Shown: piece after piece, positions 1 to 44,060 of the stretch
How the letters are laid out: the number at the start of each line of letters is the position of its first letter
How positions within the stretch are numbered: the stretch's first letter is position 1
Assembly: GCA_016874795.1 (NCBI GenBank)
Contig: VGTG01000033.1
Location: 1-44,060 of the forward strand
Direction: 5' to 3'
Source of the DNA: Deltaproteobacteria bacterium
GTDB lineage: Bacteria; Desulfobacterota; Binatia; UBA12015
Length of the DNA: 44,060 nt
The notes under the pieces: model-generated
What the model was told of the DNA's origin: nothing
Database searches by the model: none
Seen by the model: only the letters and a program-made list of their open reading frames with translations
Program-made: the position numbers and the translations under genes

Positions 1-135
1 CTCGGACCGGAGGGCGACGCAGGCGTACTTGAACAGTACGTCGAGGAGCCCGGAGGGAGAAGCTCGCGAAGATTCGGTGCTATCGGCCGCCGCAGTAGGG
101 ATCTGGTGAGAAATGCAGGCTAGCCTGAGGACCGG
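1..135. other. left-edge stretch without a recognised gene
   Basis: I see no convincing gene here. A plus-strand frame is open from base 1 to a stop at about 123 but shows no family signature, so it could be the tail of a gene cut by the window edge or chance. A 12-base perfect palindrome (CAGGCTAGCCTG) lies at 116-127. The TAGCCT within it (121-126) resembles the -10 boxes found just upstream of other start codons in this window and may be the promoter of the lipoprotein gene that follows, although no good -35 is seen 17 bases upstream. Confidence 0.3.
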
Positions 136-684
136 ATGCAGCAAGCACGCGCGAGCGGATGGAAAAAGGCCGTTCTGGCAAGCGCTCTAGCGCTGGGCTG
201 CATGAGCCCTCCGACGGATGCTCCGCTCCCCGCCGGCGAGGACGCCCTGCTCTCCTTCGCGCCGATCGGGCCGGGGGCGTTCCTCGTCGAGACGAACCCC
301 GCAGAGCTCGAGGGCCGGCTCCGCCGGCTCGCCGTGACGGCGGGGCCGCGCGAGATCTCGACCGCATTCTCGAACCAGCGGGTGCCCCCGCCGGGGTGGC
401 GAGCGACGGTCTCCGCCTTCGGCGAAGTCCTTCCCGGAGACCTCTTCGGAGACCGGGGCTACGCGTGGCGGACGAACCTGGTCGATCCCGTGAGCGGCGT
501 CACCGTGCTCGCGTACACGCGGACGCCTCCAGGCGAGCCCGTCGCTCCCCTGCGGGACGTGCGCGTCAGCGGTCGCCTCGAGGGGTGGTCGCGTCAGGGG
601 GCCGGGGTCCTGATTCTCGTCGACTCGACCTTCGAGCCGCAAGCCTCGACGGTCACGCGCATCGCTTCGGCACCGGCCCGCTAA
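136..684 (+). CDS. putative small lipoprotein of unknown function
   Basis: I do not recognise a family. The 182-residue product begins with a basic n-region (around residues 8-11, WKK), a short hydrophobic stretch and the lipobox-like LALGC with Cys at about 22, so it is probably a lipid-anchored envelope protein. The rest is a mixed, Pro/Gly-rich sequence consistent with a small beta-rich domain; it contains no obvious catalytic motif. There is no Shine-Dalgarno sequence, but a TAGCCT element ends nine bases before the ATG, consistent with a very short leader. The gene stands alone and converges on a possible small minus-strand gene with a few bases of overlap at the stop codons. Confidence 0.6.
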   Translation: MQQARASGWKKAVLASALALGCMSPPTDAPLPAGEDALLSFAPIGPGAFLVETNPAELEGRLRRLAVTAGPREISTAFSNQRVPPPGWRATVSAFGEVLPGDLFGDRGYAWRTNLVDPVSGVTVLAYTRTPPGEPVAPLRDVRVSGRLEGWSRQGAGVLILVDSTFEPQASTVTRIASAPAR

Positions 685-845
685 CGAGTGACGTCGCGGC
701 TCGCGGCCGCGATGCGGAGCTTCCAGTCCTGCATCGGACGCTCGCCGCTCTCTCCGGAAGCGCCCTCCACGTTCAGGTGGCTCGTCATGTCGCAGAGCCG
801 CTCGATGTCGTCGCTCGCCGCGTCGTCCTCCGCCGCATCCCCCAC
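681..845 (-). CDS. possible small protein (54 aa), unknown
   Basis: A GTG at 843-845 preceded by a purine-rich stretch (GGAG within the preceding 15 bases) opens a 54-codon frame. Its C-terminal half reads like real protein (HLNVEG, GERPMQDWKLRIAAA) and not like the Arg/Ser-rich shadow frames on the other strand. It would fill the otherwise empty gap between the lipoprotein gene and the enoyl-CoA hydratase. No family is recognised. This is a weak call resting on composition only. Confidence 0.3.
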   Translation of the reverse strand: MGDAAEDDAASDDIERLCDMTSHLNVEGASGESGERPMQDWKLRIAAASRDVTR

Positions 846-935
846 CTCCGCGCCCTCCGCGACATCACGCCGGGCGAGACGACCCAAAGACCTCGCTTGA
901 CAACGCCGGCGAGGTTCATGAAACCAGCCACCCAG

Positions 936-1721
936 ATGCAATTCGAAACGATTCTCTATGAGGTGCAGGGCGGCGTTGCGCGCTTGACGCTCAATCGGCC
1001 CGACGCGGCGAACTCGATCAACCTGCAGCTCGCGAAGGACCTCGCGTACGCGGCGATGGAAGCCGACGAGGATTCGTCGGTCCGCGCGGTGCTCCTCTCC
1101 GCGAACGGCAAGATGTTCTGCGCGGGCGGCGACTTGCGGAGCTTCGCCGCGGCCGAGGACCGCGTTCCGTTCCTGCTGAAGGAGATCACGACGTACCTGC
1201 ACGCCGCCGTCTCACGGTTCGCGCGCATGCGCGCTCCCGTGATCGCCGCCGTGAACGGCGCCGCCGCGGGAGCGGGCTTCAGCCTCGTCGCCGCGGTCGA
1301 CCTCGCGATCGCCTCGGAGTCGTCGAGCTTCATGATGGCATACACCGCTGCGGGCCTCGTGCCCGACGGCAGCTCGACCTTCTTCCTCCCGCGCACGCTC
1401 GGGCGGCGGCGCACGCTCGAGCTGATGCTGCTGAATCGCCGCCTGAGCGCTGCCGAGGCACTCGACTGGGGAATCGTGAATCGCGTCGTCCCGGACGCGG
1501 AGCTCGCCGCCGAAGCCGAGAAGCTCGCGACGACGATCGCCTCAGGTCCGACCGGCGCCTACGGCCTCACGAAGAAGCTCGTGCTTTCGACGACCGAGTC
1601 GCTCGAGGCGCAGATGGAGCTCGAGACGCGGGCGATCTCGGACGTCGCGCGCACCGACGACGCGAAGGGCGGAATCCGCGCCTTCCTCGAGAAGCGCAAG
1701 CCCACGTTCCAGGGCCGCTGA
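936..1721 (+). CDS. enoyl-CoA hydratase/isomerase family protein
   Basis: Crotonase-fold protein of about 261 residues, the usual length, predicted to hydrate or isomerise an enoyl-CoA in the cytoplasm. Visible family features: N-terminal strand with LTLNRPDAANSI, the first oxyanion-hole region with FCAGGDLRSF, the second oxyanion loop VNGAAAGAGFSL, and the LVPDGSSTFFLPRTLG segment. The last has Asp-Gly-Ser where classical crotonases carry a catalytic Glu (EG/PGGG), so the exact reaction is unsure. I chose ATG 936 because MQFETILYEV matches the start of the second hydratase in this window; ATG 918 is an alternative. A perfect TTGACA lies at 897-902, which favours 936 with a very short leader. 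Confidence 0.85.
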   Translation: MQFETILYEVQGGVARLTLNRPDAANSINLQLAKDLAYAAMEADEDSSVRAVLLSANGKMFCAGGDLRSFAAAEDRVPFLLKEITTYLHAAVSRFARMRAPVIAAVNGAAAGAGFSLVAAVDLAIASESSSFMMAYTAAGLVPDGSSTFFLPRTLGRRRTLELMLLNRRLSAAEALDWGIVNRVVPDAELAAEAEKLATTIASGPTGAYGLTKKLVLSTTESLEAQMELETRAISDVARTDDAKGGIRAFLEKRKPTFQGR

Positions 1722-1744
1722 GAACGAAGAGCAGGAGGAATGAG

Positions 1745-1810
1745 ATGAAGAAGGGGATGCAGCTCGCGGCCGGACCGGGCGGGTTCCTGAAGGGCGACGC
1801 GGGCCAGTGA
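1745..1810 (+). CDS. 21-residue ORF with a strong ribosome binding site
   Basis: ATG 1745 is preceded by a consensus AGGAGG at 1733-1738 with a six-base spacer, the best translation signal in this part of the window. The frame encodes MKKGMQLAAGPGGFLKGDAGQ-like sequence (21 residues, Gly-rich) and ends in TGA at 1808. It lies 23 bases after the enoyl-CoA hydratase stop, so it would be co-transcribed. It may be a real small protein, a regulatory leader, or the surviving 5' end of a longer gene whose remainder was lost where purU now converges. The frame does not continue sensibly beyond the TGA. Confidence 0.35.
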   Translation: MKKGMQLAAGPGGFLKGDAGQ

Positions 1811-1840
1811 GCCGCGGCGGGTCGCCCGCCGTTCGCCGAC

Positions 1841-2704
1841 TCACTCGAAGACGACGGTCTTCCGGCCGTAGGCGAGCACCCGATCCTCGAGGTGCCAGCG
1901 GACCGCGCGCGCCAGCACGACGCGCTCGAGGTCCCGTCCCTTCCGCACGAGGTCGTCGACCGAGTCGCGGTGCGTGGCGCGGATCACGTCCTGCTCGATG
2001 ATCGGCCCCTCGTCGAGGTCGGTCGTCGCGTAGTGCGCCGTCGCGCCGATCAGCTTGACGCCGCGCACGTACGCTTGATGGTACGGCTTCCCGCCGACGA
2101 ACGCGGGAAGGAACGAGTGGTGGATGTTGATGATGCGCGACGGGAACTCGTCGATGAGCTCGCCGCTCAGCACCTGCATGTAGCGGGCGAGGACGATCAG
2201 ATCGACCTGCGCCTCGTGAAGGAGCGCGCTCTCCTTCCGCTCCTGCGCGCGCTTCGTCTCCGCGGTGATCGGGTAGTGGTGGTAGGAAAGCCCGAACTGC
2301 TTCGCGACGGGCTCGAGATCGGGATGGTTCGAGACGACGGCGACGATGTCCGCTTCGAGCTCGCCGCTGCGGTGCCGCAGGAGCAGGTCGTACAGGCAGT
2401 GGTCGTAGCGCGAGACGAAGATCGCGAGGCGCTTCCGGTCCGAGCCGTAGCGGAGCATCCAGCGCATCTCGTGGCGCTCCGCGACCTCGCCGATCGCCGC
2501 TTCCAGAGCCAGCCGATCGGCGCGGACACCCGCGAGATCGAAACGGATGCGCTGGAAGAACTGCCCCGCTTCGGCGTCGGTGTGCTGCGCGGCATCGAGG
2601 ATGTTCGCGCCGAGACCGAAGAGGCACTGCGCGAGCGCCGCGACGAGCCCGGGGCGATCCGGGCACGAAACGAGGAGGATCGCGGCGCGACTCGAGTCGG
2701 GCAT
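1841..2704 (-). CDS. purU: formyltetrahydrofolate deformylase
   Basis: Cytoplasmic hydrolase that splits 10-formyl-THF into formate and THF, balancing one-carbon pools. The 287 residues match PurU length. An N-terminal ACT domain (about 6-85, CPDRPGLVAALAQCL) is followed by a formyltransferase domain (about 90-285) with catalytic residues in the expected places: Asn193 and His195 in NIHHSFLP and Asp231 in LDEGPII. The gene stands alone. A candidate promoter on this strand is TTGGGC (2746-2751), a 17-base spacer and TAGCCT (2723-2728), giving a leader of roughly ten bases. Confidence 0.93.
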   Translation of the reverse strand: MPDSSRAAILLVSCPDRPGLVAALAQCLFGLGANILDAAQHTDAEAGQFFQRIRFDLAGVRADRLALEAAIGEVAERHEMRWMLRYGSDRKRLAIFVSRYDHCLYDLLLRHRSGELEADIVAVVSNHPDLEPVAKQFGLSYHHYPITAETKRAQERKESALLHEAQVDLIVLARYMQVLSGELIDEFPSRIINIHHSFLPAFVGGKPYHQAYVRGVKLIGATAHYATTDLDEGPIIEQDVIRATHRDSVDDLVRKGRDLERVVLARAVRWHLEDRVLAYGRKTVVFE

Positions 2705-2722
2705 GTGGCGGGCTCCGCGCCG

Positions 2723-2751
2723 AGGCTACCGCACGCGGGCGCTCCGCCCAA
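2723..2751 (-). promoter_or_regulatory. candidate promoter of purU
   Basis: On the minus strand TTGGGC at 2746-2751 and TAGCCT at 2723-2728 are separated by 17 bases. TAGCCT recurs as a -10-like element in front of other genes here. The start codon is 18 bases downstream of the -10. Confidence 0.4.
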
Positions 2752-2781
2752 GCGGCGCGAAGCTTCGAACCGCGGACCTCG

Positions 2782-4377
2782 ATGGGATACCTCGGTGCGG
2801 TGTCTGCGCTTCTGACGCTCTCCTCCGCCCTCCTCTATTCCGCTTCCTTTCCGCCGCTCGAGCTGCACGCGCTCGCCTGGCTCGCGCTGGCGCCGCTCCT
2901 CGTCGTCGCGGCGCGCGAGCGGCCGCGGGTCGCCGCGCTCCACGGCTTTCTCTGGGGCTGGGTCGTCTGTCTCGCGATCGGCTGGCCGCTCGCCGGGATG
3001 CTGTCGCGTCATCTGTCGATCGCGCCGTGGCTCGGCTGGGTCGGGTTCGCTGGCGGGGCGACGTTTCTCGTCGGCGCTCACGTCGCCGTCTTCGCGGCTT
3101 GGCTCTCGTGGATCTCGGCCGGCGGGCGCGGCGGACCGCTCGCGATCGCAGCGGGCTGGGTCGTGTCGGAGTGGATTCGCTTGCACGGCTCCGCCGGAAT
3201 CCCGTGGGCGCTCTCCGGCTACTCGCAGGTGCCGGCGGCGCCGCTCCTGCAGATCGCGGACCTCGCCGGTCCGTTCGGGATCGGTGCGCTCGTGGCGCTC
3301 GTCAACGCCGCGGTCGCCTCGACGCTCGCTCCTCGGCTTCGTCCACCGCGCCCGGCGCTCGCGGTGGCGTGCGTCGCGGCGCTCTTCGCTCTCGCCTTCT
3401 CGTACGGAAGCTGGCGACTCGCCGAGCGGCGGGACCACGGCTCGGTCGTCGACGTCGCGATCCTGCAGGATGGACGCGCTCCGAGCCTCGTCGACGTCGC
3501 CGCCGAATCGGACGAAGCGCTCGCTCGTTACCTCGCGCTCAGCGAAGCCGCCTCGGACGGGAGCCCGCGCATCGTGTTCTGGCCCGAGTACGCGCTCTCC
3601 TTCGTGCCCGACGAGACACCGCTCGAGTCGCAGCAGATCCTCGACGCGAGCGATCTCATCGCCGCGGACGTCGTCTTCGGCGCGCCGCAGGTCGAGCCGC
3701 TGGACGACGCGGCGGCCGACGCGCCGGCCCACGCGCCGGCCCACGCGCCGGCCGACCGCCGCTCGAGCGAGACGCGGCACAACTCCGTCTTCCTCGTGCG
3801 CGATGGCGAGCTCGCCGGCCGCTACGACAAGGAGGAGCCTCTCCCGCTCTCCGAGCGCGACTCGTTCGGCGTCCGCTCGCACCTCGGCCTGCCGTCGTAC
3901 GCGCCCGGGACGAAGACGGCGCCGCTCGCCTCGAGCGCGGGGCGAATCGGCGTCCTCCTCTGCTCCGAGGCGATGCAGCCGTCGCTCGCACGCGAGCGCG
4001 TGCGCGACGGCGCCGTCCTCCTCGTCAATCCCTCGAACGACTCGTGGTTCGGCGCCGAGTTCGCGCAGCGGACGCAGCTCCGGATCGCTTCGATGCGTGC
4101 GGTCGAGAGCCGCCGGTTCCTGATCCGTCCGACGACGACCGGCTACTCGGCGGTGATCGACCCGACGGGACGGATCATTGCGAAGAGCGGGCTCGATCGA
4201 GCGGAGATCCTCGCCGCACGGGTCCTCCCGCGCGACGAGATCACGCCGTATCACCGCTTCGGCGACGTGCTGGTGGGTCTGGCTCTCGCCTGGGTCGCGT
4301 GGACGAGCTACCGCGCGGCCGCGGCGGGCTCGGCGGGCTCGCGCAGCATCTTCATCGGATCGCGCAGCTCGACGTAG
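2782..4377 (+). CDS. lnt: apolipoprotein N-acyltransferase
   Basis: Integral inner-membrane enzyme that adds the third acyl chain to lipoproteins. The 531 residues fit the family: several N-terminal membrane helices (about 1-215) then a periplasmic nitrilase-like domain. The catalytic triad is visible at nearly the E. coli numbering: Glu269 (FWPEYALSF), Lys350 (YDKEEPLPLSER) and Cys394 (LLCSEAM). Between Glu and Lys there is a lineage-specific Ala/Pro/His insert made of three 12-base tandem repeats (3721-3756). The last 70 bases overlap the 3' end of the convergent dioxygenase gene, so the C-terminus may be extended relative to relatives. Its presence fits the several lipoproteins in the window. 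Confidence 0.92.
   Translation: MGYLGAVSALLTLSSALLYSASFPPLELHALAWLALAPLLVVAARERPRVAALHGFLWGWVVCLAIGWPLAGMLSRHLSIAPWLGWVGFAGGATFLVGAHVAVFAAWLSWISAGGRGGPLAIAAGWVVSEWIRLHGSAGIPWALSGYSQVPAAPLLQIADLAGPFGIGALVALVNAAVASTLAPRLRPPRPALAVACVAALFALAFSYGSWRLAERRDHGSVVDVAILQDGRAPSLVDVAAESDEALARYLALSEAASDGSPRIVFWPEYALSFVPDETPLESQQILDASDLIAADVVFGAPQVEPLDDAAADAPAHAPAHAPADRRSSETRHNSVFLVRDGELAGRYDKEEPLPLSERDSFGVRSHLGLPSYAPGTKTAPLASSAGRIGVLLCSEAMQPSLARERVRDGAVLLVNPSNDSWFGAEFAQRTQLRIASMRAVESRRFLIRPTTTGYSAVIDPTGRIIAKSGLDRAEILAARVLPRDEITPYHRFGDVLVGLALAWVAWTSYRAAAAGSAGSRSIFIGSRSST
3721..3756 (+). repeat. three in-frame 12-base tandem repeats inside lnt
   Basis: Three copies of GCGCCGGCCCAC (the third ends in GAC) encode APAH-APAH-APAD in the loop before the catalytic lysine. 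The 12-base period keeps frame. It looks like slippage expansion in a tolerant loop. Confidence 0.85.
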
Positions 4378-5177
4378 CCGCAGATGCCGCCCATGCTCGC
4401 GATCGCGTCGTGCAAAGCGTAGCCGAGCAGCTCCTGCACGCGGTCGGGAAGGTCCCGCGCGATCTCCGGCGGGACGCCGAGGTAGTTGTTCTCCTCGGTG
4501 CGAAGCCAGCCGACGAGGTAGCTGAGATGGATTCCGCGCCGCCACGTGGACGCCGAGACGTTCGCTCCGGCCCCGTGGATCGTCCGCCCGAGATAGATCG
4601 CCGTCGCGCCCGCCGGCATCTCGGCGACCGCGACCTCGTGCGGCTCGGCGACGCGGTCGCGCTCCCAGAGGTGGCTCCCCGGCACGATGCGCGTCGCACC
4701 GATCTCCTCGGTGAAGTCGACGAGCGCCGTCATCGACGCGACCTGGAACATCGGCGCCGGGCGCGGCACGTGCACCCAGACGTCCTCGTCGCGGTGCAGG
4801 AGCTGCGCGACCGCACCCGGTCCCACCTCGATCACCTGGCCGACGTTCATCTGATAGCCAGCACTCGCGCGCAGCAGGATCGCGTCGCACACGAAGAGGA
4901 AGATCGGGTGCGTCAAGACATCGCAGAACGCACGTGACTTCGCCGGGAGCGCGCCGATCCGACGCGTCCGGTCGCCGAGGAAGAGCTGGATCATCTGGTT
5001 CAGCTCGGGCGCGGTCAGGGCCGCGTCCTCCAGATACGGATCCAGGTCCCGGTTGATCGCGGCGACGAGCGCATCGTCGAGCATTCCCTCGACGACGACG
5101 ACACCCTTCTCCTCGAGGACCGCGAGGATCACCTCCGGAGAGTCGCTCGCACGGACGTGCTCGAGACGCGCGCTCAT
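4308..5177 (-). CDS. phytanoyl-CoA dioxygenase (PhyH) family protein
   Basis: 289-residue protein of the Fe(II)/2-oxoglutarate-dependent PhyH family, predicted to hydroxylate a small molecule or acyl substrate. The facial triad is visible: His128-x-Asp130 in LLHRDEDVW and a distal His201 in IHGAGAN; an Arg-bearing strand (about 214-216, WRRG) probably binds 2-oxoglutarate. The substrate cannot be told from sequence. It begins three bases after the stop of the upstream esterase lipoprotein, so the two are almost certainly one transcript. Its 3' end overlaps the convergent lnt gene by 70 bases. Confidence 0.8.
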   Translation of the reverse strand: MSARLEHVRASDSPEVILAVLEEKGVVVVEGMLDDALVAAINRDLDPYLEDAALTAPELNQMIQLFLGDRTRRIGALPAKSRAFCDVLTHPIFLFVCDAILLRASAGYQMNVGQVIEVGPGAVAQLLHRDEDVWVHVPRPAPMFQVASMTALVDFTEEIGATRIVPGSHLWERDRVAEPHEVAVAEMPAGATAIYLGRTIHGAGANVSASTWRRGIHLSYLVGWLRTEENNYLGVPPEIARDLPDRVQELLGYALHDAIASMGGICGYVELRDPMKMLREPAEPAAAAR

Positions 5178-5180
5178 GAT

Positions 5181-7019
5181 TCAGGGCTCCACTTCGCAGG
5201 GGAACGGCTCGACGCCGGGGATTGCGGCGACCATGTCGCCCTCCGCGACGCGGTCGGCGACCGCCGTCGGATTGCGGTGCCCGGCAGCGAGCCAATCGCG
5301 CATGATCTCGCCGTCGACGGCGAGCTCCGTGTAGAGCTCGTTTCGCGGCGAGATCACGTGGATGCTCTCCGGGATCGGGGGCAGGAAGTAGCTCACGCCG
5401 GGAAGATCCTTCGTCTCGCAGTAGCTCCGGCGCAGCTCGTTGATCCAGCTCGGCGTGTCCGGGAAGAACGTCGTCGACACCTGCGTCGAGTCGTTCTGGT
5501 TCGAGAGGATCATCAGCTGCTGCTCCGGGACGGCGAGGAGACGCGGCGCGCTCCGCGCGAGGACCTTCGGTCCGAGGCCGCAGTCCGTCTCGATGCAGTA
5601 CGGCGGAAGCTGCTCTCCGGAGCCCCAGCCGAGCGGCGCCTCGTTGCTGATCAGGATCGCACCAAGGGCCGCGACGCTGATCGTCTGGCCGCTGTCGAGT
5701 GCGAGGCCCGCGTCCGAAAACGCAGTCGTGCGCGCCCACTGCAGGTCGTCGAGGAGGTAGTGGTAGTTGTAGATCGTCCCGAACGCGCCGGCGGAGAAGC
5801 CGCCGAAGTAGACGCGCATGCGATCCGGCGTGTAGCCCTCGGCCGTGGTCGCATCGAGCTCGCGCCAGATCGCGTCGCGCACCCAGCGGAGCGCCGCGCG
5901 CACGTTGAGAGCGCCGTAGCGGTGCACCGTGATCGCGTCGAAGTCGGACGTCGCACCGCCGCCGATGAAGACGTCCTGGTTGCAGTACGGGAGGTAGACC
6001 TTCGTGTAGTCCGCGAGCGGATTGATGCTCGGATCGTTCGACATCGGTCCCGTCTGCTCGGGCTGGTCTTCGAGCGACGAGAAGAGGCCCGCGGGCCGGG
6101 TCGCGCAGTCGTCCTCGAAGACGCAGACGCCGCCGCCCTGCATGCCGACCACGACGTTCTCGACCGGCGCGCCCTCGGGCGCGAGACGCACCCAGAAGGC
6201 GAACGGGCTCCCGTCGCCGCAGCGCGTGCCCCAGACAGACTCGTCGAGGACGACTTGCATGTATTCGCCGCGCGGCGGCGTCCCGACTTCGGGACGCGGC
6301 CCGCACTCGAGCGCGAACGGGGAGGAGTCGCCCCAGGAAGCTGCCGTCGAGCAATCCGCCTGGGCGAGCGCACGCGCGACGAACGTCTCGGCCGAGACGG
6401 CGACGAGGGACGAGAGGTTCGGACACGCGCTCTCGATCGCACTCTCCGCCGAGGCGGCGGCCGCCGCGATCTCGCCCTCGGCCGACGTGGCGTCGCACGC
6501 GCCGCCGTCCTCGCGGCTCTGGAGGCACGCGTTCCGCGCGCTCGTCGCGGCATCGATCAGATCTGCACCCGCCGTGTGCGCGGACTCGAGGCACGCGCGC
6601 TCGCTCGCGTCCGCGTTTCCGAGGGCGTGTCCGTGCGGTCCGCCGAAGCTCCGCGAGGCGAGCGAAGCGCTCTCCGCCCGGCAGGACGCCTGCACGCGCT
6701 CCGCGAGGGTCTCGGGCGTGAAGAGCGGACCAAAGCCCGCTTCGGCGGCATCGGCGGCCGAGCAGGCATCCGTCACTTCGTCCTCGGCGGTCGAGAGCGC
6801 CTCCGCGAGCGCGGCATTGCCCGCCGGACAGGCTCCGCCCGTCGCGAGGTAGCAATCGTGGTGCGCTGCGCTCGCCGCCTGGACGCAGGTCTCCGCGGCC
6901 GCGGCGACGGCCGAGTTGCAGCTCGGAGATCCGCCCGAGGACCCGCTGCACGCGCTCCCCACGAGGGCGAGCACCAGGGCTCCGAAGACGCCGCAGCGAA
7001 ACGAATGTGTCGGTTTCAT
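5181..7019 (-). CDS. lipoprotein esterase, pectinacetylesterase/Notum-like
   Basis: 612 residues. A signal peptide ends in a lipobox-like GSAC (Cys about 24), so the protein is probably lipid-anchored. An N-terminal Ala-rich helical region (about 25-215) carries many Cys residues at intervals and has no family I recognise. The C-terminal part (about 240-610) is an alpha/beta hydrolase of the pectinacetylesterase type: oxyanion segment MQGGGVCVF, nucleophile Ser409 in GGFSAG, and plausible Asp (SNQNDSTQ) and His (ESIHVIS) partners. It would deacylate an extracytoplasmic ester; the substrate is unknown. It has its own promoter (7039-7068), a GAGGGA ribosome site, and is followed closely by the PhyH gene. 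Confidence 0.82.
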   Translation of the reverse strand: MKPTHSFRCGVFGALVLALVGSACSGSSGGSPSCNSAVAAAAETCVQAASAAHHDCYLATGGACPAGNAALAEALSTAEDEVTDACSAADAAEAGFGPLFTPETLAERVQASCRAESASLASRSFGGPHGHALGNADASERACLESAHTAGADLIDAATSARNACLQSREDGGACDATSAEGEIAAAAASAESAIESACPNLSSLVAVSAETFVARALAQADCSTAASWGDSSPFALECGPRPEVGTPPRGEYMQVVLDESVWGTRCGDGSPFAFWVRLAPEGAPVENVVVGMQGGGVCVFEDDCATRPAGLFSSLEDQPEQTGPMSNDPSINPLADYTKVYLPYCNQDVFIGGGATSDFDAITVHRYGALNVRAALRWVRDAIWRELDATTAEGYTPDRMRVYFGGFSAGAFGTIYNYHYLLDDLQWARTTAFSDAGLALDSGQTISVAALGAILISNEAPLGWGSGEQLPPYCIETDCGLGPKVLARSAPRLLAVPEQQLMILSNQNDSTQVSTTFFPDTPSWINELRRSYCETKDLPGVSYFLPPIPESIHVISPRNELYTELAVDGEIMRDWLAAGHRNPTAVADRVAEGDMVAAIPGVEPFPCEVEP

Positions 7020-7038
7020 GAGCTCCCTCGCTGCTCTG

Positions 7039-7068
7039 CGGATACGGCGGGGGCTCCGAACCTGTCAA
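7039..7068 (-). promoter_or_regulatory. candidate promoter of the esterase-dioxygenase operon
   Basis: Minus-strand TTGACA at 7063-7068 (perfect -35), an 18-base spacer and TATCCG at 7039-7044. The ATG at 7019 follows with a GAGGGA ribosome binding site. Confidence 0.5.
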
Positions 7069-7230
7069 GACGCCTGCCCCGGCACCGCTCGTCTGCATCG
7101 CCGACGACAACGTGCCGCACCCGCTCGGGGAGCACGAACCAGTACACGCTTCTCTCGGGCGGCCGGATCCTGGTCCTTCCCCCGTTCGACGACGCGCCGG
7201 CCGTTCCGCTGCACCGCGTCGCCCCGTGAG

Positions 7231-7259
7231 TTGCCGCCTCTTTGACGGTCCCGTAGCAA
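7231..7259 (+). promoter_or_regulatory. candidate leaderless promoter of the acyl-CoA dehydrogenase pair
   Basis: TTGCCG at 7231-7236, a 17-base spacer and TAGCAA at 7254-7259. The GTG start at 7267 is the eighth base after the -10, where transcription is expected to begin, and there is no Shine-Dalgarno sequence, so the mRNA would be leaderless. Confidence 0.45.
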
Positions 7260-7266
7260 GCCCCGC

Positions 7267-8448
7267 GTGAAGCTCGCCTACAGCGAAAAGCACGAAGCGC
7301 TCCGGCAGGAGCTCCGCGGGTATTACGCGAAGCTCCTCACGCCGGAGATCATGGAGGAGGTCCGCCGCAGCGAGGGCGTCGGACCGTCCGTCCGCAAGGT
7401 CGTCCGTCAGATGGGCGAGGACGGCTGGCTCGGCATCGGCTGGCCGAAGGAGTACGGCGGCCGCGGCATGACGCCGATCGAGCAGTTCGTCTTCTTCGAC
7501 GAGTCGATGCGTGCGGGCGCCCCGGTGCCGATGCTGACGATCAACTCCGTCGCGCCGACGATCATGCAGTTCGGCTCGCAGGAGCAGAAGGACTTCTTCC
7601 TTCCGAAGATCCTGAAGGGCGAGATCCACTTCGCGATCGGCTACACGGAGCCTTCCGCCGGCACCGACCTCGCTTCGCTGAAGACGAAGGCGGTCCGCGA
7701 CGGCGATCAGTGGGTCATCAACGGGCAGAAGATCTTCACGAGCCTTGCGACGGACTGCGACTACGTGTGGCTCGCGGTGCGCACCGACGAGAGCGTCAAG
7801 AAGCACAAGGGCATCTCGATCATCATCGTCCCGGCGGGCACGGACGGCTTCAAGGTGCAGCCCATCAAGAACATGGGCAACTTCAACACGAACTGCACGT
7901 TCTACGAGGACGTGCGCGTTCCGGTGTCGAACCTGGTCGGGGAGCTGAACGGCGGCTGGCGCCTGATCACGAATCAGCTCAATCACGAGCGCGTCACGCT
8001 CTGCAGCGCCGGCATGATCGAGGGCGTCTTCCGCGAGCTGGTCCAGTGGGCGAAGGACACGCGCCGTCCCGACGGCAGGCGGATGGTCGACGACGAGTGG
8101 GCGCAGATCGCGATCGCGCGCATCCACGCCCGCATCGACTTCCTGCGGCTCATGAACTTCAAGGTTGCGTGGTGCGCCGAGCAGGGGATGCCGTTGCAGC
8201 CGGCGCACGCTTCGAGCGTCAAGGTGTTCGGGACCGAGTTCTACCTCGAGGCGCTGCGATCGATGCTCGAGATCCTCGGACCCGTCGCGAACCTCCGTCG
8301 CGGCACCCGCGAGGCCGTCCTCGGCGGACGCGTGGCCGAGCTGCTGCGCGGCCTGCACATCCTCACGTTCGGCGGCGGCACGAACGAGATGCAGCGCGAC
8401 CTGATCGCTCTCTTCGGCTTGAACCTTCCCGTCGCGCCGCGGATGTAG
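7267..8448 (+). CDS. acyl-CoA dehydrogenase, catalytic subunit of a heteromeric pair
   Basis: 393-residue flavoprotein that introduces an alpha,beta double bond into an acyl-CoA. Family signatures: IGYTEPSAGTDLASL, GQKIFTSLA in the middle beta domain, and the C-terminal FGGGTNEMQRDLI. The classical C-terminal base Glu (YEG-T in MCAD) is Gly here, but Glu241 in QLNHERV sits where isovaleryl-CoA dehydrogenase has its base. The neighbouring gene encodes a second subunit lacking both glutamates. This arrangement is known for the alpha2-beta2 FadE pairs of mycobacterial steroid side-chain oxidation. The start is GTG just after a TAGCAA -10 box. Substrate is inferred only: a bulky or branched CoA ester. 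Confidence 0.88.
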   Translation: MKLAYSEKHEALRQELRGYYAKLLTPEIMEEVRRSEGVGPSVRKVVRQMGEDGWLGIGWPKEYGGRGMTPIEQFVFFDESMRAGAPVPMLTINSVAPTIMQFGSQEQKDFFLPKILKGEIHFAIGYTEPSAGTDLASLKTKAVRDGDQWVINGQKIFTSLATDCDYVWLAVRTDESVKKHKGISIIIVPAGTDGFKVQPIKNMGNFNTNCTFYEDVRVPVSNLVGELNGGWRLITNQLNHERVTLCSAGMIEGVFRELVQWAKDTRRPDGRRMVDDEWAQIAIARIHARIDFLRLMNFKVAWCAEQGMPLQPAHASSVKVFGTEFYLEALRSMLEILGPVANLRRGTREAVLGGRVAELLRGLHILTFGGGTNEMQRDLIALFGLNLPVAPRM

Positions 8449-8477
8449 CGGCGGCTCGGAACGCGCAGGAGGATCAC

Positions 8478-9593
8478 GTGGACTTCACCCTCACCGACGA
8501 ACAGAAAGCGCTCGCCGAGCTCGCCGAGCAGATCCTGAACGATCACGCGACGCTCGAGCGCTCGAAGGCTCTCGAGGAATCGTCCGAGCGGATCGACCGC
8601 GACGCGTGGAAGCGCCTCGCCGAGTCGGGGCTCGTGGGCATCGCGATCCCCGAAGCGTACGGCGGCGCCGGGGCGGGCTTCGTCGACGTCTGCCTCGTGC
8701 TCGAGCAGGTGGGACGGAAGGTCGCGCACGTGCCGTTCCTTCCGACCGTCGTCTACGGCGCGCTGCCGATCGCGGAGTTCGGCTCGGAGGGCCAGAAGAA
8801 GCGCTTCCTGCCGGGCGTCGCCAAGGGCGACCTGTTGTTGACTGCCGCCTTCGCCGAGTTCGGCACCGAAGCGCGCGAGCCGGTGACGACCGCGAAGCGC
8901 GCGGGAGAGGGCTTCCGGCTCGACGGCGTCAAGATGGCGGTTCCGATCGCGGCGCAATCGGAAGTCGTTCTCGTTCCGGCGAAGCTCGAGGACGGCGGCG
9001 TCGCGGTCTTCCTCGTCGATCCGCGTGCGAAGGGGGTGCAGCTCGACGCGCAGGAGACGACGAACTGGGAGACCGAGTACAAGATGACGCTCGACGGCGC
9101 GACCGTCGACCGCTCGGCCGTCCTCGGCTCGACGGAACGTGGTGAGGAGATCCTCGGCTGGATCGTCGACCGTGCGACCGCGGGTCTCTGCGCGATCGCG
9201 AGCGGCGTCGCGCAGTCGGCGCTCCGCATCACGGCGGACTACGCCTCGAACCGGAAGCAGTTCGAGAAGCCGATCGCGTCGTTCCAGGCCGTGAGCCAGC
9301 GTCTCGCGGACGGCTTCATCGACAACGAGGCGATGAACCTGACGATGTGGCAGGCGGTGACGCGCCTCGCCGGCGGCATGCCGTCGGACGAGGAGATCGC
9401 GACCGCGAAGTACTGGGCCGGCGAAGGCGGCAGCCGGATCGGCCACACGGCGCTGCACATCCACGGCGGCATCTCGATCGACGTCGACTACCCGATCCAG
9501 CGCTACTTCCTCTGGGCGAAGCAGATCGAGTACACGCTCGGGTCGCCGACGATCCAGCTGAAGCGGCTCGGCGCGCTCCTCGCAGCGGACTGA
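8478..9593 (+). CDS. acyl-CoA dehydrogenase, non-catalytic partner subunit
   Basis: 371 residues, GTG start with a consensus AGGAGG at 8467-8472 five bases upstream. It has the ACAD fold (PEAYGGAGAGFVDV, YASNRKQFEKPIASFQ) but no catalytic base: the helix that carries Glu in its partner reads DRATAGL. The C-terminal GGISIDVDYPIQRYFLWAK closely resembles the small subunits of steroid-type FadE heteromers as I recall them. It probably contributes FAD-binding residues to a shared active site with the preceding gene. It is separated from it by 29 bases, clearly one operon. Confidence 0.87.
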   Translation: MDFTLTDEQKALAELAEQILNDHATLERSKALEESSERIDRDAWKRLAESGLVGIAIPEAYGGAGAGFVDVCLVLEQVGRKVAHVPFLPTVVYGALPIAEFGSEGQKKRFLPGVAKGDLLLTAAFAEFGTEAREPVTTAKRAGEGFRLDGVKMAVPIAAQSEVVLVPAKLEDGGVAVFLVDPRAKGVQLDAQETTNWETEYKMTLDGATVDRSAVLGSTERGEEILGWIVDRATAGLCAIASGVAQSALRITADYASNRKQFEKPIASFQAVSQRLADGFIDNEAMNLTMWQAVTRLAGGMPSDEEIATAKYWAGEGGSRIGHTALHIHGGISIDVDYPIQRYFLWAKQIEYTLGSPTIQLKRLGALLAAD

Positions 9594-9626
9594 GGAGACG
9601 GCCTCGCCTACCCGTGCGAGTCGGGA

Positions 9627-10058
9627 TCAAGGCGGCGGCGGAATCACCCGAAAGCCCTCACGGCGGGCGGCGGCGGCGAGTCGACCGTCGAAGGTGTGCA
9701 CGATGCGATCTTCCGGACGGCCGACCGCCCACTCCACGGCGGCGCCGAGCTGCAGCGCATCGGCGGCACGCAGCGCGTGCAAGCGCAGGAGACGCATCGC
9801 GCGCAGCTTGACCGCCTCGACGTCCACGACGACGTGGCTCGCGCGTACCAGCTCCTCGGTGCGCCGCTCGGCGGCGTCGGCTTCCGCTTCGGACATCGCA
9901 CCCTCGCGCACGAGACGTCGAACGGCCGACGCAACCTCGATCGGCGTCAACGTCCACACGGCGATCGCGCCGTCCTCGTCGAGCCAGCGATCGGCCGCGG
10001 ACGAATCAGGTTGCGCGACGAGAAGGGGCACGATCGCCGAGCTGTCCCAGAACCTCAC
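9627..10058 (-). CDS. PIN-domain ribonuclease toxin (VapC-like)
   Basis: 143 residues. PIN-domain acidic residues are visible: Asp5 in FWDSSAI, Glu in TPIEVASAV, Asp in AADALQL and Asp in HTFDGRL. Such proteins cleave RNA, commonly tRNA or mRNA, and are neutralised by a cognate antitoxin. The GTG start overlaps the antitoxin stop (GTGA at 10055-10058), typical translational coupling with antitoxin first. A longer frame upstream is only antisense-like Arg-rich sequence, so I take the overlapping GTG as the start. Confidence 0.86.
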   Translation of the reverse strand: MRFWDSSAIVPLLVAQPDSSAADRWLDEDGAIAVWTLTPIEVASAVRRLVREGAMSEAEADAAERRTEELVRASHVVVDVEAVKLRAMRLLRLHALRAADALQLGAAVEWAVGRPEDRIVHTFDGRLAAAARREGFRVIPPPP

Positions 10059-10351
10059 CGCCCTTCCTCGCGCTCGTCGAGCACCGCGGCGACCAGATCC
10101 GCTTGAACCTTCGGCCGATCCGCGAGCCATCGCTTGGGAATTCCGACACCGGCGCGGCGAATCGTCCCGCGCCGCTCGAGCTCGTCGAGCCAATCGTCGT
10201 CGCCGGCCTGCGGTGCGGCGTGCCCGCCCGCGGGCTCGATGCGGGCGATCACGCGATCACGATCGCGGACGAGGACCGTCTCGCCGCGCCGCACCAGGCG
10301 CAGATAGTGGCTGAGCCGATTCTTGAGCTCCGACACGTTGACGGACGACAT
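10055..10351 (-). CDS. Phd/YefM-family antitoxin
   Basis: 98 residues. The N-terminus SSVNVSELKNRLSHYLRLVRRGETVLVRDRDRVIARI-type layout is the DNA-binding Phd/YefM fold (residues 2-45). The C-terminal 50 residues are acidic and flexible, as expected for the toxin-binding arm. It is the first gene of the toxin-antitoxin operon. A -10 box ends six bases before the ATG and a 6-bp inverted repeat lies in the promoter spacer, a natural site for autorepression by the antitoxin. Confidence 0.85.
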   Translation of the reverse strand: MSSVNVSELKNRLSHYLRLVRRGETVLVRDRDRVIARIEPAGGHAAPQAGDDDWLDELERRGTIRRAGVGIPKRWLADRPKVQADLVAAVLDEREEGR

Positions 10352-10357
10352 GGCCCT

Positions 10358-10386
10358 AACCTAGCCTCTGAAAGAGGCCTTCACAA
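10358..10386 (-). promoter_or_regulatory. toxin-antitoxin promoter with embedded operator
   Basis: On the minus strand TTGTGA (10381-10386), a 17-base spacer and TAGGTT (10358-10363) precede the ATG at 10351 by six bases, implying a leaderless transcript. The spacer contains the inverted repeat GCCTCT-N3-AGAGGC (10364-10369 and 10373-10378), a likely binding site for the Phd-like antitoxin. Confidence 0.5.
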
Positions 10387-10421
10387 GGTCATGATTGGCG
10401 TCGGGCCGAGCAAGGCGCGCG

Positions 10422-11690
10422 CTAGAACCTCACCGGGAGAGAGACCAACCCGCGAAGGACGGGGTTCGACCGGTAGGCGGGCGCCTCGTCTTCGAGCTCC
10501 ATGTTCGGGAACCGCTCGATCAACGCACGGAGCGCGATCTCCCCCTCCAGCCGCGCGAGCTGCGCGCCGAGACAGAAGTGCGCGCCGAAGCCGAAGGCGA
10601 CGTGCGGGTTCGGGTCGCGCTCGACGTCGAGGCGCTCGGGCTCCGTGAAGACGGCGGGATCGTGGTTCGCCGCGCCGATGCCCACGAGGACGAGCGAGCC
10701 CTCCTCGAGCTCGTGGCCGTCGAGGACGACGTCCTCCGTCGTCACGCGCAAGGTGGCTTGCACGGGACCGTCGAAGCGGAGCAGCTCCTCGATCGCAGTC
10801 GGAAGGAGCGACGGCTCGCGGCGGAGTCGCGCGAGCTCGTCGGGCTCGCGCAGGAGCGCCAGGAGCCCGTTCCCGATCAGGTTCGTCGTCGTCTCGTGGC
10901 CGGCGATCAGGATCAAGTTGCTGGTCGCGAGGAGCTCGGCGTCCGTGAGCGCGTCGTGCTCCTCCTGCGCGAGCACCATCGCGCTGATCAGGTCGTCGCG
11001 CGGCTCGCGACGCCGAGCCGCGACGATCTCGGCCAGGTAGCCGAAGAGCCGCTGCGCCGCGGGGAGGCTCGACTCGCGCGCTTCGGTCGGGTTCGCTCGA
11101 CCGACTCCGGCCACGACCTCGGAGGCCCACTCCTTGAACTTCCGATGGTCCTCCGGGGGAACGCCGAGGAGCTCGGCGATCACGATCGCCGGAAGCGGCG
11201 CCGCGATCGCGTCGATCACGTCCATCCGCTTGCGATGCATCACCGGCTCGAGAAGCTCGTCGACGATTCTTTGGACATGGCCGCGCAGCCCGGCGATGCG
11301 CCGCGGCGTGAACGCCTTGTTGACGAGCTTGCGGACGCGCGTGTGATCCGGCGGGTCCATCGTCAGCATCGAGCGCAAGCCCTGCGCGGTCTGCTGGATG
11401 AACGCCGGCAGACGGTCGAGGTTGTCTCGGATCAGCGGCGCGCGCAGGCGGTCGACCGAGAAGCGCGGATCGCGGAGCACCGCGCTCACGTCTTCGTGGC
11501 GCGTCAAGAACCAGACGCCCGGACCGTCCCAGCCCTCGATCGGCATGCGCATCACCGGCCGCACCGTGCGGAGCAGCGCGTAGACCGCGAAGGGGTTCTC
11601 GAGCGCGCCGCTGCTGCGCAGCGGGAGGAAGAGGTCGAACTGCCGCGCTTCCCTGCGAGCTTCCTGGACCGTCGCCGTCGCCGTTGCCAT
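10422..11690 (-). CDS. cytochrome P450
   Basis: 422-residue soluble bacterial P450 that would hydroxylate a small hydrophobic substrate using external ferredoxin or flavodoxin partners, none of which is encoded nearby. Motifs: I-helix AGHETT (oxygen activation), K-helix EELLR (ExxR) and the haem loop FGFGAHFCLG with ligand Cys373. The ATG at 11690 is preceded by AAGGAGA. It is transcribed divergently from a TetR regulator across a perfect palindrome that forms its promoter, so it is probably the main target of that repressor. Confidence 0.93.
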   Translation of the reverse strand: MATATATVQEARREARQFDLFLPLRSSGALENPFAVYALLRTVRPVMRMPIEGWDGPGVWFLTRHEDVSAVLRDPRFSVDRLRAPLIRDNLDRLPAFIQQTAQGLRSMLTMDPPDHTRVRKLVNKAFTPRRIAGLRGHVQRIVDELLEPVMHRKRMDVIDAIAAPLPAIVIAELLGVPPEDHRKFKEWASEVVAGVGRANPTEARESSLPAAQRLFGYLAEIVAARRREPRDDLISAMVLAQEEHDALTDAELLATSNLILIAGHETTTNLIGNGLLALLREPDELARLRREPSLLPTAIEELLRFDGPVQATLRVTTEDVVLDGHELEEGSLVLVGIGAANHDPAVFTEPERLDVERDPNPHVAFGFGAHFCLGAQLARLEGEIALRALIERFPNMELEDEAPAYRSNPVLRGLVSLPVRF

Positions 11691-11708
11691 CGCTTGGGTC
11701 TCCTTCTG

Positions 11709-11746
11709 GTCTTGATAATGACCGACCAGTCGGTCATTATCAAGAC
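11709..11746. promoter_or_regulatory. perfect palindromic operator and symmetric divergent promoter
   Basis: Two perfect 18-base arms (11709-11726 and 11729-11746) flank a 2-base centre CA; the core is TGACCGAC-CA-GTCGGTCA, of the kind bound by TetR-family dimers. Because it is symmetric, the same 38 bases read as a sigma-70 promoter on each strand: TTGATA-N17-CATTAT on plus (11712-11740) towards tetR and the identical sequence on minus (11743-11715) towards the P450. Repressor binding would block both. Confidence 0.75.
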
Positions 11747-11750
11747 GCCA

Positions 11751-12389
11751 ATGCCGAAAATTGCCGCCACCGCTCGAGATGCCTTCTACGACACCCGGCG
11801 AACCGAGATCGCGGAGGCCGCCGTGCGGCTCTGGGCCGAGAGGGGCTTCGACGCGACCTCGGTCGCGCAGGTCGCGGAGGCGGCCGGGATCTCGAAGGGC
11901 TCCTTCTACCTCTACTTCGCGAGCAAGCAGGCGCTGCTCGAGGCCGTCCTGCAGCGCTACTCGCTGCTGCCGAGCATCCACCGGTTGGCGGAGAACCTCG
12001 CCGACGCGACTCTCGAGGAGGCGGTCGATGCGTTCGTCCGCCAGGCCTGGCGCCACCTCTCCGAGCATCGCGATCTCGTGCTTCTCGCGTTGCGCGAGCT
12101 CCCGACGCACGTCGACCAGCTGCAGGGCGTGCTCGAGCGCGTCTTCGTCCCCGGCAACAAGCTCATCGCGGACTATCTCGAATCTCGCCTGGGCGAGGCG
12201 CGTGCACGGGAGATCTCGCTCATCGTCGCCGGCCGGGGTCTCATCGGCATGATCCTGATGATGTTTCTTTCGCACAGCATCCTCGACGCGGGACGCTTTC
12301 TTCCCCTCGGCGAGGACCAGATCGTCTCCACCATCGCGCAGGTGTTCCTGCACGGTGTGGCGGGAGCGAAGGGAAGCACGGCGGGATGA
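11751..12389 (+). CDS. TetR-family transcriptional regulator
   Basis: 212 residues with an N-terminal helix-turn-helix (about 15-60; TSVAQVAEAAGISKGSFYLYFASK is the recognisable segment, given here only as VAEAAGISKGSFY) and a variable C-terminal ligand domain. It very probably represses itself and the divergent P450 through the palindrome at 11709-11746. I chose ATG 11751; the in-frame ATG 11718 lies inside the operator and upstream of the predicted transcription start. No Shine-Dalgarno is seen and the predicted leader is about four bases. Its stop overlaps the start of the ABC1 kinase gene (ATGA). Confidence 0.9.
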   Translation: MPKIAATARDAFYDTRRTEIAEAAVRLWAERGFDATSVAQVAEAAGISKGSFYLYFASKQALLEAVLQRYSLLPSIHRLAENLADATLEEAVDAFVRQAWRHLSEHRDLVLLALRELPTHVDQLQGVLERVFVPGNKLIADYLESRLGEARAREISLIVAGRGLIGMILMMFLSHSILDAGRFLPLGEDQIVSTIAQVFLHGVAGAKGSTAG

Positions 12390-13684
12390 GAAATCTCCGG
12401 GGGTACCGAGTCCTCTACGTGGCGCAGTCGCTCCTCCGCGTCCTGCCGCGGTACTGGGCCCTCCTTCTGTACGAGCGCTTCGCAGGGAAGCCCGCTTCGC
12501 AAGCGGCCTGGGATCGCGCGCATCGCGCCGCCGCAGCGCAGCTTCGTCGTACCGCGCTCGCTCTGCGCGGCGGGTTCGTCAAGGTGGCGCAGATCGCGGG
12601 TGCGCGTGCCGACGTGCTGCCGAAGCCGTTCATCGACGAGCTGAGCCAGTTCCACGACGACGTGCCGCCGCGTCCCTTCGAGGCACTGCGGCCCTCGATC
12701 GAAAGCGAGCTCGGTGCGCCACTGGAGGAGATCTTCGCTTCGATCGAGCCGACGCCGCTCGGAGCGGCCTCGCTCGCCCAGGTCCACCGCGCCCGGCTGC
12801 GCGACGGCTCCGACGTCGTGATTAAAATCCAGTATCCCGAGGCGCGGCGCATCTTCCCGCTCGACCTCCTCCTCGCCCGCCGGGTGGCGGGACTGGTCCA
12901 GCGGATGCAGTCCGTGATCGATTTCGAGAGCCTCGCCACCGAGATCACGCGCTTCGTCGAGATGGAGCTCGACTTCCGCCGCGAAGCGCAGTCGATGGCG
13001 CGGCTCGGCCGCATCCTCTCGACGCTCGATCTCGTTCGCGTTCCGCGCATCTTCGAGGAGTACACGCGTGATCGCGTGCTCGTGATGGAGCTCCTCGACG
13101 GGATCCAGGTCACGCGCGTGCGCGAGCTGCGAGCCGCCGGCCACAAGCTCTCGGACGTCGCGCGAAAAGTGGGCGCTCTCTACGGCGGGATGCTCTTCGA
13201 GTACGGGTTCTTCCACGGCGATCCGCACCCCGGGAACCTTCTCGTCCTCGCGGACGGCCGCATCGGGCTCCTCGACTTCGGGCTCTGCAAGGAGCTGCCG
13301 GCCGGGTTTGCGCGCTCGGTCGCGCAGATGATGGTCTCGGCGCTGATCGGCGACCGTGCCGAGACGCTCGAGGCGGCCCGGCAGCTCGGATTCGAGATCG
13401 ACGCGGTCGGTCCCGATGCACTGCGCTCGCTGATGCTGAGCGTCCTCGGCGACTCCTCGGAGGACGGGAACCTGCTCTCGGTCCTCGGGAGCACGCGGAT
13501 CCGGCGCATCCCGGAGGACTTCGCTCTCGTCCTGCGCACGATGATCCTCCTGAACGGGCTCTCGCACCGGCTCGCTCCGGGACGGCGGCTGCTGCAGGCG
13601 GCGCTTCTCGAGCACCTCGCCGCCGGCGCGCGCGCCGGTGCGAGTGGCGAGGCTGGGGAAGCCGCGATGCTCGCGGCTTCTTAG
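12386..13684 (+). CDS. ABC1/UbiB (AarF) family kinase-like protein
   Basis: 432 residues of the atypical kinase family linked to quinone biosynthesis and lipid homeostasis. Motifs in order: a KxGQ-like segment reading KVAQ (about 69-72; the usual Gly is Ala), the Ala-rich loop GAASLAQVHRA, the ExD helix ELDFRREA, the catalytic loop FHGDPHPGN and the metal-binding LLDFG. It starts at the ATGA overlap with tetR, so its expression is tied to the regulator. The substrate is unknown; a link to the P450 or to quinones is inference. Confidence 0.88.
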   Translation: MRNLRGYRVLYVAQSLLRVLPRYWALLLYERFAGKPASQAAWDRAHRAAAAQLRRTALALRGGFVKVAQIAGARADVLPKPFIDELSQFHDDVPPRPFEALRPSIESELGAPLEEIFASIEPTPLGAASLAQVHRARLRDGSDVVIKIQYPEARRIFPLDLLLARRVAGLVQRMQSVIDFESLATEITRFVEMELDFRREAQSMARLGRILSTLDLVRVPRIFEEYTRDRVLVMELLDGIQVTRVRELRAAGHKLSDVARKVGALYGGMLFEYGFFHGDPHPGNLLVLADGRIGLLDFGLCKELPAGFARSVAQMMVSALIGDRAETLEAARQLGFEIDAVGPDALRSLMLSVLGDSSEDGNLLSVLGSTRIRRIPEDFALVLRTMILLNGLSHRLAPGRRLLQAALLEHLAAGARAGASGEAGEAAMLAAS

Positions 13685-13733
13685 GCTTAGGCGAGCCCTG
13701 CGCGCGCGGGCGGTCGCTGCTACGGAACGCGAG

Positions 13734-14414
13734 ATGGAAGCCGGACGCACGCTCTCGCCCACACCCATCATCGACTCCGACCATCCCGCCGTGATCGACT
13801 ACGCTCGCCGGGCGGCGGGCGACGCCACGGACCCGCGGGAGCGCGCGGTGCGCCTCTATCGCGCGGTACGAGACGACGTCGTCTACGATCCGTACGGGCT
13901 CGGTCTCGACGCGGCGAACATGCGCGCGTCCGCGACGCTCGCGCACGGTCGCGGGTGGTGCGTCGCGAAGGCGGTCCTGCTCGCCGCGTGCGCGCGCGCC
14001 GAAGGCATCCCCGCGCGCCTCGGCTTCGCGGACGTGCGGAACCACCTGAGCACGGAGAAGCTGCGCGCCGCGATGGGTACCGACGTGTTCGTCTTCCACG
14101 GCAACACGGAGCTCCAGATCGAAGGCCGCTGGGTGAAGGCGACGCCGGCCTTCAACAAGGAGCTGTGCGCGAAGTTCGGCGTCGAGCCGCTCGAATTCGA
14201 CGGCGTCCACGACTCGCTGCTGCAGGCCCACGACGGCGCGAAGCGGACGTTCATGGAGTACGTGCGCAACCGCGGCAGCTACGACGACGTCCCGCTCGAC
14301 GAGATCCTCGCCGCGTTCCGCGAGACGTACCCGACGATGTTTCGCGCCGCGGGCGGGAGGAAGCTCGAGGGCGACTTCGGCGCCGAGGGCGCGGCGGAGC
14401 GGGAGCGCGGATGA
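13734..14414 (+). CDS. transglutaminase-like superfamily protein
   Basis: 226-residue protein with the papain-like transglutaminase core: an N-terminal helical part, Cys76 in GRGWCVAKA followed by ARAEGIPARLGF, and His122 in VFVFHGNTEL; the strand after it (RWVKATPAFN) lacks the classical Asp. These cytoplasmic bacterial proteins are thought to be peptidases or amide hydrolases, with no function assigned to this subgroup. It follows the ABC1 gene by 49 bases and its stop overlaps a 19-residue frame. Confidence 0.78.
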   Translation: MEAGRTLSPTPIIDSDHPAVIDYARRAAGDATDPRERAVRLYRAVRDDVVYDPYGLGLDAANMRASATLAHGRGWCVAKAVLLAACARAEGIPARLGFADVRNHLSTEKLRAAMGTDVFVFHGNTELQIEGRWVKATPAFNKELCAKFGVEPLEFDGVHDSLLQAHDGAKRTFMEYVRNRGSYDDVPLDEILAAFRETYPTMFRAAGGRKLEGDFGAEGAAERERG

Positions 14415-14470
14415 TCGACGACGTCGTCGCGTACGTGCGCCACCTGATCGCGACGTCGAAGGGCTCGTAG
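14411..14470 (+). CDS. 19-residue ORF coupled to the transglutaminase-like gene
   Basis: An ATG overlapping the upstream TGA (ATGA at 14411-14414) opens a 20-codon frame (MIDDVVAYVRHLIATSKGS, TAG stop). The coupling looks deliberate and the sequence forms an amphipathic helix, but so short a frame may be a truncated gene or chance. No relative is recognised. Confidence 0.28.
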   Translation: MIDDVVAYVRHLIATSKGS

Positions 14471-14524
14471 CCGTTCGCTCCGACGCCGGGCGACCCCGAC
14501 GTACGGTCAGATCGAGCCCGTCCG

Positions 14525-15253
14525 TCAGGTACCGTAGCGGTCCCAGCTCGTGACGCTTCTCGCATCCGGACGCGTCGTGGGGCCGAACTTCCCGGTCGGC
14601 CAGCCGACCGGGACGATCGCAGCGAGCGTCGCGGTCGACGGCAGGCCCAGCACCTTCTCGAACTCGCCCGGCACGAAGAAGTGCTGCGTCGTGAGTACTG
14701 CGCCGAGCCCGAGAGCACGCGCCGCGAGGAGGAGGTTCTGCACCGCCGGGTACGCGGTGGCACCGTCGGCGATACCGCTCGTTCGGCCCATGCTCCTGGC
14801 GAGACGCACCGCGCCGCCGATCCCGAAGTGGCTCACGAGCTTCACCAGGGTCGACGGCGAAGCCATGACCTTCGTCATCAGCTCGTCGCGTTCGACGCAG
14901 ACACAGACGATTGCGGGGATGTCGAGGAAGTTGTCGAGCTGCCAGGTCGCCGCCGCGAGCATGCGGTTCCGCGCCGCCAGGTCCTCGCCGGGACGCGCTT
15001 CGGCGACGGCGACGGTGTCGAGATAGAAATTCCAGGTCTTCCGCCAGAGGTCGCGCATGCGCTCCTTCTGCGCGCGGTCACGGACGATCACGAAGCGCCA
15101 GTTCTGCGCATTCGAGCCGCTCGGCGCATGAAGCGCGGCGTCGACGAGCTGGAGCAGCGTCTCCTCGGGTACGGGATCGGGCTTCAGGCGCCGCATCGCG
15201 CGGCAGGTGTAGAGGACGTCGAACAGGCGAGCGTCGCTGGACGGCATCGTCAT
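14525..15253 (-). CDS. nitroreductase family protein
   Basis: 242 residues, FMN-dependent oxidoreductase fold. Visible: the Arg-rich N-terminal FMN-phosphate segment RAMRRLKPDPVP, the APSGSNAQNWRFVIV motif, and C-terminal GLGAVLTT. Such enzymes reduce nitroaromatics, quinones or flavins using NAD(P)H. The long middle insert (about 75-165) is typical of the larger nitroreductases from high-GC bacteria. I chose ATG 15253; a TGTACG -10-like element (15261-15266) with TTGCGC 17 bases further upstream (15284-15289) ends seven bases before it, again suggesting a leaderless start. ATG 15247 is the alternative. Confidence 0.85.
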   Translation of the reverse strand: MTMPSSDARLFDVLYTCRAMRRLKPDPVPEETLLQLVDAALHAPSGSNAQNWRFVIVRDRAQKERMRDLWRKTWNFYLDTVAVAEARPGEDLAARNRMLAAATWQLDNFLDIPAIVCVCVERDELMTKVMASPSTLVKLVSHFGIGGAVRLARSMGRTSGIADGATAYPAVQNLLLAARALGLGAVLTTQHFFVPGEFEKVLGLPSTATLAAIVPVGWPTGKFGPTTRPDARSVTSWDRYGT

Positions 15254-15420
15254 GGCGCCACGTACAGCAAGGGTCCCGCGCGAGCGCAAGAGACGCTCGG
15301 CGGGGCCCATGGGGCGGCCTCGATCGGCCGATGGCTGCTCCTCTCCGGACGGCCCGTGAGCCGGTGCGTCAGCGCCCTTCTCCTTCCCCACGCCGGTCGT
15401 TTCGTGCCACGACGTCCGGC

Positions 15421-16176
15421 ATGGGGAACGAGCTGCAGGGCAAGGTTTGCATCGTCACCGGCGCCGGCTCGGGCATCGGTGCGGCGGGCGCGCGCCGCTT
15501 CGCCGCCGCGGGAGGACGCGTCGTCGCGGCGGACGTCGCCGAGGACGCGGCGAAGGCGATCGCCGCGGAGGTCGGCGGGCTCGCGGCACCGACGGACGTC
15601 GCCGACGAGGAATCGGTTGCCCGGCTCGTCGCGATCACGCTCGAGCAGTACGGCCGCCTCGACGTGCTCTGGGCGAACGCCGGGATCGCCGGCAACCGCG
15701 CTCCCTGCGCGGATCATGCGACGCAGGACTGGGAGCGCGTGCTGCACGTCAATCTGACGGGCGTGTTCTTCAGCCTGCGCGCCGCGCTGCGCCCCATGAT
15801 CGAGGCGAAGAGCGGCGCCCTCCTCGCGACCGCGTCCGTCGCCGGCCTGCAGCCGAGCGGCGGAAGCCCGGCGTATCACGTCGCGAAGGCGGGCGTCGTC
15901 ATGCTCGTCCAGCACGTCGCGAACGCGTACGGATCGCTCGGCATTCGCGCGAACGCGATCTGCCCGGGCCTCACCGACACGCCGATCCTGGATCCGTTCG
16001 CGCAGGCCGCGGGAGGTCGCGAGGTGCTGTTCGACTACCTGCGGCCGCGCATCCCGCTCCGGCGGGCCGCGCTACCCGAGGAGATCGCCGAGGTCGCGAC
16101 CTTCCTCGCGAGCGATGCCGCCTCGTATCTGAACGGCGCCGCCGTGCCCGTCGACGGCGGCTTCCTCGTCACCTGA
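15421..16176 (+). CDS. short-chain dehydrogenase/reductase
   Basis: 251-residue classical SDR: cofactor motif TGAGSGIG (about 14-21), NAG (about 85-87), catalytic Ser139, Tyr152 and Lys156 (AYHVAK), and the C-terminal AVPVDGGF. It would interconvert an alcohol and ketone with NAD(P)H. An Asp after the second strand (ADVAED) favours NAD. The codons for the last residues and the stop form the first copy of a 38-base tandem repeat, so duplication did not alter the protein. Confidence 0.9.
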   Translation: MGNELQGKVCIVTGAGSGIGAAGARRFAAAGGRVVAADVAEDAAKAIAAEVGGLAAPTDVADEESVARLVAITLEQYGRLDVLWANAGIAGNRAPCADHATQDWERVLHVNLTGVFFSLRAALRPMIEAKSGALLATASVAGLQPSGGSPAYHVAKAGVVMLVQHVANAYGSLGIRANAICPGLTDTPILDPFAQAAGGREVLFDYLRPRIPLRRAALPEEIAEVATFLASDAASYLNGAAVPVDGGFLVT

Positions 16177-16261
16177 GCGCTCGCCCCGTCGACGGCGGCT
16201 TCCTCGTCACCTGAGCGCTCGCCCCGTCGACGGCGGCTTCCTCGTCACCTGAGCGCTCGCC
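16150..16261. repeat. 38-base tandem repeat, almost three copies
   Basis: Copies begin at 16150, 16188 and 16226 (GTCGACGGCGGCTTCCTCGT and on through the stop codon). The first two copies are identical and the third matches for 36 of 38 bases. The unit is the last 27 bases of the SDR gene (PVDGGFLVT plus stop, minus the first base) and 11 bases of downstream sequence. Because 38 is not a multiple of three, the extra copies are not read in the SDR frame. Confidence 0.95.
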
Positions 16262-16280
16262 GCAGAGCGGAGGGCTCCGC

Positions 16281-16478
16281 ATGGACTCGAAGACCGTCAC
16301 TGAAGTCGCGGCGAAATCGCACGCCGGGACCATCTCCTTCCCCGACGGAGTCGCCCAGCTCCTCGAGGCCTCACGCAGCGCTACTTCGCCTTTCTGCGCG
16401 GAAAGCGTCACGTACCTGGGTCGTCAGGGCGATCAGCACGTCGAGTGGTTTCCCGGCGCCGGCCCGAGCCCCGACTGA
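16281..16478 (+). pseudogene. decayed DUF1398-like gene with internal deletion and frameshifts
   Basis: The frame starts MDSKTVTEVAAKSHAGTISF and ends RQGDQHVEWFPG, which I recall as the two ends of the DUF1398 (YbcV-type) family, about 130 residues. Here only 65 codons remain. Between about residues 30 and 42 the sequence is out of register: in another frame the same bases read QRYFAFLRGKR, which joins naturally to VTYLGRQGD. So the middle is deleted and two compensating shifts flank the seam. A GGAGGG ribosome site remains. The family assignment is from memory. Confidence 0.45.
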
Positions 16479-16481
16479 CGG

Positions 16482-17066
16482 TCAGACCGCGACGACGACC
16501 AAGTGCAGGCCGCTCGGGCTCTCGTCGTCGCGCTCGACGTCCGCGTACACCGGCTGCGTGTGGTGCGCCCGGTCGGAAGCACGCTCGGCGAGGCTCGACG
16601 AGCGGTTCGGCGCACGGCGCTTCCGCTTCCCGCGCTCGACGCGGTGGCTCCGGCGCCGCCGTCCGATCTGCGCGACCACCTCCTCGGGCGGCGCGCTCAG
16701 CAGACGGAAGCGCAGGTCCTCGACGTCGAGATCGAGAGCGGTGCAGATGCTGTCGAACGAGAACACCCAGTTGTCGCCGCGCTCGCGGATCCAGCCTTCT
16801 GCTTGACGCGCTTCCTTGCGCGCCTTCGCGTTCGCGCTCTTCACGTCGCGCAGGCAGTAGATCGCATCCTCCAGGATCGCGAGCATCAGCCCGCGCACCC
16901 CGGCCGGCACGGCGATCGTGTCCTGCGAGCTGGGAAGCTGCGTGGGAAGGAGCGTCTCGGGCGTGAAGAGCCGCGACGTATCGGTCTCGCGACGCCGCCC
17001 CTCCGTCCGAAGACCCGTGTCTCCGCCGAAGCCGCCGAGCGTCGTCATCATGCCTTCTGCCTTCAC
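16482..17066 (-). CDS. conserved protein of unknown function, possibly sigma-54 controlled
   Basis: 194 residues; no function known to me. The central part (about 55-125: RLFTPETLLPTQL, LAILEDAIYCLRDVK, EAEGWI-like RQAEGWIRERGDNWVFSF, ICTALDLDVEDLRFRLL) resembles a widespread uncharacterised family of high-GC Gram-negatives in which a helical ILEDA segment is followed by a W-I-x-W-x-FSF core. The C-terminus is basic (GRRRRSHRVERGKRKRR) and may bind nucleic acid. The GTG start has a GGGAG ribosome site; ATG 17051 is an alternative. A -24/-12 promoter lies about 60 bases upstream, implying inducible expression. Confidence 0.7.
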   Translation of the reverse strand: MKAEGMMTTLGGFGGDTGLRTEGRRRETDTSRLFTPETLLPTQLPSSQDTIAVPAGVRGLMLAILEDAIYCLRDVKSANAKARKEARQAEGWIRERGDNWVFSFDSICTALDLDVEDLRFRLLSAPPEEVVAQIGRRRRSHRVERGKRKRRAPNRSSSLAERASDRAHHTQPVYADVERDDESPSGLHLVVVAV

Positions 17067-17128
17067 GGATTTGCTCCCTTCCTCGTGTCGTTGCTGCGGC
17101 GTTCGCACACCGCTCGTCACGATGATTT

Positions 17129-17144
17129 GGCAACTGGCATGCCA
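17129..17144 (-). promoter_or_regulatory. sigma-54 (-24/-12) type promoter
   Basis: Minus-strand TGGCATG-CCAG-TTGCC matches the RpoN consensus TGGCACG-N4-TTGCW at 10 of 12 defined positions and has the required ten bases between GG and GC. Transcription would start near 17118, giving about 50 bases of leader before GTG 17066. Confidence 0.5.
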
Positions 17145-17192
17145 CTCGCCCGAGACCGTTCTGTGAGGGGTTTTCGCCGGTCCGCGCAGACG

Positions 17193-17210
17193 TGTCCCCG
17201 GCGGGTGACA
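17193..17210. promoter_or_regulatory. candidate enhancer-binding-protein site
   Basis: Imperfect palindrome TGTCCCCGGCGGGTGACA (7 of 9 positions symmetric, TGTC...GACA ends) centred about 84 bases upstream of the predicted sigma-54 transcription start, where activator sites are usually found. Confidence 0.35.
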
Positions 17211-17385
17211 GCGCGCGTTCACGGGCGGTCACACTGCTCCTTCGAAACGGAGCAAGCGGGTTTCTCCGCGGTGGCGCAGGCGCCTTGCGGGCGCTCACGC
17301 GCTGCACACGGGCGCTCGCGCTCTTCCCTCAGCTACGGCGAAGGCGCCACATCCCGTGTGGGCGTCTCGTGGGAGGGACGGTGCG

Positions 17386-17631
17386 ATGGGGCACGAGCTG
17401 CTGATTGCGGCGATGTGGGTCTGGGGGCTGGCTTCGCTTCCCGAGCAAACGCCCGTCCCTCTCGCGAACCTCGGCCGCGCGCTCTTCTGGTTGATGATCT
17501 TCGCGCACGGCGTCGAAGTGTTCGCGTACTACGACGTCATTCGCGAAGCGCCCGGCTCGACCGCTTCGAACGTGGCGCGCACGTTCCTCTGGGGCAGCAT
17601 CCACCTGCGCGAAATAGGCGCGATCAGTTGA
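17386..17631 (+). CDS. small membrane protein, DUF1145-like
   Basis: 81 residues with two predicted membrane helices (about 3-18 and 29-47) and a conserved-looking LGRALFWLMIFAHGVEVF segment; the order helix, loop with Asn-Leu-Gly, helix ending in HG, then a FLWG motif near the C-terminus resembles DUF1145 (YhhL) proteins as I recall them. Function unknown. ATG 17386 has GGGAGG nine bases upstream. A strong hairpin (17634-17654) follows the stop. Confidence 0.62.
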   Translation: MGHELLIAAMWVWGLASLPEQTPVPLANLGRALFWLMIFAHGVEVFAYYDVIREAPGSTASNVARTFLWGSIHLREIGAIS

Positions 17632-17633
17632 AC

Positions 17634-17654
17634 GAGAGGGGCGCCGCCCCTCTC
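17634..17654. terminator. hairpin after the small membrane protein gene
   Basis: Perfect 9-bp stem GAGAGGGGC / GCCCCTCTC with a 3-base loop directly after the TGA at 17631. There is no T-run, so if it terminates it is not a classic intrinsic terminator. Confidence 0.5.
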
Positions 17655-17708
17655 CTCCACGCGGCAAAGCCCAAGCTGCGCCTCCCCTCCCCGCTCGCTC
17701 TCGCTCGG

Positions 17709-17727
17709 CCGCGCGCACGGCGCGCGG
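17709..17727. terminator. hairpin after the acyl-CoA dehydrogenase operon
   Basis: Perfect 8-bp stem CCGCGCGC / GCGCGCGG with loop ACG, 12 bases past the minus-strand stop at 17739. With the hairpin at 17634 it separates two convergent transcripts. No T-run. Confidence 0.4.
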
Positions 17728-17738
17728 AGGCTCTGCGG

Positions 17739-18971
17739 TTACTTGCCGGTCGGGACGTCGCGGAAGGGCTTGTCCTTGTCGAGGCGGATCTCGGGCGGCA
17801 GTCCGAGGACGCGCTCCGCGATGATGTTGCGCAGTACCTCGTCGGTGCCGCCCGCGATGCGGATGCCGGGCGACGCGAGGTACATCTCCTGCCACATGAC
17901 GTCGTCGCCGACCGCGTCGCGATCGAGAAGGCCGCCCGAAGCGCCCTGCAGCTCGACCGCGAATGCCGCCATCTGCTGGCCGAGAGGCGCGCCGATCGCC
18001 TTTCCGATCGAGCCCTCGGGTCCCGGTGTCGCGCCGCGCAGGATCGCGGACAGCGTGCGGTAGCCCGTGTACTGCAGGCCCTTGCTCGTCACGTAGAAGT
18101 CGGCGAGCCGCTGGCGCACCGCCGAGTCCTCGATCGCGGGGCGTCCGTTCCGCCGGCTGCGCCGCGCGAGATCGAGAAGACGACGGAAGCCGCCGCCCGC
18201 TCCGCCCGAGCCGATCGCGACGCGCTCGTTCATCAGCGTCGTCAGCGCGACCTTCCAGCCGTCGCCGACCGCGCCGATCCGGTTCGCGTCCGGCACGCGC
18301 ACGTCCGTGAAGAACACCTCGTTGAAGCTCGACGTGCCGCTGATCTGCTTGATCGGCCGCGCCTCGACGCCGGCCGAGCGCATGTCGATCACGAAGTACG
18401 TGAGCCCCTTGTGCTTCGGGACGTTCGGGTCGGTGCGCGTGACGATCATGCCCCAGTCCGAGTAGTGCGCGCCGGTGCTCCAGATCTTCTGACCGTTGAT
18501 GACCCAGTCGTCGCCGTCGCGAACCGCGGTCGTGCGGAGGCCGGCGAGGTCCGATCCGGCTGCGGGCTCGCTGAAGAGCTGGCACCAGATCTCCTGGCCG
18601 CGCGCCATGTCGCGGAGCCACCGGTCCTTCTGCTCCTTCGTGCCGTGCGCCATCAGCGTCGGGCCGAGCATGCCGTGGCCGATCGCGTAGATGTTCGGCG
18701 GGAGCGAGTACTTCGCTTCCTCCTGGCCCCAGATCACGGCCTCCATCCGGCCCATCTCCTGGCCGCCGGCGTCCTTCGGCCAGGTGAGGCAAGCCCATCC
18801 CTCATCGAACTTCTTCGCCTGCCACGCCTTCGCGCGCGCGATCGCGCCGCTGTCCTCGCGCTCGCCGTACGGATTCGCGTCGTCGTGCGCGCGCTTCTGA
18901 GCGTTCTTGTCGAGCCAGGCGCGCACGCGGGCGCGGAACTCGGCTTCCTTCGGGGTATCGTCGAAATTCAT
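17739..18971 (-). CDS. acyl-CoA dehydrogenase, catalytic subunit of a second pair
   Basis: 410 residues, ATG with AAGGAG upstream. ACAD motifs: FSEPAAGSDLAGLRT, GQKIWSTGAHYSDWG, and C-terminal IAGGTDEVLRNIIAERVLGLP. As in the pair at 7.3 kb, the C-terminal base position is Gly, while Glu249 in LMNERVAIG occupies the isovaleryl-type base position. It is the last gene of a three-gene operon with a partner subunit and an enoyl-CoA hydratase, so it probably catalyses the first step of a beta-oxidation round whose second step is done by the hydratase. The substrate is not predictable. Confidence 0.9.
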   Translation of the reverse strand: MNFDDTPKEAEFRARVRAWLDKNAQKRAHDDANPYGEREDSGAIARAKAWQAKKFDEGWACLTWPKDAGGQEMGRMEAVIWGQEEAKYSLPPNIYAIGHGMLGPTLMAHGTKEQKDRWLRDMARGQEIWCQLFSEPAAGSDLAGLRTTAVRDGDDWVINGQKIWSTGAHYSDWGMIVTRTDPNVPKHKGLTYFVIDMRSAGVEARPIKQISGTSSFNEVFFTDVRVPDANRIGAVGDGWKVALTTLMNERVAIGSGGAGGGFRRLLDLARRSRRNGRPAIEDSAVRQRLADFYVTSKGLQYTGYRTLSAILRGATPGPEGSIGKAIGAPLGQQMAAFAVELQGASGGLLDRDAVGDDVMWQEMYLASPGIRIAGGTDEVLRNIIAERVLGLPPEIRLDKDKPFRDVPTGK

Positions 18972-19007
18972 GGGCGATCTCCTTCTCCGAGAGAGGTCCG
19001 CGCCGCC

Positions 19008-20120
19008 TCAGGCGGCTTCGCTCGCCTCGAGCCGGCGAATCAGCTTCTCGCGCCACGCTCCGGCGCTGCCGAGCGCGAGGCCGAGGAGCTTCGCGCGCCG
19101 GTAGAACAGGTGGCAGTCGAACTCCCAGGTGTAGCCGACGCCGCCGTGGAGCTGGATCATCTCCTCACTCGCGATGACGAACGCCTCGGAAGCGGCGACG
19201 CGCACGTTGCACGCCGCGAGCGCCAGCTCCGAGTTGTCCGTCGAGAGCGCCCACGCCGCGAAGTAACCGTTCGAGAGCGCGATCTGGTTCCGCGCGTACA
19301 TGTCCGCCATGCGGTGCTTCAGCACCTGGAACGAGGCGACCGGTCGCCCGAACGCGTAGCGGTTCATCGTGTAGTCGCGCGTGATGTCGAGAGCGCGCTC
19401 GGCGCCGCCGATCTGCTCGAAGCCCATCATCACCGCGGCGCGATCGAGAAGACGGTCGGTCTGCGCGATGCCGTCGCCGGCCTTGCCGAGGACCTCGGCC
19501 GGAGCACCGTCGAAGGTGAGCCGCGCCTGCGAGCGGCTCGGGTCGAACGAGTCGAGCGACTCACGCTCGACGCCGTTCCCCTGCAGGTCGACGAGGAGAA
19601 GCGAGTGCCCCTGCCCGTCTCGCGCGAGCACGACGCCGAGGTGGGCGACGTCGCCGTCGAGCACCGGGATCTTGGAGCCGCGGAGCGCCCCGCCCGAGAG
19701 CTGCGCCTGGACCTCGTTCGGCTCCGGATCGCCGAGCGCCTCGTTCACCGCGAAGGTGCCGATCACCTCGCCGGAGCAGAGCCGCGGCAGCCACTGCTTC
19801 TTCTGCGCTTCGCTGCCGAAGAGGAGGAGCGCCTCCGTCGCGAGATAGACGGAGGACGCGAAGGGGATCGGCGCCAAAGCGCGACCGAGCTCTTGTGCGA
19901 TCAGCACGAGCTCGAGATGACCCAGCTCCGTTCCGCCGTACTCGGCGGGAACCACGGTCCCGAGCCAGCCCATCTCGGCGACGCCCTTCCAGAGATCCTG
20001 CGCGTACGACTCGTCGGACTCGAGGACGCGGCGGCACACGTCGAGGCCGCAGTGCTCCGCGAGGTACTCGCGCGCGTTCTTCTGGATGAACTTCTGATCG
20101 TCGGAGAACTCTAGATTCAT
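19008..20120 (-). CDS. acyl-CoA dehydrogenase, partner subunit
   Basis: 370 residues, ATG preceded by GAGGAGG. N-terminal MNLEFSDDQKFIQ, VPAEYGGTELG, and C-terminal LHGGVGYTWEFDCHLFYRRAK, a signature of the smaller ACAD subunits. No Glu is found at either known base position (the helix reads LDRAAVMM). It would pair with the downstream catalytic subunit, from which it is separated by 36 bases. It lies between the hydratase and the catalytic subunit in the operon. Confidence 0.88.
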   Translation of the reverse strand: MNLEFSDDQKFIQKNAREYLAEHCGLDVCRRVLESDESYAQDLWKGVAEMGWLGTVVPAEYGGTELGHLELVLIAQELGRALAPIPFASSVYLATEALLLFGSEAQKKQWLPRLCSGEVIGTFAVNEALGDPEPNEVQAQLSGGALRGSKIPVLDGDVAHLGVVLARDGQGHSLLLVDLQGNGVERESLDSFDPSRSQARLTFDGAPAEVLGKAGDGIAQTDRLLDRAAVMMGFEQIGGAERALDITRDYTMNRYAFGRPVASFQVLKHRMADMYARNQIALSNGYFAAWALSTDNSELALAACNVRVAASEAFVIASEEMIQLHGGVGYTWEFDCHLFYRRAKLLGLALGSAGAWREKLIRRLEASEAA

Positions 20121-20158
20121 CGAACCTCCTCGAGGGTCGGACGGGCGTCCTTTACCAT

Positions 20159-21013
20159 TCAGGCGGACTTGCGCCCGCCCGGATCGCCGCCCTGGATGCG
20201 GGCGAACCGGGGGGAGCGCTTCTCGACGAAGGCGGACACGCCTTCCTTGAAATCGGGCTGGCGGAAGCTCTCGAGCATGCGGCCGAAGGCGTCCTTCTCG
20301 GCGGTCTCGAGGGACTCGAGCAGGTGCTCGTACACCTGCCGCTTCATGATCGCGATCGAGGCGGGCGAGCAGGTCGCGGCCATCTCTTCGACGTACGAAC
20401 GTACGAACGGGAGGAGCTCGTCGTGCGGGAGGACGCGGTTCACGAGCCCGATCCGCTCCGCCTCGGCCGCTTCGACCTTGCGCGCGGAGAAGAGGAGATC
20501 CATCGCGTGCGCCGGTCCGAGGAGACGCGGCAAGAGCCAGCTCGAGCCCCACTCCGCGACGAGACCGCGGCGCGAGAACGCGGTCATGAAGGACGCGCGA
20601 TCGGAAGCGAAGCGGAGGTCGCACGCGGCGACGATCGGCACCGCCATGCCCGCGACCGGCCCATTGACGGCGGCGATCACCGGCTTCCGCACGGACATGA
20701 GGTAGGTGTACGTGCCGCGGAACGACTTCGGCATGTCCGCGCGTCCCGGTTCGGCCGCGAGCGCCTCGGGCGGCGCCGCTTCGCGCTGTCCGCCGGTCAA
20801 TCCCTGCAGGACCTTCATGTCCGCGCCGGCGCAGAACCCTCGGCCCGCGCCCGTCAGGACGATCGCGACGACGCGCGCATCGCTCTCCGCCGCGGCGACC
20901 GCGTGGCGAACCTCGGCGGCCATCCGGTCGGTCCACGCGTTCAGCTTGTCCGGGCGGTTGAGCGTGACGGTCGCGACGGGGTCGTCGACCTCGTAGAGGA
21001 TCTGCTCGTACAT
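20159..21013 (-). CDS. enoyl-CoA hydratase/isomerase family protein
   Basis: 284-residue crotonase-fold protein and first gene of the operon with the two acyl-CoA dehydrogenase subunits. Features: VTLNRPDKLNAWTD, oxyanion-hole FCAGADMKVLQG, second oxyanion region VNGPVAGMAVPIV, and AFSRRGLVAEWGSSWLLPRLLG, in which Glu occupies one catalytic position. AGGAGG precedes the ATG. It would hydrate the enoyl-CoA made by its neighbours. A charged loop of about 25 residues after the first oxyanion segment (TGGQREAAPPEALAAEPG) is an insertion relative to the hydratase at 936. Confidence 0.9.
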   Translation of the reverse strand: MYEQILYEVDDPVATVTLNRPDKLNAWTDRMAAEVRHAVAAAESDARVVAIVLTGAGRGFCAGADMKVLQGLTGGQREAAPPEALAAEPGRADMPKSFRGTYTYLMSVRKPVIAAVNGPVAGMAVPIVAACDLRFASDRASFMTAFSRRGLVAEWGSSWLLPRLLGPAHAMDLLFSARKVEAAEAERIGLVNRVLPHDELLPFVRSYVEEMAATCSPASIAIMKRQVYEHLLESLETAEKDAFGRMLESFRQPDFKEGVSAFVEKRSPRFARIQGGDPGGRKSA

Positions 21014-21083
21014 CCGTGCCTCCTGAGTCGGGGTATTCTCCTAACGCGCGGCGAGGCCGCGAGGCCAGAGGGCCCGGCGTTCT

Positions 21084-21112
21084 TTGACGGCCACCGGAGC
21101 TGCGGCTAGCCT
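21084..21112 (+). promoter_or_regulatory. candidate promoter of the sulfatase-like gene
   Basis: TTGACG at 21084-21089, a 17-base spacer and TAGCCT at 21107-21112. The ATG at 21123 is the eleventh base after the -10, so the leader would be only about three or four bases. Confidence 0.5.
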
Positions 21113-21122
21113 GACCGGGCGT

Positions 21123-22565
21123 ATGTCGAGCCGCCCCGGCGCAACGCCGAAGCCCATGGCGTGCGCGCTCGGCGCCCTCGCCTTCCTCCTGGCCGTGTCG
21201 CTCCGCGTCCACGCAGAAGCCGCGCCGGACGCGGCCGCGCCTCTCGCCGACGCGCAGGGACGGCGCCCGAACGTCCTTCTCGTCACCGTCGACACGCTCC
21301 GCGCGGATCACCTCGGCGCGTACGGATACGCCGTCCCGACCTCGCCCGAGATCGACCGGATCGCGGCCGAAGGAGTTCTCTTCACGCGCGCGATCACACC
21401 CGTCCCGACGACCGCGCCCGCCCTCGCGTCGCTCGTCACCGCGCAGCACGTCGACGTGCACCGCGTCCGTGGCAACACGTCCGAGCTCGACGGCGAGCTC
21501 GCGACGCTCGGCGAGGCGTTCGCCGCAGCCGGGTACGCCACCGCGGGCTTCTTCGGCAACGGCGCAATCCGCGAAGGCTTCGGACAGGGCCTCTCCACAT
21601 GGGAGCCGTTCGATCCGAGCTATTTTTCGCATGACGCCGTCGGGACGAAGAAGGCGCTCGCGTGGCTCACGCAGGCGAAGGAGCCCTGGTTCCTCTGGAT
21701 CCACTTCATGGACCCGCACGGCCCGTACAACTCGTCGCCGCCGGCGAAGAGCGCTTCGTTCACCTATCCGGCCGACGCGGCGCTCGATCGCGAGATCCCG
21801 GTCTCCGACAAGAACGCGATCTTCGGCGAGGTTCCGCGCTACCAGAAGCTCCGCGGCACGAAGCGCGTCGTCGACTGGGTGCGACGCTACGACGGCGAGA
21901 TCCTCGGTACCGACGAGGAGGTCGGAAGCCTGCGTCGCGCCCTCGAAGAGCGCGGCCTCCTCGATCGCACGCTGATCGTCGTCACCGCGGATCACGGCGA
22001 AAGCCTCGGCGAGGACGACTACTTCTTCCAGCACGGCTCGCTCCTGAACGAAGCTTCGTTGCGGATCCCACTCGTGCTGCGCCATCCGAAGCTTCCCGCG
22101 GGACGCAAGATCGACGCGCCGGCTTCGCTGATCGACGTGTTCCCCACGCTGTCCTCGCTCCTCGCGCTGTCGCCGCCCGCGAAGGGATCTTCGGGACGCG
22201 ATCTCGGGCCTGCGATCCTCGACGAAGAGGGCGGCGAAGCGCGCGAGGACGAGGAGCGGATCGACCTCGTCTACAACGTGACGCCGGCGCGGCTCGTCGC
22301 GGTTCGCAGCGAAGCGTTCGAGCTCCGCGGCACGCCCGCGCAAGGCGAGCGCCCGAACGAGCAGTTCGAGCGGCTCGATCTCTTCCGCGTGGACGGCGCC
22401 ACGAAGAAAGCCGTCTCGCTCGACGAACACACGGAGGTCGTCGCCAAGCTTCGGCCGGTGCTCGAGACCGCCGGACGCCGGCTCGGCGCCCTCGCCGAGC
22501 GCCCGCAGCGCGAGCCGTCGAAGGAAGAGCGCGATCGGCTGCGTGCTCTGGGCTACGTCGACTGA
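21123..22565 (+). CDS. sulfatase-like protein of the alkaline phosphatase superfamily
   Basis: 480 residues, with a signal peptide (about 10-33, ending VHAEA) and so probably periplasmic. Metal ligands are present: VDTLRADHLG at the N-terminus and TADHGESLGED further on. The position that is Cys or Ser in the formylglycine motif CxPxR reads T97-A-P-A-L, so no formylglycine can form; Thr could serve directly as nucleophile, as it does in phosphoethanolamine transferases. The C-terminal ERDRLRALGYVD is typical of a large deltaproteobacterial/planctomycete subgroup. Substrate unknown. ATG 21123 sits just after a TTGACG-N17-TAGCCT promoter. Confidence 0.83.
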   Translation: MSSRPGATPKPMACALGALAFLLAVSLRVHAEAAPDAAAPLADAQGRRPNVLLVTVDTLRADHLGAYGYAVPTSPEIDRIAAEGVLFTRAITPVPTTAPALASLVTAQHVDVHRVRGNTSELDGELATLGEAFAAAGYATAGFFGNGAIREGFGQGLSTWEPFDPSYFSHDAVGTKKALAWLTQAKEPWFLWIHFMDPHGPYNSSPPAKSASFTYPADAALDREIPVSDKNAIFGEVPRYQKLRGTKRVVDWVRRYDGEILGTDEEVGSLRRALEERGLLDRTLIVVTADHGESLGEDDYFFQHGSLLNEASLRIPLVLRHPKLPAGRKIDAPASLIDVFPTLSSLLALSPPAKGSSGRDLGPAILDEEGGEAREDEERIDLVYNVTPARLVAVRSEAFELRGTPAQGERPNEQFERLDLFRVDGATKKAVSLDEHTEVVAKLRPVLETAGRRLGALAERPQREPSKEERDRLRALGYVD

Positions 22566-22707
22566 GCTCGAGCTCAGCCTAGCCTGCGTCGCGGCGGATC
22601 CGCGAACCCGGGCGGTAATCCCCCTTGCCCCAGTTCACCGGACAGTGCGAGGATCGCCTCTCCGGCAACCTCGCCGCGCCGCCGCTCGCCACCAGAAGGA
22701 AGACTCG

Positions 22708-24024
22708 ATGCTCGCCCCGCCACCGTTCCGGCTCGCCCTGCGCGCCGGTCTCGCGTTCGCGGTGGCCCTCGCGTGATCCTCCGTACGAGCGGACGCGTTT
22801 CCCGGCGAGCTCGCCTGGCAGGAACAGCTCGACGTCGGCGGCACGACGGACGAGACTCGCGCGCTCGCTCCGTCGGGAGACTGGTTCATCGTCGCCGGCG
22901 ACGGCTCCGACGAGGGCGTCGCAACCTGGCTCGTCCGCGCCTACGACGCGAAGCATGGCGGCGCGCTTCTGTGGGACGACGTGCTTCCGAACCCGGCAGG
23001 GGCGACGGAGGCGCGCGCGATCGCGGCCGCCGCGAGCCGCGCCGTCGTCGCGGGATTTCGCGAAGCGCCGGCGGGCGACGAATGGCTCGTGCGCGCGTAC
23101 GACGCGAAGCGCGGCACACTGCTCTGGGACGATCAGCTCAACGTCAACGGTGGCGACGCGCGCGCGAACGCCGTCGCCGTCAAGGGCCGAAGGACGATCG
23201 TCGCCGGCGAGGTGACGGCCGCCGGAGAGACGAACTGGCTCGTGCGCGTCTACGATACGAAGACGGGCGAGACGATCTGGGCCGACCAGCCGAGCGGTAC
23301 GACGAGTAGCGGCCGCGGTGCCGAATCCGTCGTCGTGTCGGGCTCGCGCGTCGTCGTCGGCGGCGGTGCCGAGGACGGCAACGGCAACCTGGACTGGCGG
23401 CTCCGCGCGTACGATCTGCACGCCGGCACGCTCCTCTGGGAAGCGGAGCTCGATCTCGAAGGAGAGGACGACGTCCTCGTCGATCTCGCGATGAAGGGGT
23501 CCCGCCTCCTCGCCGGCGGAAACGTGGCGTCGGCCGAGGGAAATCAGGATCTCTTCGTCCGCGTCTATGACACCCTCGACGGCAGCGTGGAGTGGTCCGA
23601 CCGGATCGACGGTGCGGCGGAAGGAGACGACGAGCTCACGGGCGTCTGGATGCACGGGCTCTTCTCGTTCGTGTCGGGGCGCGTCGACGACGACGCGTAT
23701 GCACAGATGAACCTCTCGAAGACCGGCATCCGCGCGTGGGACGAGGCCTTCGGCAGCGACGAGCTCGACCGCGCGGAGGACCTCACGTTCAAGGGCAACG
23801 ACATCCACGTCGTCGGCTGGACGGAGTCGGACGGGTCGACGGACGGCTTCGTTCGCGCCCTCGACTTCCTCACGGGCCAGCTCCGCTGGGAGGCCGTGCT
23901 CGACCTCGAGGGGAGCGACGCGCTCGAGCACGTCGTCGTCTTCGGCTCGCTCGTCTACTCGATCGGCGAAGCGGATCGCGAAGGCGACCGCGACTGGCTC
24001 GTCGAGGTCCGCGAGAGATACTGA
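22708..24024 (+). CDS. secreted beta-propeller (PQQ-like repeat) protein with in-frame TGA in the signal peptide
   Basis: From ATG 22708 (AGAAGGAAG ribosome site) a signal peptide reads LALRAGLAFAVALA, then TGA at 22774-22776, then in the same frame SSVRADAFPGELAWQ and an uninterrupted 416-codon body to a TGA at 24024. The body has about seven repeats around W-L-V-R-x-Y-D-x-x-x-G-x-x-L-W, a beta-propeller of the PQQ-like type, probably extracytoplasmic. Without read-through, the body could start only at an internal GTG near 22981 with no signal peptide. Either the gene is broken by one base (TGC or TGG to TGA), or TGA is decoded. Cys there would form an acceptable lipobox; Trp would leave VRA as a signal peptidase I site. 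Confidence 0.7.
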
Positions 24025-24029
24025 GCTTT

Positions 24030-24047
24030 CGCGGGAAACGGCCCGCG
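24030..24047. terminator. hairpin between convergent genes
   Basis: 6-bp stem CGCGGG / CCCGCG with a 6-base loop in the 29-base gap between the beta-propeller gene and the DUF1501 gene. No T-run; weak call. Confidence 0.3.
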
Positions 24048-24053
24048 CGCGGA

Positions 24054-25466
24054 TCACGGGCCCGGCGGCGGCAGGAACGCCATGTCGAAGCCGTGGTTGC
24101 CGTCGACCCAGTAGAGGTCGGGATCGAAGCTCACCGGCTCTGGCGTGAGCACCTGCGAGAGGATCGTCCCCTCCGTCAAGCCGCACCAGTGCTTCAGGAT
24201 CGTTCCGTACACGTCGCGGAAGTCGCGAGCGCGCCACGGGTTCGCGGGCGCCTGCGAGTAGGTCGTGTTCCCGTTCATGTCGAGCACGCCGGGCGTGATG
24301 TTCGGATGCGCGCCGTAGAGCCCGCCCGCGATCGATCCTCCGACGACGAACATGGGCGCGAGCGACCCGTGGTCCGTTCCGTTGCCGTTCTGCTGGATGC
24401 GGCGACCGAAGTCGCTCCAGACGAGGATGCAGAGCTCGTCGCCGACGCCCATGTCGGTGCAGTCGTCGTGGAAGAGCTGCAGCGCGTCGCCGAAGGCGCG
24501 CAGGAGCTCGTAGTGCCGCGCGCCCGGAACGGCCAGGCCCTGGCTCGAGTGTGTGTCGTAGCCGTCCAGGCGGACGTGGAAGAAGCGCGCCTCCATGCCG
24601 GGCGCCCCCGTCGAGACGCCGTAGATCACCTTCGCGACCTCGCGGAGGTCGCGCGCCGGAGCCGTGTCGAGATCGTCATACGCGGCGTTCCACGACGCGC
24701 GCGCGGTCTCGTAGCCCTCGGCGAAGGACTCGCTCGCGACGAGTGCCGCGGCGCCGGTCGAGCCGAGATGCGCGAGCTGGTTCTGTTCGGTCGCGCTCGC
24801 CTCGTCGTACAGCGTCGCGAAGCACGCACGCTTCGCCGCGTCGTCGGCGGGAAAATCCAGATCGTATGCGAATCCCAGGTCGTCGAGCGTCTGAACGGCG
24901 ATCACGCTCGTCGCCGTCTGCTCGAACGACGGCGCGATGATCGCACCGATGTTGACGGCGGGAATGTTCGTGCCGCCGTAGCCGAGAGAAACGAGCGAAT
25001 CGCCGATCCAGCCGCTGACGTTCGCGTCGTCCACGATCGGATGGCCGGTCTGCCAGGCTCGCTTCGAGCCGTCGTGCGAGAGGCGCGGCTCGGGATAGCC
25101 GCAGCCCTGCAAGATGGCGCAACGACCGGCGTCGAAGAGCGCCTTGACGCCCGCGAGCGCGGGATTGAGGCCGAGCTGTGCCCCCGTCGCGGAATCCGCG
25201 CCGATCGGGAGCAGGCTTCCCGCCGGAATGCGCAGGTTGTCTCGCGCGCCCTCGTAGTCGGTGCGCAGCGTGCCGCCGCCGTCGTCGATCGGCGTCACCG
25301 TGTTGAGCCCATCGTTGCCGCCGTCGAGATGGATGACGACGAGATAGCGATTCCCGATGTCCGCCCGCGCTTCGCGCACCCCCGGATTCGCGAGCCAAGC
25401 GGGCACGAGGAGGCCGCCGGACGCGAGACCGGTTCGAGTGATGAACTGTCGCCGGGTGATCGCCAT
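24054..25466 (-). CDS. DUF1501 family Tat-exported protein
   Basis: 470 residues. The N-terminus TRRQFITRTG fits a twin-arginine signal, followed by a hydrophobic stretch (SGGLLVPAWLA), so it is probably folded before export to the periplasm. The body begins VVIHLDGGNDGLNTV and includes LCILVWSDFGRRIQQNGNGTDHG and VGGSIAGGLYG, hallmark segments of DUF1501, a family related to the alkaline phosphatase/sulfatase fold. Function unknown. It follows the DUF1800 gene by 33 bases; the two families are habitually adjacent and are thought to work together. Confidence 0.92.
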   Translation of the reverse strand: MAITRRQFITRTGLASGGLLVPAWLANPGVREARADIGNRYLVVIHLDGGNDGLNTVTPIDDGGGTLRTDYEGARDNLRIPAGSLLPIGADSATGAQLGLNPALAGVKALFDAGRCAILQGCGYPEPRLSHDGSKRAWQTGHPIVDDANVSGWIGDSLVSLGYGGTNIPAVNIGAIIAPSFEQTATSVIAVQTLDDLGFAYDLDFPADDAAKRACFATLYDEASATEQNQLAHLGSTGAAALVASESFAEGYETARASWNAAYDDLDTAPARDLREVAKVIYGVSTGAPGMEARFFHVRLDGYDTHSSQGLAVPGARHYELLRAFGDALQLFHDDCTDMGVGDELCILVWSDFGRRIQQNGNGTDHGSLAPMFVVGGSIAGGLYGAHPNITPGVLDMNGNTTYSQAPANPWRARDFRDVYGTILKHWCGLTEGTILSQVLTPEPVSFDPDLYWVDGNHGFDMAFLPPPGP

Positions 25467-25499
25467 GATCTCTCCGCGGGTTTCGGTTGGTGGAGCGGT

Positions 25500-26984
25500 T
25501 CAGTGGACCTGGTAGGCCGGGGACTGGAGCAGCAGACAGAACAGGCCGTTCAGCTTCCGCTGCCGGAAGCCCTCGTCGGAGAGATCGAGCGGCGGCCCGC
25601 CCTCGGAGGTGAGGTACGTCGCGAAGGCATTTTTCTCGGCGACGCTGAGCTCCGCTCCGATCCCGAGGACGTCGGCCGCCGCATCGACGATCTCCGCAGG
25701 ATCCGTCAAGTCGAGCGGCACGAGCTGGTCCGTGCGGAGCTGGAAGGAGTTGCCGCCGCTGCGCGCCATGCCGACGTCGCGTGCGAACGAGAAGCGGGCG
25801 AGCATGCCGCCCGAGTTGATCCAGGCGTTCTCCCAGTCCCACCCGAAGACGCTCGGCGGCTCCATCAAGCTCTGTCCCATGCGGGCGACGTGCTCGCGCA
25901 CGGCCCGCTGCGCGCCGCCGGCGACGTTGTTCTTCTTCGTCTGGATGTCGAGCATCCGTACGGTGCCGACGACGAGGTCGACCGGCCACTTGACGGACCG
26001 CTTCGAGATCGGTCCGTACGGCGGCATGCCGAGCGTCTCGTAGAAGGCGTCGTTGACGAAGAGGGCGCGCAGGAGCGGCGTGATCTCGAACGAGCCGTCG
26101 AATCCGGACTCCGCGAGGATCGCGTCGACCACCGGCCGTGCGATCGCGGGGTCCGCGAACTCGCCGTGTGCGAAGTACTCGAGGAGGCGGGCCGTCGTGC
26201 GACGGGCGACCGTGTTCTGGCCCTCGGAGTCCGTGTGGTCGAAGATCACGTCGACGACGCGGTCGATCTCGTCCTTCCCTTCGCCGAGGTCATCGAAGGC
26301 GCGGCCTGCCGGACCGAAGCCTCCCGTCTCGGTGAAGACGACCTTCGGTCCGCGCTCCGGGAACTCGACCTCGAAGTCGTGCTGCGTCGGATCGAAGTAC
26401 ACCTTGTACTTCGCCGGGAAACGGCGCCAGCCGGAGAAGGCGCGCGCGATCTGGACGATGTCGCCTTGACGATAGTTCTCGTTCCCGCCGAAGTCGTGGA
26501 CGCCCAGAGTGAAGAGCTCGAGGAGCTCGCGCGCATAGTTCTCGTTCGGCTGCGACTTATGATTCTGCTGCGTATTGAGGAACTCGAGCATCGCGATGTC
26601 GCGCCCGATGTCCTTGACGAGCGACCTCATGTTGCCGCGCGCGTGGTAGCGGAGCGTGCGGTTCTGCGCGCTCATCAAACGCGGATCGCCGACCGAGGCG
26701 TTGCTGGTGGCGAAATGATCGTGCCAGAAGAGGACGAGCTTCTCCTGGAGAGAAGGAGTCGTCCTCTTGAGCATGTGCTGGAACCAGCGATCCTGGACCT
26801 GGAAAAGCTCCTTGCCGCTGCCCGGCTTGTAGCTCGAGCGTTTGAACGACAGTCGACGATCCGCGGCTTCGCCACGCGTCAAGCCGGCGAAGCCGGCCAC
26901 CTCGTCGGGACGAGCGCCGAAGCCCGTGCGTCTGAGGAAATGACGAGCTTCGGCCGTGCTCAGGATCGTGTTTTCGTCGCCCAT
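25500..26984 (-). CDS. DUF1800 family protein
   Basis: 494 residues. Recognisable features: HFLRRTGFGARPDEV near the N-terminus, LVLFWHDHFATS, and NENYARELLELFTLGV, the diagnostic DUF1800 motif. Unlike many relatives it has no evident signal peptide. Function unknown; it precedes and is co-transcribed with the DUF1501 gene. A GGAGGG ribosome site precedes the ATG and a TTGACT-N18-TAGAAG promoter lies upstream. Confidence 0.92.
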   Translation of the reverse strand: MGDENTILSTAEARHFLRRTGFGARPDEVAGFAGLTRGEAADRRLSFKRSSYKPGSGKELFQVQDRWFQHMLKRTTPSLQEKLVLFWHDHFATSNASVGDPRLMSAQNRTLRYHARGNMRSLVKDIGRDIAMLEFLNTQQNHKSQPNENYARELLELFTLGVHDFGGNENYRQGDIVQIARAFSGWRRFPAKYKVYFDPTQHDFEVEFPERGPKVVFTETGGFGPAGRAFDDLGEGKDEIDRVVDVIFDHTDSEGQNTVARRTTARLLEYFAHGEFADPAIARPVVDAILAESGFDGSFEITPLLRALFVNDAFYETLGMPPYGPISKRSVKWPVDLVVGTVRMLDIQTKKNNVAGGAQRAVREHVARMGQSLMEPPSVFGWDWENAWINSGGMLARFSFARDVGMARSGGNSFQLRTDQLVPLDLTDPAEIVDAAADVLGIGAELSVAEKNAFATYLTSEGGPPLDLSDEGFRQRKLNGLFCLLLQSPAYQVH

Positions 26985-27044
26985 GGTTCCCTCCAGGGTG
27001 ACGTCCGCCTCGAGGCGGCCGGTTCCGGTTTCCGTGCGGGATCG

Positions 27045-27074
27045 CTTCTACCCGCACGGCCGAAGCGCAGTCAA
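27045..27074 (-). promoter_or_regulatory. candidate promoter of the DUF1800-DUF1501 operon
   Basis: Minus-strand TTGACT at 27069-27074, an 18-base spacer and TAGAAG at 27045-27050, about 60 bases before the start codon. Confidence 0.45.
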
Positions 27075-27147
27075 TCGGATTCCCCGCATCGCACGTGTGA
27101 CGGGTGAGGCCGCCGCCCACTCCGTGAGACGGACCCGCGAGGGAAGC

Positions 27148-30100
27148 TCAGCGAAGCCAGCGAAGGCCGACGGACTGCGCGAGCTTCTCCGCCTCGGAGC
27201 GAGAGGTGCGAGCCGCTCGCTGGTTGCCGCGGCGAGCTTCGAGCTCCGCCCGACCCGCGAGAGCGGAGGCGAGCGTCGTCCGTGCGCCGATGTCGCGCGC
27301 AACGCGCACCGCCTCGTCGTAGAAGTACTCGGCGCGACGCCAGCCCTCTTCACCCTGGGCCAACGCCACGGCGGCGAGCGCACGAGCGCTCTGCGCCTGA
27401 CGGAGCCGGCCGCCAGCGCGACGCCGTACGCGCTGCGCGACGCGGTCGGCCCGATCGATCTCGCCGAGCTCGAGGAACGCGTCGACCGCAAACCGGAGCG
27501 ACTGCTGTACGCCCGCCGCGCCGGTCAGGTTGTCCTCGATCTTGCGGAGCAGCCGCGCGCCGGAGGCGGCCGCTCCGGTGCGCCGCGCCGCGAGGACGGA
27601 CAGCGCAGCGAGGTTCGGAACGCCGCTGCGCGAGCCTACCGCCTCGGCGAGGGCGAGCCCTTCCCCGGCCCACTCGCCTGCCCGCTCGACCTCGCCGCGG
27701 AGCAGCAGGGCCGTCGCGATATGGGCCGAAGCGGTGACCTGCACCGACCGGTTGCCGTGCGCGACCGCGAGTCGATGCGTCTCGAGCGACTCGGCGAGCC
27801 CCTGCTCGAGCTCGTCCCGATGAAGAAGGACCACGTCTCGCGCGGCGCGCGCCCAGAGGAGGATGTCCGGGTTCTCTTCCGCCTGGTTGGCGTGGATCGC
27901 TTCGTACAGGGCGGTGTCCGCGCACCGCGTCGCGTCGTCGAAGCGGCCGTCGAGCGCGTAGCCGACCGCGAGGCCGCGCTGCACGCGCCAGCGCCAGTAG
28001 GTGATTCCCTCGCGCTGCGCGAGCTCGAATGCCTGGCCGAGCTGCCCGAGCCCGGCGGCGTGCTGCTCGGCCGCGCCCATGATGCGAAGGAGGCCGGTGA
28101 AATTCGCCACGGCGATCCGGTCCTCGGCGGTTCCGGCGCGCTCGAGCAGATCGGCGAGCCCGTCCGCGACCGTCTCCGCCGTGGACTCGGTCCCCTCGCC
28201 GTAGATCGCCGCGAGGCCGAGAAGCCGGATGCCCGCCTCGATCGCTCGACGGGCCTGCGATTCGTCCGCGGGATCTCGACGCGCGAGGTCCCACGCGCGC
28301 CGATAGAACTGCGCGGCGCTGCCGTAGCTCGGCACGGACTCCGCATGCCCGGCCGCGGCGAGGAGATGCTGGATCGCCTTCTCGTGCTGCTCCGCGTTCT
28401 GGAAGTGAAAGGCGAGGAGCGCGCTCGACTCTCCGGGCTCGGTGCCCGATCGGCCTTCGAGCGCGTGGCCGATCTCGCGATGCAGCTCGCGACGCTGCTT
28501 GTGGAGCAAGCCCTGGTAGGCGACCTCCTGCGTCAGCGCCTGCTCGAAGAGGTACTCGCCGGCCGCACCGTCGCGCGCGACGCGGATCACGCCGTCTTCC
28601 GCGAGCGCGGCGAGACGGCTCGCGACCTCGATGCCCTCCTCCGCGACGAGTCGCTCCAAGACGCTCGAGGAGAACCGCCGGCCGATCACGGACGCCACCT
28701 GGACGATTCTCTTCGACTCGAGAGGCAGCCGGTCGAGGCGGGCGGCGACGATCTCGTGCACCGTGGCCGGCACGTCGACCTCGCGCAGGTCACGCGCGAC
28801 GACCGGTCCCGCGGAGGTCACGACGACCACGCCGGTTTCGAGCAGGTCGCGCGTGACCTCCTCGGTGAAGAAGGGATTCCCCTCGGCGCGCTCGTGGATC
28901 GCCTCGACCAGCTCGTGCGGTGGATCGCCGCCCGTGATCGCGTGCACGATCGAGCGCGTCTCGGCGGGCGTAAGCGGAGCGAGCTCGATCTCCTCGAGCC
29001 CCTCGAGAGCTTCGCTCCACGGACCCGGCACATCCGGCCGATAGGAGCAGACCGTCATCACGCACGATCCGCGTGCGCGCTCGACGAAGACCTCCAGGAG
29101 CTCCGCCGAAGCGGCGTCGATCCACTGTGCGTCCTCGAGGACGAGGACGACCGGGATCTTCGCGCAATCGGCGAGGATCAAGCGCGCGACCGCCTCCGCC
29201 GTCGCGACGCGAAGCTCGTCGCCCGCCGTCCCGGAAGCCGTCGTCGAGACGAGCCCGAGCACGCGAGCGACCGCTTCGTAGGTCGTCTCCGTGTCGGAGC
29301 CGAGGCTCTCGACCCGACTTCGCAAGCAAGCCGCGACGGCGTCGTCGGAAGCGGTGCCGCCCGGAGCGAGATGGTGCCGCAGCAAGCCGACGAACGGCCG
29401 ATAGGGAGCGTCGCGCGCGTACGAAAAGCACTGCCCCCAGAGGACGAGCGCGTTGCCGTCGTCGAGCCGCCGGACGAACTCCGCGATCAGCCGCGAAGCG
29501 CCGACCCCGGCGTGTCCGACGACGCCGAGGATCTGACCGCGCCCTCCGCACGCACGCGCGAAAGCCTCTTCGAGGCGGCGCAGCTCCGCGGTGCGTCCGA
29601 CGAACGGCCCGCCGCGCGCGGAGCGGCGCTCGAGCGGCGGCTCGCTCGCGCGAGCGCCCTCGACCTCGAAGGCGCGCACCGGCAGCGCCTTGCCGCGAAC
29701 CGCGAGGGGCCCGAGGTCTCGCGCGGAGAAATGCGGCGCGACCATGCGCTGCGTCGACTCGCTCATCAGGATCGCGCCGGGGCGCGCCATCGACTGCAGG
29801 CGTGCCGCGAGGTTCGTCGTGTCGCCGATCGCGGTGTAGTCGAGCTTCAGGTCGCCGCCGACGGTGCCGACGATCACCGGCCCCGTGTTCAAGCCGAAGC
29901 GCGCCTGGAGAGCGGGGCGACCCTCGGCGCGAAGGCGGTCGCTCAGACCCACGAGGCTGTCGCGGATCGCGATCGCCGCCTGCACGGCCCGCTCCGGCGC
30001 GTCCTCGTGCGCGAGCGGAGCACCGAACAGCGCCATCACGCCGTCGCCGGCGATTTGATTGACGAGCCCCTCGGCGCGTCCGACCTCGTCGAAGACGACG

Positions 30101-30477
30101 GCGAGGTAGCGGTCGAGGAGGTCGCGGAAGTCCTCCGGGTCCATCGTCTCGGCGATCGTCGCCGAGCTGACGAGATCGCAGAAGAGAACGGTCACCTGCT
30201 TTCGCTCGCCCTCGATCCGGCCGCGCGTCGCGAGAACCTTCTCCGTCAAGCCGGCCGGCATCTGCTCGCGCAGCTTGCGGAACGCGCTCGCGAGGGCGAC
30301 GCGCCGCGAGGCCGGACGGATCTCCTCGCCGCAGCGCGGGCAGAACGCGAACGAAGCGTGCACCGGCTGGCCGCAGTCCAGGCAGCGCGCCTGCGGCTCG
30401 TGTCCGCACTGCGCGCACCCGGCACCGATCGCGGTCGCCGCTCCGCACGCGAGGCACGTCACCTCTTCCGGTTCCAT
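27148..30477 (-). CDS. zinc-ribbon/class III nucleotidyl cyclase/ATPase/TPR regulator
   Basis: 1109 residues in four parts: a double zinc ribbon (about 8-53; CLACG, CAQCG, CLDCG, CPRCG); a class III adenylate/guanylate cyclase domain (about 90-265) with metal-binding Asp in LFCDLVSS and IAGDGVMALFG, nucleotide-specifying Lys/Asp in LKLDYTAIGD, and transition-state Asn/Arg in TNLAARL; an AAA-like ATPase (about 290-560) with Walker B VLVLEDAQWID; and a long C-terminal TPR-like helical array to the end. The cyclase looks catalytically complete. The P-loop reads GHAGVGAS, with Ala327 instead of Lys, so ATP hydrolysis is doubtful. Probably a cytoplasmic signalling protein. A TATGAT -10 lies at 30489-30494. 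Confidence 0.9.
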   Translation of the reverse strand: MEPEEVTCLACGAATAIGAGCAQCGHEPQARCLDCGQPVHASFAFCPRCGEEIRPASRRVALASAFRKLREQMPAGLTEKVLATRGRIEGERKQVTVLFCDLVSSATIAETMDPEDFRDLLDRYLAVVFDEVGRAEGLVNQIAGDGVMALFGAPLAHEDAPERAVQAAIAIRDSLVGLSDRLRAEGRPALQARFGLNTGPVIVGTVGGDLKLDYTAIGDTTNLAARLQSMARPGAILMSESTQRMVAPHFSARDLGPLAVRGKALPVRAFEVEGARASEPPLERRSARGGPFVGRTAELRRLEEAFARACGGRGQILGVVGHAGVGASRLIAEFVRRLDDGNALVLWGQCFSYARDAPYRPFVGLLRHHLAPGGTASDDAVAACLRSRVESLGSDTETTYEAVARVLGLVSTTASGTAGDELRVATAEAVARLILADCAKIPVVLVLEDAQWIDAASAELLEVFVERARGSCVMTVCSYRPDVPGPWSEALEGLEEIELAPLTPAETRSIVHAITGGDPPHELVEAIHERAEGNPFFTEEVTRDLLETGVVVVTSAGPVVARDLREVDVPATVHEIVAARLDRLPLESKRIVQVASVIGRRFSSSVLERLVAEEGIEVASRLAALAEDGVIRVARDGAAGEYLFEQALTQEVAYQGLLHKQRRELHREIGHALEGRSGTEPGESSALLAFHFQNAEQHEKAIQHLLAAAGHAESVPSYGSAAQFYRRAWDLARRDPADESQARRAIEAGIRLLGLAAIYGEGTESTAETVADGLADLLERAGTAEDRIAVANFTGLLRIMGAAEQHAAGLGQLGQAFELAQREGITYWRWRVQRGLAVGYALDGRFDDATRCADTALYEAIHANQAEENPDILLWARAARDVVLLHRDELEQGLAESLETHRLAVAHGNRSVQVTASAHIATALLLRGEVERAGEWAGEGLALAEAVGSRSGVPNLAALSVLAARRTGAAASGARLLRKIEDNLTGAAGVQQSLRFAVDAFLELGEIDRADRVAQRVRRRAGGRLRQAQSARALAAVALAQGEEGWRRAEYFYDEAVRVARDIGARTTLASALAGRAELEARRGNQRAARTSRSEAEKLAQSVGLRWLR

Positions 30478-30488
30478 CGTCGCCGCCG

Positions 30489-30494
30489 ATCATA
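30489..30494 (-). promoter_or_regulatory. candidate -10 box of the cyclase gene
   Basis: TATGAT on the minus strand, 11 bases upstream of the ATG at 30477; the -35 position (TTCGGA) is weak. Confidence 0.35.
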
Positions 30495-30526
30495 GTGCCG
30501 TTCCTCGCTCATCCGAAGCACCTCGG

Positions 30527-30556
30527 TTGACAGTCGCGTGAAAGGTGCGCTAGACG
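30527..30556 (+). promoter_or_regulatory. candidate promoter of the B12-riboswitch operon
   Basis: TTGACA at 30527-30532 (perfect -35), an 18-base spacer and TAGACG at 30551-30556. Transcription would begin about 30563, just before the riboswitch aptamer. Confidence 0.5.
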
Positions 30557-30565
30557 CGCGGACAG

Positions 30566-30720
30566 ACCGCGGCGGCTTCAAGGGAAGTCCGGTGAAAATC
30601 CGGCACGGCTCCCGCCACTGTAAGTCGGAACGAAAGCGCGAACCGGCCACTGTCCCTTCGGGGATGGGAAGGCCGCGCGAGTAGGAAGCCGACGAGTCAG
30701 GAGACCTAGCCCCACGCGGC
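30566..30720 (+). ncRNA. cobalamin riboswitch
   Basis: The order of conserved blocks is diagnostic: AAGGGAAGTCCGGTGAAAAT (30580-30599), CCGGCACGGCTCCCGCCACTGTAA after it, and the B12 box AGTCAGGAGACCTAGCC (about 30694-30710). A P1 helix can form between ACCGCG near 30566 and CGCGG near 30715. It senses adenosyl- or another cobalamin and would shut off the BtuB-like receptor and lipoprotein downstream when B12 is plentiful. No terminator with a T-run is seen after it; with the annotated ATG only about a dozen bases past the B12 box, translational control is more likely. Confidence 0.93.
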
Positions 30721-30722
30721 CG

Positions 30723-32912
30723 ATGCTCGAAGTCCTCCGGGATGCGGGGACGCGAGGTCTCGAAATCTACGACGCAGGAAGAAAGGACCGGCGGGTCTCG
30801 ATCCGCTCGGGAGGCGGGCTCGCATGGCGGCGAGCGCTCGCGGCGTACCCGGTGTGCGCGGCGATCGCCCTTGCACTCGCGGCCGTCGGGCCGGCGCGTG
30901 CGCAGGAGCCCGAGCCCTCGCCGTCTCCGTCCCCGTCTACTTCCCCGTCGCTTGCACCGCGCGAGGCGCCGCCCGAGTCGAGCGCGATCGACCGCATCGA
31001 GGTCCAGGGCGAGACGCTCGGCGAGCTCGCCGATGCGACGTCGTTCGCGACCGTCATCGAGATCCACCAGCAGGCGGAGGAGTTCAAGACCGTCGCGCAA
31101 GTGCTCTCCGAGACGGTCGGGCTACAGGTGCGGAGCTTCGGCGGCCTCGGCGACTTCGCGACGGTCTCCGTGCGCGGGGCGAGCGCCGGACAGGTGCGCA
31201 TCTACTTCGACGACGTGCCGCTGACGCGCGCACGAAGCGACACCGTGAACCTCGCGGACCTGCCGCTCGAGCCCCTCGCGCGGATCGACGTCTACCGCGG
31301 CGTGACGCCGCTCTCCGTCGGCGCTTCGGCGCTCGGCGGCGTGATCAACCTCGTCACGAAGGATCCCGGCGAGGAACCGACGGTCGCTCTCCTCTTCGGC
31401 GGTGGCTCCTTCGGCACGCGGCAAGGGAGCGTGACGACCTCCACGCGCCGCGGCGACCTCGGCTTCCTCGGATCGTTCAACTACCTCGGATCCGAAGGCG
31501 ACTTCCCGTTTGACGACGACAACGGCACGCCGCTCAACCCCTTCGACGACGAGCGCGTGCGCCGCGAGAACAACCAGTTCAACTCCGGCGACGCGATCCT
31601 GAAGGCGATCTGGGACCTCTCACCGACCTCACGGATCGTCGGGCTGAACGAGCTCTTCATCAACGAGCAGGGCGTGCCCGGCATCGGCGCGCTTACCTCG
31701 AAGGACGCGAGCCTCTACGATTTCCGTAACCTGAGCTACGTCCGCTTCGAGAGCGACGACACGGGCTCGCTGCCGGAGGAGATCGATTCGACGCTCTTCT
31801 TCATCTACGAGGAGGAGCGCTTCACCGACCTGATGGGCGACATCGGGCCGGGAAACCAGTCGAGCCGCAATCGAAGCTTCGCCGGCGGTGCGAACGTGCA
31901 CGGCGTGCAGCCGCTCGGTGCGCATCTCCTCGAGGCGCGGCTCGACGTCGGCGGCGAGGTGTTCGTGCCGCGGAACCTCCTCGATCCGGAGCCGCAGGAC
32001 CCGAACCAGTCGCGCATCTCGTTCAACGTCGGCGTCGGCGACACGTGGTCGCTCCTCGAGGACTCGCTCCTTCTCGACGGACAGCTCCGCTACGAGCTCG
32101 CGAGCGACGACTTCGGCGACATCACGATCCCGTCCGGCGAGATCGTCGATGCGCCGACCGGCGGAACGAACCAGCTCTTCACGCCGCGCCTCGGCGCGCG
32201 CTGGCTTCCGTGGAACGAGCTCGCGCTCAAGATGAACGTCGGGCGCTACGGGCGCATCCCGAGCTTCTTCGAGCTGTTCGGGAATCGCGGCTTCGTCCTT
32301 GGCAATCCCAACTTGAAGCCCGAGCAGGGCGTCAACGTCGACGTCGGCTTCGAGGCGCGACCGCTCGATTGGGGCTTCCTCACGCGGTCCCGCGGCGAGG
32401 CCGTGTTCTTCTGGCGAAGCGTCGACGATCTGATCGTCCTCGAGCAGAACTCGCAGCAGCGCTCGATCTTCCGGAACCTCGCTTCCGCGGAGATCCTCGG
32501 CGTCGAGCTGAGCGCCGCGACGGTGCTCTGGGAGAACCTCGGTGTCACCGCGAACTACACCTACCAGGACGCGCGCGACGAGAGCGGCGGCGCCGCCGAC
32601 GGCAATCAGATCCCGGGCCTGCCGCGCAACGAGGGCTACGCGCGCATCGACTGGGACCGGTGGGACGCGGTCCCGTTCTACGAGCTGATCTTCGCGTCGG
32701 GAAACTTCGTCGACACACGCAACCTGCGCGAGATCCCGAGCCGCACGGTCCACACCCTCGGCCTCCGCTACACGCTGCCGCGCACGCCGCTCACGCTGAC
32801 GTTCGAGGCGCTCAACATCACCAACAACCAGATCGAGGACGTCGCCGGCTTCCCGCTGCCGGGTCTCTCGTTCTTCGGAACCGTGGCCTACCGCTGGGTC
32901 GGAGCCACGTGA
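30723..32912 (+). CDS. btuB: TonB-dependent outer-membrane receptor, BtuB-like
   Basis: 729 residues. An extended n-region, then a hydrophobic signal core (about 40-58) ending GPARA, a Pro/Ser-rich linker, the plug domain (FATVSVRGASAGQVRIYFDDVPL; quoted in part: VSVRGASAG, IYFDDVPL, LGGVINLVTKDPG) and a 22-stranded-barrel type C-terminus ending in aromatic VAYRWVGAT. The riboswitch makes cobalamin or another corrinoid the likely ligand. The start is uncertain: ATG 30723 has no ribosome site, and a strong purine-rich AGGAAGAAAGGA (30776-30787) lies downstream of it with no standard in-frame start codon after it. Confidence 0.88.
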   Translation: MLEVLRDAGTRGLEIYDAGRKDRRVSIRSGGGLAWRRALAAYPVCAAIALALAAVGPARAQEPEPSPSPSPSTSPSLAPREAPPESSAIDRIEVQGETLGELADATSFATVIEIHQQAEEFKTVAQVLSETVGLQVRSFGGLGDFATVSVRGASAGQVRIYFDDVPLTRARSDTVNLADLPLEPLARIDVYRGVTPLSVGASALGGVINLVTKDPGEEPTVALLFGGGSFGTRQGSVTTSTRRGDLGFLGSFNYLGSEGDFPFDDDNGTPLNPFDDERVRRENNQFNSGDAILKAIWDLSPTSRIVGLNELFINEQGVPGIGALTSKDASLYDFRNLSYVRFESDDTGSLPEEIDSTLFFIYEEERFTDLMGDIGPGNQSSRNRSFAGGANVHGVQPLGAHLLEARLDVGGEVFVPRNLLDPEPQDPNQSRISFNVGVGDTWSLLEDSLLLDGQLRYELASDDFGDITIPSGEIVDAPTGGTNQLFTPRLGARWLPWNELALKMNVGRYGRIPSFFELFGNRGFVLGNPNLKPEQGVNVDVGFEARPLDWGFLTRSRGEAVFFWRSVDDLIVLEQNSQQRSIFRNLASAEILGVELSAATVLWENLGVTANYTYQDARDESGGAADGNQIPGLPRNEGYARIDWDRWDAVPFYELIFASGNFVDTRNLREIPSRTVHTLGLRYTLPRTPLTLTFEALNITNNQIEDVAGFPLPGLSFFGTVAYRWVGAT

Positions 32913-32922
32913 GGAGGAAACC

Positions 32923-34101
32923 ATGCGAAGGAATCGAGTGAGCGATCGGCTCGCGCACAGGCGCGCGACGAGCGGCGTCCTCGGGCTGTCGGCTCTCGCC
33001 CTCGTCAGCGCTTGCGGAGGCGGCGGTGGAGGCGACGGCGGCGGCGACCCGACGCCTCCTCCCCCGCGCGAGTCCGACACGGCGATGATCGTGACGAGCG
33101 ACTTCCAGAGCGGCGCGTACTCGACGATCCCGCTCGACGCGCCGACCGCGATCTCGCGCAACGTCGGCAGCGCGCACGCCGATGCGGTCGGCCGCAACGT
33201 GGGCGGCAGCTTCTACGTGATCAACCGCCTCGGCGGCGACAACGTGCAGGCGCTCGACGCCAACTTCGGGACCGTGTGGCAATGCTCGCTCGGGAACGGC
33301 GCCAATCCGCACGACATCGTGATCGTGGCCGCGGACAAGGGGTACGTGTCGCTGTACGACGGCGGCATCGCGGTGATCGACCCGTCGACCGGGGCGGACT
33401 GCGACGGCTTCGTGCGGAGCACGATCGACCTCTCGAGCTTCGCGGACGCCGACGGCCTCGCCGAGACGGATCAGATGGCCGTCGTCGGCGACCGCCTCTA
33501 CGTGACTCTGCAGAGGCTCGACCGCGACCAGTTCTTCGCGCCGACCGAGGCGAGCTTCCTCGCCGTCATCGACACGGAGACGGACGAGTTCGTCGACGTG
33601 AACCCGGCGACGCCCGCGATCGACGCGATCACGCTCACGGGCACGAACCCGTTCTCCGAAACGAAGGGCTTGACGGTGCGCAGCGGCAAGATCGTGATCG
33701 CCGAGATCGGCAGCTTCGGGGTACTCGACGGCGGAATCGAGACGATCGACGTGGCGACCAACACCCCCGAGGGCTTCTTCGTGACCGAGGAGGAGCTCGG
33801 CGGCGACATCACCGACTTCGTGATCGTCAGCGACACGCGCGGCTATGCGATCGTCGCCGACGCGAGCTTCAACAACAGCCTGATCCGCTTCGATCCGAGC
33901 CGCGGCGACGTCCTCGCCGTCCTCACGACGACGTCTTCGTTCCTGCCCGACATCGAGTACGACGCCGAGCGTGGCCGTCTGCTGCTCGCGACGCGGGACT
34001 TCCTCGCGCCGGGCATCCGCATCTTCTCGTCGAACGACGAGGAGATCACGACGGAGCCGATCGACACCGGCCTCCCGCCGGTCAACATCGTCCTGCCCTG
34101 A
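32923..34101 (+). CDS. beta-propeller surface lipoprotein in the B12 operon, BtuG-like
   Basis: 392 residues. The signal peptide ends in a lipobox-like LVSAC (Cys about 31) followed by a Gly-rich tether, so it is a lipoprotein. The mature part is built of repeated strands with VYVIN/VIDP/VATN-like motifs (FYVINRLGGDNVQAL, IAVIDPSTGADC, LAVIDTETDEF, IETIDVATNTPEG), a YncE-type seven-bladed propeller. It starts ten bases after the receptor gene under the same riboswitch. Bacteroides BtuG is also a propeller lipoprotein that caps BtuB and hands over B12; the same role is inferred here from architecture and position, not from sequence identity. Confidence 0.85.
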   Translation: MRRNRVSDRLAHRRATSGVLGLSALALVSACGGGGGGDGGGDPTPPPPRESDTAMIVTSDFQSGAYSTIPLDAPTAISRNVGSAHADAVGRNVGGSFYVINRLGGDNVQALDANFGTVWQCSLGNGANPHDIVIVAADKGYVSLYDGGIAVIDPSTGADCDGFVRSTIDLSSFADADGLAETDQMAVVGDRLYVTLQRLDRDQFFAPTEASFLAVIDTETDEFVDVNPATPAIDAITLTGTNPFSETKGLTVRSGKIVIAEIGSFGVLDGGIETIDVATNTPEGFFVTEEELGGDITDFVIVSDTRGYAIVADASFNNSLIRFDPSRGDVLAVLTTTSSFLPDIEYDAERGRLLLATRDFLAPGIRIFSSNDEEITTEPIDTGLPPVNIVLP

Positions 34102-34185
34102 GGCGGACCGCAACTTTTCTCGAGACAAGGCCGCTCGCCTGCAGTACCGAGACGCGGGAAGAGGCGGATCCCCCGCTCCCGGATA

Positions 34186-34269
34186 AGGGGGTCCGGTTCG
34201 TTGCGCCGCATCTGCACCCTGCCTCGATCGAGGCAGGGTGCAATTGCGCCCGAACGAACCGGACCCCCT
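34186..34269. repeat. 84-base nested palindrome, possible bidirectional terminator or REP-like element
   Basis: Outer arms of 17 bases match perfectly (34186-34202, AGGGGGTCCGGTTCGTT, and 34253-34269). Inside is a perfect 30-base palindrome (34213-34242, TGCACCCTGCCTCGA and its complement). The two 10-base joints are only partly complementary. It lies between convergent transcripts (the B12 operon and the MDR oxidoreductase) and would form a very stable cruciform or RNA hairpin on either strand. Confidence 0.85.
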
Positions 34270-34312
34270 GCTGCCGGCCTGCACGCGTCCGCACCCGCCA
34301 GCGACGAGAGCT

Positions 34313-35293
34313 CTACGGCGCAGCGATGACGGCCTTCCCGCGCACGTGACCCGCCGCGAGATCCGCGAGCGCGAGCGGCACGTCCTCGAAGGCGTAAACG
34401 CGGTGCACGGGAACGCGGATCTCGCGCCGGCGCCAGCGTGCGAGAAGGTCCTCGTGCGCCGCCTCACGCGCAGCGCGGCTCTCGAAGGACGGCAGCACGC
34501 CGACGACGGAATAGTTCCCGGTCACCATGCGCGCCGGTGAAGGAGCGCCAAAACGGCCGCTCGCGAATCCGATCAAGAGCATGCGGCCCTCGGGCGCCAT
34601 GCAGCGGCTCGCCGCCTCGAACGCCTCGCCGCCGACGGGATCGTAGACGACGTCCGCGCCCCGGCCGCCGGTCGCTTCGCGAAGCCCCGCGGCGAGATCG
34701 CCGGCACGGTAGTCGACGGTCGCGTCCGCCCCGAGGCTTCGACAAAATTCGATCTTGTCGGCGCCTCTTGCGACCGCGATCACCCGCGCCCCGATCGACT
34801 TCCCGAGCTGCAGCGCGGCCGATCCCGTGCCGCCCGCGGCACCGAGCACGACGAGCGTCTCGCCGCTCCGGAGCGCGCCGCGGCGCAAGAGCCCGAGCCA
34901 GGCCGTGTGGAACGGGATCACGAAACCGGCCGCCTCCGCGTTGCTCATCCCTTCGGGGACCGCGAGCGCGAAATCGTCGAGCGCGAGACACTCCTCGGCG
35001 AGGCTGCCGTATCGGAAGTGGAACGCGGCGACCGCCATCACGCGCGCGCCGACGGGGACGCGCGCGCCTTCCCCCGCTTCGACGACCTCGCCGACGGCCT
35101 CCTGTCCCGGCGTGAACGGCAGCGCGGGCGTCAGCGGATACGAGCCGCGGCACATCAAGAGATCCGGCAACCCGAGCGCCGCGGCCCGAACCCGGATGCG
35201 GAGCTGTCCCGCCGCGGGGCGCGGCGGCTCGACCTCCGCCCGGTCGAGCGCCCGATCCGGCTCTCCCGCCCGCCGCACCTGCCACGCGCGCAT
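34313..35293 (-). CDS. zinc-independent MDR-family NAD(P)H:quinone oxidoreductase-like protein
   Basis: 326 residues of the medium-chain dehydrogenase/reductase superfamily, quinone oxidoreductase group: N-terminal GroES-like domain (LTPALPFTPGQEAVGEV), then a Rossmann domain with VVLGAAGGTGSAALQLGK as the NADPH-binding loop, and a C-terminal VYAFEDVPLALADL. No zinc-binding Cys set is seen. Such enzymes reduce quinones or enones with NADPH; the true substrate is unknown. I chose ATG 35293 because MRAWQV is the usual start and a TAGGAC -10-like element (35299-35304) ends five bases before it. Confidence 0.88.
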   Translation of the reverse strand: MRAWQVRRAGEPDRALDRAEVEPPRPAAGQLRIRVRAAALGLPDLLMCRGSYPLTPALPFTPGQEAVGEVVEAGEGARVPVGARVMAVAAFHFRYGSLAEECLALDDFALAVPEGMSNAEAAGFVIPFHTAWLGLLRRGALRSGETLVVLGAAGGTGSAALQLGKSIGARVIAVARGADKIEFCRSLGADATVDYRAGDLAAGLREATGGRGADVVYDPVGGEAFEAASRCMAPEGRMLLIGFASGRFGAPSPARMVTGNYSVVGVLPSFESRAAREAAHEDLLARWRRREIRVPVHRVYAFEDVPLALADLAAGHVRGKAVIAAP

Positions 35294-35408
35294 GCGCGGT
35301 CCTACCGCGATCGTCCGCGGCCGCGAAAGCGGGTCGCCCCACCGGGCCGCGCCGCCCCCGATTGGACCTGGCGAACGAGCGAGAATTGGCCCTCGGAAGG
35401 GAGCCAAT

Positions 35409-35427
35409 CGCGGGATACCTTCCCGCG
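35409..35427. promoter_or_regulatory. hairpin upstream of the molybdopterin oxidoreductase gene
   Basis: 7-bp stem CGCGGGA / TCCCGCG with a 5-base loop, preceded by an inverted repeat ATTGGC (35385-35390) / GCCAAT (35403-35408). Both lie within 70 bases of the ribosome site (GGAGG, 35441-35445); they may be an operator or leader structure. Confidence 0.35.
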
Positions 35428-35452
35428 CGTCAGCTGGACTGGAGGACTGCGA

Positions 35453-37693
35453 ATGGCCGAGCGTCGAAGCGTTCCCCGTGTCTGTCCCTTCTGAGAGGCG
35501 ACCTGCGGCCTCAGCGTCGAGGTCGAGGGCGAGCGCGTCGTCACCGTCCGCGGGGACAAGGAAGACCCGTTCTCACGCGGCTTCCTCTGCCCGAAGGCGT
35601 ACGGCCTGAAGGAGCTCTACCACGACCCCGATCGCCTCCGTCGCCCGATGCGCCGCACCGCGAGCGGCTTCGAGGAGATCGGCTGGGACGAGGCGTACGA
35701 GGAGGTCGGCGCGCGGCTCTTCGAGATCCGCGAGAAGCACGGCAACGACGCGATCGGGCTCTACACCGGCAATCCGGTCGTGCACGATCTCGGCGCGCTC
35801 CTCTACCGTCCGGTGCTGCAGCGCGCGCTCGCGACGCGGAGCCTCTTCAACGCCTCGGCGATCGATACCCTGCCGAAGATCGTCCAGACGGGCCTGATGT
35901 TCGGACGGCACTTCCCGCTCGGCGTGCCGATTCCCGACATCGACCGCACGAGCTACCTCCTCGTGATCGGCGCGAACCCGGTGATCTCGCACGGGAGCCT
36001 GATGACCATGCCGGACGCGCCGGGCCGCCTGAAGCGCGTCCTCGAGCGCGGCGGCAAGGTCGTCGTCATCGATCCGCGACGGACGGAGACCGCGCGCATC
36101 GCGAGCGAGCACCACTTCATCCGCCCGGGATCCGACGCGGCGTTCCTCCTGTCCCTCGTGCACGTGCTCTTCGACGAGGACCTGGTCGATCTCGGAGCAG
36201 CGAAGGATCGCGTGAGCGGGCTCGACACGGTGCGCGCGATCGTGCGCGACTTCGCGCCGGGAGCGGTCGCCGAGCACTGCGGCATCGCCGCGGAGACGAC
36301 GCGGCGGATCGCGCGCGAGATCGCCGCGGCGGAGTCTGCCGCCTGCTACGGCCGGCTCGGCACGTGCGTGCAGGAGTTCGGCACGCTCGCGAGCTGGGGC
36401 TGCGATCTCGTCAACATCCTCACCGGCAATCTCGATCGCGCCGGCGGCGTCATGTTCCCGAATGCCGCGGCGCCGGTCGACGCCGCGTTCCCGCGCGGCA
36501 AGGGCTTCGAGATCGGCCGCTGGAAGAGCCGCGTCAGCGGCCAGCCCGAGGTCGAGGGGATGATCCCCTCGTCGACGATGGCGGAGGAGATGCTGACGCC
36601 CGGCGAAGGCCAGGTGCGCGCGATGATCCTCCTCATGACGAACCCGGTGCGGAGCGCGGCGAACTCCGCGCAGCTCGAGGAGGCGTTCTCGAAGCTCGAC
36701 TACCTCGTCGCCGTCGACTTCTACCTGAACGAGTCGACGCGCCACGCGAACATGATCCTGCCGACGCCGTCCCCGCTCGAGTACGCGAACTACGAGGTCG
36801 GCCTCTACCTGCTCTCGGTGCGGAACGTCGCGAAATGGTCGTGGCCCGCGGTGCCGTCGCCGCCCGACACGCAGCAGACGTGGGAGGTTCTCCTCCAGCT
36901 GAGCGCGCGCTTGATGGGACTCGGCGGCACGCCGCTTCGGGACGTCGACGCGTTCGTCGTGCACGGCTACGCCGAGGGCGCGGTCGCCGCGAACGGCGAC
37001 AACGGACGGTGGGCCGGCCTCACGCTCGAGGAGGTGACGCAGCAGCTCGGCGCCGATCCGGGACCGGAGCGTCTCGTCGACATGCTCCTCCGCGTCGGCC
37101 CCTACGGCGACGGCTTCGGCCGCAATCCCGACGGCTTGACGCTCGAGAAGGTGCAGGCGGCGCGGCACGGCATCGATTTCGGTCCGCTCGCCCCGCGTCT
37201 CGACGAGGTGATCCACACGGAGAGCGGGAGGATCGACCTCGCTCCGCCGACGATGACGGAAGACCTCGGGCGCCTGCGCACACGCATGACGCCTCGCAAC
37301 AGCGGCTTCGTGCTGATCGGGAGGCGTGATCTCCGCTGCAGCAACTCGTTCATGCACAACCTTCCGGCGCTCGTGAAGGGCCCCGATCGCTGCACGCTGC
37401 ACGTGAGCCGCGAGGACGCCGTCCGGATCGGGCTCGAGGACGGCGGCGCCGCTCGCGTGACGAGTCGCGTCGGCAGCGTCGTCGCACCGGTCGAGGTCAC
37501 GGACGACCTGATGCCGGGCGTCGTCAGCCTGCCGCACGGCTGGGGGCACGACGCTCCGGGATCACAGCTCCGCGTCGCGCAGGCGCACGCCGGGGTCAAC
37601 ACCAACATCCTGACGGATGATCGCGCCTACGACGCCGCGAGCGGCACCGCGGTGCTCTTCGGAACTCCGGTGACGGTCGTCCCGGAGGCTTGA
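35453..37693 (+). CDS. molybdopterin-dependent oxidoreductase with TGA in place of an Fe-S cysteine codon
   Basis: From ATG 35453 (GGAGG ribosome site) the frame is continuous to 37693 (746 residues, normal family length) except for TGA at 35492-35494, codon 14. It falls exactly on the second cysteine of the [4Fe-4S] motif: C11-P-F-(TGA)-E-A-T-C18-G, with the fourth ligand C46 in FLCPKA. The rest shows the bis-MGD domain (YTGNPVVHDLG, FGRHFPLGVPIPDID) and the molydopterin-binding C-terminus (SNSFMHNLP, SLPHGWGH). Translation from the next good ATG (35648) would lose the whole Fe-S segment. Either a single-base lesion (TGC to TGA) or decoding of UGA as Cys/Sec. Electron-transfer partner and substrate are unknown. 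The stop abuts the convergent btuF stop. Confidence 0.82.
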
Positions 37694-38647
37694 TCAGGGA
37701 CGCGGCTCCGCGTCCTCGTGCACCAGGGAGAAGAGCTCCCGCGCCGCGGCCGCGATGCGCGGGCCGGGACGCAGCAGGATCCACGAATGGACCGGCCGCA
37801 CGCGCCCGTCGCGCACGGCCGGAACCGAGCGGTACGCCTCCCAGTACGCCTCGAGCGCCGCATTCGCCTCGGAGCCCATCGCACCGTCGACGATCACCTC
37901 GGGCGCCGCCGCGACGACGGTCTCGAGCGACAGACGCGGCCACGGCAGGCCCGAGGCCTTGCCGACGTTCCGGCCGCCCGCGACCTCGATCAGCTCGTCG
38001 ATGAAGAGGCCGCCGCCGGCCACGACGAGCGGATCGTGGCCGACGACGAAGAGCACCCGCCGCGTCGGACGCTCCGCGGCGCGGCGTCGCACGTCGTCGA
38101 GCTCGCCTTGAAGCTTCGCGACGAGGCGCTCGGCCGCGGGCGCGGTGTCCGTCCACCGTCCGACCGTGCGGATCGCCTCCCAGGTGTCCGCGAGCGTGTG
38201 CTCGCCGACCATCACGACCTCGAGCCCGAGCGAGCCGAGCTGCTCGACGGAAGCTTGATTGCCGGGGGTCGGAACGCCGATCACGACGTCCGGCTCGAGC
38301 GCGACGATCGCCTCGATGCTGGGCGCGTTGTAGGTGCCGATGCGTGGCAGCTTCGTCGCCTCGGGCGGATGGTCGCAGAACGTCGAGATGCCGACGAGCC
38401 GATCGCCTGCGCCGAGCGCAAAAACGGTCTCGGTGACGGAGGGAACGAGCGAGACGATACGACGCGCACCGCCGGGCGGCGGCTCGCTCGCGCGGCCCGG
38501 AGCGGCTTCGCCCGCGGAGCCCGTCGGCGACGGCGCGACGGCCGACGTCGCCGTGCTCGCGTCGCTCGCGACGCTCGCGACGCCCGACGCGCTCTGTGCG
38601 AGGGCGAGAATCATCGCGAGCACCGGAATCGCAAGAAGCGACTTCAC
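37694..38647 (-). CDS. btuF: periplasmic corrinoid-binding protein
   Basis: 317 residues: signal peptide (about 1-22, VLAMILALAQSASG), a low-complexity Ala/Ser/Pro linker, then a helical-backbone metal-receptor fold with RIVSLVPSVTETVFALG, LVGISTFCDHPPEA and IGTYNAPSIEAIVALEPDVVIG (quoted in parts), which is the BtuF pattern. It would deliver cobinamide or cobalamin to a BtuCD permease, but no btuC or btuD is present in this window. It is the last gene of the cobamide operon; its GTG start overlaps the cobS stop (GTGA, 38644-38647). Confidence 0.88.
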   Translation of the reverse strand: MKSLLAIPVLAMILALAQSASGVASVASDASTATSAVAPSPTGSAGEAAPGRASEPPPGGARRIVSLVPSVTETVFALGAGDRLVGISTFCDHPPEATKLPRIGTYNAPSIEAIVALEPDVVIGVPTPGNQASVEQLGSLGLEVVMVGEHTLADTWEAIRTVGRWTDTAPAAERLVAKLQGELDDVRRRAAERPTRRVLFVVGHDPLVVAGGGLFIDELIEVAGGRNVGKASGLPWPRLSLETVVAAAPEVIVDGAMGSEANAALEAYWEAYRSVPAVRDGRVRPVHSWILLRPGPRIAAAARELFSLVHEDAEPRP

Positions 38648-39408
38648 GCCGGCCCTCCGCACCAGGCCGCGGTCACGCAGAGGAACGCGACCTCCGCGAT
38701 CTCGATTCCGGCTCCATAGAGGTCGCCGGTGAGCCCGCCGATCCGGCGAGAAGCCCACGCCCAGAACGCGAGCGCCGCGACTGCGGCCCCGACCGAGGCG
38801 CCGAGCGCCGCGACGGCACCGCCTGGAACGAGTACGAGAGCGAGCGCGACGATCACGCTCGCGACGGCGACGTCCGACGTCTCCCCGTGATCACGGAAAG
38901 CGCGCCCGAGCCCGCTCGGCCGCGCATACGGAAACGCGGCAACGGCCACCGCAGCGAGCCAGCGGGAGACCGCCGGTGCGACGAGCACGAGAGCGGAGGC
39001 GCCGTCGAGCACCGGCTCGAGCGCCGCCACTTTCGCGAGCACGGCGAGCAGCAACGCGACGGCGCCGAAGGCGCCGATTCGGCTGTCGCGCATCACCTCG
39101 AGCGCGCGCTCGCGATCGCGCGTGCTCGCGAGCGCGTCGAACGAATCGGCGAGCCCGTCGAGGTGGAGCCCGCCGGTCGCGACGACGAGGACCGCGACGA
39201 CGACGATCGCGGGCAGAATTCCCGGCAGGAGACTGCTCGCGAGATTCCCCGCCGCGAGCGCGAGAGCCCCGAGCACGAGACCGACGGCGGGGAACGCGGC
39301 GAGCGAGCGGCCGAGCTCTGCGTCCGTGATCGTTCCGCGATCGCCGGGAAGGCGCGTCAAGAATGCCCACGCGACGACGAAGCGGCGCGGCGCGGAGACC
39401 TGCTTCAC
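38644..39408 (-). CDS. cobS: adenosylcobinamide-GDP ribazoletransferase (cobalamin synthase)
   Basis: 254-residue integral membrane protein that joins GDP-cobinamide to alpha-ribazole(-phosphate), the last assembly step. Typical CobS N-terminus FLTRLPG, the acidic metal-binding motif [14 protein letters not shown] (about 62-75), then alternating hydrophobic helices. The GTG start overlaps the cbiB stop (GTGA at 39405-39408), as with most junctions in this operon. Confidence 0.92.
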
Positions 39409-40334
39409 GCGTTTCCCCACGCGCTGCCGGCGAGAGCGAGACCGGCGGCGATCCCGCACGTGAGACGCGTCGTCCGCCACGCTTCGGCGATCGTCGCGGC
39501 GTTCACCGGTCGAACCGCGTCGCCGAGACGATACGCTCCCGGCTTCGCGAGCTCGACGCCGAGGAGCCCCGCCATCGCGGCCATCGGCCGCCCTGCGTTC
39601 GGGCTCTCGGTGCGCGCGCCGTCGCGGCGCAGCACGCGCCAGCCGCGGCGCGCGTCGTTGCCACGAAGAGCACCGGCGACGAGCAGGAGACCGGTCGTCA
39701 GCCGCGCCGGGATGAGATTCAGCAGATCGTCGAGACGCGCCGCCGCCTTTCCGAGGTGCTCGTAGCGTCCGTGGTAGCCGATCATCGCGTCCATCGTGTT
39801 GACGGCACGATAGAGCACCGCTCCGGGCAGGCCCGCGAGAGCGAAGTAGAAGAGCGGCGCGACGAAGCTGTCGGAGGCGTTCTCGGCGACGGACTCCGTC
39901 GCACCCTGCGCCACCTGCGTCGCGTCGAGACGCGACGGATCGCGGCTGCAGAGCGAGCGAAGACCCGAGCGCGCCGCCTCGAGATCGCCGCGCGCGAGAT
40001 CGTCGTGCACGCGCATCGCCGCCCGGCCGAGCGCGCGAAGCGCGAAGGTCGGCTTCAGGAGCAGCACCGCGAGCGCCATCCCGAGCCACGTCGAAGGCTC
40101 GGCGACCCGCACCACCAACGCTGCGAGAGCCGCGGACGCGCCCGGCACGACGAGCGCCATCGCGGCGCCCCAAAGAAGCTCCGGCACGGCCCCGCTCGGT
40201 GCGAGCCGCTCGAGCGCGCGCACGGCACTTCCCATCCACACGACCGGGTGCAGCCGATTCGGCGGCTCCCCGAAAGTCGCGTCGACGAGAAGAGCGAGTG
40301 CGAGGACCAGCGGGCCCTCGTCGAAGGCAACCAC
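39405..40334 (-). CDS. cbiB: adenosylcobinamide-phosphate synthase
   Basis: 309-residue membrane protein (CbiB/CobD) that attaches the aminopropanol arm to adenosylcobyric acid. Motifs: [18 protein letters not shown] near the N-terminus, [19 protein letters not shown], and [13 protein letters not shown]. It acts after CbiZ has removed a foreign lower-ligand-bearing arm, rebuilding the nucleotide loop. GTG start immediately after the cobT stop, with no gap. Confidence 0.93.
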
Positions 40335-41402
40335 TCAGGCTCCGCTGTCCGCGACGCCGGCCTCGGCGAAGCTCGCCATCTCGTGGAGGATGCGAAGCGC
40401 GGCGTCGACGAGTCCCATCGCGAGGGCCGAGCCGGTTCCTTCACCGAGCCGGAGCTCGAGATCGAGGAGCGGCACGAGGCCGAGAGCGCGGAGGAGATGT
40501 GCGTGTCCCGCCTCGACGGAGAGATGCGAGGCGATCAGATAGTCCTCGGCGCGCGGCGCGAGGCGCGTCGCGACGAGCGCCGCAGCGGCGGCGATGAAGC
40601 CGTCGACGAGGACCGGCACGCGCGCGGCAGCCGCGCCGAGCACGACGCCCGCGAGCCCCGCGACCTCGAAGCCGCCGAGCCGCGCGAGAACGTCGAGCGG
40701 ATCCGCCGAGCCAGGCGGAGCGAGCCGGTTCACGGCGAGCGCTTCCTCGACGATCGCAACCTTCCGCGCGAGCGTCGCCGCGTCGATGCCGGTGCCGCGT
40801 CCCGTCACCTCGCGCACGCTGGCACCGGTGAGGCAGGCGGTGAGAGCGCTCGCCGCGGTCGTGTTGCCGATCCCCATCTCGCCGATGCCGAGGAGCGTGA
40901 TCCCGTCGCGAGCGAGCTCCGCCGCGAGCGCGATGCCGACCTCGAGAGCCGCCTCCGCCTCGTCGCGCGACATCGCCGGACCCGCGGTGAAGTCCTTCGT
41001 TCCGGGTCCGATGCGCCGCGCGAGAACGGCCGGCAGGTGCGACGGAGCCGCGATCACACCCATGTCGACGACGATCACGCGTGCGCCGGCCTGGCGCGCG
41101 AGGACGTTCACGCCGGCGCCACCGCTCGCGAAGTTGGCGAGCATCTGCGCCGTCACCTCCTGCGGATACGCGCTGACGCCGCGCGAGACGACGCCGTGGT
41201 CGGCCGCCATCACGACGAGGGCCTTCTCCGGCATCGGTGGGACCGGCGTCCCGCGAATCGCCGCGAAGCGGCAGGCGAGATCCTCGAGCCGCCCGAGGCT
41301 CCGGCGCGGCTTCGTCTTCTCGTCGAGGAGCCGCTGCGTTTCCGCACCGACGGCGGGATCGACGGCCGCGATGCCGGCGATCGTCTCGCGGAGCCGGCTC
41401 AC
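40335..41402 (-). CDS. cobT: nicotinate-nucleotide--dimethylbenzimidazole phosphoribosyltransferase
   Basis: 355 residues. Activates the lower-ligand base to alpha-ribazole phosphate. Motifs: MAADHGVVSRGVSAYP, GIGEMGIGNTTAASAL and the C-terminal RLGEGTGSALA containing the catalytic base Glu321 (Glu317 in Salmonella). GTG start overlaps the cobU stop (41399-41402). With CobU and CobS it completes nucleotide-loop assembly. Confidence 0.95.
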   Translation of the reverse strand: MSRLRETIAGIAAVDPAVGAETQRLLDEKTKPRRSLGRLEDLACRFAAIRGTPVPPMPEKALVVMAADHGVVSRGVSAYPQEVTAQMLANFASGGAGVNVLARQAGARVIVVDMGVIAAPSHLPAVLARRIGPGTKDFTAGPAMSRDEAEAALEVGIALAAELARDGITLLGIGEMGIGNTTAASALTACLTGASVREVTGRGTGIDAATLARKVAIVEEALAVNRLAPPGSADPLDVLARLGGFEVAGLAGVVLGAAAARVPVLVDGFIAAAAALVATRLAPRAEDYLIASHLSVEAGHAHLLRALGLVPLLDLELRLGEGTGSALAMGLVDAALRILHEMASFAEAGVADSGA

Positions 41403-41953
41403 GCTTCTCGTCCTCGCGCCGAAACCTCCACGGGGCCGGGGTGCACGCGCAGAACGACGCCGAGGATCGCGACGTGGATCTCGTCGGCGACGCGCGCGAC
41501 GCGCTGGTGGGCGGCACCGGCGAGATCGCGGAACGCGCGCCCGAGCACGCTCTCCGGCACGACGCCCATCCCGACCTCGTTCGTGACGATCAGGACCTCG
41601 GCTTGGTCCGCGGCGATCCGCTCGAGCACCTCCTCGAGGCGAGCGAGCGTCTCCTCGGCCGCCTCGCCGCGCATCAGGCGGTTGGCGAGCCAGAGCGTCA
41701 AGCAGTCGATCACGACGACGCTCGCGCCGCGTGTCCGCTCGAGCGCCGCGGCGAGGTCGAGCGGCTCCTCGACCGTCTCGAGCTCACCTTCGCGCTCCGC
41801 GCGATGCCGGCGCGCGCGCTCGCGCATCTCCTCGTCGAGCGCTTCGGCGGTCGCGACGTACCAGCGCGGCGGCGAAGCACGACGTGCCCGCGCGAGCGCG
41901 AAGGCGCTCTTTCCGGAGCGCACGCCGCCGCCGATCAGGACGATCCGTCCCAC
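41399..41953 (-). CDS. cobU: adenosylcobinamide kinase/adenosylcobinamide-phosphate guanylyltransferase
   Basis: 184 residues, the bifunctional CobU/CobP. P-loop GGGVRSGKS at 8-16, then YVATAEALDEEM, with RHRAERE carrying the His/Arg region used for GMP transfer, VVIDCLTLWLANRL and VTNEVGMGVVPE. All match the family. GTG start directly follows the cbiZ stop. No cobC-type phosphatase is found in the operon. Confidence 0.94.
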   Translation of the reverse strand: MGRIVLIGGGVRSGKSAFALARARRASPPRWYVATAEALDEEMRERARRHRAEREGELETVEEPLDLAAALERTRGASVVVIDCLTLWLANRLMRGEAAEETLARLEEVLERIAADQAEVLIVTNEVGMGVVPESVLGRAFRDLAGAAHQRVARVADEIHVAILGVVLRVHPGPVEVSARGREA

Positions 41954-42658
41954 TCAGCGCCTCTCCCGCTCCGCGAGGCACGCGAGCGCACCGCGAAGCA
42001 CCGCTTCGCGGACCGACGCGCCGATCGCGGCGCCGAGCCGCGTGTACTTGCCGACGTAGGCGGCCACGGGCGCGCCCGCCAACGCGACGGGGGCGACGAC
42101 CGCGTTGCAGTCGGTCCCCGTGCCGGTCGCGGCGCGATCGGACACGCGGCTTCGCACGCCCGCTTCGAACAGCGCCGCCGCGCGCGCTTCCGTGGAGAGC
42201 GCGAGCGCTTCGGTCAACGCCCCTTCCGAGAGCGGCCGGTCGACGCGGCAGAGGACGTTGATCGTGCCCGCGTGGGTCGGTTCTTCGTCCGCGGGATCGC
42301 CCGCCGCGAGCGCGTTCTCGATGCCGACCGTCGCGATCGCCTCGGCGCGTCCGGACGAGTCGCCGGCGACCGCATGCTCGAACGCGGAGAGCCGGCGGCT
42401 CGTGAGAAGGACGATCGTGGACTCTCCCGTGCCGAGCGGACGCGCGAGCGCCGCCGCGACCTCGCGCGGCTCTGCAGGCGGAGCGAGCTCCGGCCCGCGC
42501 ACGTGACACCAGACGACGGCGCGGGTGCGGACGCGCCCGCCGCCGACGATCGCCCAGCTCAGCGCTTCGTGCTCGCCGGGGAGGTCGACGCGAAGGTGAC
42601 TCTCCGTGCACGCGACGGAGAGAGCGCTCCGCGCGGAGATACCTTCCGCCGGGCTCAA
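41954..42658 (-). CDS. cbiZ: adenosylcobinamide amidohydrolase
   Basis: 234 residues. CbiZ cleaves the aminopropanol amide of (pseudo)cobamides or cobinamide to adenosylcobyric acid, allowing corrinoids with the wrong lower ligand to be remodelled. Family signatures: LTSRRLSAFEH, THAGTINVLCRVD, GTGTDCNAVVAP and YVGKYTRLGAAIG. A TTG start (42656-42658) ten bases after the acyl-CoA dehydrogenase stop is the best available. Its position ahead of cobU-cobT-cbiB-cobS indicates a salvage-and-remodel operon, not de novo synthesis. Confidence 0.92.
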   Translation of the reverse strand: MSPAEGISARSALSVACTESHLRVDLPGEHEALSWAIVGGGRVRTRAVVWCHVRGPELAPPAEPREVAAALARPLGTGESTIVLLTSRRLSAFEHAVAGDSSGRAEAIATVGIENALAAGDPADEEPTHAGTINVLCRVDRPLSEGALTEALALSTEARAAALFEAGVRSRVSDRAATGTGTDCNAVVAPVALAGAPVAAYVGKYTRLGAAIGASVREAVLRGALACLAERERR

Positions 42659-42668
42659 ACGCGGCTCC

Positions 42669-43814
42669 TCACGGCGCGAAGCGCCGTCCGAAGAGGTGAC
42701 GTGCTGCGACGAGCTTCGCGATCTGCGCCGTTCCGTCGCCGATCTCGAGACCGATGACGTCGCGTAGACGCTGACCGTGCGGCAGCTCGTCGCTGTATCC
42801 GGTGTGCCCGGTGACGAGAAGGGCCTGGTGCACCGCCTCCGCGCTCACCTTCGGTCCCCACCACTTGGCCATGTTCGACTCGACCGCGTGCGGCAGCCCC
42901 TGGTCCTTCCGCCAGAGGGCCTCGTAGGAGAGAAGACGCGCCGCGCGGACGTACGTCACGTATTCGATCAACGGGAAAGCGACTCCCTGATGGCGGCCGA
43001 TCGGCACGCCCATCGTGTGACGGTCCTTCGCGTACTCGATCGCCTCGTCGAGCGAAGCCGAAGCCGCGCCGAGGCACGCGAGCGCGATCAGCGCGCGAGA
43101 GAAGTCGAAGCCCTGCATCACGCGGATGAAGCCCTCGCCTTCCTCGCCGACGAGCGATCCCGGCGGCGCCGGATGTCCGTCGAAGTAGAGGGAGGCGCGC
43201 CCGATCGAGCGCGAACCGAGGTCGGAGAAGCCCGATCGCGTGAGGTGGCGATCGTCGAGGTCGACGTAGAAGGCGCTGACGCCGCGCGGTCCGGGCGCTC
43301 CGGTGCGCGCGAACACGAGTGCCGTGTGCGCGTGCATGCCGAGGGAGATCGACGTCTTCTCGCCCGTGATCCGCCAGCCGTCGCCGTTGCGCTCGGCGCG
43401 AGCCTCGAGCTGCGCCGCGTCCGAGCCGTGCTCCGGCTCGGTCAAGCAAAGAGCCGGAATCGCCTCGCCCGAAGCGATGCGCGGCAGGAAACGCGCCTGC
43501 TGCTCCTCGGTCGCGGCGCTCCGCACGATCTCCGAGACGAGCACGGGGATGAGGATCAGGTAGCCCGCGCCGAAGTGCGCGCGGCCGACCTCCTCGTGCG
43601 CGATCCCGATCGACACGAAGTCGGCGTCGCTCCCGCCGAGGCTCGCGGGCACGCGCATGCCCGGCAAGCCGAGCGCCGCCATGCGCGAGACCAGCTCGGG
43701 GCGGAGGCGGCCCTCGGCCTCGTCCGCGAGGTAGGTCGGCGCGAGCTCGGCCGCGGCGAACCGGCGCAGCGTGTCGCGAAGGTCCTCCTGCTCGGGCGTG
43801 AAGGCGAAGTTCAC
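42669..43814 (-). CDS. acyl-CoA dehydrogenase heading the cobamide operon
   Basis: 381 residues with full ACAD layout: CLTEPEHGSDAAQLE, GEKTSISLG, KDRHTMGVPIGRHQGV and C-terminal EIGDGTAQIAKLV. The residue at the classical C-terminal base position is Asp360 (G-D-G-T) where MCAD has Glu; Asp at this site is known from cyclohexanecarboxyl-CoA-type dehydrogenases. The isovaleryl-type position has no Glu (FSRALIAL). GTG 43814 is chosen because VNFAFTPEQEDLRD is the standard start; GTG/ATG codons upstream would add an atypical basic tail. It lies ten bases before cbiZ and so shares its transcript. A TTGACA is present at 43900-43905 (minus) but with a poor -10. Confidence 0.88.
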   Translation of the reverse strand: MNFAFTPEQEDLRDTLRRFAAAELAPTYLADEAEGRLRPELVSRMAALGLPGMRVPASLGGSDADFVSIGIAHEEVGRAHFGAGYLILIPVLVSEIVRSAATEEQQARFLPRIASGEAIPALCLTEPEHGSDAAQLEARAERNGDGWRITGEKTSISLGMHAHTALVFARTGAPGPRGVSAFYVDLDDRHLTRSGFSDLGSRSIGRASLYFDGHPAPPGSLVGEEGEGFIRVMQGFDFSRALIALACLGAASASLDEAIEYAKDRHTMGVPIGRHQGVAFPLIEYVTYVRAARLLSYEALWRKDQGLPHAVESNMAKWWGPKVSAEAVHQALLVTGHTGYSDELPHGQRLRDVIGLEIGDGTAQIAKLVAARHLFGRRFAP

Positions 43815-43965
43815 GGGCGGCCGTCCTGCCTGCGGCGTACGGGGGCCAACTTCTGCTGCGGTCGGAACATGACGCTTGTCCCTCAGTCCGCGCACCGCCT
43901 GTCAACCACGTCCCCGCGACGACGACCGCCCCGGATCACCCTCCCCGACCCCGTGCGAGATCGGC
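43815..43965. other. upstream region of the cobamide operon
   Basis: Contains a minus-strand TTGACA (43900-43905) with no good -10 box at 17-18 bases. No B12 box or other riboswitch block is visible, in contrast to the btuB operon. Confidence 0.4.
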
Positions 43966-44060
43966 TGTCAGGAGCAGTTAGTCAAGTCCGGGTCATAAGC
44001 AGTTTAAGATGTCCGCTCGTTCAAGCTGCTTTTTTCTTGGTCTTGGATTCGGTGAGGATA
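43966..44060. mobile_element. probable end of an insertion sequence
   Basis: At about 43966 (TGTCAGGAGCAGTTAG) base composition becomes clearly AT-richer than the rest of the window. The segment begins with TGT, contains the repeated word GCAGTT(T)A at 43974-43980 and 43999-44006, and is followed by the C-terminal codons of a minus-strand gene. Subterminal repeats and a TGT end are seen in IS21-type elements, which is my best guess. Confidence 0.4.
44021..44060 (-). CDS. C-terminal end of a gene running off the window, possibly a transposition protein
   Basis: Only the last 12 codons are in view: minus strand ILTESKTKKKAA then TGA at 44021-44023. The Lys/Ala-rich tail is a plausible natural C-terminus. 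With the AT-rich flank and the repeats at 43966-44006 it is probably part of an insertion sequence, but identity cannot be shown from so little. Confidence 0.35.
   Translation of the reverse strand, partial: ILTESKTKKKAA

Follow-up and report, generated by a model that had tools for sequence, protein, structure and literature searches.

The Bacteroides BtuB-BtuG systems (BtuB1G1, 8blw; BtuB2G2, 8bmx; BtuB3G3, 8p97) pair a TonB receptor with an adjoining seven-bladed propeller lipoprotein under a B12 riboswitch. BtuG has been described as confined to the Bacteroidetes (PMC6143338), and other users of BtuB are said to lack it (PMC12751083). Its origin has been explained by competition in the gut, and our literature searches for BtuG in the bacterial group considered here found no report. 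Other propellers are also relevant. E. coli YncE and the YVTN propellers have the same seven-bladed fold, and YncE has no link to B12. Bacteroides BtuK1 and XusB are propeller lipoproteins that also serve TonB receptors (for B12 and xenosiderophores).

The locus analyzed here has the same elements in a bacterium of deltaproteobacterial type, outside the Bacteroidota. It lies in a 44,060-nucleotide window, which is contig 33 of a draft genome (6.27 Mb, 96.7% complete). A cobalamin riboswitch aptamer (RF00174) occupies positions 30581 to 30707 of the forward strand. With 93.3 bits it exceeded the gathering score of 31.5 (E = 4.7e-22; model positions 45 to 169), and it was the sole cobalamin riboswitch found across the genome. 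Sixteen bases past its end begins an open reading frame for a BtuB-type TonB-dependent receptor (30723 to 32912, forward strand; 729 amino acids from the first ATG, which is the longest option and an uncertain start). The receptor TGA is abutted by a gap of exactly ten bases (32913 to 32922, forward strand), read directly as GGAGGAAACC, which carries an evident GGAGG Shine-Dalgarno sequence, the ribosome-binding site for the next frame. That frame (32923 to 34101, forward strand) encodes a BtuG-like propeller lipoprotein of 392 amino acids. The order from receptor to propeller differs from that in Bacteroides. The initial annotation had described a BtuB-like receptor and, ten bases on, a propeller lipoprotein behind a cobalamin riboswitch. 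All of its checkable details hold; the Rfam match begins 15 bases after the start that it gave, 30566.

As a check on the propeller assignment, we predicted the structure of the lipoprotein. The template-free AlphaFold2 model, made from a two-sequence alignment, was all-beta (pLDDT 71.6, pTM 0.73), with residues 1 to 48 disordered. The strand order gave seven blades in residues 50 to 392 (33070 to 34098, forward strand), closed by a C-terminal strand (residues 386 to 390) that pairs with the N-terminal strands. When the 1,000 best chains from Foldseek were aligned to the model with VIA, the top eleven entries were all BtuG (Z 29.0 to 30.6, approximately 300 residues aligned), and Z reached 30.6 with 3dsm, 8bai, and 8okv. 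An archaeal YVTN propeller came next (28.8), and E. coli YncE (26.0), BtuK1 (25.6), and XusB (25.4) were also below BtuG; BtuK1 and XusB are not the best relatives. BtuG led the propeller ranked after it by less than 2 Z units, and by Foldseek E value BamB, NirN, and YncE led, with BtuG not among the 50 matches listed. Taken alone, the margin of BtuG in these model comparisons is modest, and the sequence profile provides the stronger evidence.

In single-sequence searches, the lipoprotein alone had no match in Pfam, NCBIfam, or the PDB. Its one relative in the collection of named genomes was from a metagenome-assembled genome of the same phylum, "Deltaproteobacteria bacterium." We collected relatives from 297 genomes of the phylum (27 to 53% identity) and aligned 27 of them. 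When the profile of this alignment was compared with all PDB sequences, the twelve best matches were all BtuG chains (8puj, 8okv, 8p97, 8blw, 8ptd, 8ptf, 8bai, 8baz, 3dsm, 8bmy, 8bmx, and 8bn0; E = 2.8e-7 to 2.1e-5). Designed Pizza propellers (1.2e-3) and WD40 proteins (approximately 0.01) followed, and YncE was not among the profile matches listed. Profile-profile alignment with a pair of BtuG2-like and BtuG3 fragments scored 77.6 (probability 97%) over five blades in blade register, whereas blade-shifted alignments scored 26 and 22. Homology to known BtuG, at 24% identity over 195 aligned columns, is seen at the profile level only. The initial annotation left open whether the protein was convergent with BtuG or distantly related to it. 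A distant relation is favored by the sequences, because across the whole PDB the family profile matches BtuG chains best and the alignment is in blade register. The annotation had also called the protein YncE-like, which is loosely apt, but by sequence profile and by VIA structure alignment alike BtuG is nearer than the E. coli protein.

We also looked at the positions that form the B12 site of BtuG2. In that protein Trp194, Trp272, and Tyr316 make a narrow pocket and Tyr239 is a contact (PMC10404256). In the profile alignment Trp194 corresponds to F205 and Tyr239 to F265, so two pocket aromatics may be shared. Each of these columns is aromatic in 23 of the 27 relatives, and only 13 of the 392 columns of the family alignment are at least 70% aromatic. 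Since alignment programs favor aromatic pairing, this match is supporting evidence and not proof. The Trp272 and Tyr316 positions are not kept (Trp272 is Ala in BtuG3 too), and Tyr335 is unaligned. Conservation is higher in the D-A and B-C loops than in those on the opposite side of the propeller (P = 0.003), and the side of the D-A and B-C loops is the presumed ligand face. Some loops are longer than in BtuG (ADxDG and QRLDR).

The best PDB relatives of both the receptor and the lipoprotein are components of BtuB-BtuG. Fold, profile homology, lipobox, and linkage all support the view that this locus adds a divergent kind of BtuB-BtuG outside the Bacteroidota, as the initial annotation proposed. 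We consider it likely that the lipoprotein is a BtuG-type corrinoid capture lid for the BtuB-type receptor and works like BtuG. Here, in contrast to Bacteroides, we infer corrinoid binding, along with surface exposure, receptor docking, and lid motion, and this applies to the "capture lid" part of the earlier description.

The anchor and charge of the protein can be read from its translation. A signal peptide ends in the lipobox VSAC (L-V-S-A-C with the preceding residue), with Cys31 as the lipidated residue (32923 to 33015, forward strand; Cys codon 33013 to 33015). A Gly/Pro-rich tether of approximately 19 residues runs from Cys31 to about residue 49, where the propeller domain begins. Residues 31 to 392 have a net charge of approximately -36. 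BtuG2 is also strongly negative (-18), and in simulations its charge draws B12 (PMC10404256). The residues after Cys31 are GGGGGGDGGGD, unlike the MKWD given for BtuG2, and the Bacteroidota lipoprotein export signal is absent from this position. That signal has been described as exclusive to Bacteroidetes (PMC6143338), so it is not expected here. Close relatives carry lipoboxes, but anchors are variable in the wider family, which is a further difference from Bacteroides. Other relatives have a CFI-box C-terminal domain or a choice-of-anchor U domain, which in some replaces the lipobox, and one has a dockerin domain. Such variety is what would be expected of a protein held outside the cell, a location that here is putative.

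A second check was whether linkage to the receptor is conserved, and neither it nor the predicted fold spoke against the initial annotation. With thresholds of E ≤ 1e-10 for the propeller profile and E ≤ 1e-40 for the receptor, homologues of the two proteins shared one identical set of 42 genomes among 118 of the class. Fisher's exact test gave 6e-33, which is overstated since the genomes are related, but the lack of a single exception in 24 genera is telling. The receptor immediately preceded 38 of the 51 propellers on the same strand (no more than 700 nucleotides between match ends). At least 28 propeller matches had RF00174 no more than 5.3 kb away on their contig, for which chance is approximately 0.3% per locus; the count is a minimum partly because contigs end. 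Pairing of receptor and propeller with a riboswitch also occurs in further families outside the class.

Some riboswitches are associated with the propeller gene itself. Eight propellers have one no more than 600 nucleotides upstream, and some of these do not adjoin a receptor. Three riboswitch-linked propellers are well apart from a receptor (two in genome G092 and one in G310). G317 and G333 have the riboswitch between receptor and propeller. On one contig (G342:C394) receptor and propeller are divergent, with one riboswitch each, and a BtuF-like gene follows the propeller. The propeller is therefore under B12 control in its own right. Paralogues with neither receptor nor riboswitch were found at G000:C11 and G018:C43.

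These observations bear on whether the lipoprotein might instead be a periplasm-facing or structural propeller, like YncE or BamB, that accompanies the receptor without capturing extracellular corrinoid. Proteobacterial outer membrane lipoproteins without a known export signal are periplasmic by default, and E. coli YncE, also a propeller, is encoded beside another TonB receptor. The presence of BamB and YncE among the first Foldseek matches fits as well. However, BtuG is above YncE in both the sequence profile and VIA, and some propellers have their own riboswitch. Furthermore, NCBI treats CFI-box and choice-of-anchor U domains as sorting or anchoring modules, and in some relatives one of these takes the place of the lipobox. 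We therefore consider a periplasmic companion unlikely, and a BtuG-type capture lid remains the preferred reading.

The receptor has Plug (PF07715, 2.6e-14) and barrel (TonB_dep_Rec, PF00593, 1e-40) domains. A structure prediction for it failed (pLDDT 28). Against the curated BtuB model TIGR01779 it scored 100 bits, which is below the cut-off of 599.7. Therefore, "BtuB-type" is a safe name for it, rather than BtuB. When its family profile was compared with the PDB, the best chain was BtuB1 (8blw_A, E = 1.4e-52, aligned end to end), so that its nearest solved relative in this search is a B12 receptor. The 8blw entry is the BtuB1G1 complex, in which BtuB1 is the partner of BtuG1. The TonB receptor 9gbc, CirA, E. 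coli BtuB, and BtuB3 followed, with CirA ranking near BtuB1.

Genes for corrinoid use are in the same window, all on the reverse strand. A separate transcription unit includes a BtuF-like periplasmic corrinoid-binding protein (37694 to 38758; PF01497, 6.8e-32), for which the best NCBIfam match was BtuF at 143.8 bits, below the cut-off of 234. The others encode the cobamide synthase CobS (38644 to 39402; PF02654, 8.2e-55), CbiB/CobD (39405 to 40334; PF03186, 5.8e-88), the phosphoribosyltransferase CobT (40335 to 41402; PF02277, 1.9e-134), the cobinamide kinase CobU (41399 to 41953; PF02283, 3.2e-52), and the adenosylcobinamide amidohydrolase CbiZ, an enzyme of corrinoid salvage (41954 to 42658; PF01955, 8.8e-45). 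CbiC is absent from the genome (6.27 Mb, 96.7% complete), and the genome has only a sub-cut-off match to CobM/CbiF, which is probably a siroheme methylase. From this gene content, de novo corrin synthesis seems to be absent. With salvage enzymes and BtuF in the window and no CbiC in the genome, the organism looks like a corrinoid salvager, for which tight capture would pay.

Alternatively, the B12-controlled pair might capture something else, for example a cobalt chelate or a cobamide precursor of an unusual kind. By model score the receptor is no clear BtuB, siderophore receptors are close to it, and in some bacteria cobalt uptake is under the control of cobalamin riboswitches. However, cobalt uptake that is under B12 control usually serves de novo corrin synthesis, which this organism seems to lack, and the salvage genes and BtuF are nearby, so we regard another ligand as improbable. 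Least probable by our estimate, and barely credible, is that a generic YVTN-type propeller was recruited to the BtuG role independently: in a repeated fold, part of a profile score comes from common blade motifs, and identity to BtuG is low, but many other PDB propeller chains score far lower in the family profile, the in-register alignment is strongly preferred, and the class of partner receptor and the regulation are common to BtuG systems.

If the lipoprotein is a BtuG-type lid, then uptake might proceed as follows. RF00174 allows expression when cobalamin is low, and low cellular cobalamin would accordingly permit expression of the operon. The receptor would go to the outer membrane, where the lipoprotein would be anchored by Cys31 and its tether. 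The strongly acidic propeller would use its D-A and B-C loop face to capture a corrinoid, which it would pass to the receptor for TonB-powered import. The imported corrinoid might then be used by BtuF and by the CobU, CobT, CobS, CbiB, and CbiZ enzymes.

A broader interpretation is more tentative, and we think it somewhat less probable than its opposite. BtuG-type corrinoid capture might not be a gut-bound invention of the Bacteroidota but a module that has spread among deltaproteobacterial-type bacteria, held by interchangeable anchors (a lipobox, a CFI-box C terminus, or dockerin-like and other fused domains). It would sometimes be expressed singly, under a B12 riboswitch of its own, and so possibly not be fixed to one receptor. 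B12 scavenging by a BtuG-type lid may be far more widespread than thought. A second lineage with this pairing would make lipoprotein-assisted, TonB-dependent vitamin capture older or more mobile than has been assumed. It would also supply new, very tight B12 binders, and the generality of lid-assisted uptake would become directly testable.

Some other candidates and features of these loci were examined. DUF5074 (PF16819) was considered as a BtuG family marker but was dropped, with no match to a BtuG2 fragment and a weak one to a BtuG1 fragment. It matched 6 of the 27 relatives weakly (best, 4.1e-6), none of the relatives scanned came up to its curated cut-off of 27.2 bits (best, 26.5), and the lipoprotein in the window had no match to it. 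Extended loci also encode an LIC_13355-like secreted protein, which was considered as a possible BtuH but had no PDB relative. The propeller was found on no plasmid. At one further locus (L044), a FecCD permease is encoded downstream of the propeller.

In some loci around propeller relatives, which we term extended loci, the cobalamin riboswitch lies about 4.6-5 kb 5' of the propeller gene. The first gene of the extended loci L094 (2230-3612), L095 (2205-3581), L097, and L107 encodes a secreted protein of ~460 amino acids with weak matches to SGL/ScyE propellers. This protein is possibly a second propeller encoded in the operon. The second gene product, also secreted, is conserved at 42-48% identity among L095 (3496-4500), L096 (4175-5188), L097 (3777-4757), and L107 (8138-7044). 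It shows a weak relationship to the Leptospira lipoprotein family LIC_13355, and a PDB search found no relatives. We consider it a candidate additional corrinoid binder.

Two propeller paralogues stand alone, at L043 (7631-8740; genome G000, contig C11) and L109 (5899-7077; G018, C43), with neither a receptor homologue nor a riboswitch in their neighbourhoods. In genome G314, an open reading frame for a lipoprotein-like protein of 608 amino acids (L103, 5254-7080), without Pfam or NCBIfam matches, is immediately 3' of the propeller gene. In three genomes from two families, the propeller gene has a tRNA-Sec gene ~2-4 kb away, a conserved neighbourhood (L056, 11844-11935; L057, 10254-10345; L058, 4866-4957).

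In the window, a minus-strand gene (27148-30477), whose product joins an adenylate/guanylate cyclase domain to an AAA ATPase, is oriented divergently from the riboswitch locus, and a plus-strand molybdopterin oxidoreductase gene (35648-37693) separates the receptor-propeller pair from the salvage cluster.

Follow-up and report, generated by a model that had tools for sequence, protein, structure and literature searches.

An in-frame TGA at a cluster cysteine codon of a molybdopterin oxidoreductase gene: probable nonsense change or assembly error, with selenocysteine as a less likely reading

What might explain why a molybdopterin oxidoreductase gene of a deltaproteobacterium, whole in every other respect, carries a stop codon exactly where the second cysteine of its N-terminal iron-sulfur cluster motif should be encoded? 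The gene, 746 codons of the DMSO reductase superfamily interrupted at codon 14, occupies positions 35453-37693 on the plus strand of the window, by which we mean the entire 44,060-nucleotide stretch of DNA that was analysed. The original prediction, made from the bare sequence, named a recent nonsense mutation, an assembly error, or recoding as cysteine or selenocysteine (Sec), and these are indeed the options that have to be weighed.

Results

Counted from the ATG at 35453, codon 14 is an in-frame TGA (35492-35494, plus strand). The gene reads MAERRSVPRVCPF-U-EATCGLSV..., with no further in-frame stop before the TGA at 37691-37693, and in the alignment codon 14 falls on Cys11 of E. coli FdhF (formate dehydrogenase H), a [4Fe-4S] ligand; the description of an otherwise intact gene with TGA at the second cluster cysteine is thus borne out. 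Equally preserved, as had been claimed, are the ribosome-binding site (GGAGG at 35441-35445, 7 bases 5' of the ATG), the start codon and the other three cluster cysteines, all on the plus strand: TGT at codon 11 (35483-35485), TGC at codon 18 (35504-35506) and TGC at codon 46 (35588-35590).

The product matches the Pfam domains Molybdop_Fe4S4, Molybdopterin and Molydop_binding, and its nearest solved structures are the thiosulfate/polysulfide reductase 2vpw and E. coli FdhF (1aa6). Because it scores far under the cut-offs of TIGR01591 (234 bits against 666) and TIGR01553 (88.6 bits against 814), and because the molybdenum-site segment that is UHxP in Sec-containing formate dehydrogenase alpha subunits is IDTLPK, with neither Cys nor Sec, in the close orthologs of the gene, we assign the product by sequence to the molybdopterin oxidoreductases without an assigned substrate, and not to the formate dehydrogenases. 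FdhF (PDB 1aa6/1fdo) belongs to the same superfamily, but its Sec lies at the molybdenum (residue 140) and not at the cluster, and in the present protein neither Cys nor Sec aligns with that residue. The IDTLPK segment is invariant in the subfamily (L010-L015, L040, L042 and L058), and a paralogous group has D-Q-[MLF]-P-K; the segment suggests that aspartate or another non-thiol residue is the molybdenum ligand in this subfamily.

The oxidoreductase gene is adjoined in the window by a zinc-dependent dehydrogenase gene. It is followed on the minus strand by a cobalamin cluster at 37694-41402, comprising a BtuF-like periplasmic binding protein, an ORF with CobS, and a CobT-type phosphoribosyltransferase, and a TonB-dependent receptor is encoded at 30723-32912. 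Elsewhere in the source genome there are three paralogs without a stop, 47-52% identical to the interrupted gene (C19:45164-47374, C64:2390-4606 and C125:10471-12618), so that loss of the interrupted copy may well be tolerable. The oxidoreductase family is multi-copy throughout the class.

Would relatives alternate between TGA and TGC at codon 14, as the original prediction proposed to check? They do not. When the first 100 residues were compared by tblastn with the fetched loci, every homologous locus readable at codon 14 (76/76) had TGC or TGT. The 13 nearest loci, 67-73% identical, correspond to about nine distinct genes, some loci being present in two collections, and all of them have TGC or TGT and none shares the damage. 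The closest ortholog (L010/G003) is 73% identical. Six cysteine orthologs from the same class (L010/G003, L011/G068, L012/G051, L013/G073, L014/G031 and L015/G016) resemble the interrupted gene in their full-length identity of 67-73%, in the CPFC-E-[AG]-TCG motif and in the IDTLPK segment near the molybdenum site, but differ in that codon 14 is TGC or TGT and their frames are free of internal stops. Across 148 class genomes the degenerate pattern C-x-[FL]-U-E-A-x-C, with TGA for U, matched this gene alone, and no TGA-bearing homolog was found in the IMG/VR viral contigs scanned. A slightly stricter TGA pattern gave one further match among 395 phylum genomes, in G447; it was rejected as a second TGA homolog, the surrounding stretch being non-coding and full of stops. 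Within the collections searched, the TGA appears to be private to this assembly. Because the nearest ortholog is just 73% identical and closer relatives are lacking, the age of the change can be anything between fairly old in the lineage and a single-base error.

The body of the gene shows no sign of relaxed constraint. Nei-Gojobori (NG86) distances between the gene and nine orthologs gave dN of 0.20-0.25 and dS of 0.60-1.23, with dN/dS to the closest ortholog of about 0.26, and in nearly every comparison the dN of the gene to the orthologs is no greater than that among the orthologs themselves. At columns invariant in 19 homologs the gene differs in 1/147 (T to S), and no ortholog has fewer changes. 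Neither a second lesion nor relaxed selection was found by reading the frame for stops, by NG86 distances or at the invariant columns, and these comparisons indicate that the gene body has not decayed. The remark in the original prediction that a decayed gene would usually show more damage does not help recoding, since an intact body is to be expected under a recent nonsense change, an assembly error and functional recoding alike. Gene integrity gives recoding no edge over a recent nonsense mutation.

The source genome is a draft of 6.27 Mb in 360 contigs, 96.7% complete with 2.5% contamination. The suggestion to look there for selA, selB and selC was rewarded, with selD found in addition: a tRNA-Sec with anticodon UCA lies on contig C75 (2721-2813), SelA and SelB are adjacent on contig C26 (29217-32499), and SelD, whose catalytic loop GGCAAK has Cys, is on contig C172 (19-942). 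SelD lies in one frame with an oxidoreductase-like domain upstream. This system permits recoding without pointing to this gene, and it is ordinary in the class: selA is matched in 78/98 genomes, and in at least four of them (G016, G031, G068 and G073) it coexists with the cysteine version of this gene as a 67-71% identical ortholog. No selA match was obtained in G003, the 87% complete genome that holds the closest ortholog (73%). Despite the complete Sec system, the source genome yielded no Sec formate dehydrogenase; together with the Cys of SelD this suggests that the system is kept by other selenoproteins, among which a Sec oxidoreductase might be counted. As a positive control we sought a confirmed selenoprotein with a native SECIS element, by scanning coding frames for an in-frame TGA near Cys. 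No clear one was found in 2.24 Mb (36% of the genome), a weak negative, as the scan filters also exclude the target gene, whose first codons score low.

Could a structure in the message direct Sec insertion at this UGA? The hairpin originally pointed out, GAGGC/GCCTC with an 8-base loop, is present at 35495-35512 (plus strand), but it is no recoding mark. It is identical in an ortholog with TGC at codon 14 (L011/L041), and its loop begins 5 nt past the TGA, against 16-37 nt in the bacterial SECIS model; a ribosome positioned on the UGA would probably cover it. We rejected it as a SECIS element on the grounds of its presence behind TGC and its closeness to the UGA. The bacterial model calls for a loop of 3-9 nt, located 16-37 nt from the UGA and with G as its first or second nucleotide, and for a stability of at most -7.5 kcal/mol (PMC13188914). 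An alternative hairpin at 35506-35525 (plus strand), CGGCCTC-AGCGTC-GAGGTCG, falls within these limits, with 7 bp, a 6-nt loop with G at loop position 2, a stability of -10.3 kcal/mol and a loop located 18 nt past the TGA. However, among synonymous recodings of the same peptide, 28% hold some hairpin within the energy limit and 9% one as stable; for the 1,123 Cys codons of the genome the corresponding values are 13% and 5%; and the cysteine orthologs L010 and L058 have equivalent hairpins of -9.9 and -10.4 kcal/mol. Because comparable hairpins are so common, the fit of this candidate to the model carries modest weight. Its pair probability ranges between 0.2 and 0.96 according to which stretch is folded, and it competes with the hairpin at 35495-35512. 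A search of 35300-35800 against Rfam gave no match near any gathering score.

Discussion

We favour the view that this is an ordinary molybdopterin oxidoreductase gene with one cysteine-to-stop substitution, arising either from a recent nonsense mutation or from a base error in the assembly, and we give it a probability of about 0.79; this figure, like the gradings of the other readings, is a judgement and not a computed posterior. A TGC or TGT at codon 14 would have become TGA in an otherwise unremarkable gene. If the change is a nonsense mutation, the protein would be truncated after 13 residues; if it is an error, the consensus of a fragmented, draft-quality assembly would hold a wrong base at this position. 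The remainder of the gene would have been under normal selection until very recently and would for that reason still look intact, and UGA would terminate translation here, with no Sec inserted. One substitution accounts for everything.

The chief competitor, unlikely but deserving to be taken seriously, is that the UGA is read as Sec by SelB and tRNA-Sec under the direction of the hairpin at 35506-35525, with Sec serving as one of the four ligands of the N-terminal [4Fe-4S] cluster. This would be a recent switch from Cys to Sec, made by a single species within a lineage that decodes Sec, a proposal that we hold to be improbable to the same degree. What speaks for Sec, and against a nonsense change or an error, is that the genome has the complete decoding system, that the SECIS-like hairpin is well placed, that a site invariantly Cys in homologs has been hit while the gene bears no second lesion, and that such a hit has a low chance. 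Among random stop-making substitutions in this gene, 4-6% convert a Cys codon to TGA, and 1.6-2.5% do this at a cluster Cys codon, of which there are four. Taking the gene alone, odds of this size tilt the balance towards Sec by a factor of tens. Such a coincidence is unusual for a single gene, but not for a reader choosing across a window or a genome, and by our estimate several genes with a single stop are to be expected in a draft genome. It is also rare for Sec to arise newly at a structural metal ligand. It is on account of the picked coincidence, the expected single-stop genes, the rarity of such a site and the weakness of the SECIS evidence that we place Sec well below a nonsense change or an error. 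The solitary occurrence of the TGA counts against it as well: in the Sargasso Sea selenoproteome study, TGA/Cys pairs seen in a single sequence were ranked only as candidates, given the possibility of sequencing error (PMC1088965), and by that rule the pair described here remains only a candidate.

Is Sec at such a position known from other proteins? The original prediction held that Sec as an iron-sulfur ligand would be without precedent at this site, and this agrees with the inventory of prokaryotic selenoproteins published in 2026, in which no listed family has Sec at this cluster ligand and both formate dehydrogenase and formylmethanofuran dehydrogenase have it only in the UHxP motif (PMC13188914). 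Known prokaryotic selenoproteins with iron-sulfur centres include HdrA with its CxxU motif, the (2Fe-2S)-binding selenoproteins and HgcB (PMC13188914). The resemblance is that Sec is found in, or next to, iron-sulfur proteins, as the candidate Sec would be here, and so the chemistry is not excluded; the difference is that none of the listed families combines membership of the DMSO reductase superfamily with Sec at the N-terminal cluster.

Far less probable is that translation re-initiates at the ATG at 35648 and yields a protein that works without its iron-sulfur domain. The frame from this ATG is the longest stop-free ORF that starts 3' of the TGA (35648-37693, plus strand), open for 681 codons and lacking the whole iron-sulfur domain, and the cluster is absent from some members of the superfamily. 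However, this would do away with all four cluster cysteines, even though the gene conserves three of them, and a ribosome-binding site is not evident 5' of 35648. That a specialised tRNA-Cys bearing a UCA anticodon decodes the UGA as Cys, a reading for which the Cys at this site in all relatives would speak, is nearly refuted, since the 45 tRNA genes found in the genome (44 plus tRNA-Sec) include a single tRNA-Cys, with anticodon GCA, and the sole UCA anticodon belongs to tRNA-Sec; in an assembly about 97% complete a missing tRNA is possible but unlikely.

The caution of the original prediction was warranted. If the TGA is a nonsense mutation or an assembly error, as we think probable, the finding is routine, a warning not to infer recoding from one copy of a gene. 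The complete Sec system nevertheless makes the site a cheap, testable candidate and not one to be dismissed. If Sec were truly inserted, a very large superfamily in which Sec is listed only at the molybdenum would gain a new selenoprotein site, and the enzyme would offer a natural test of the behaviour of a [4Fe-4S] cluster that has a selenolate among its ligands. The enzyme might also prove to be one of the selenoproteins for which this lineage retains its Sec system.
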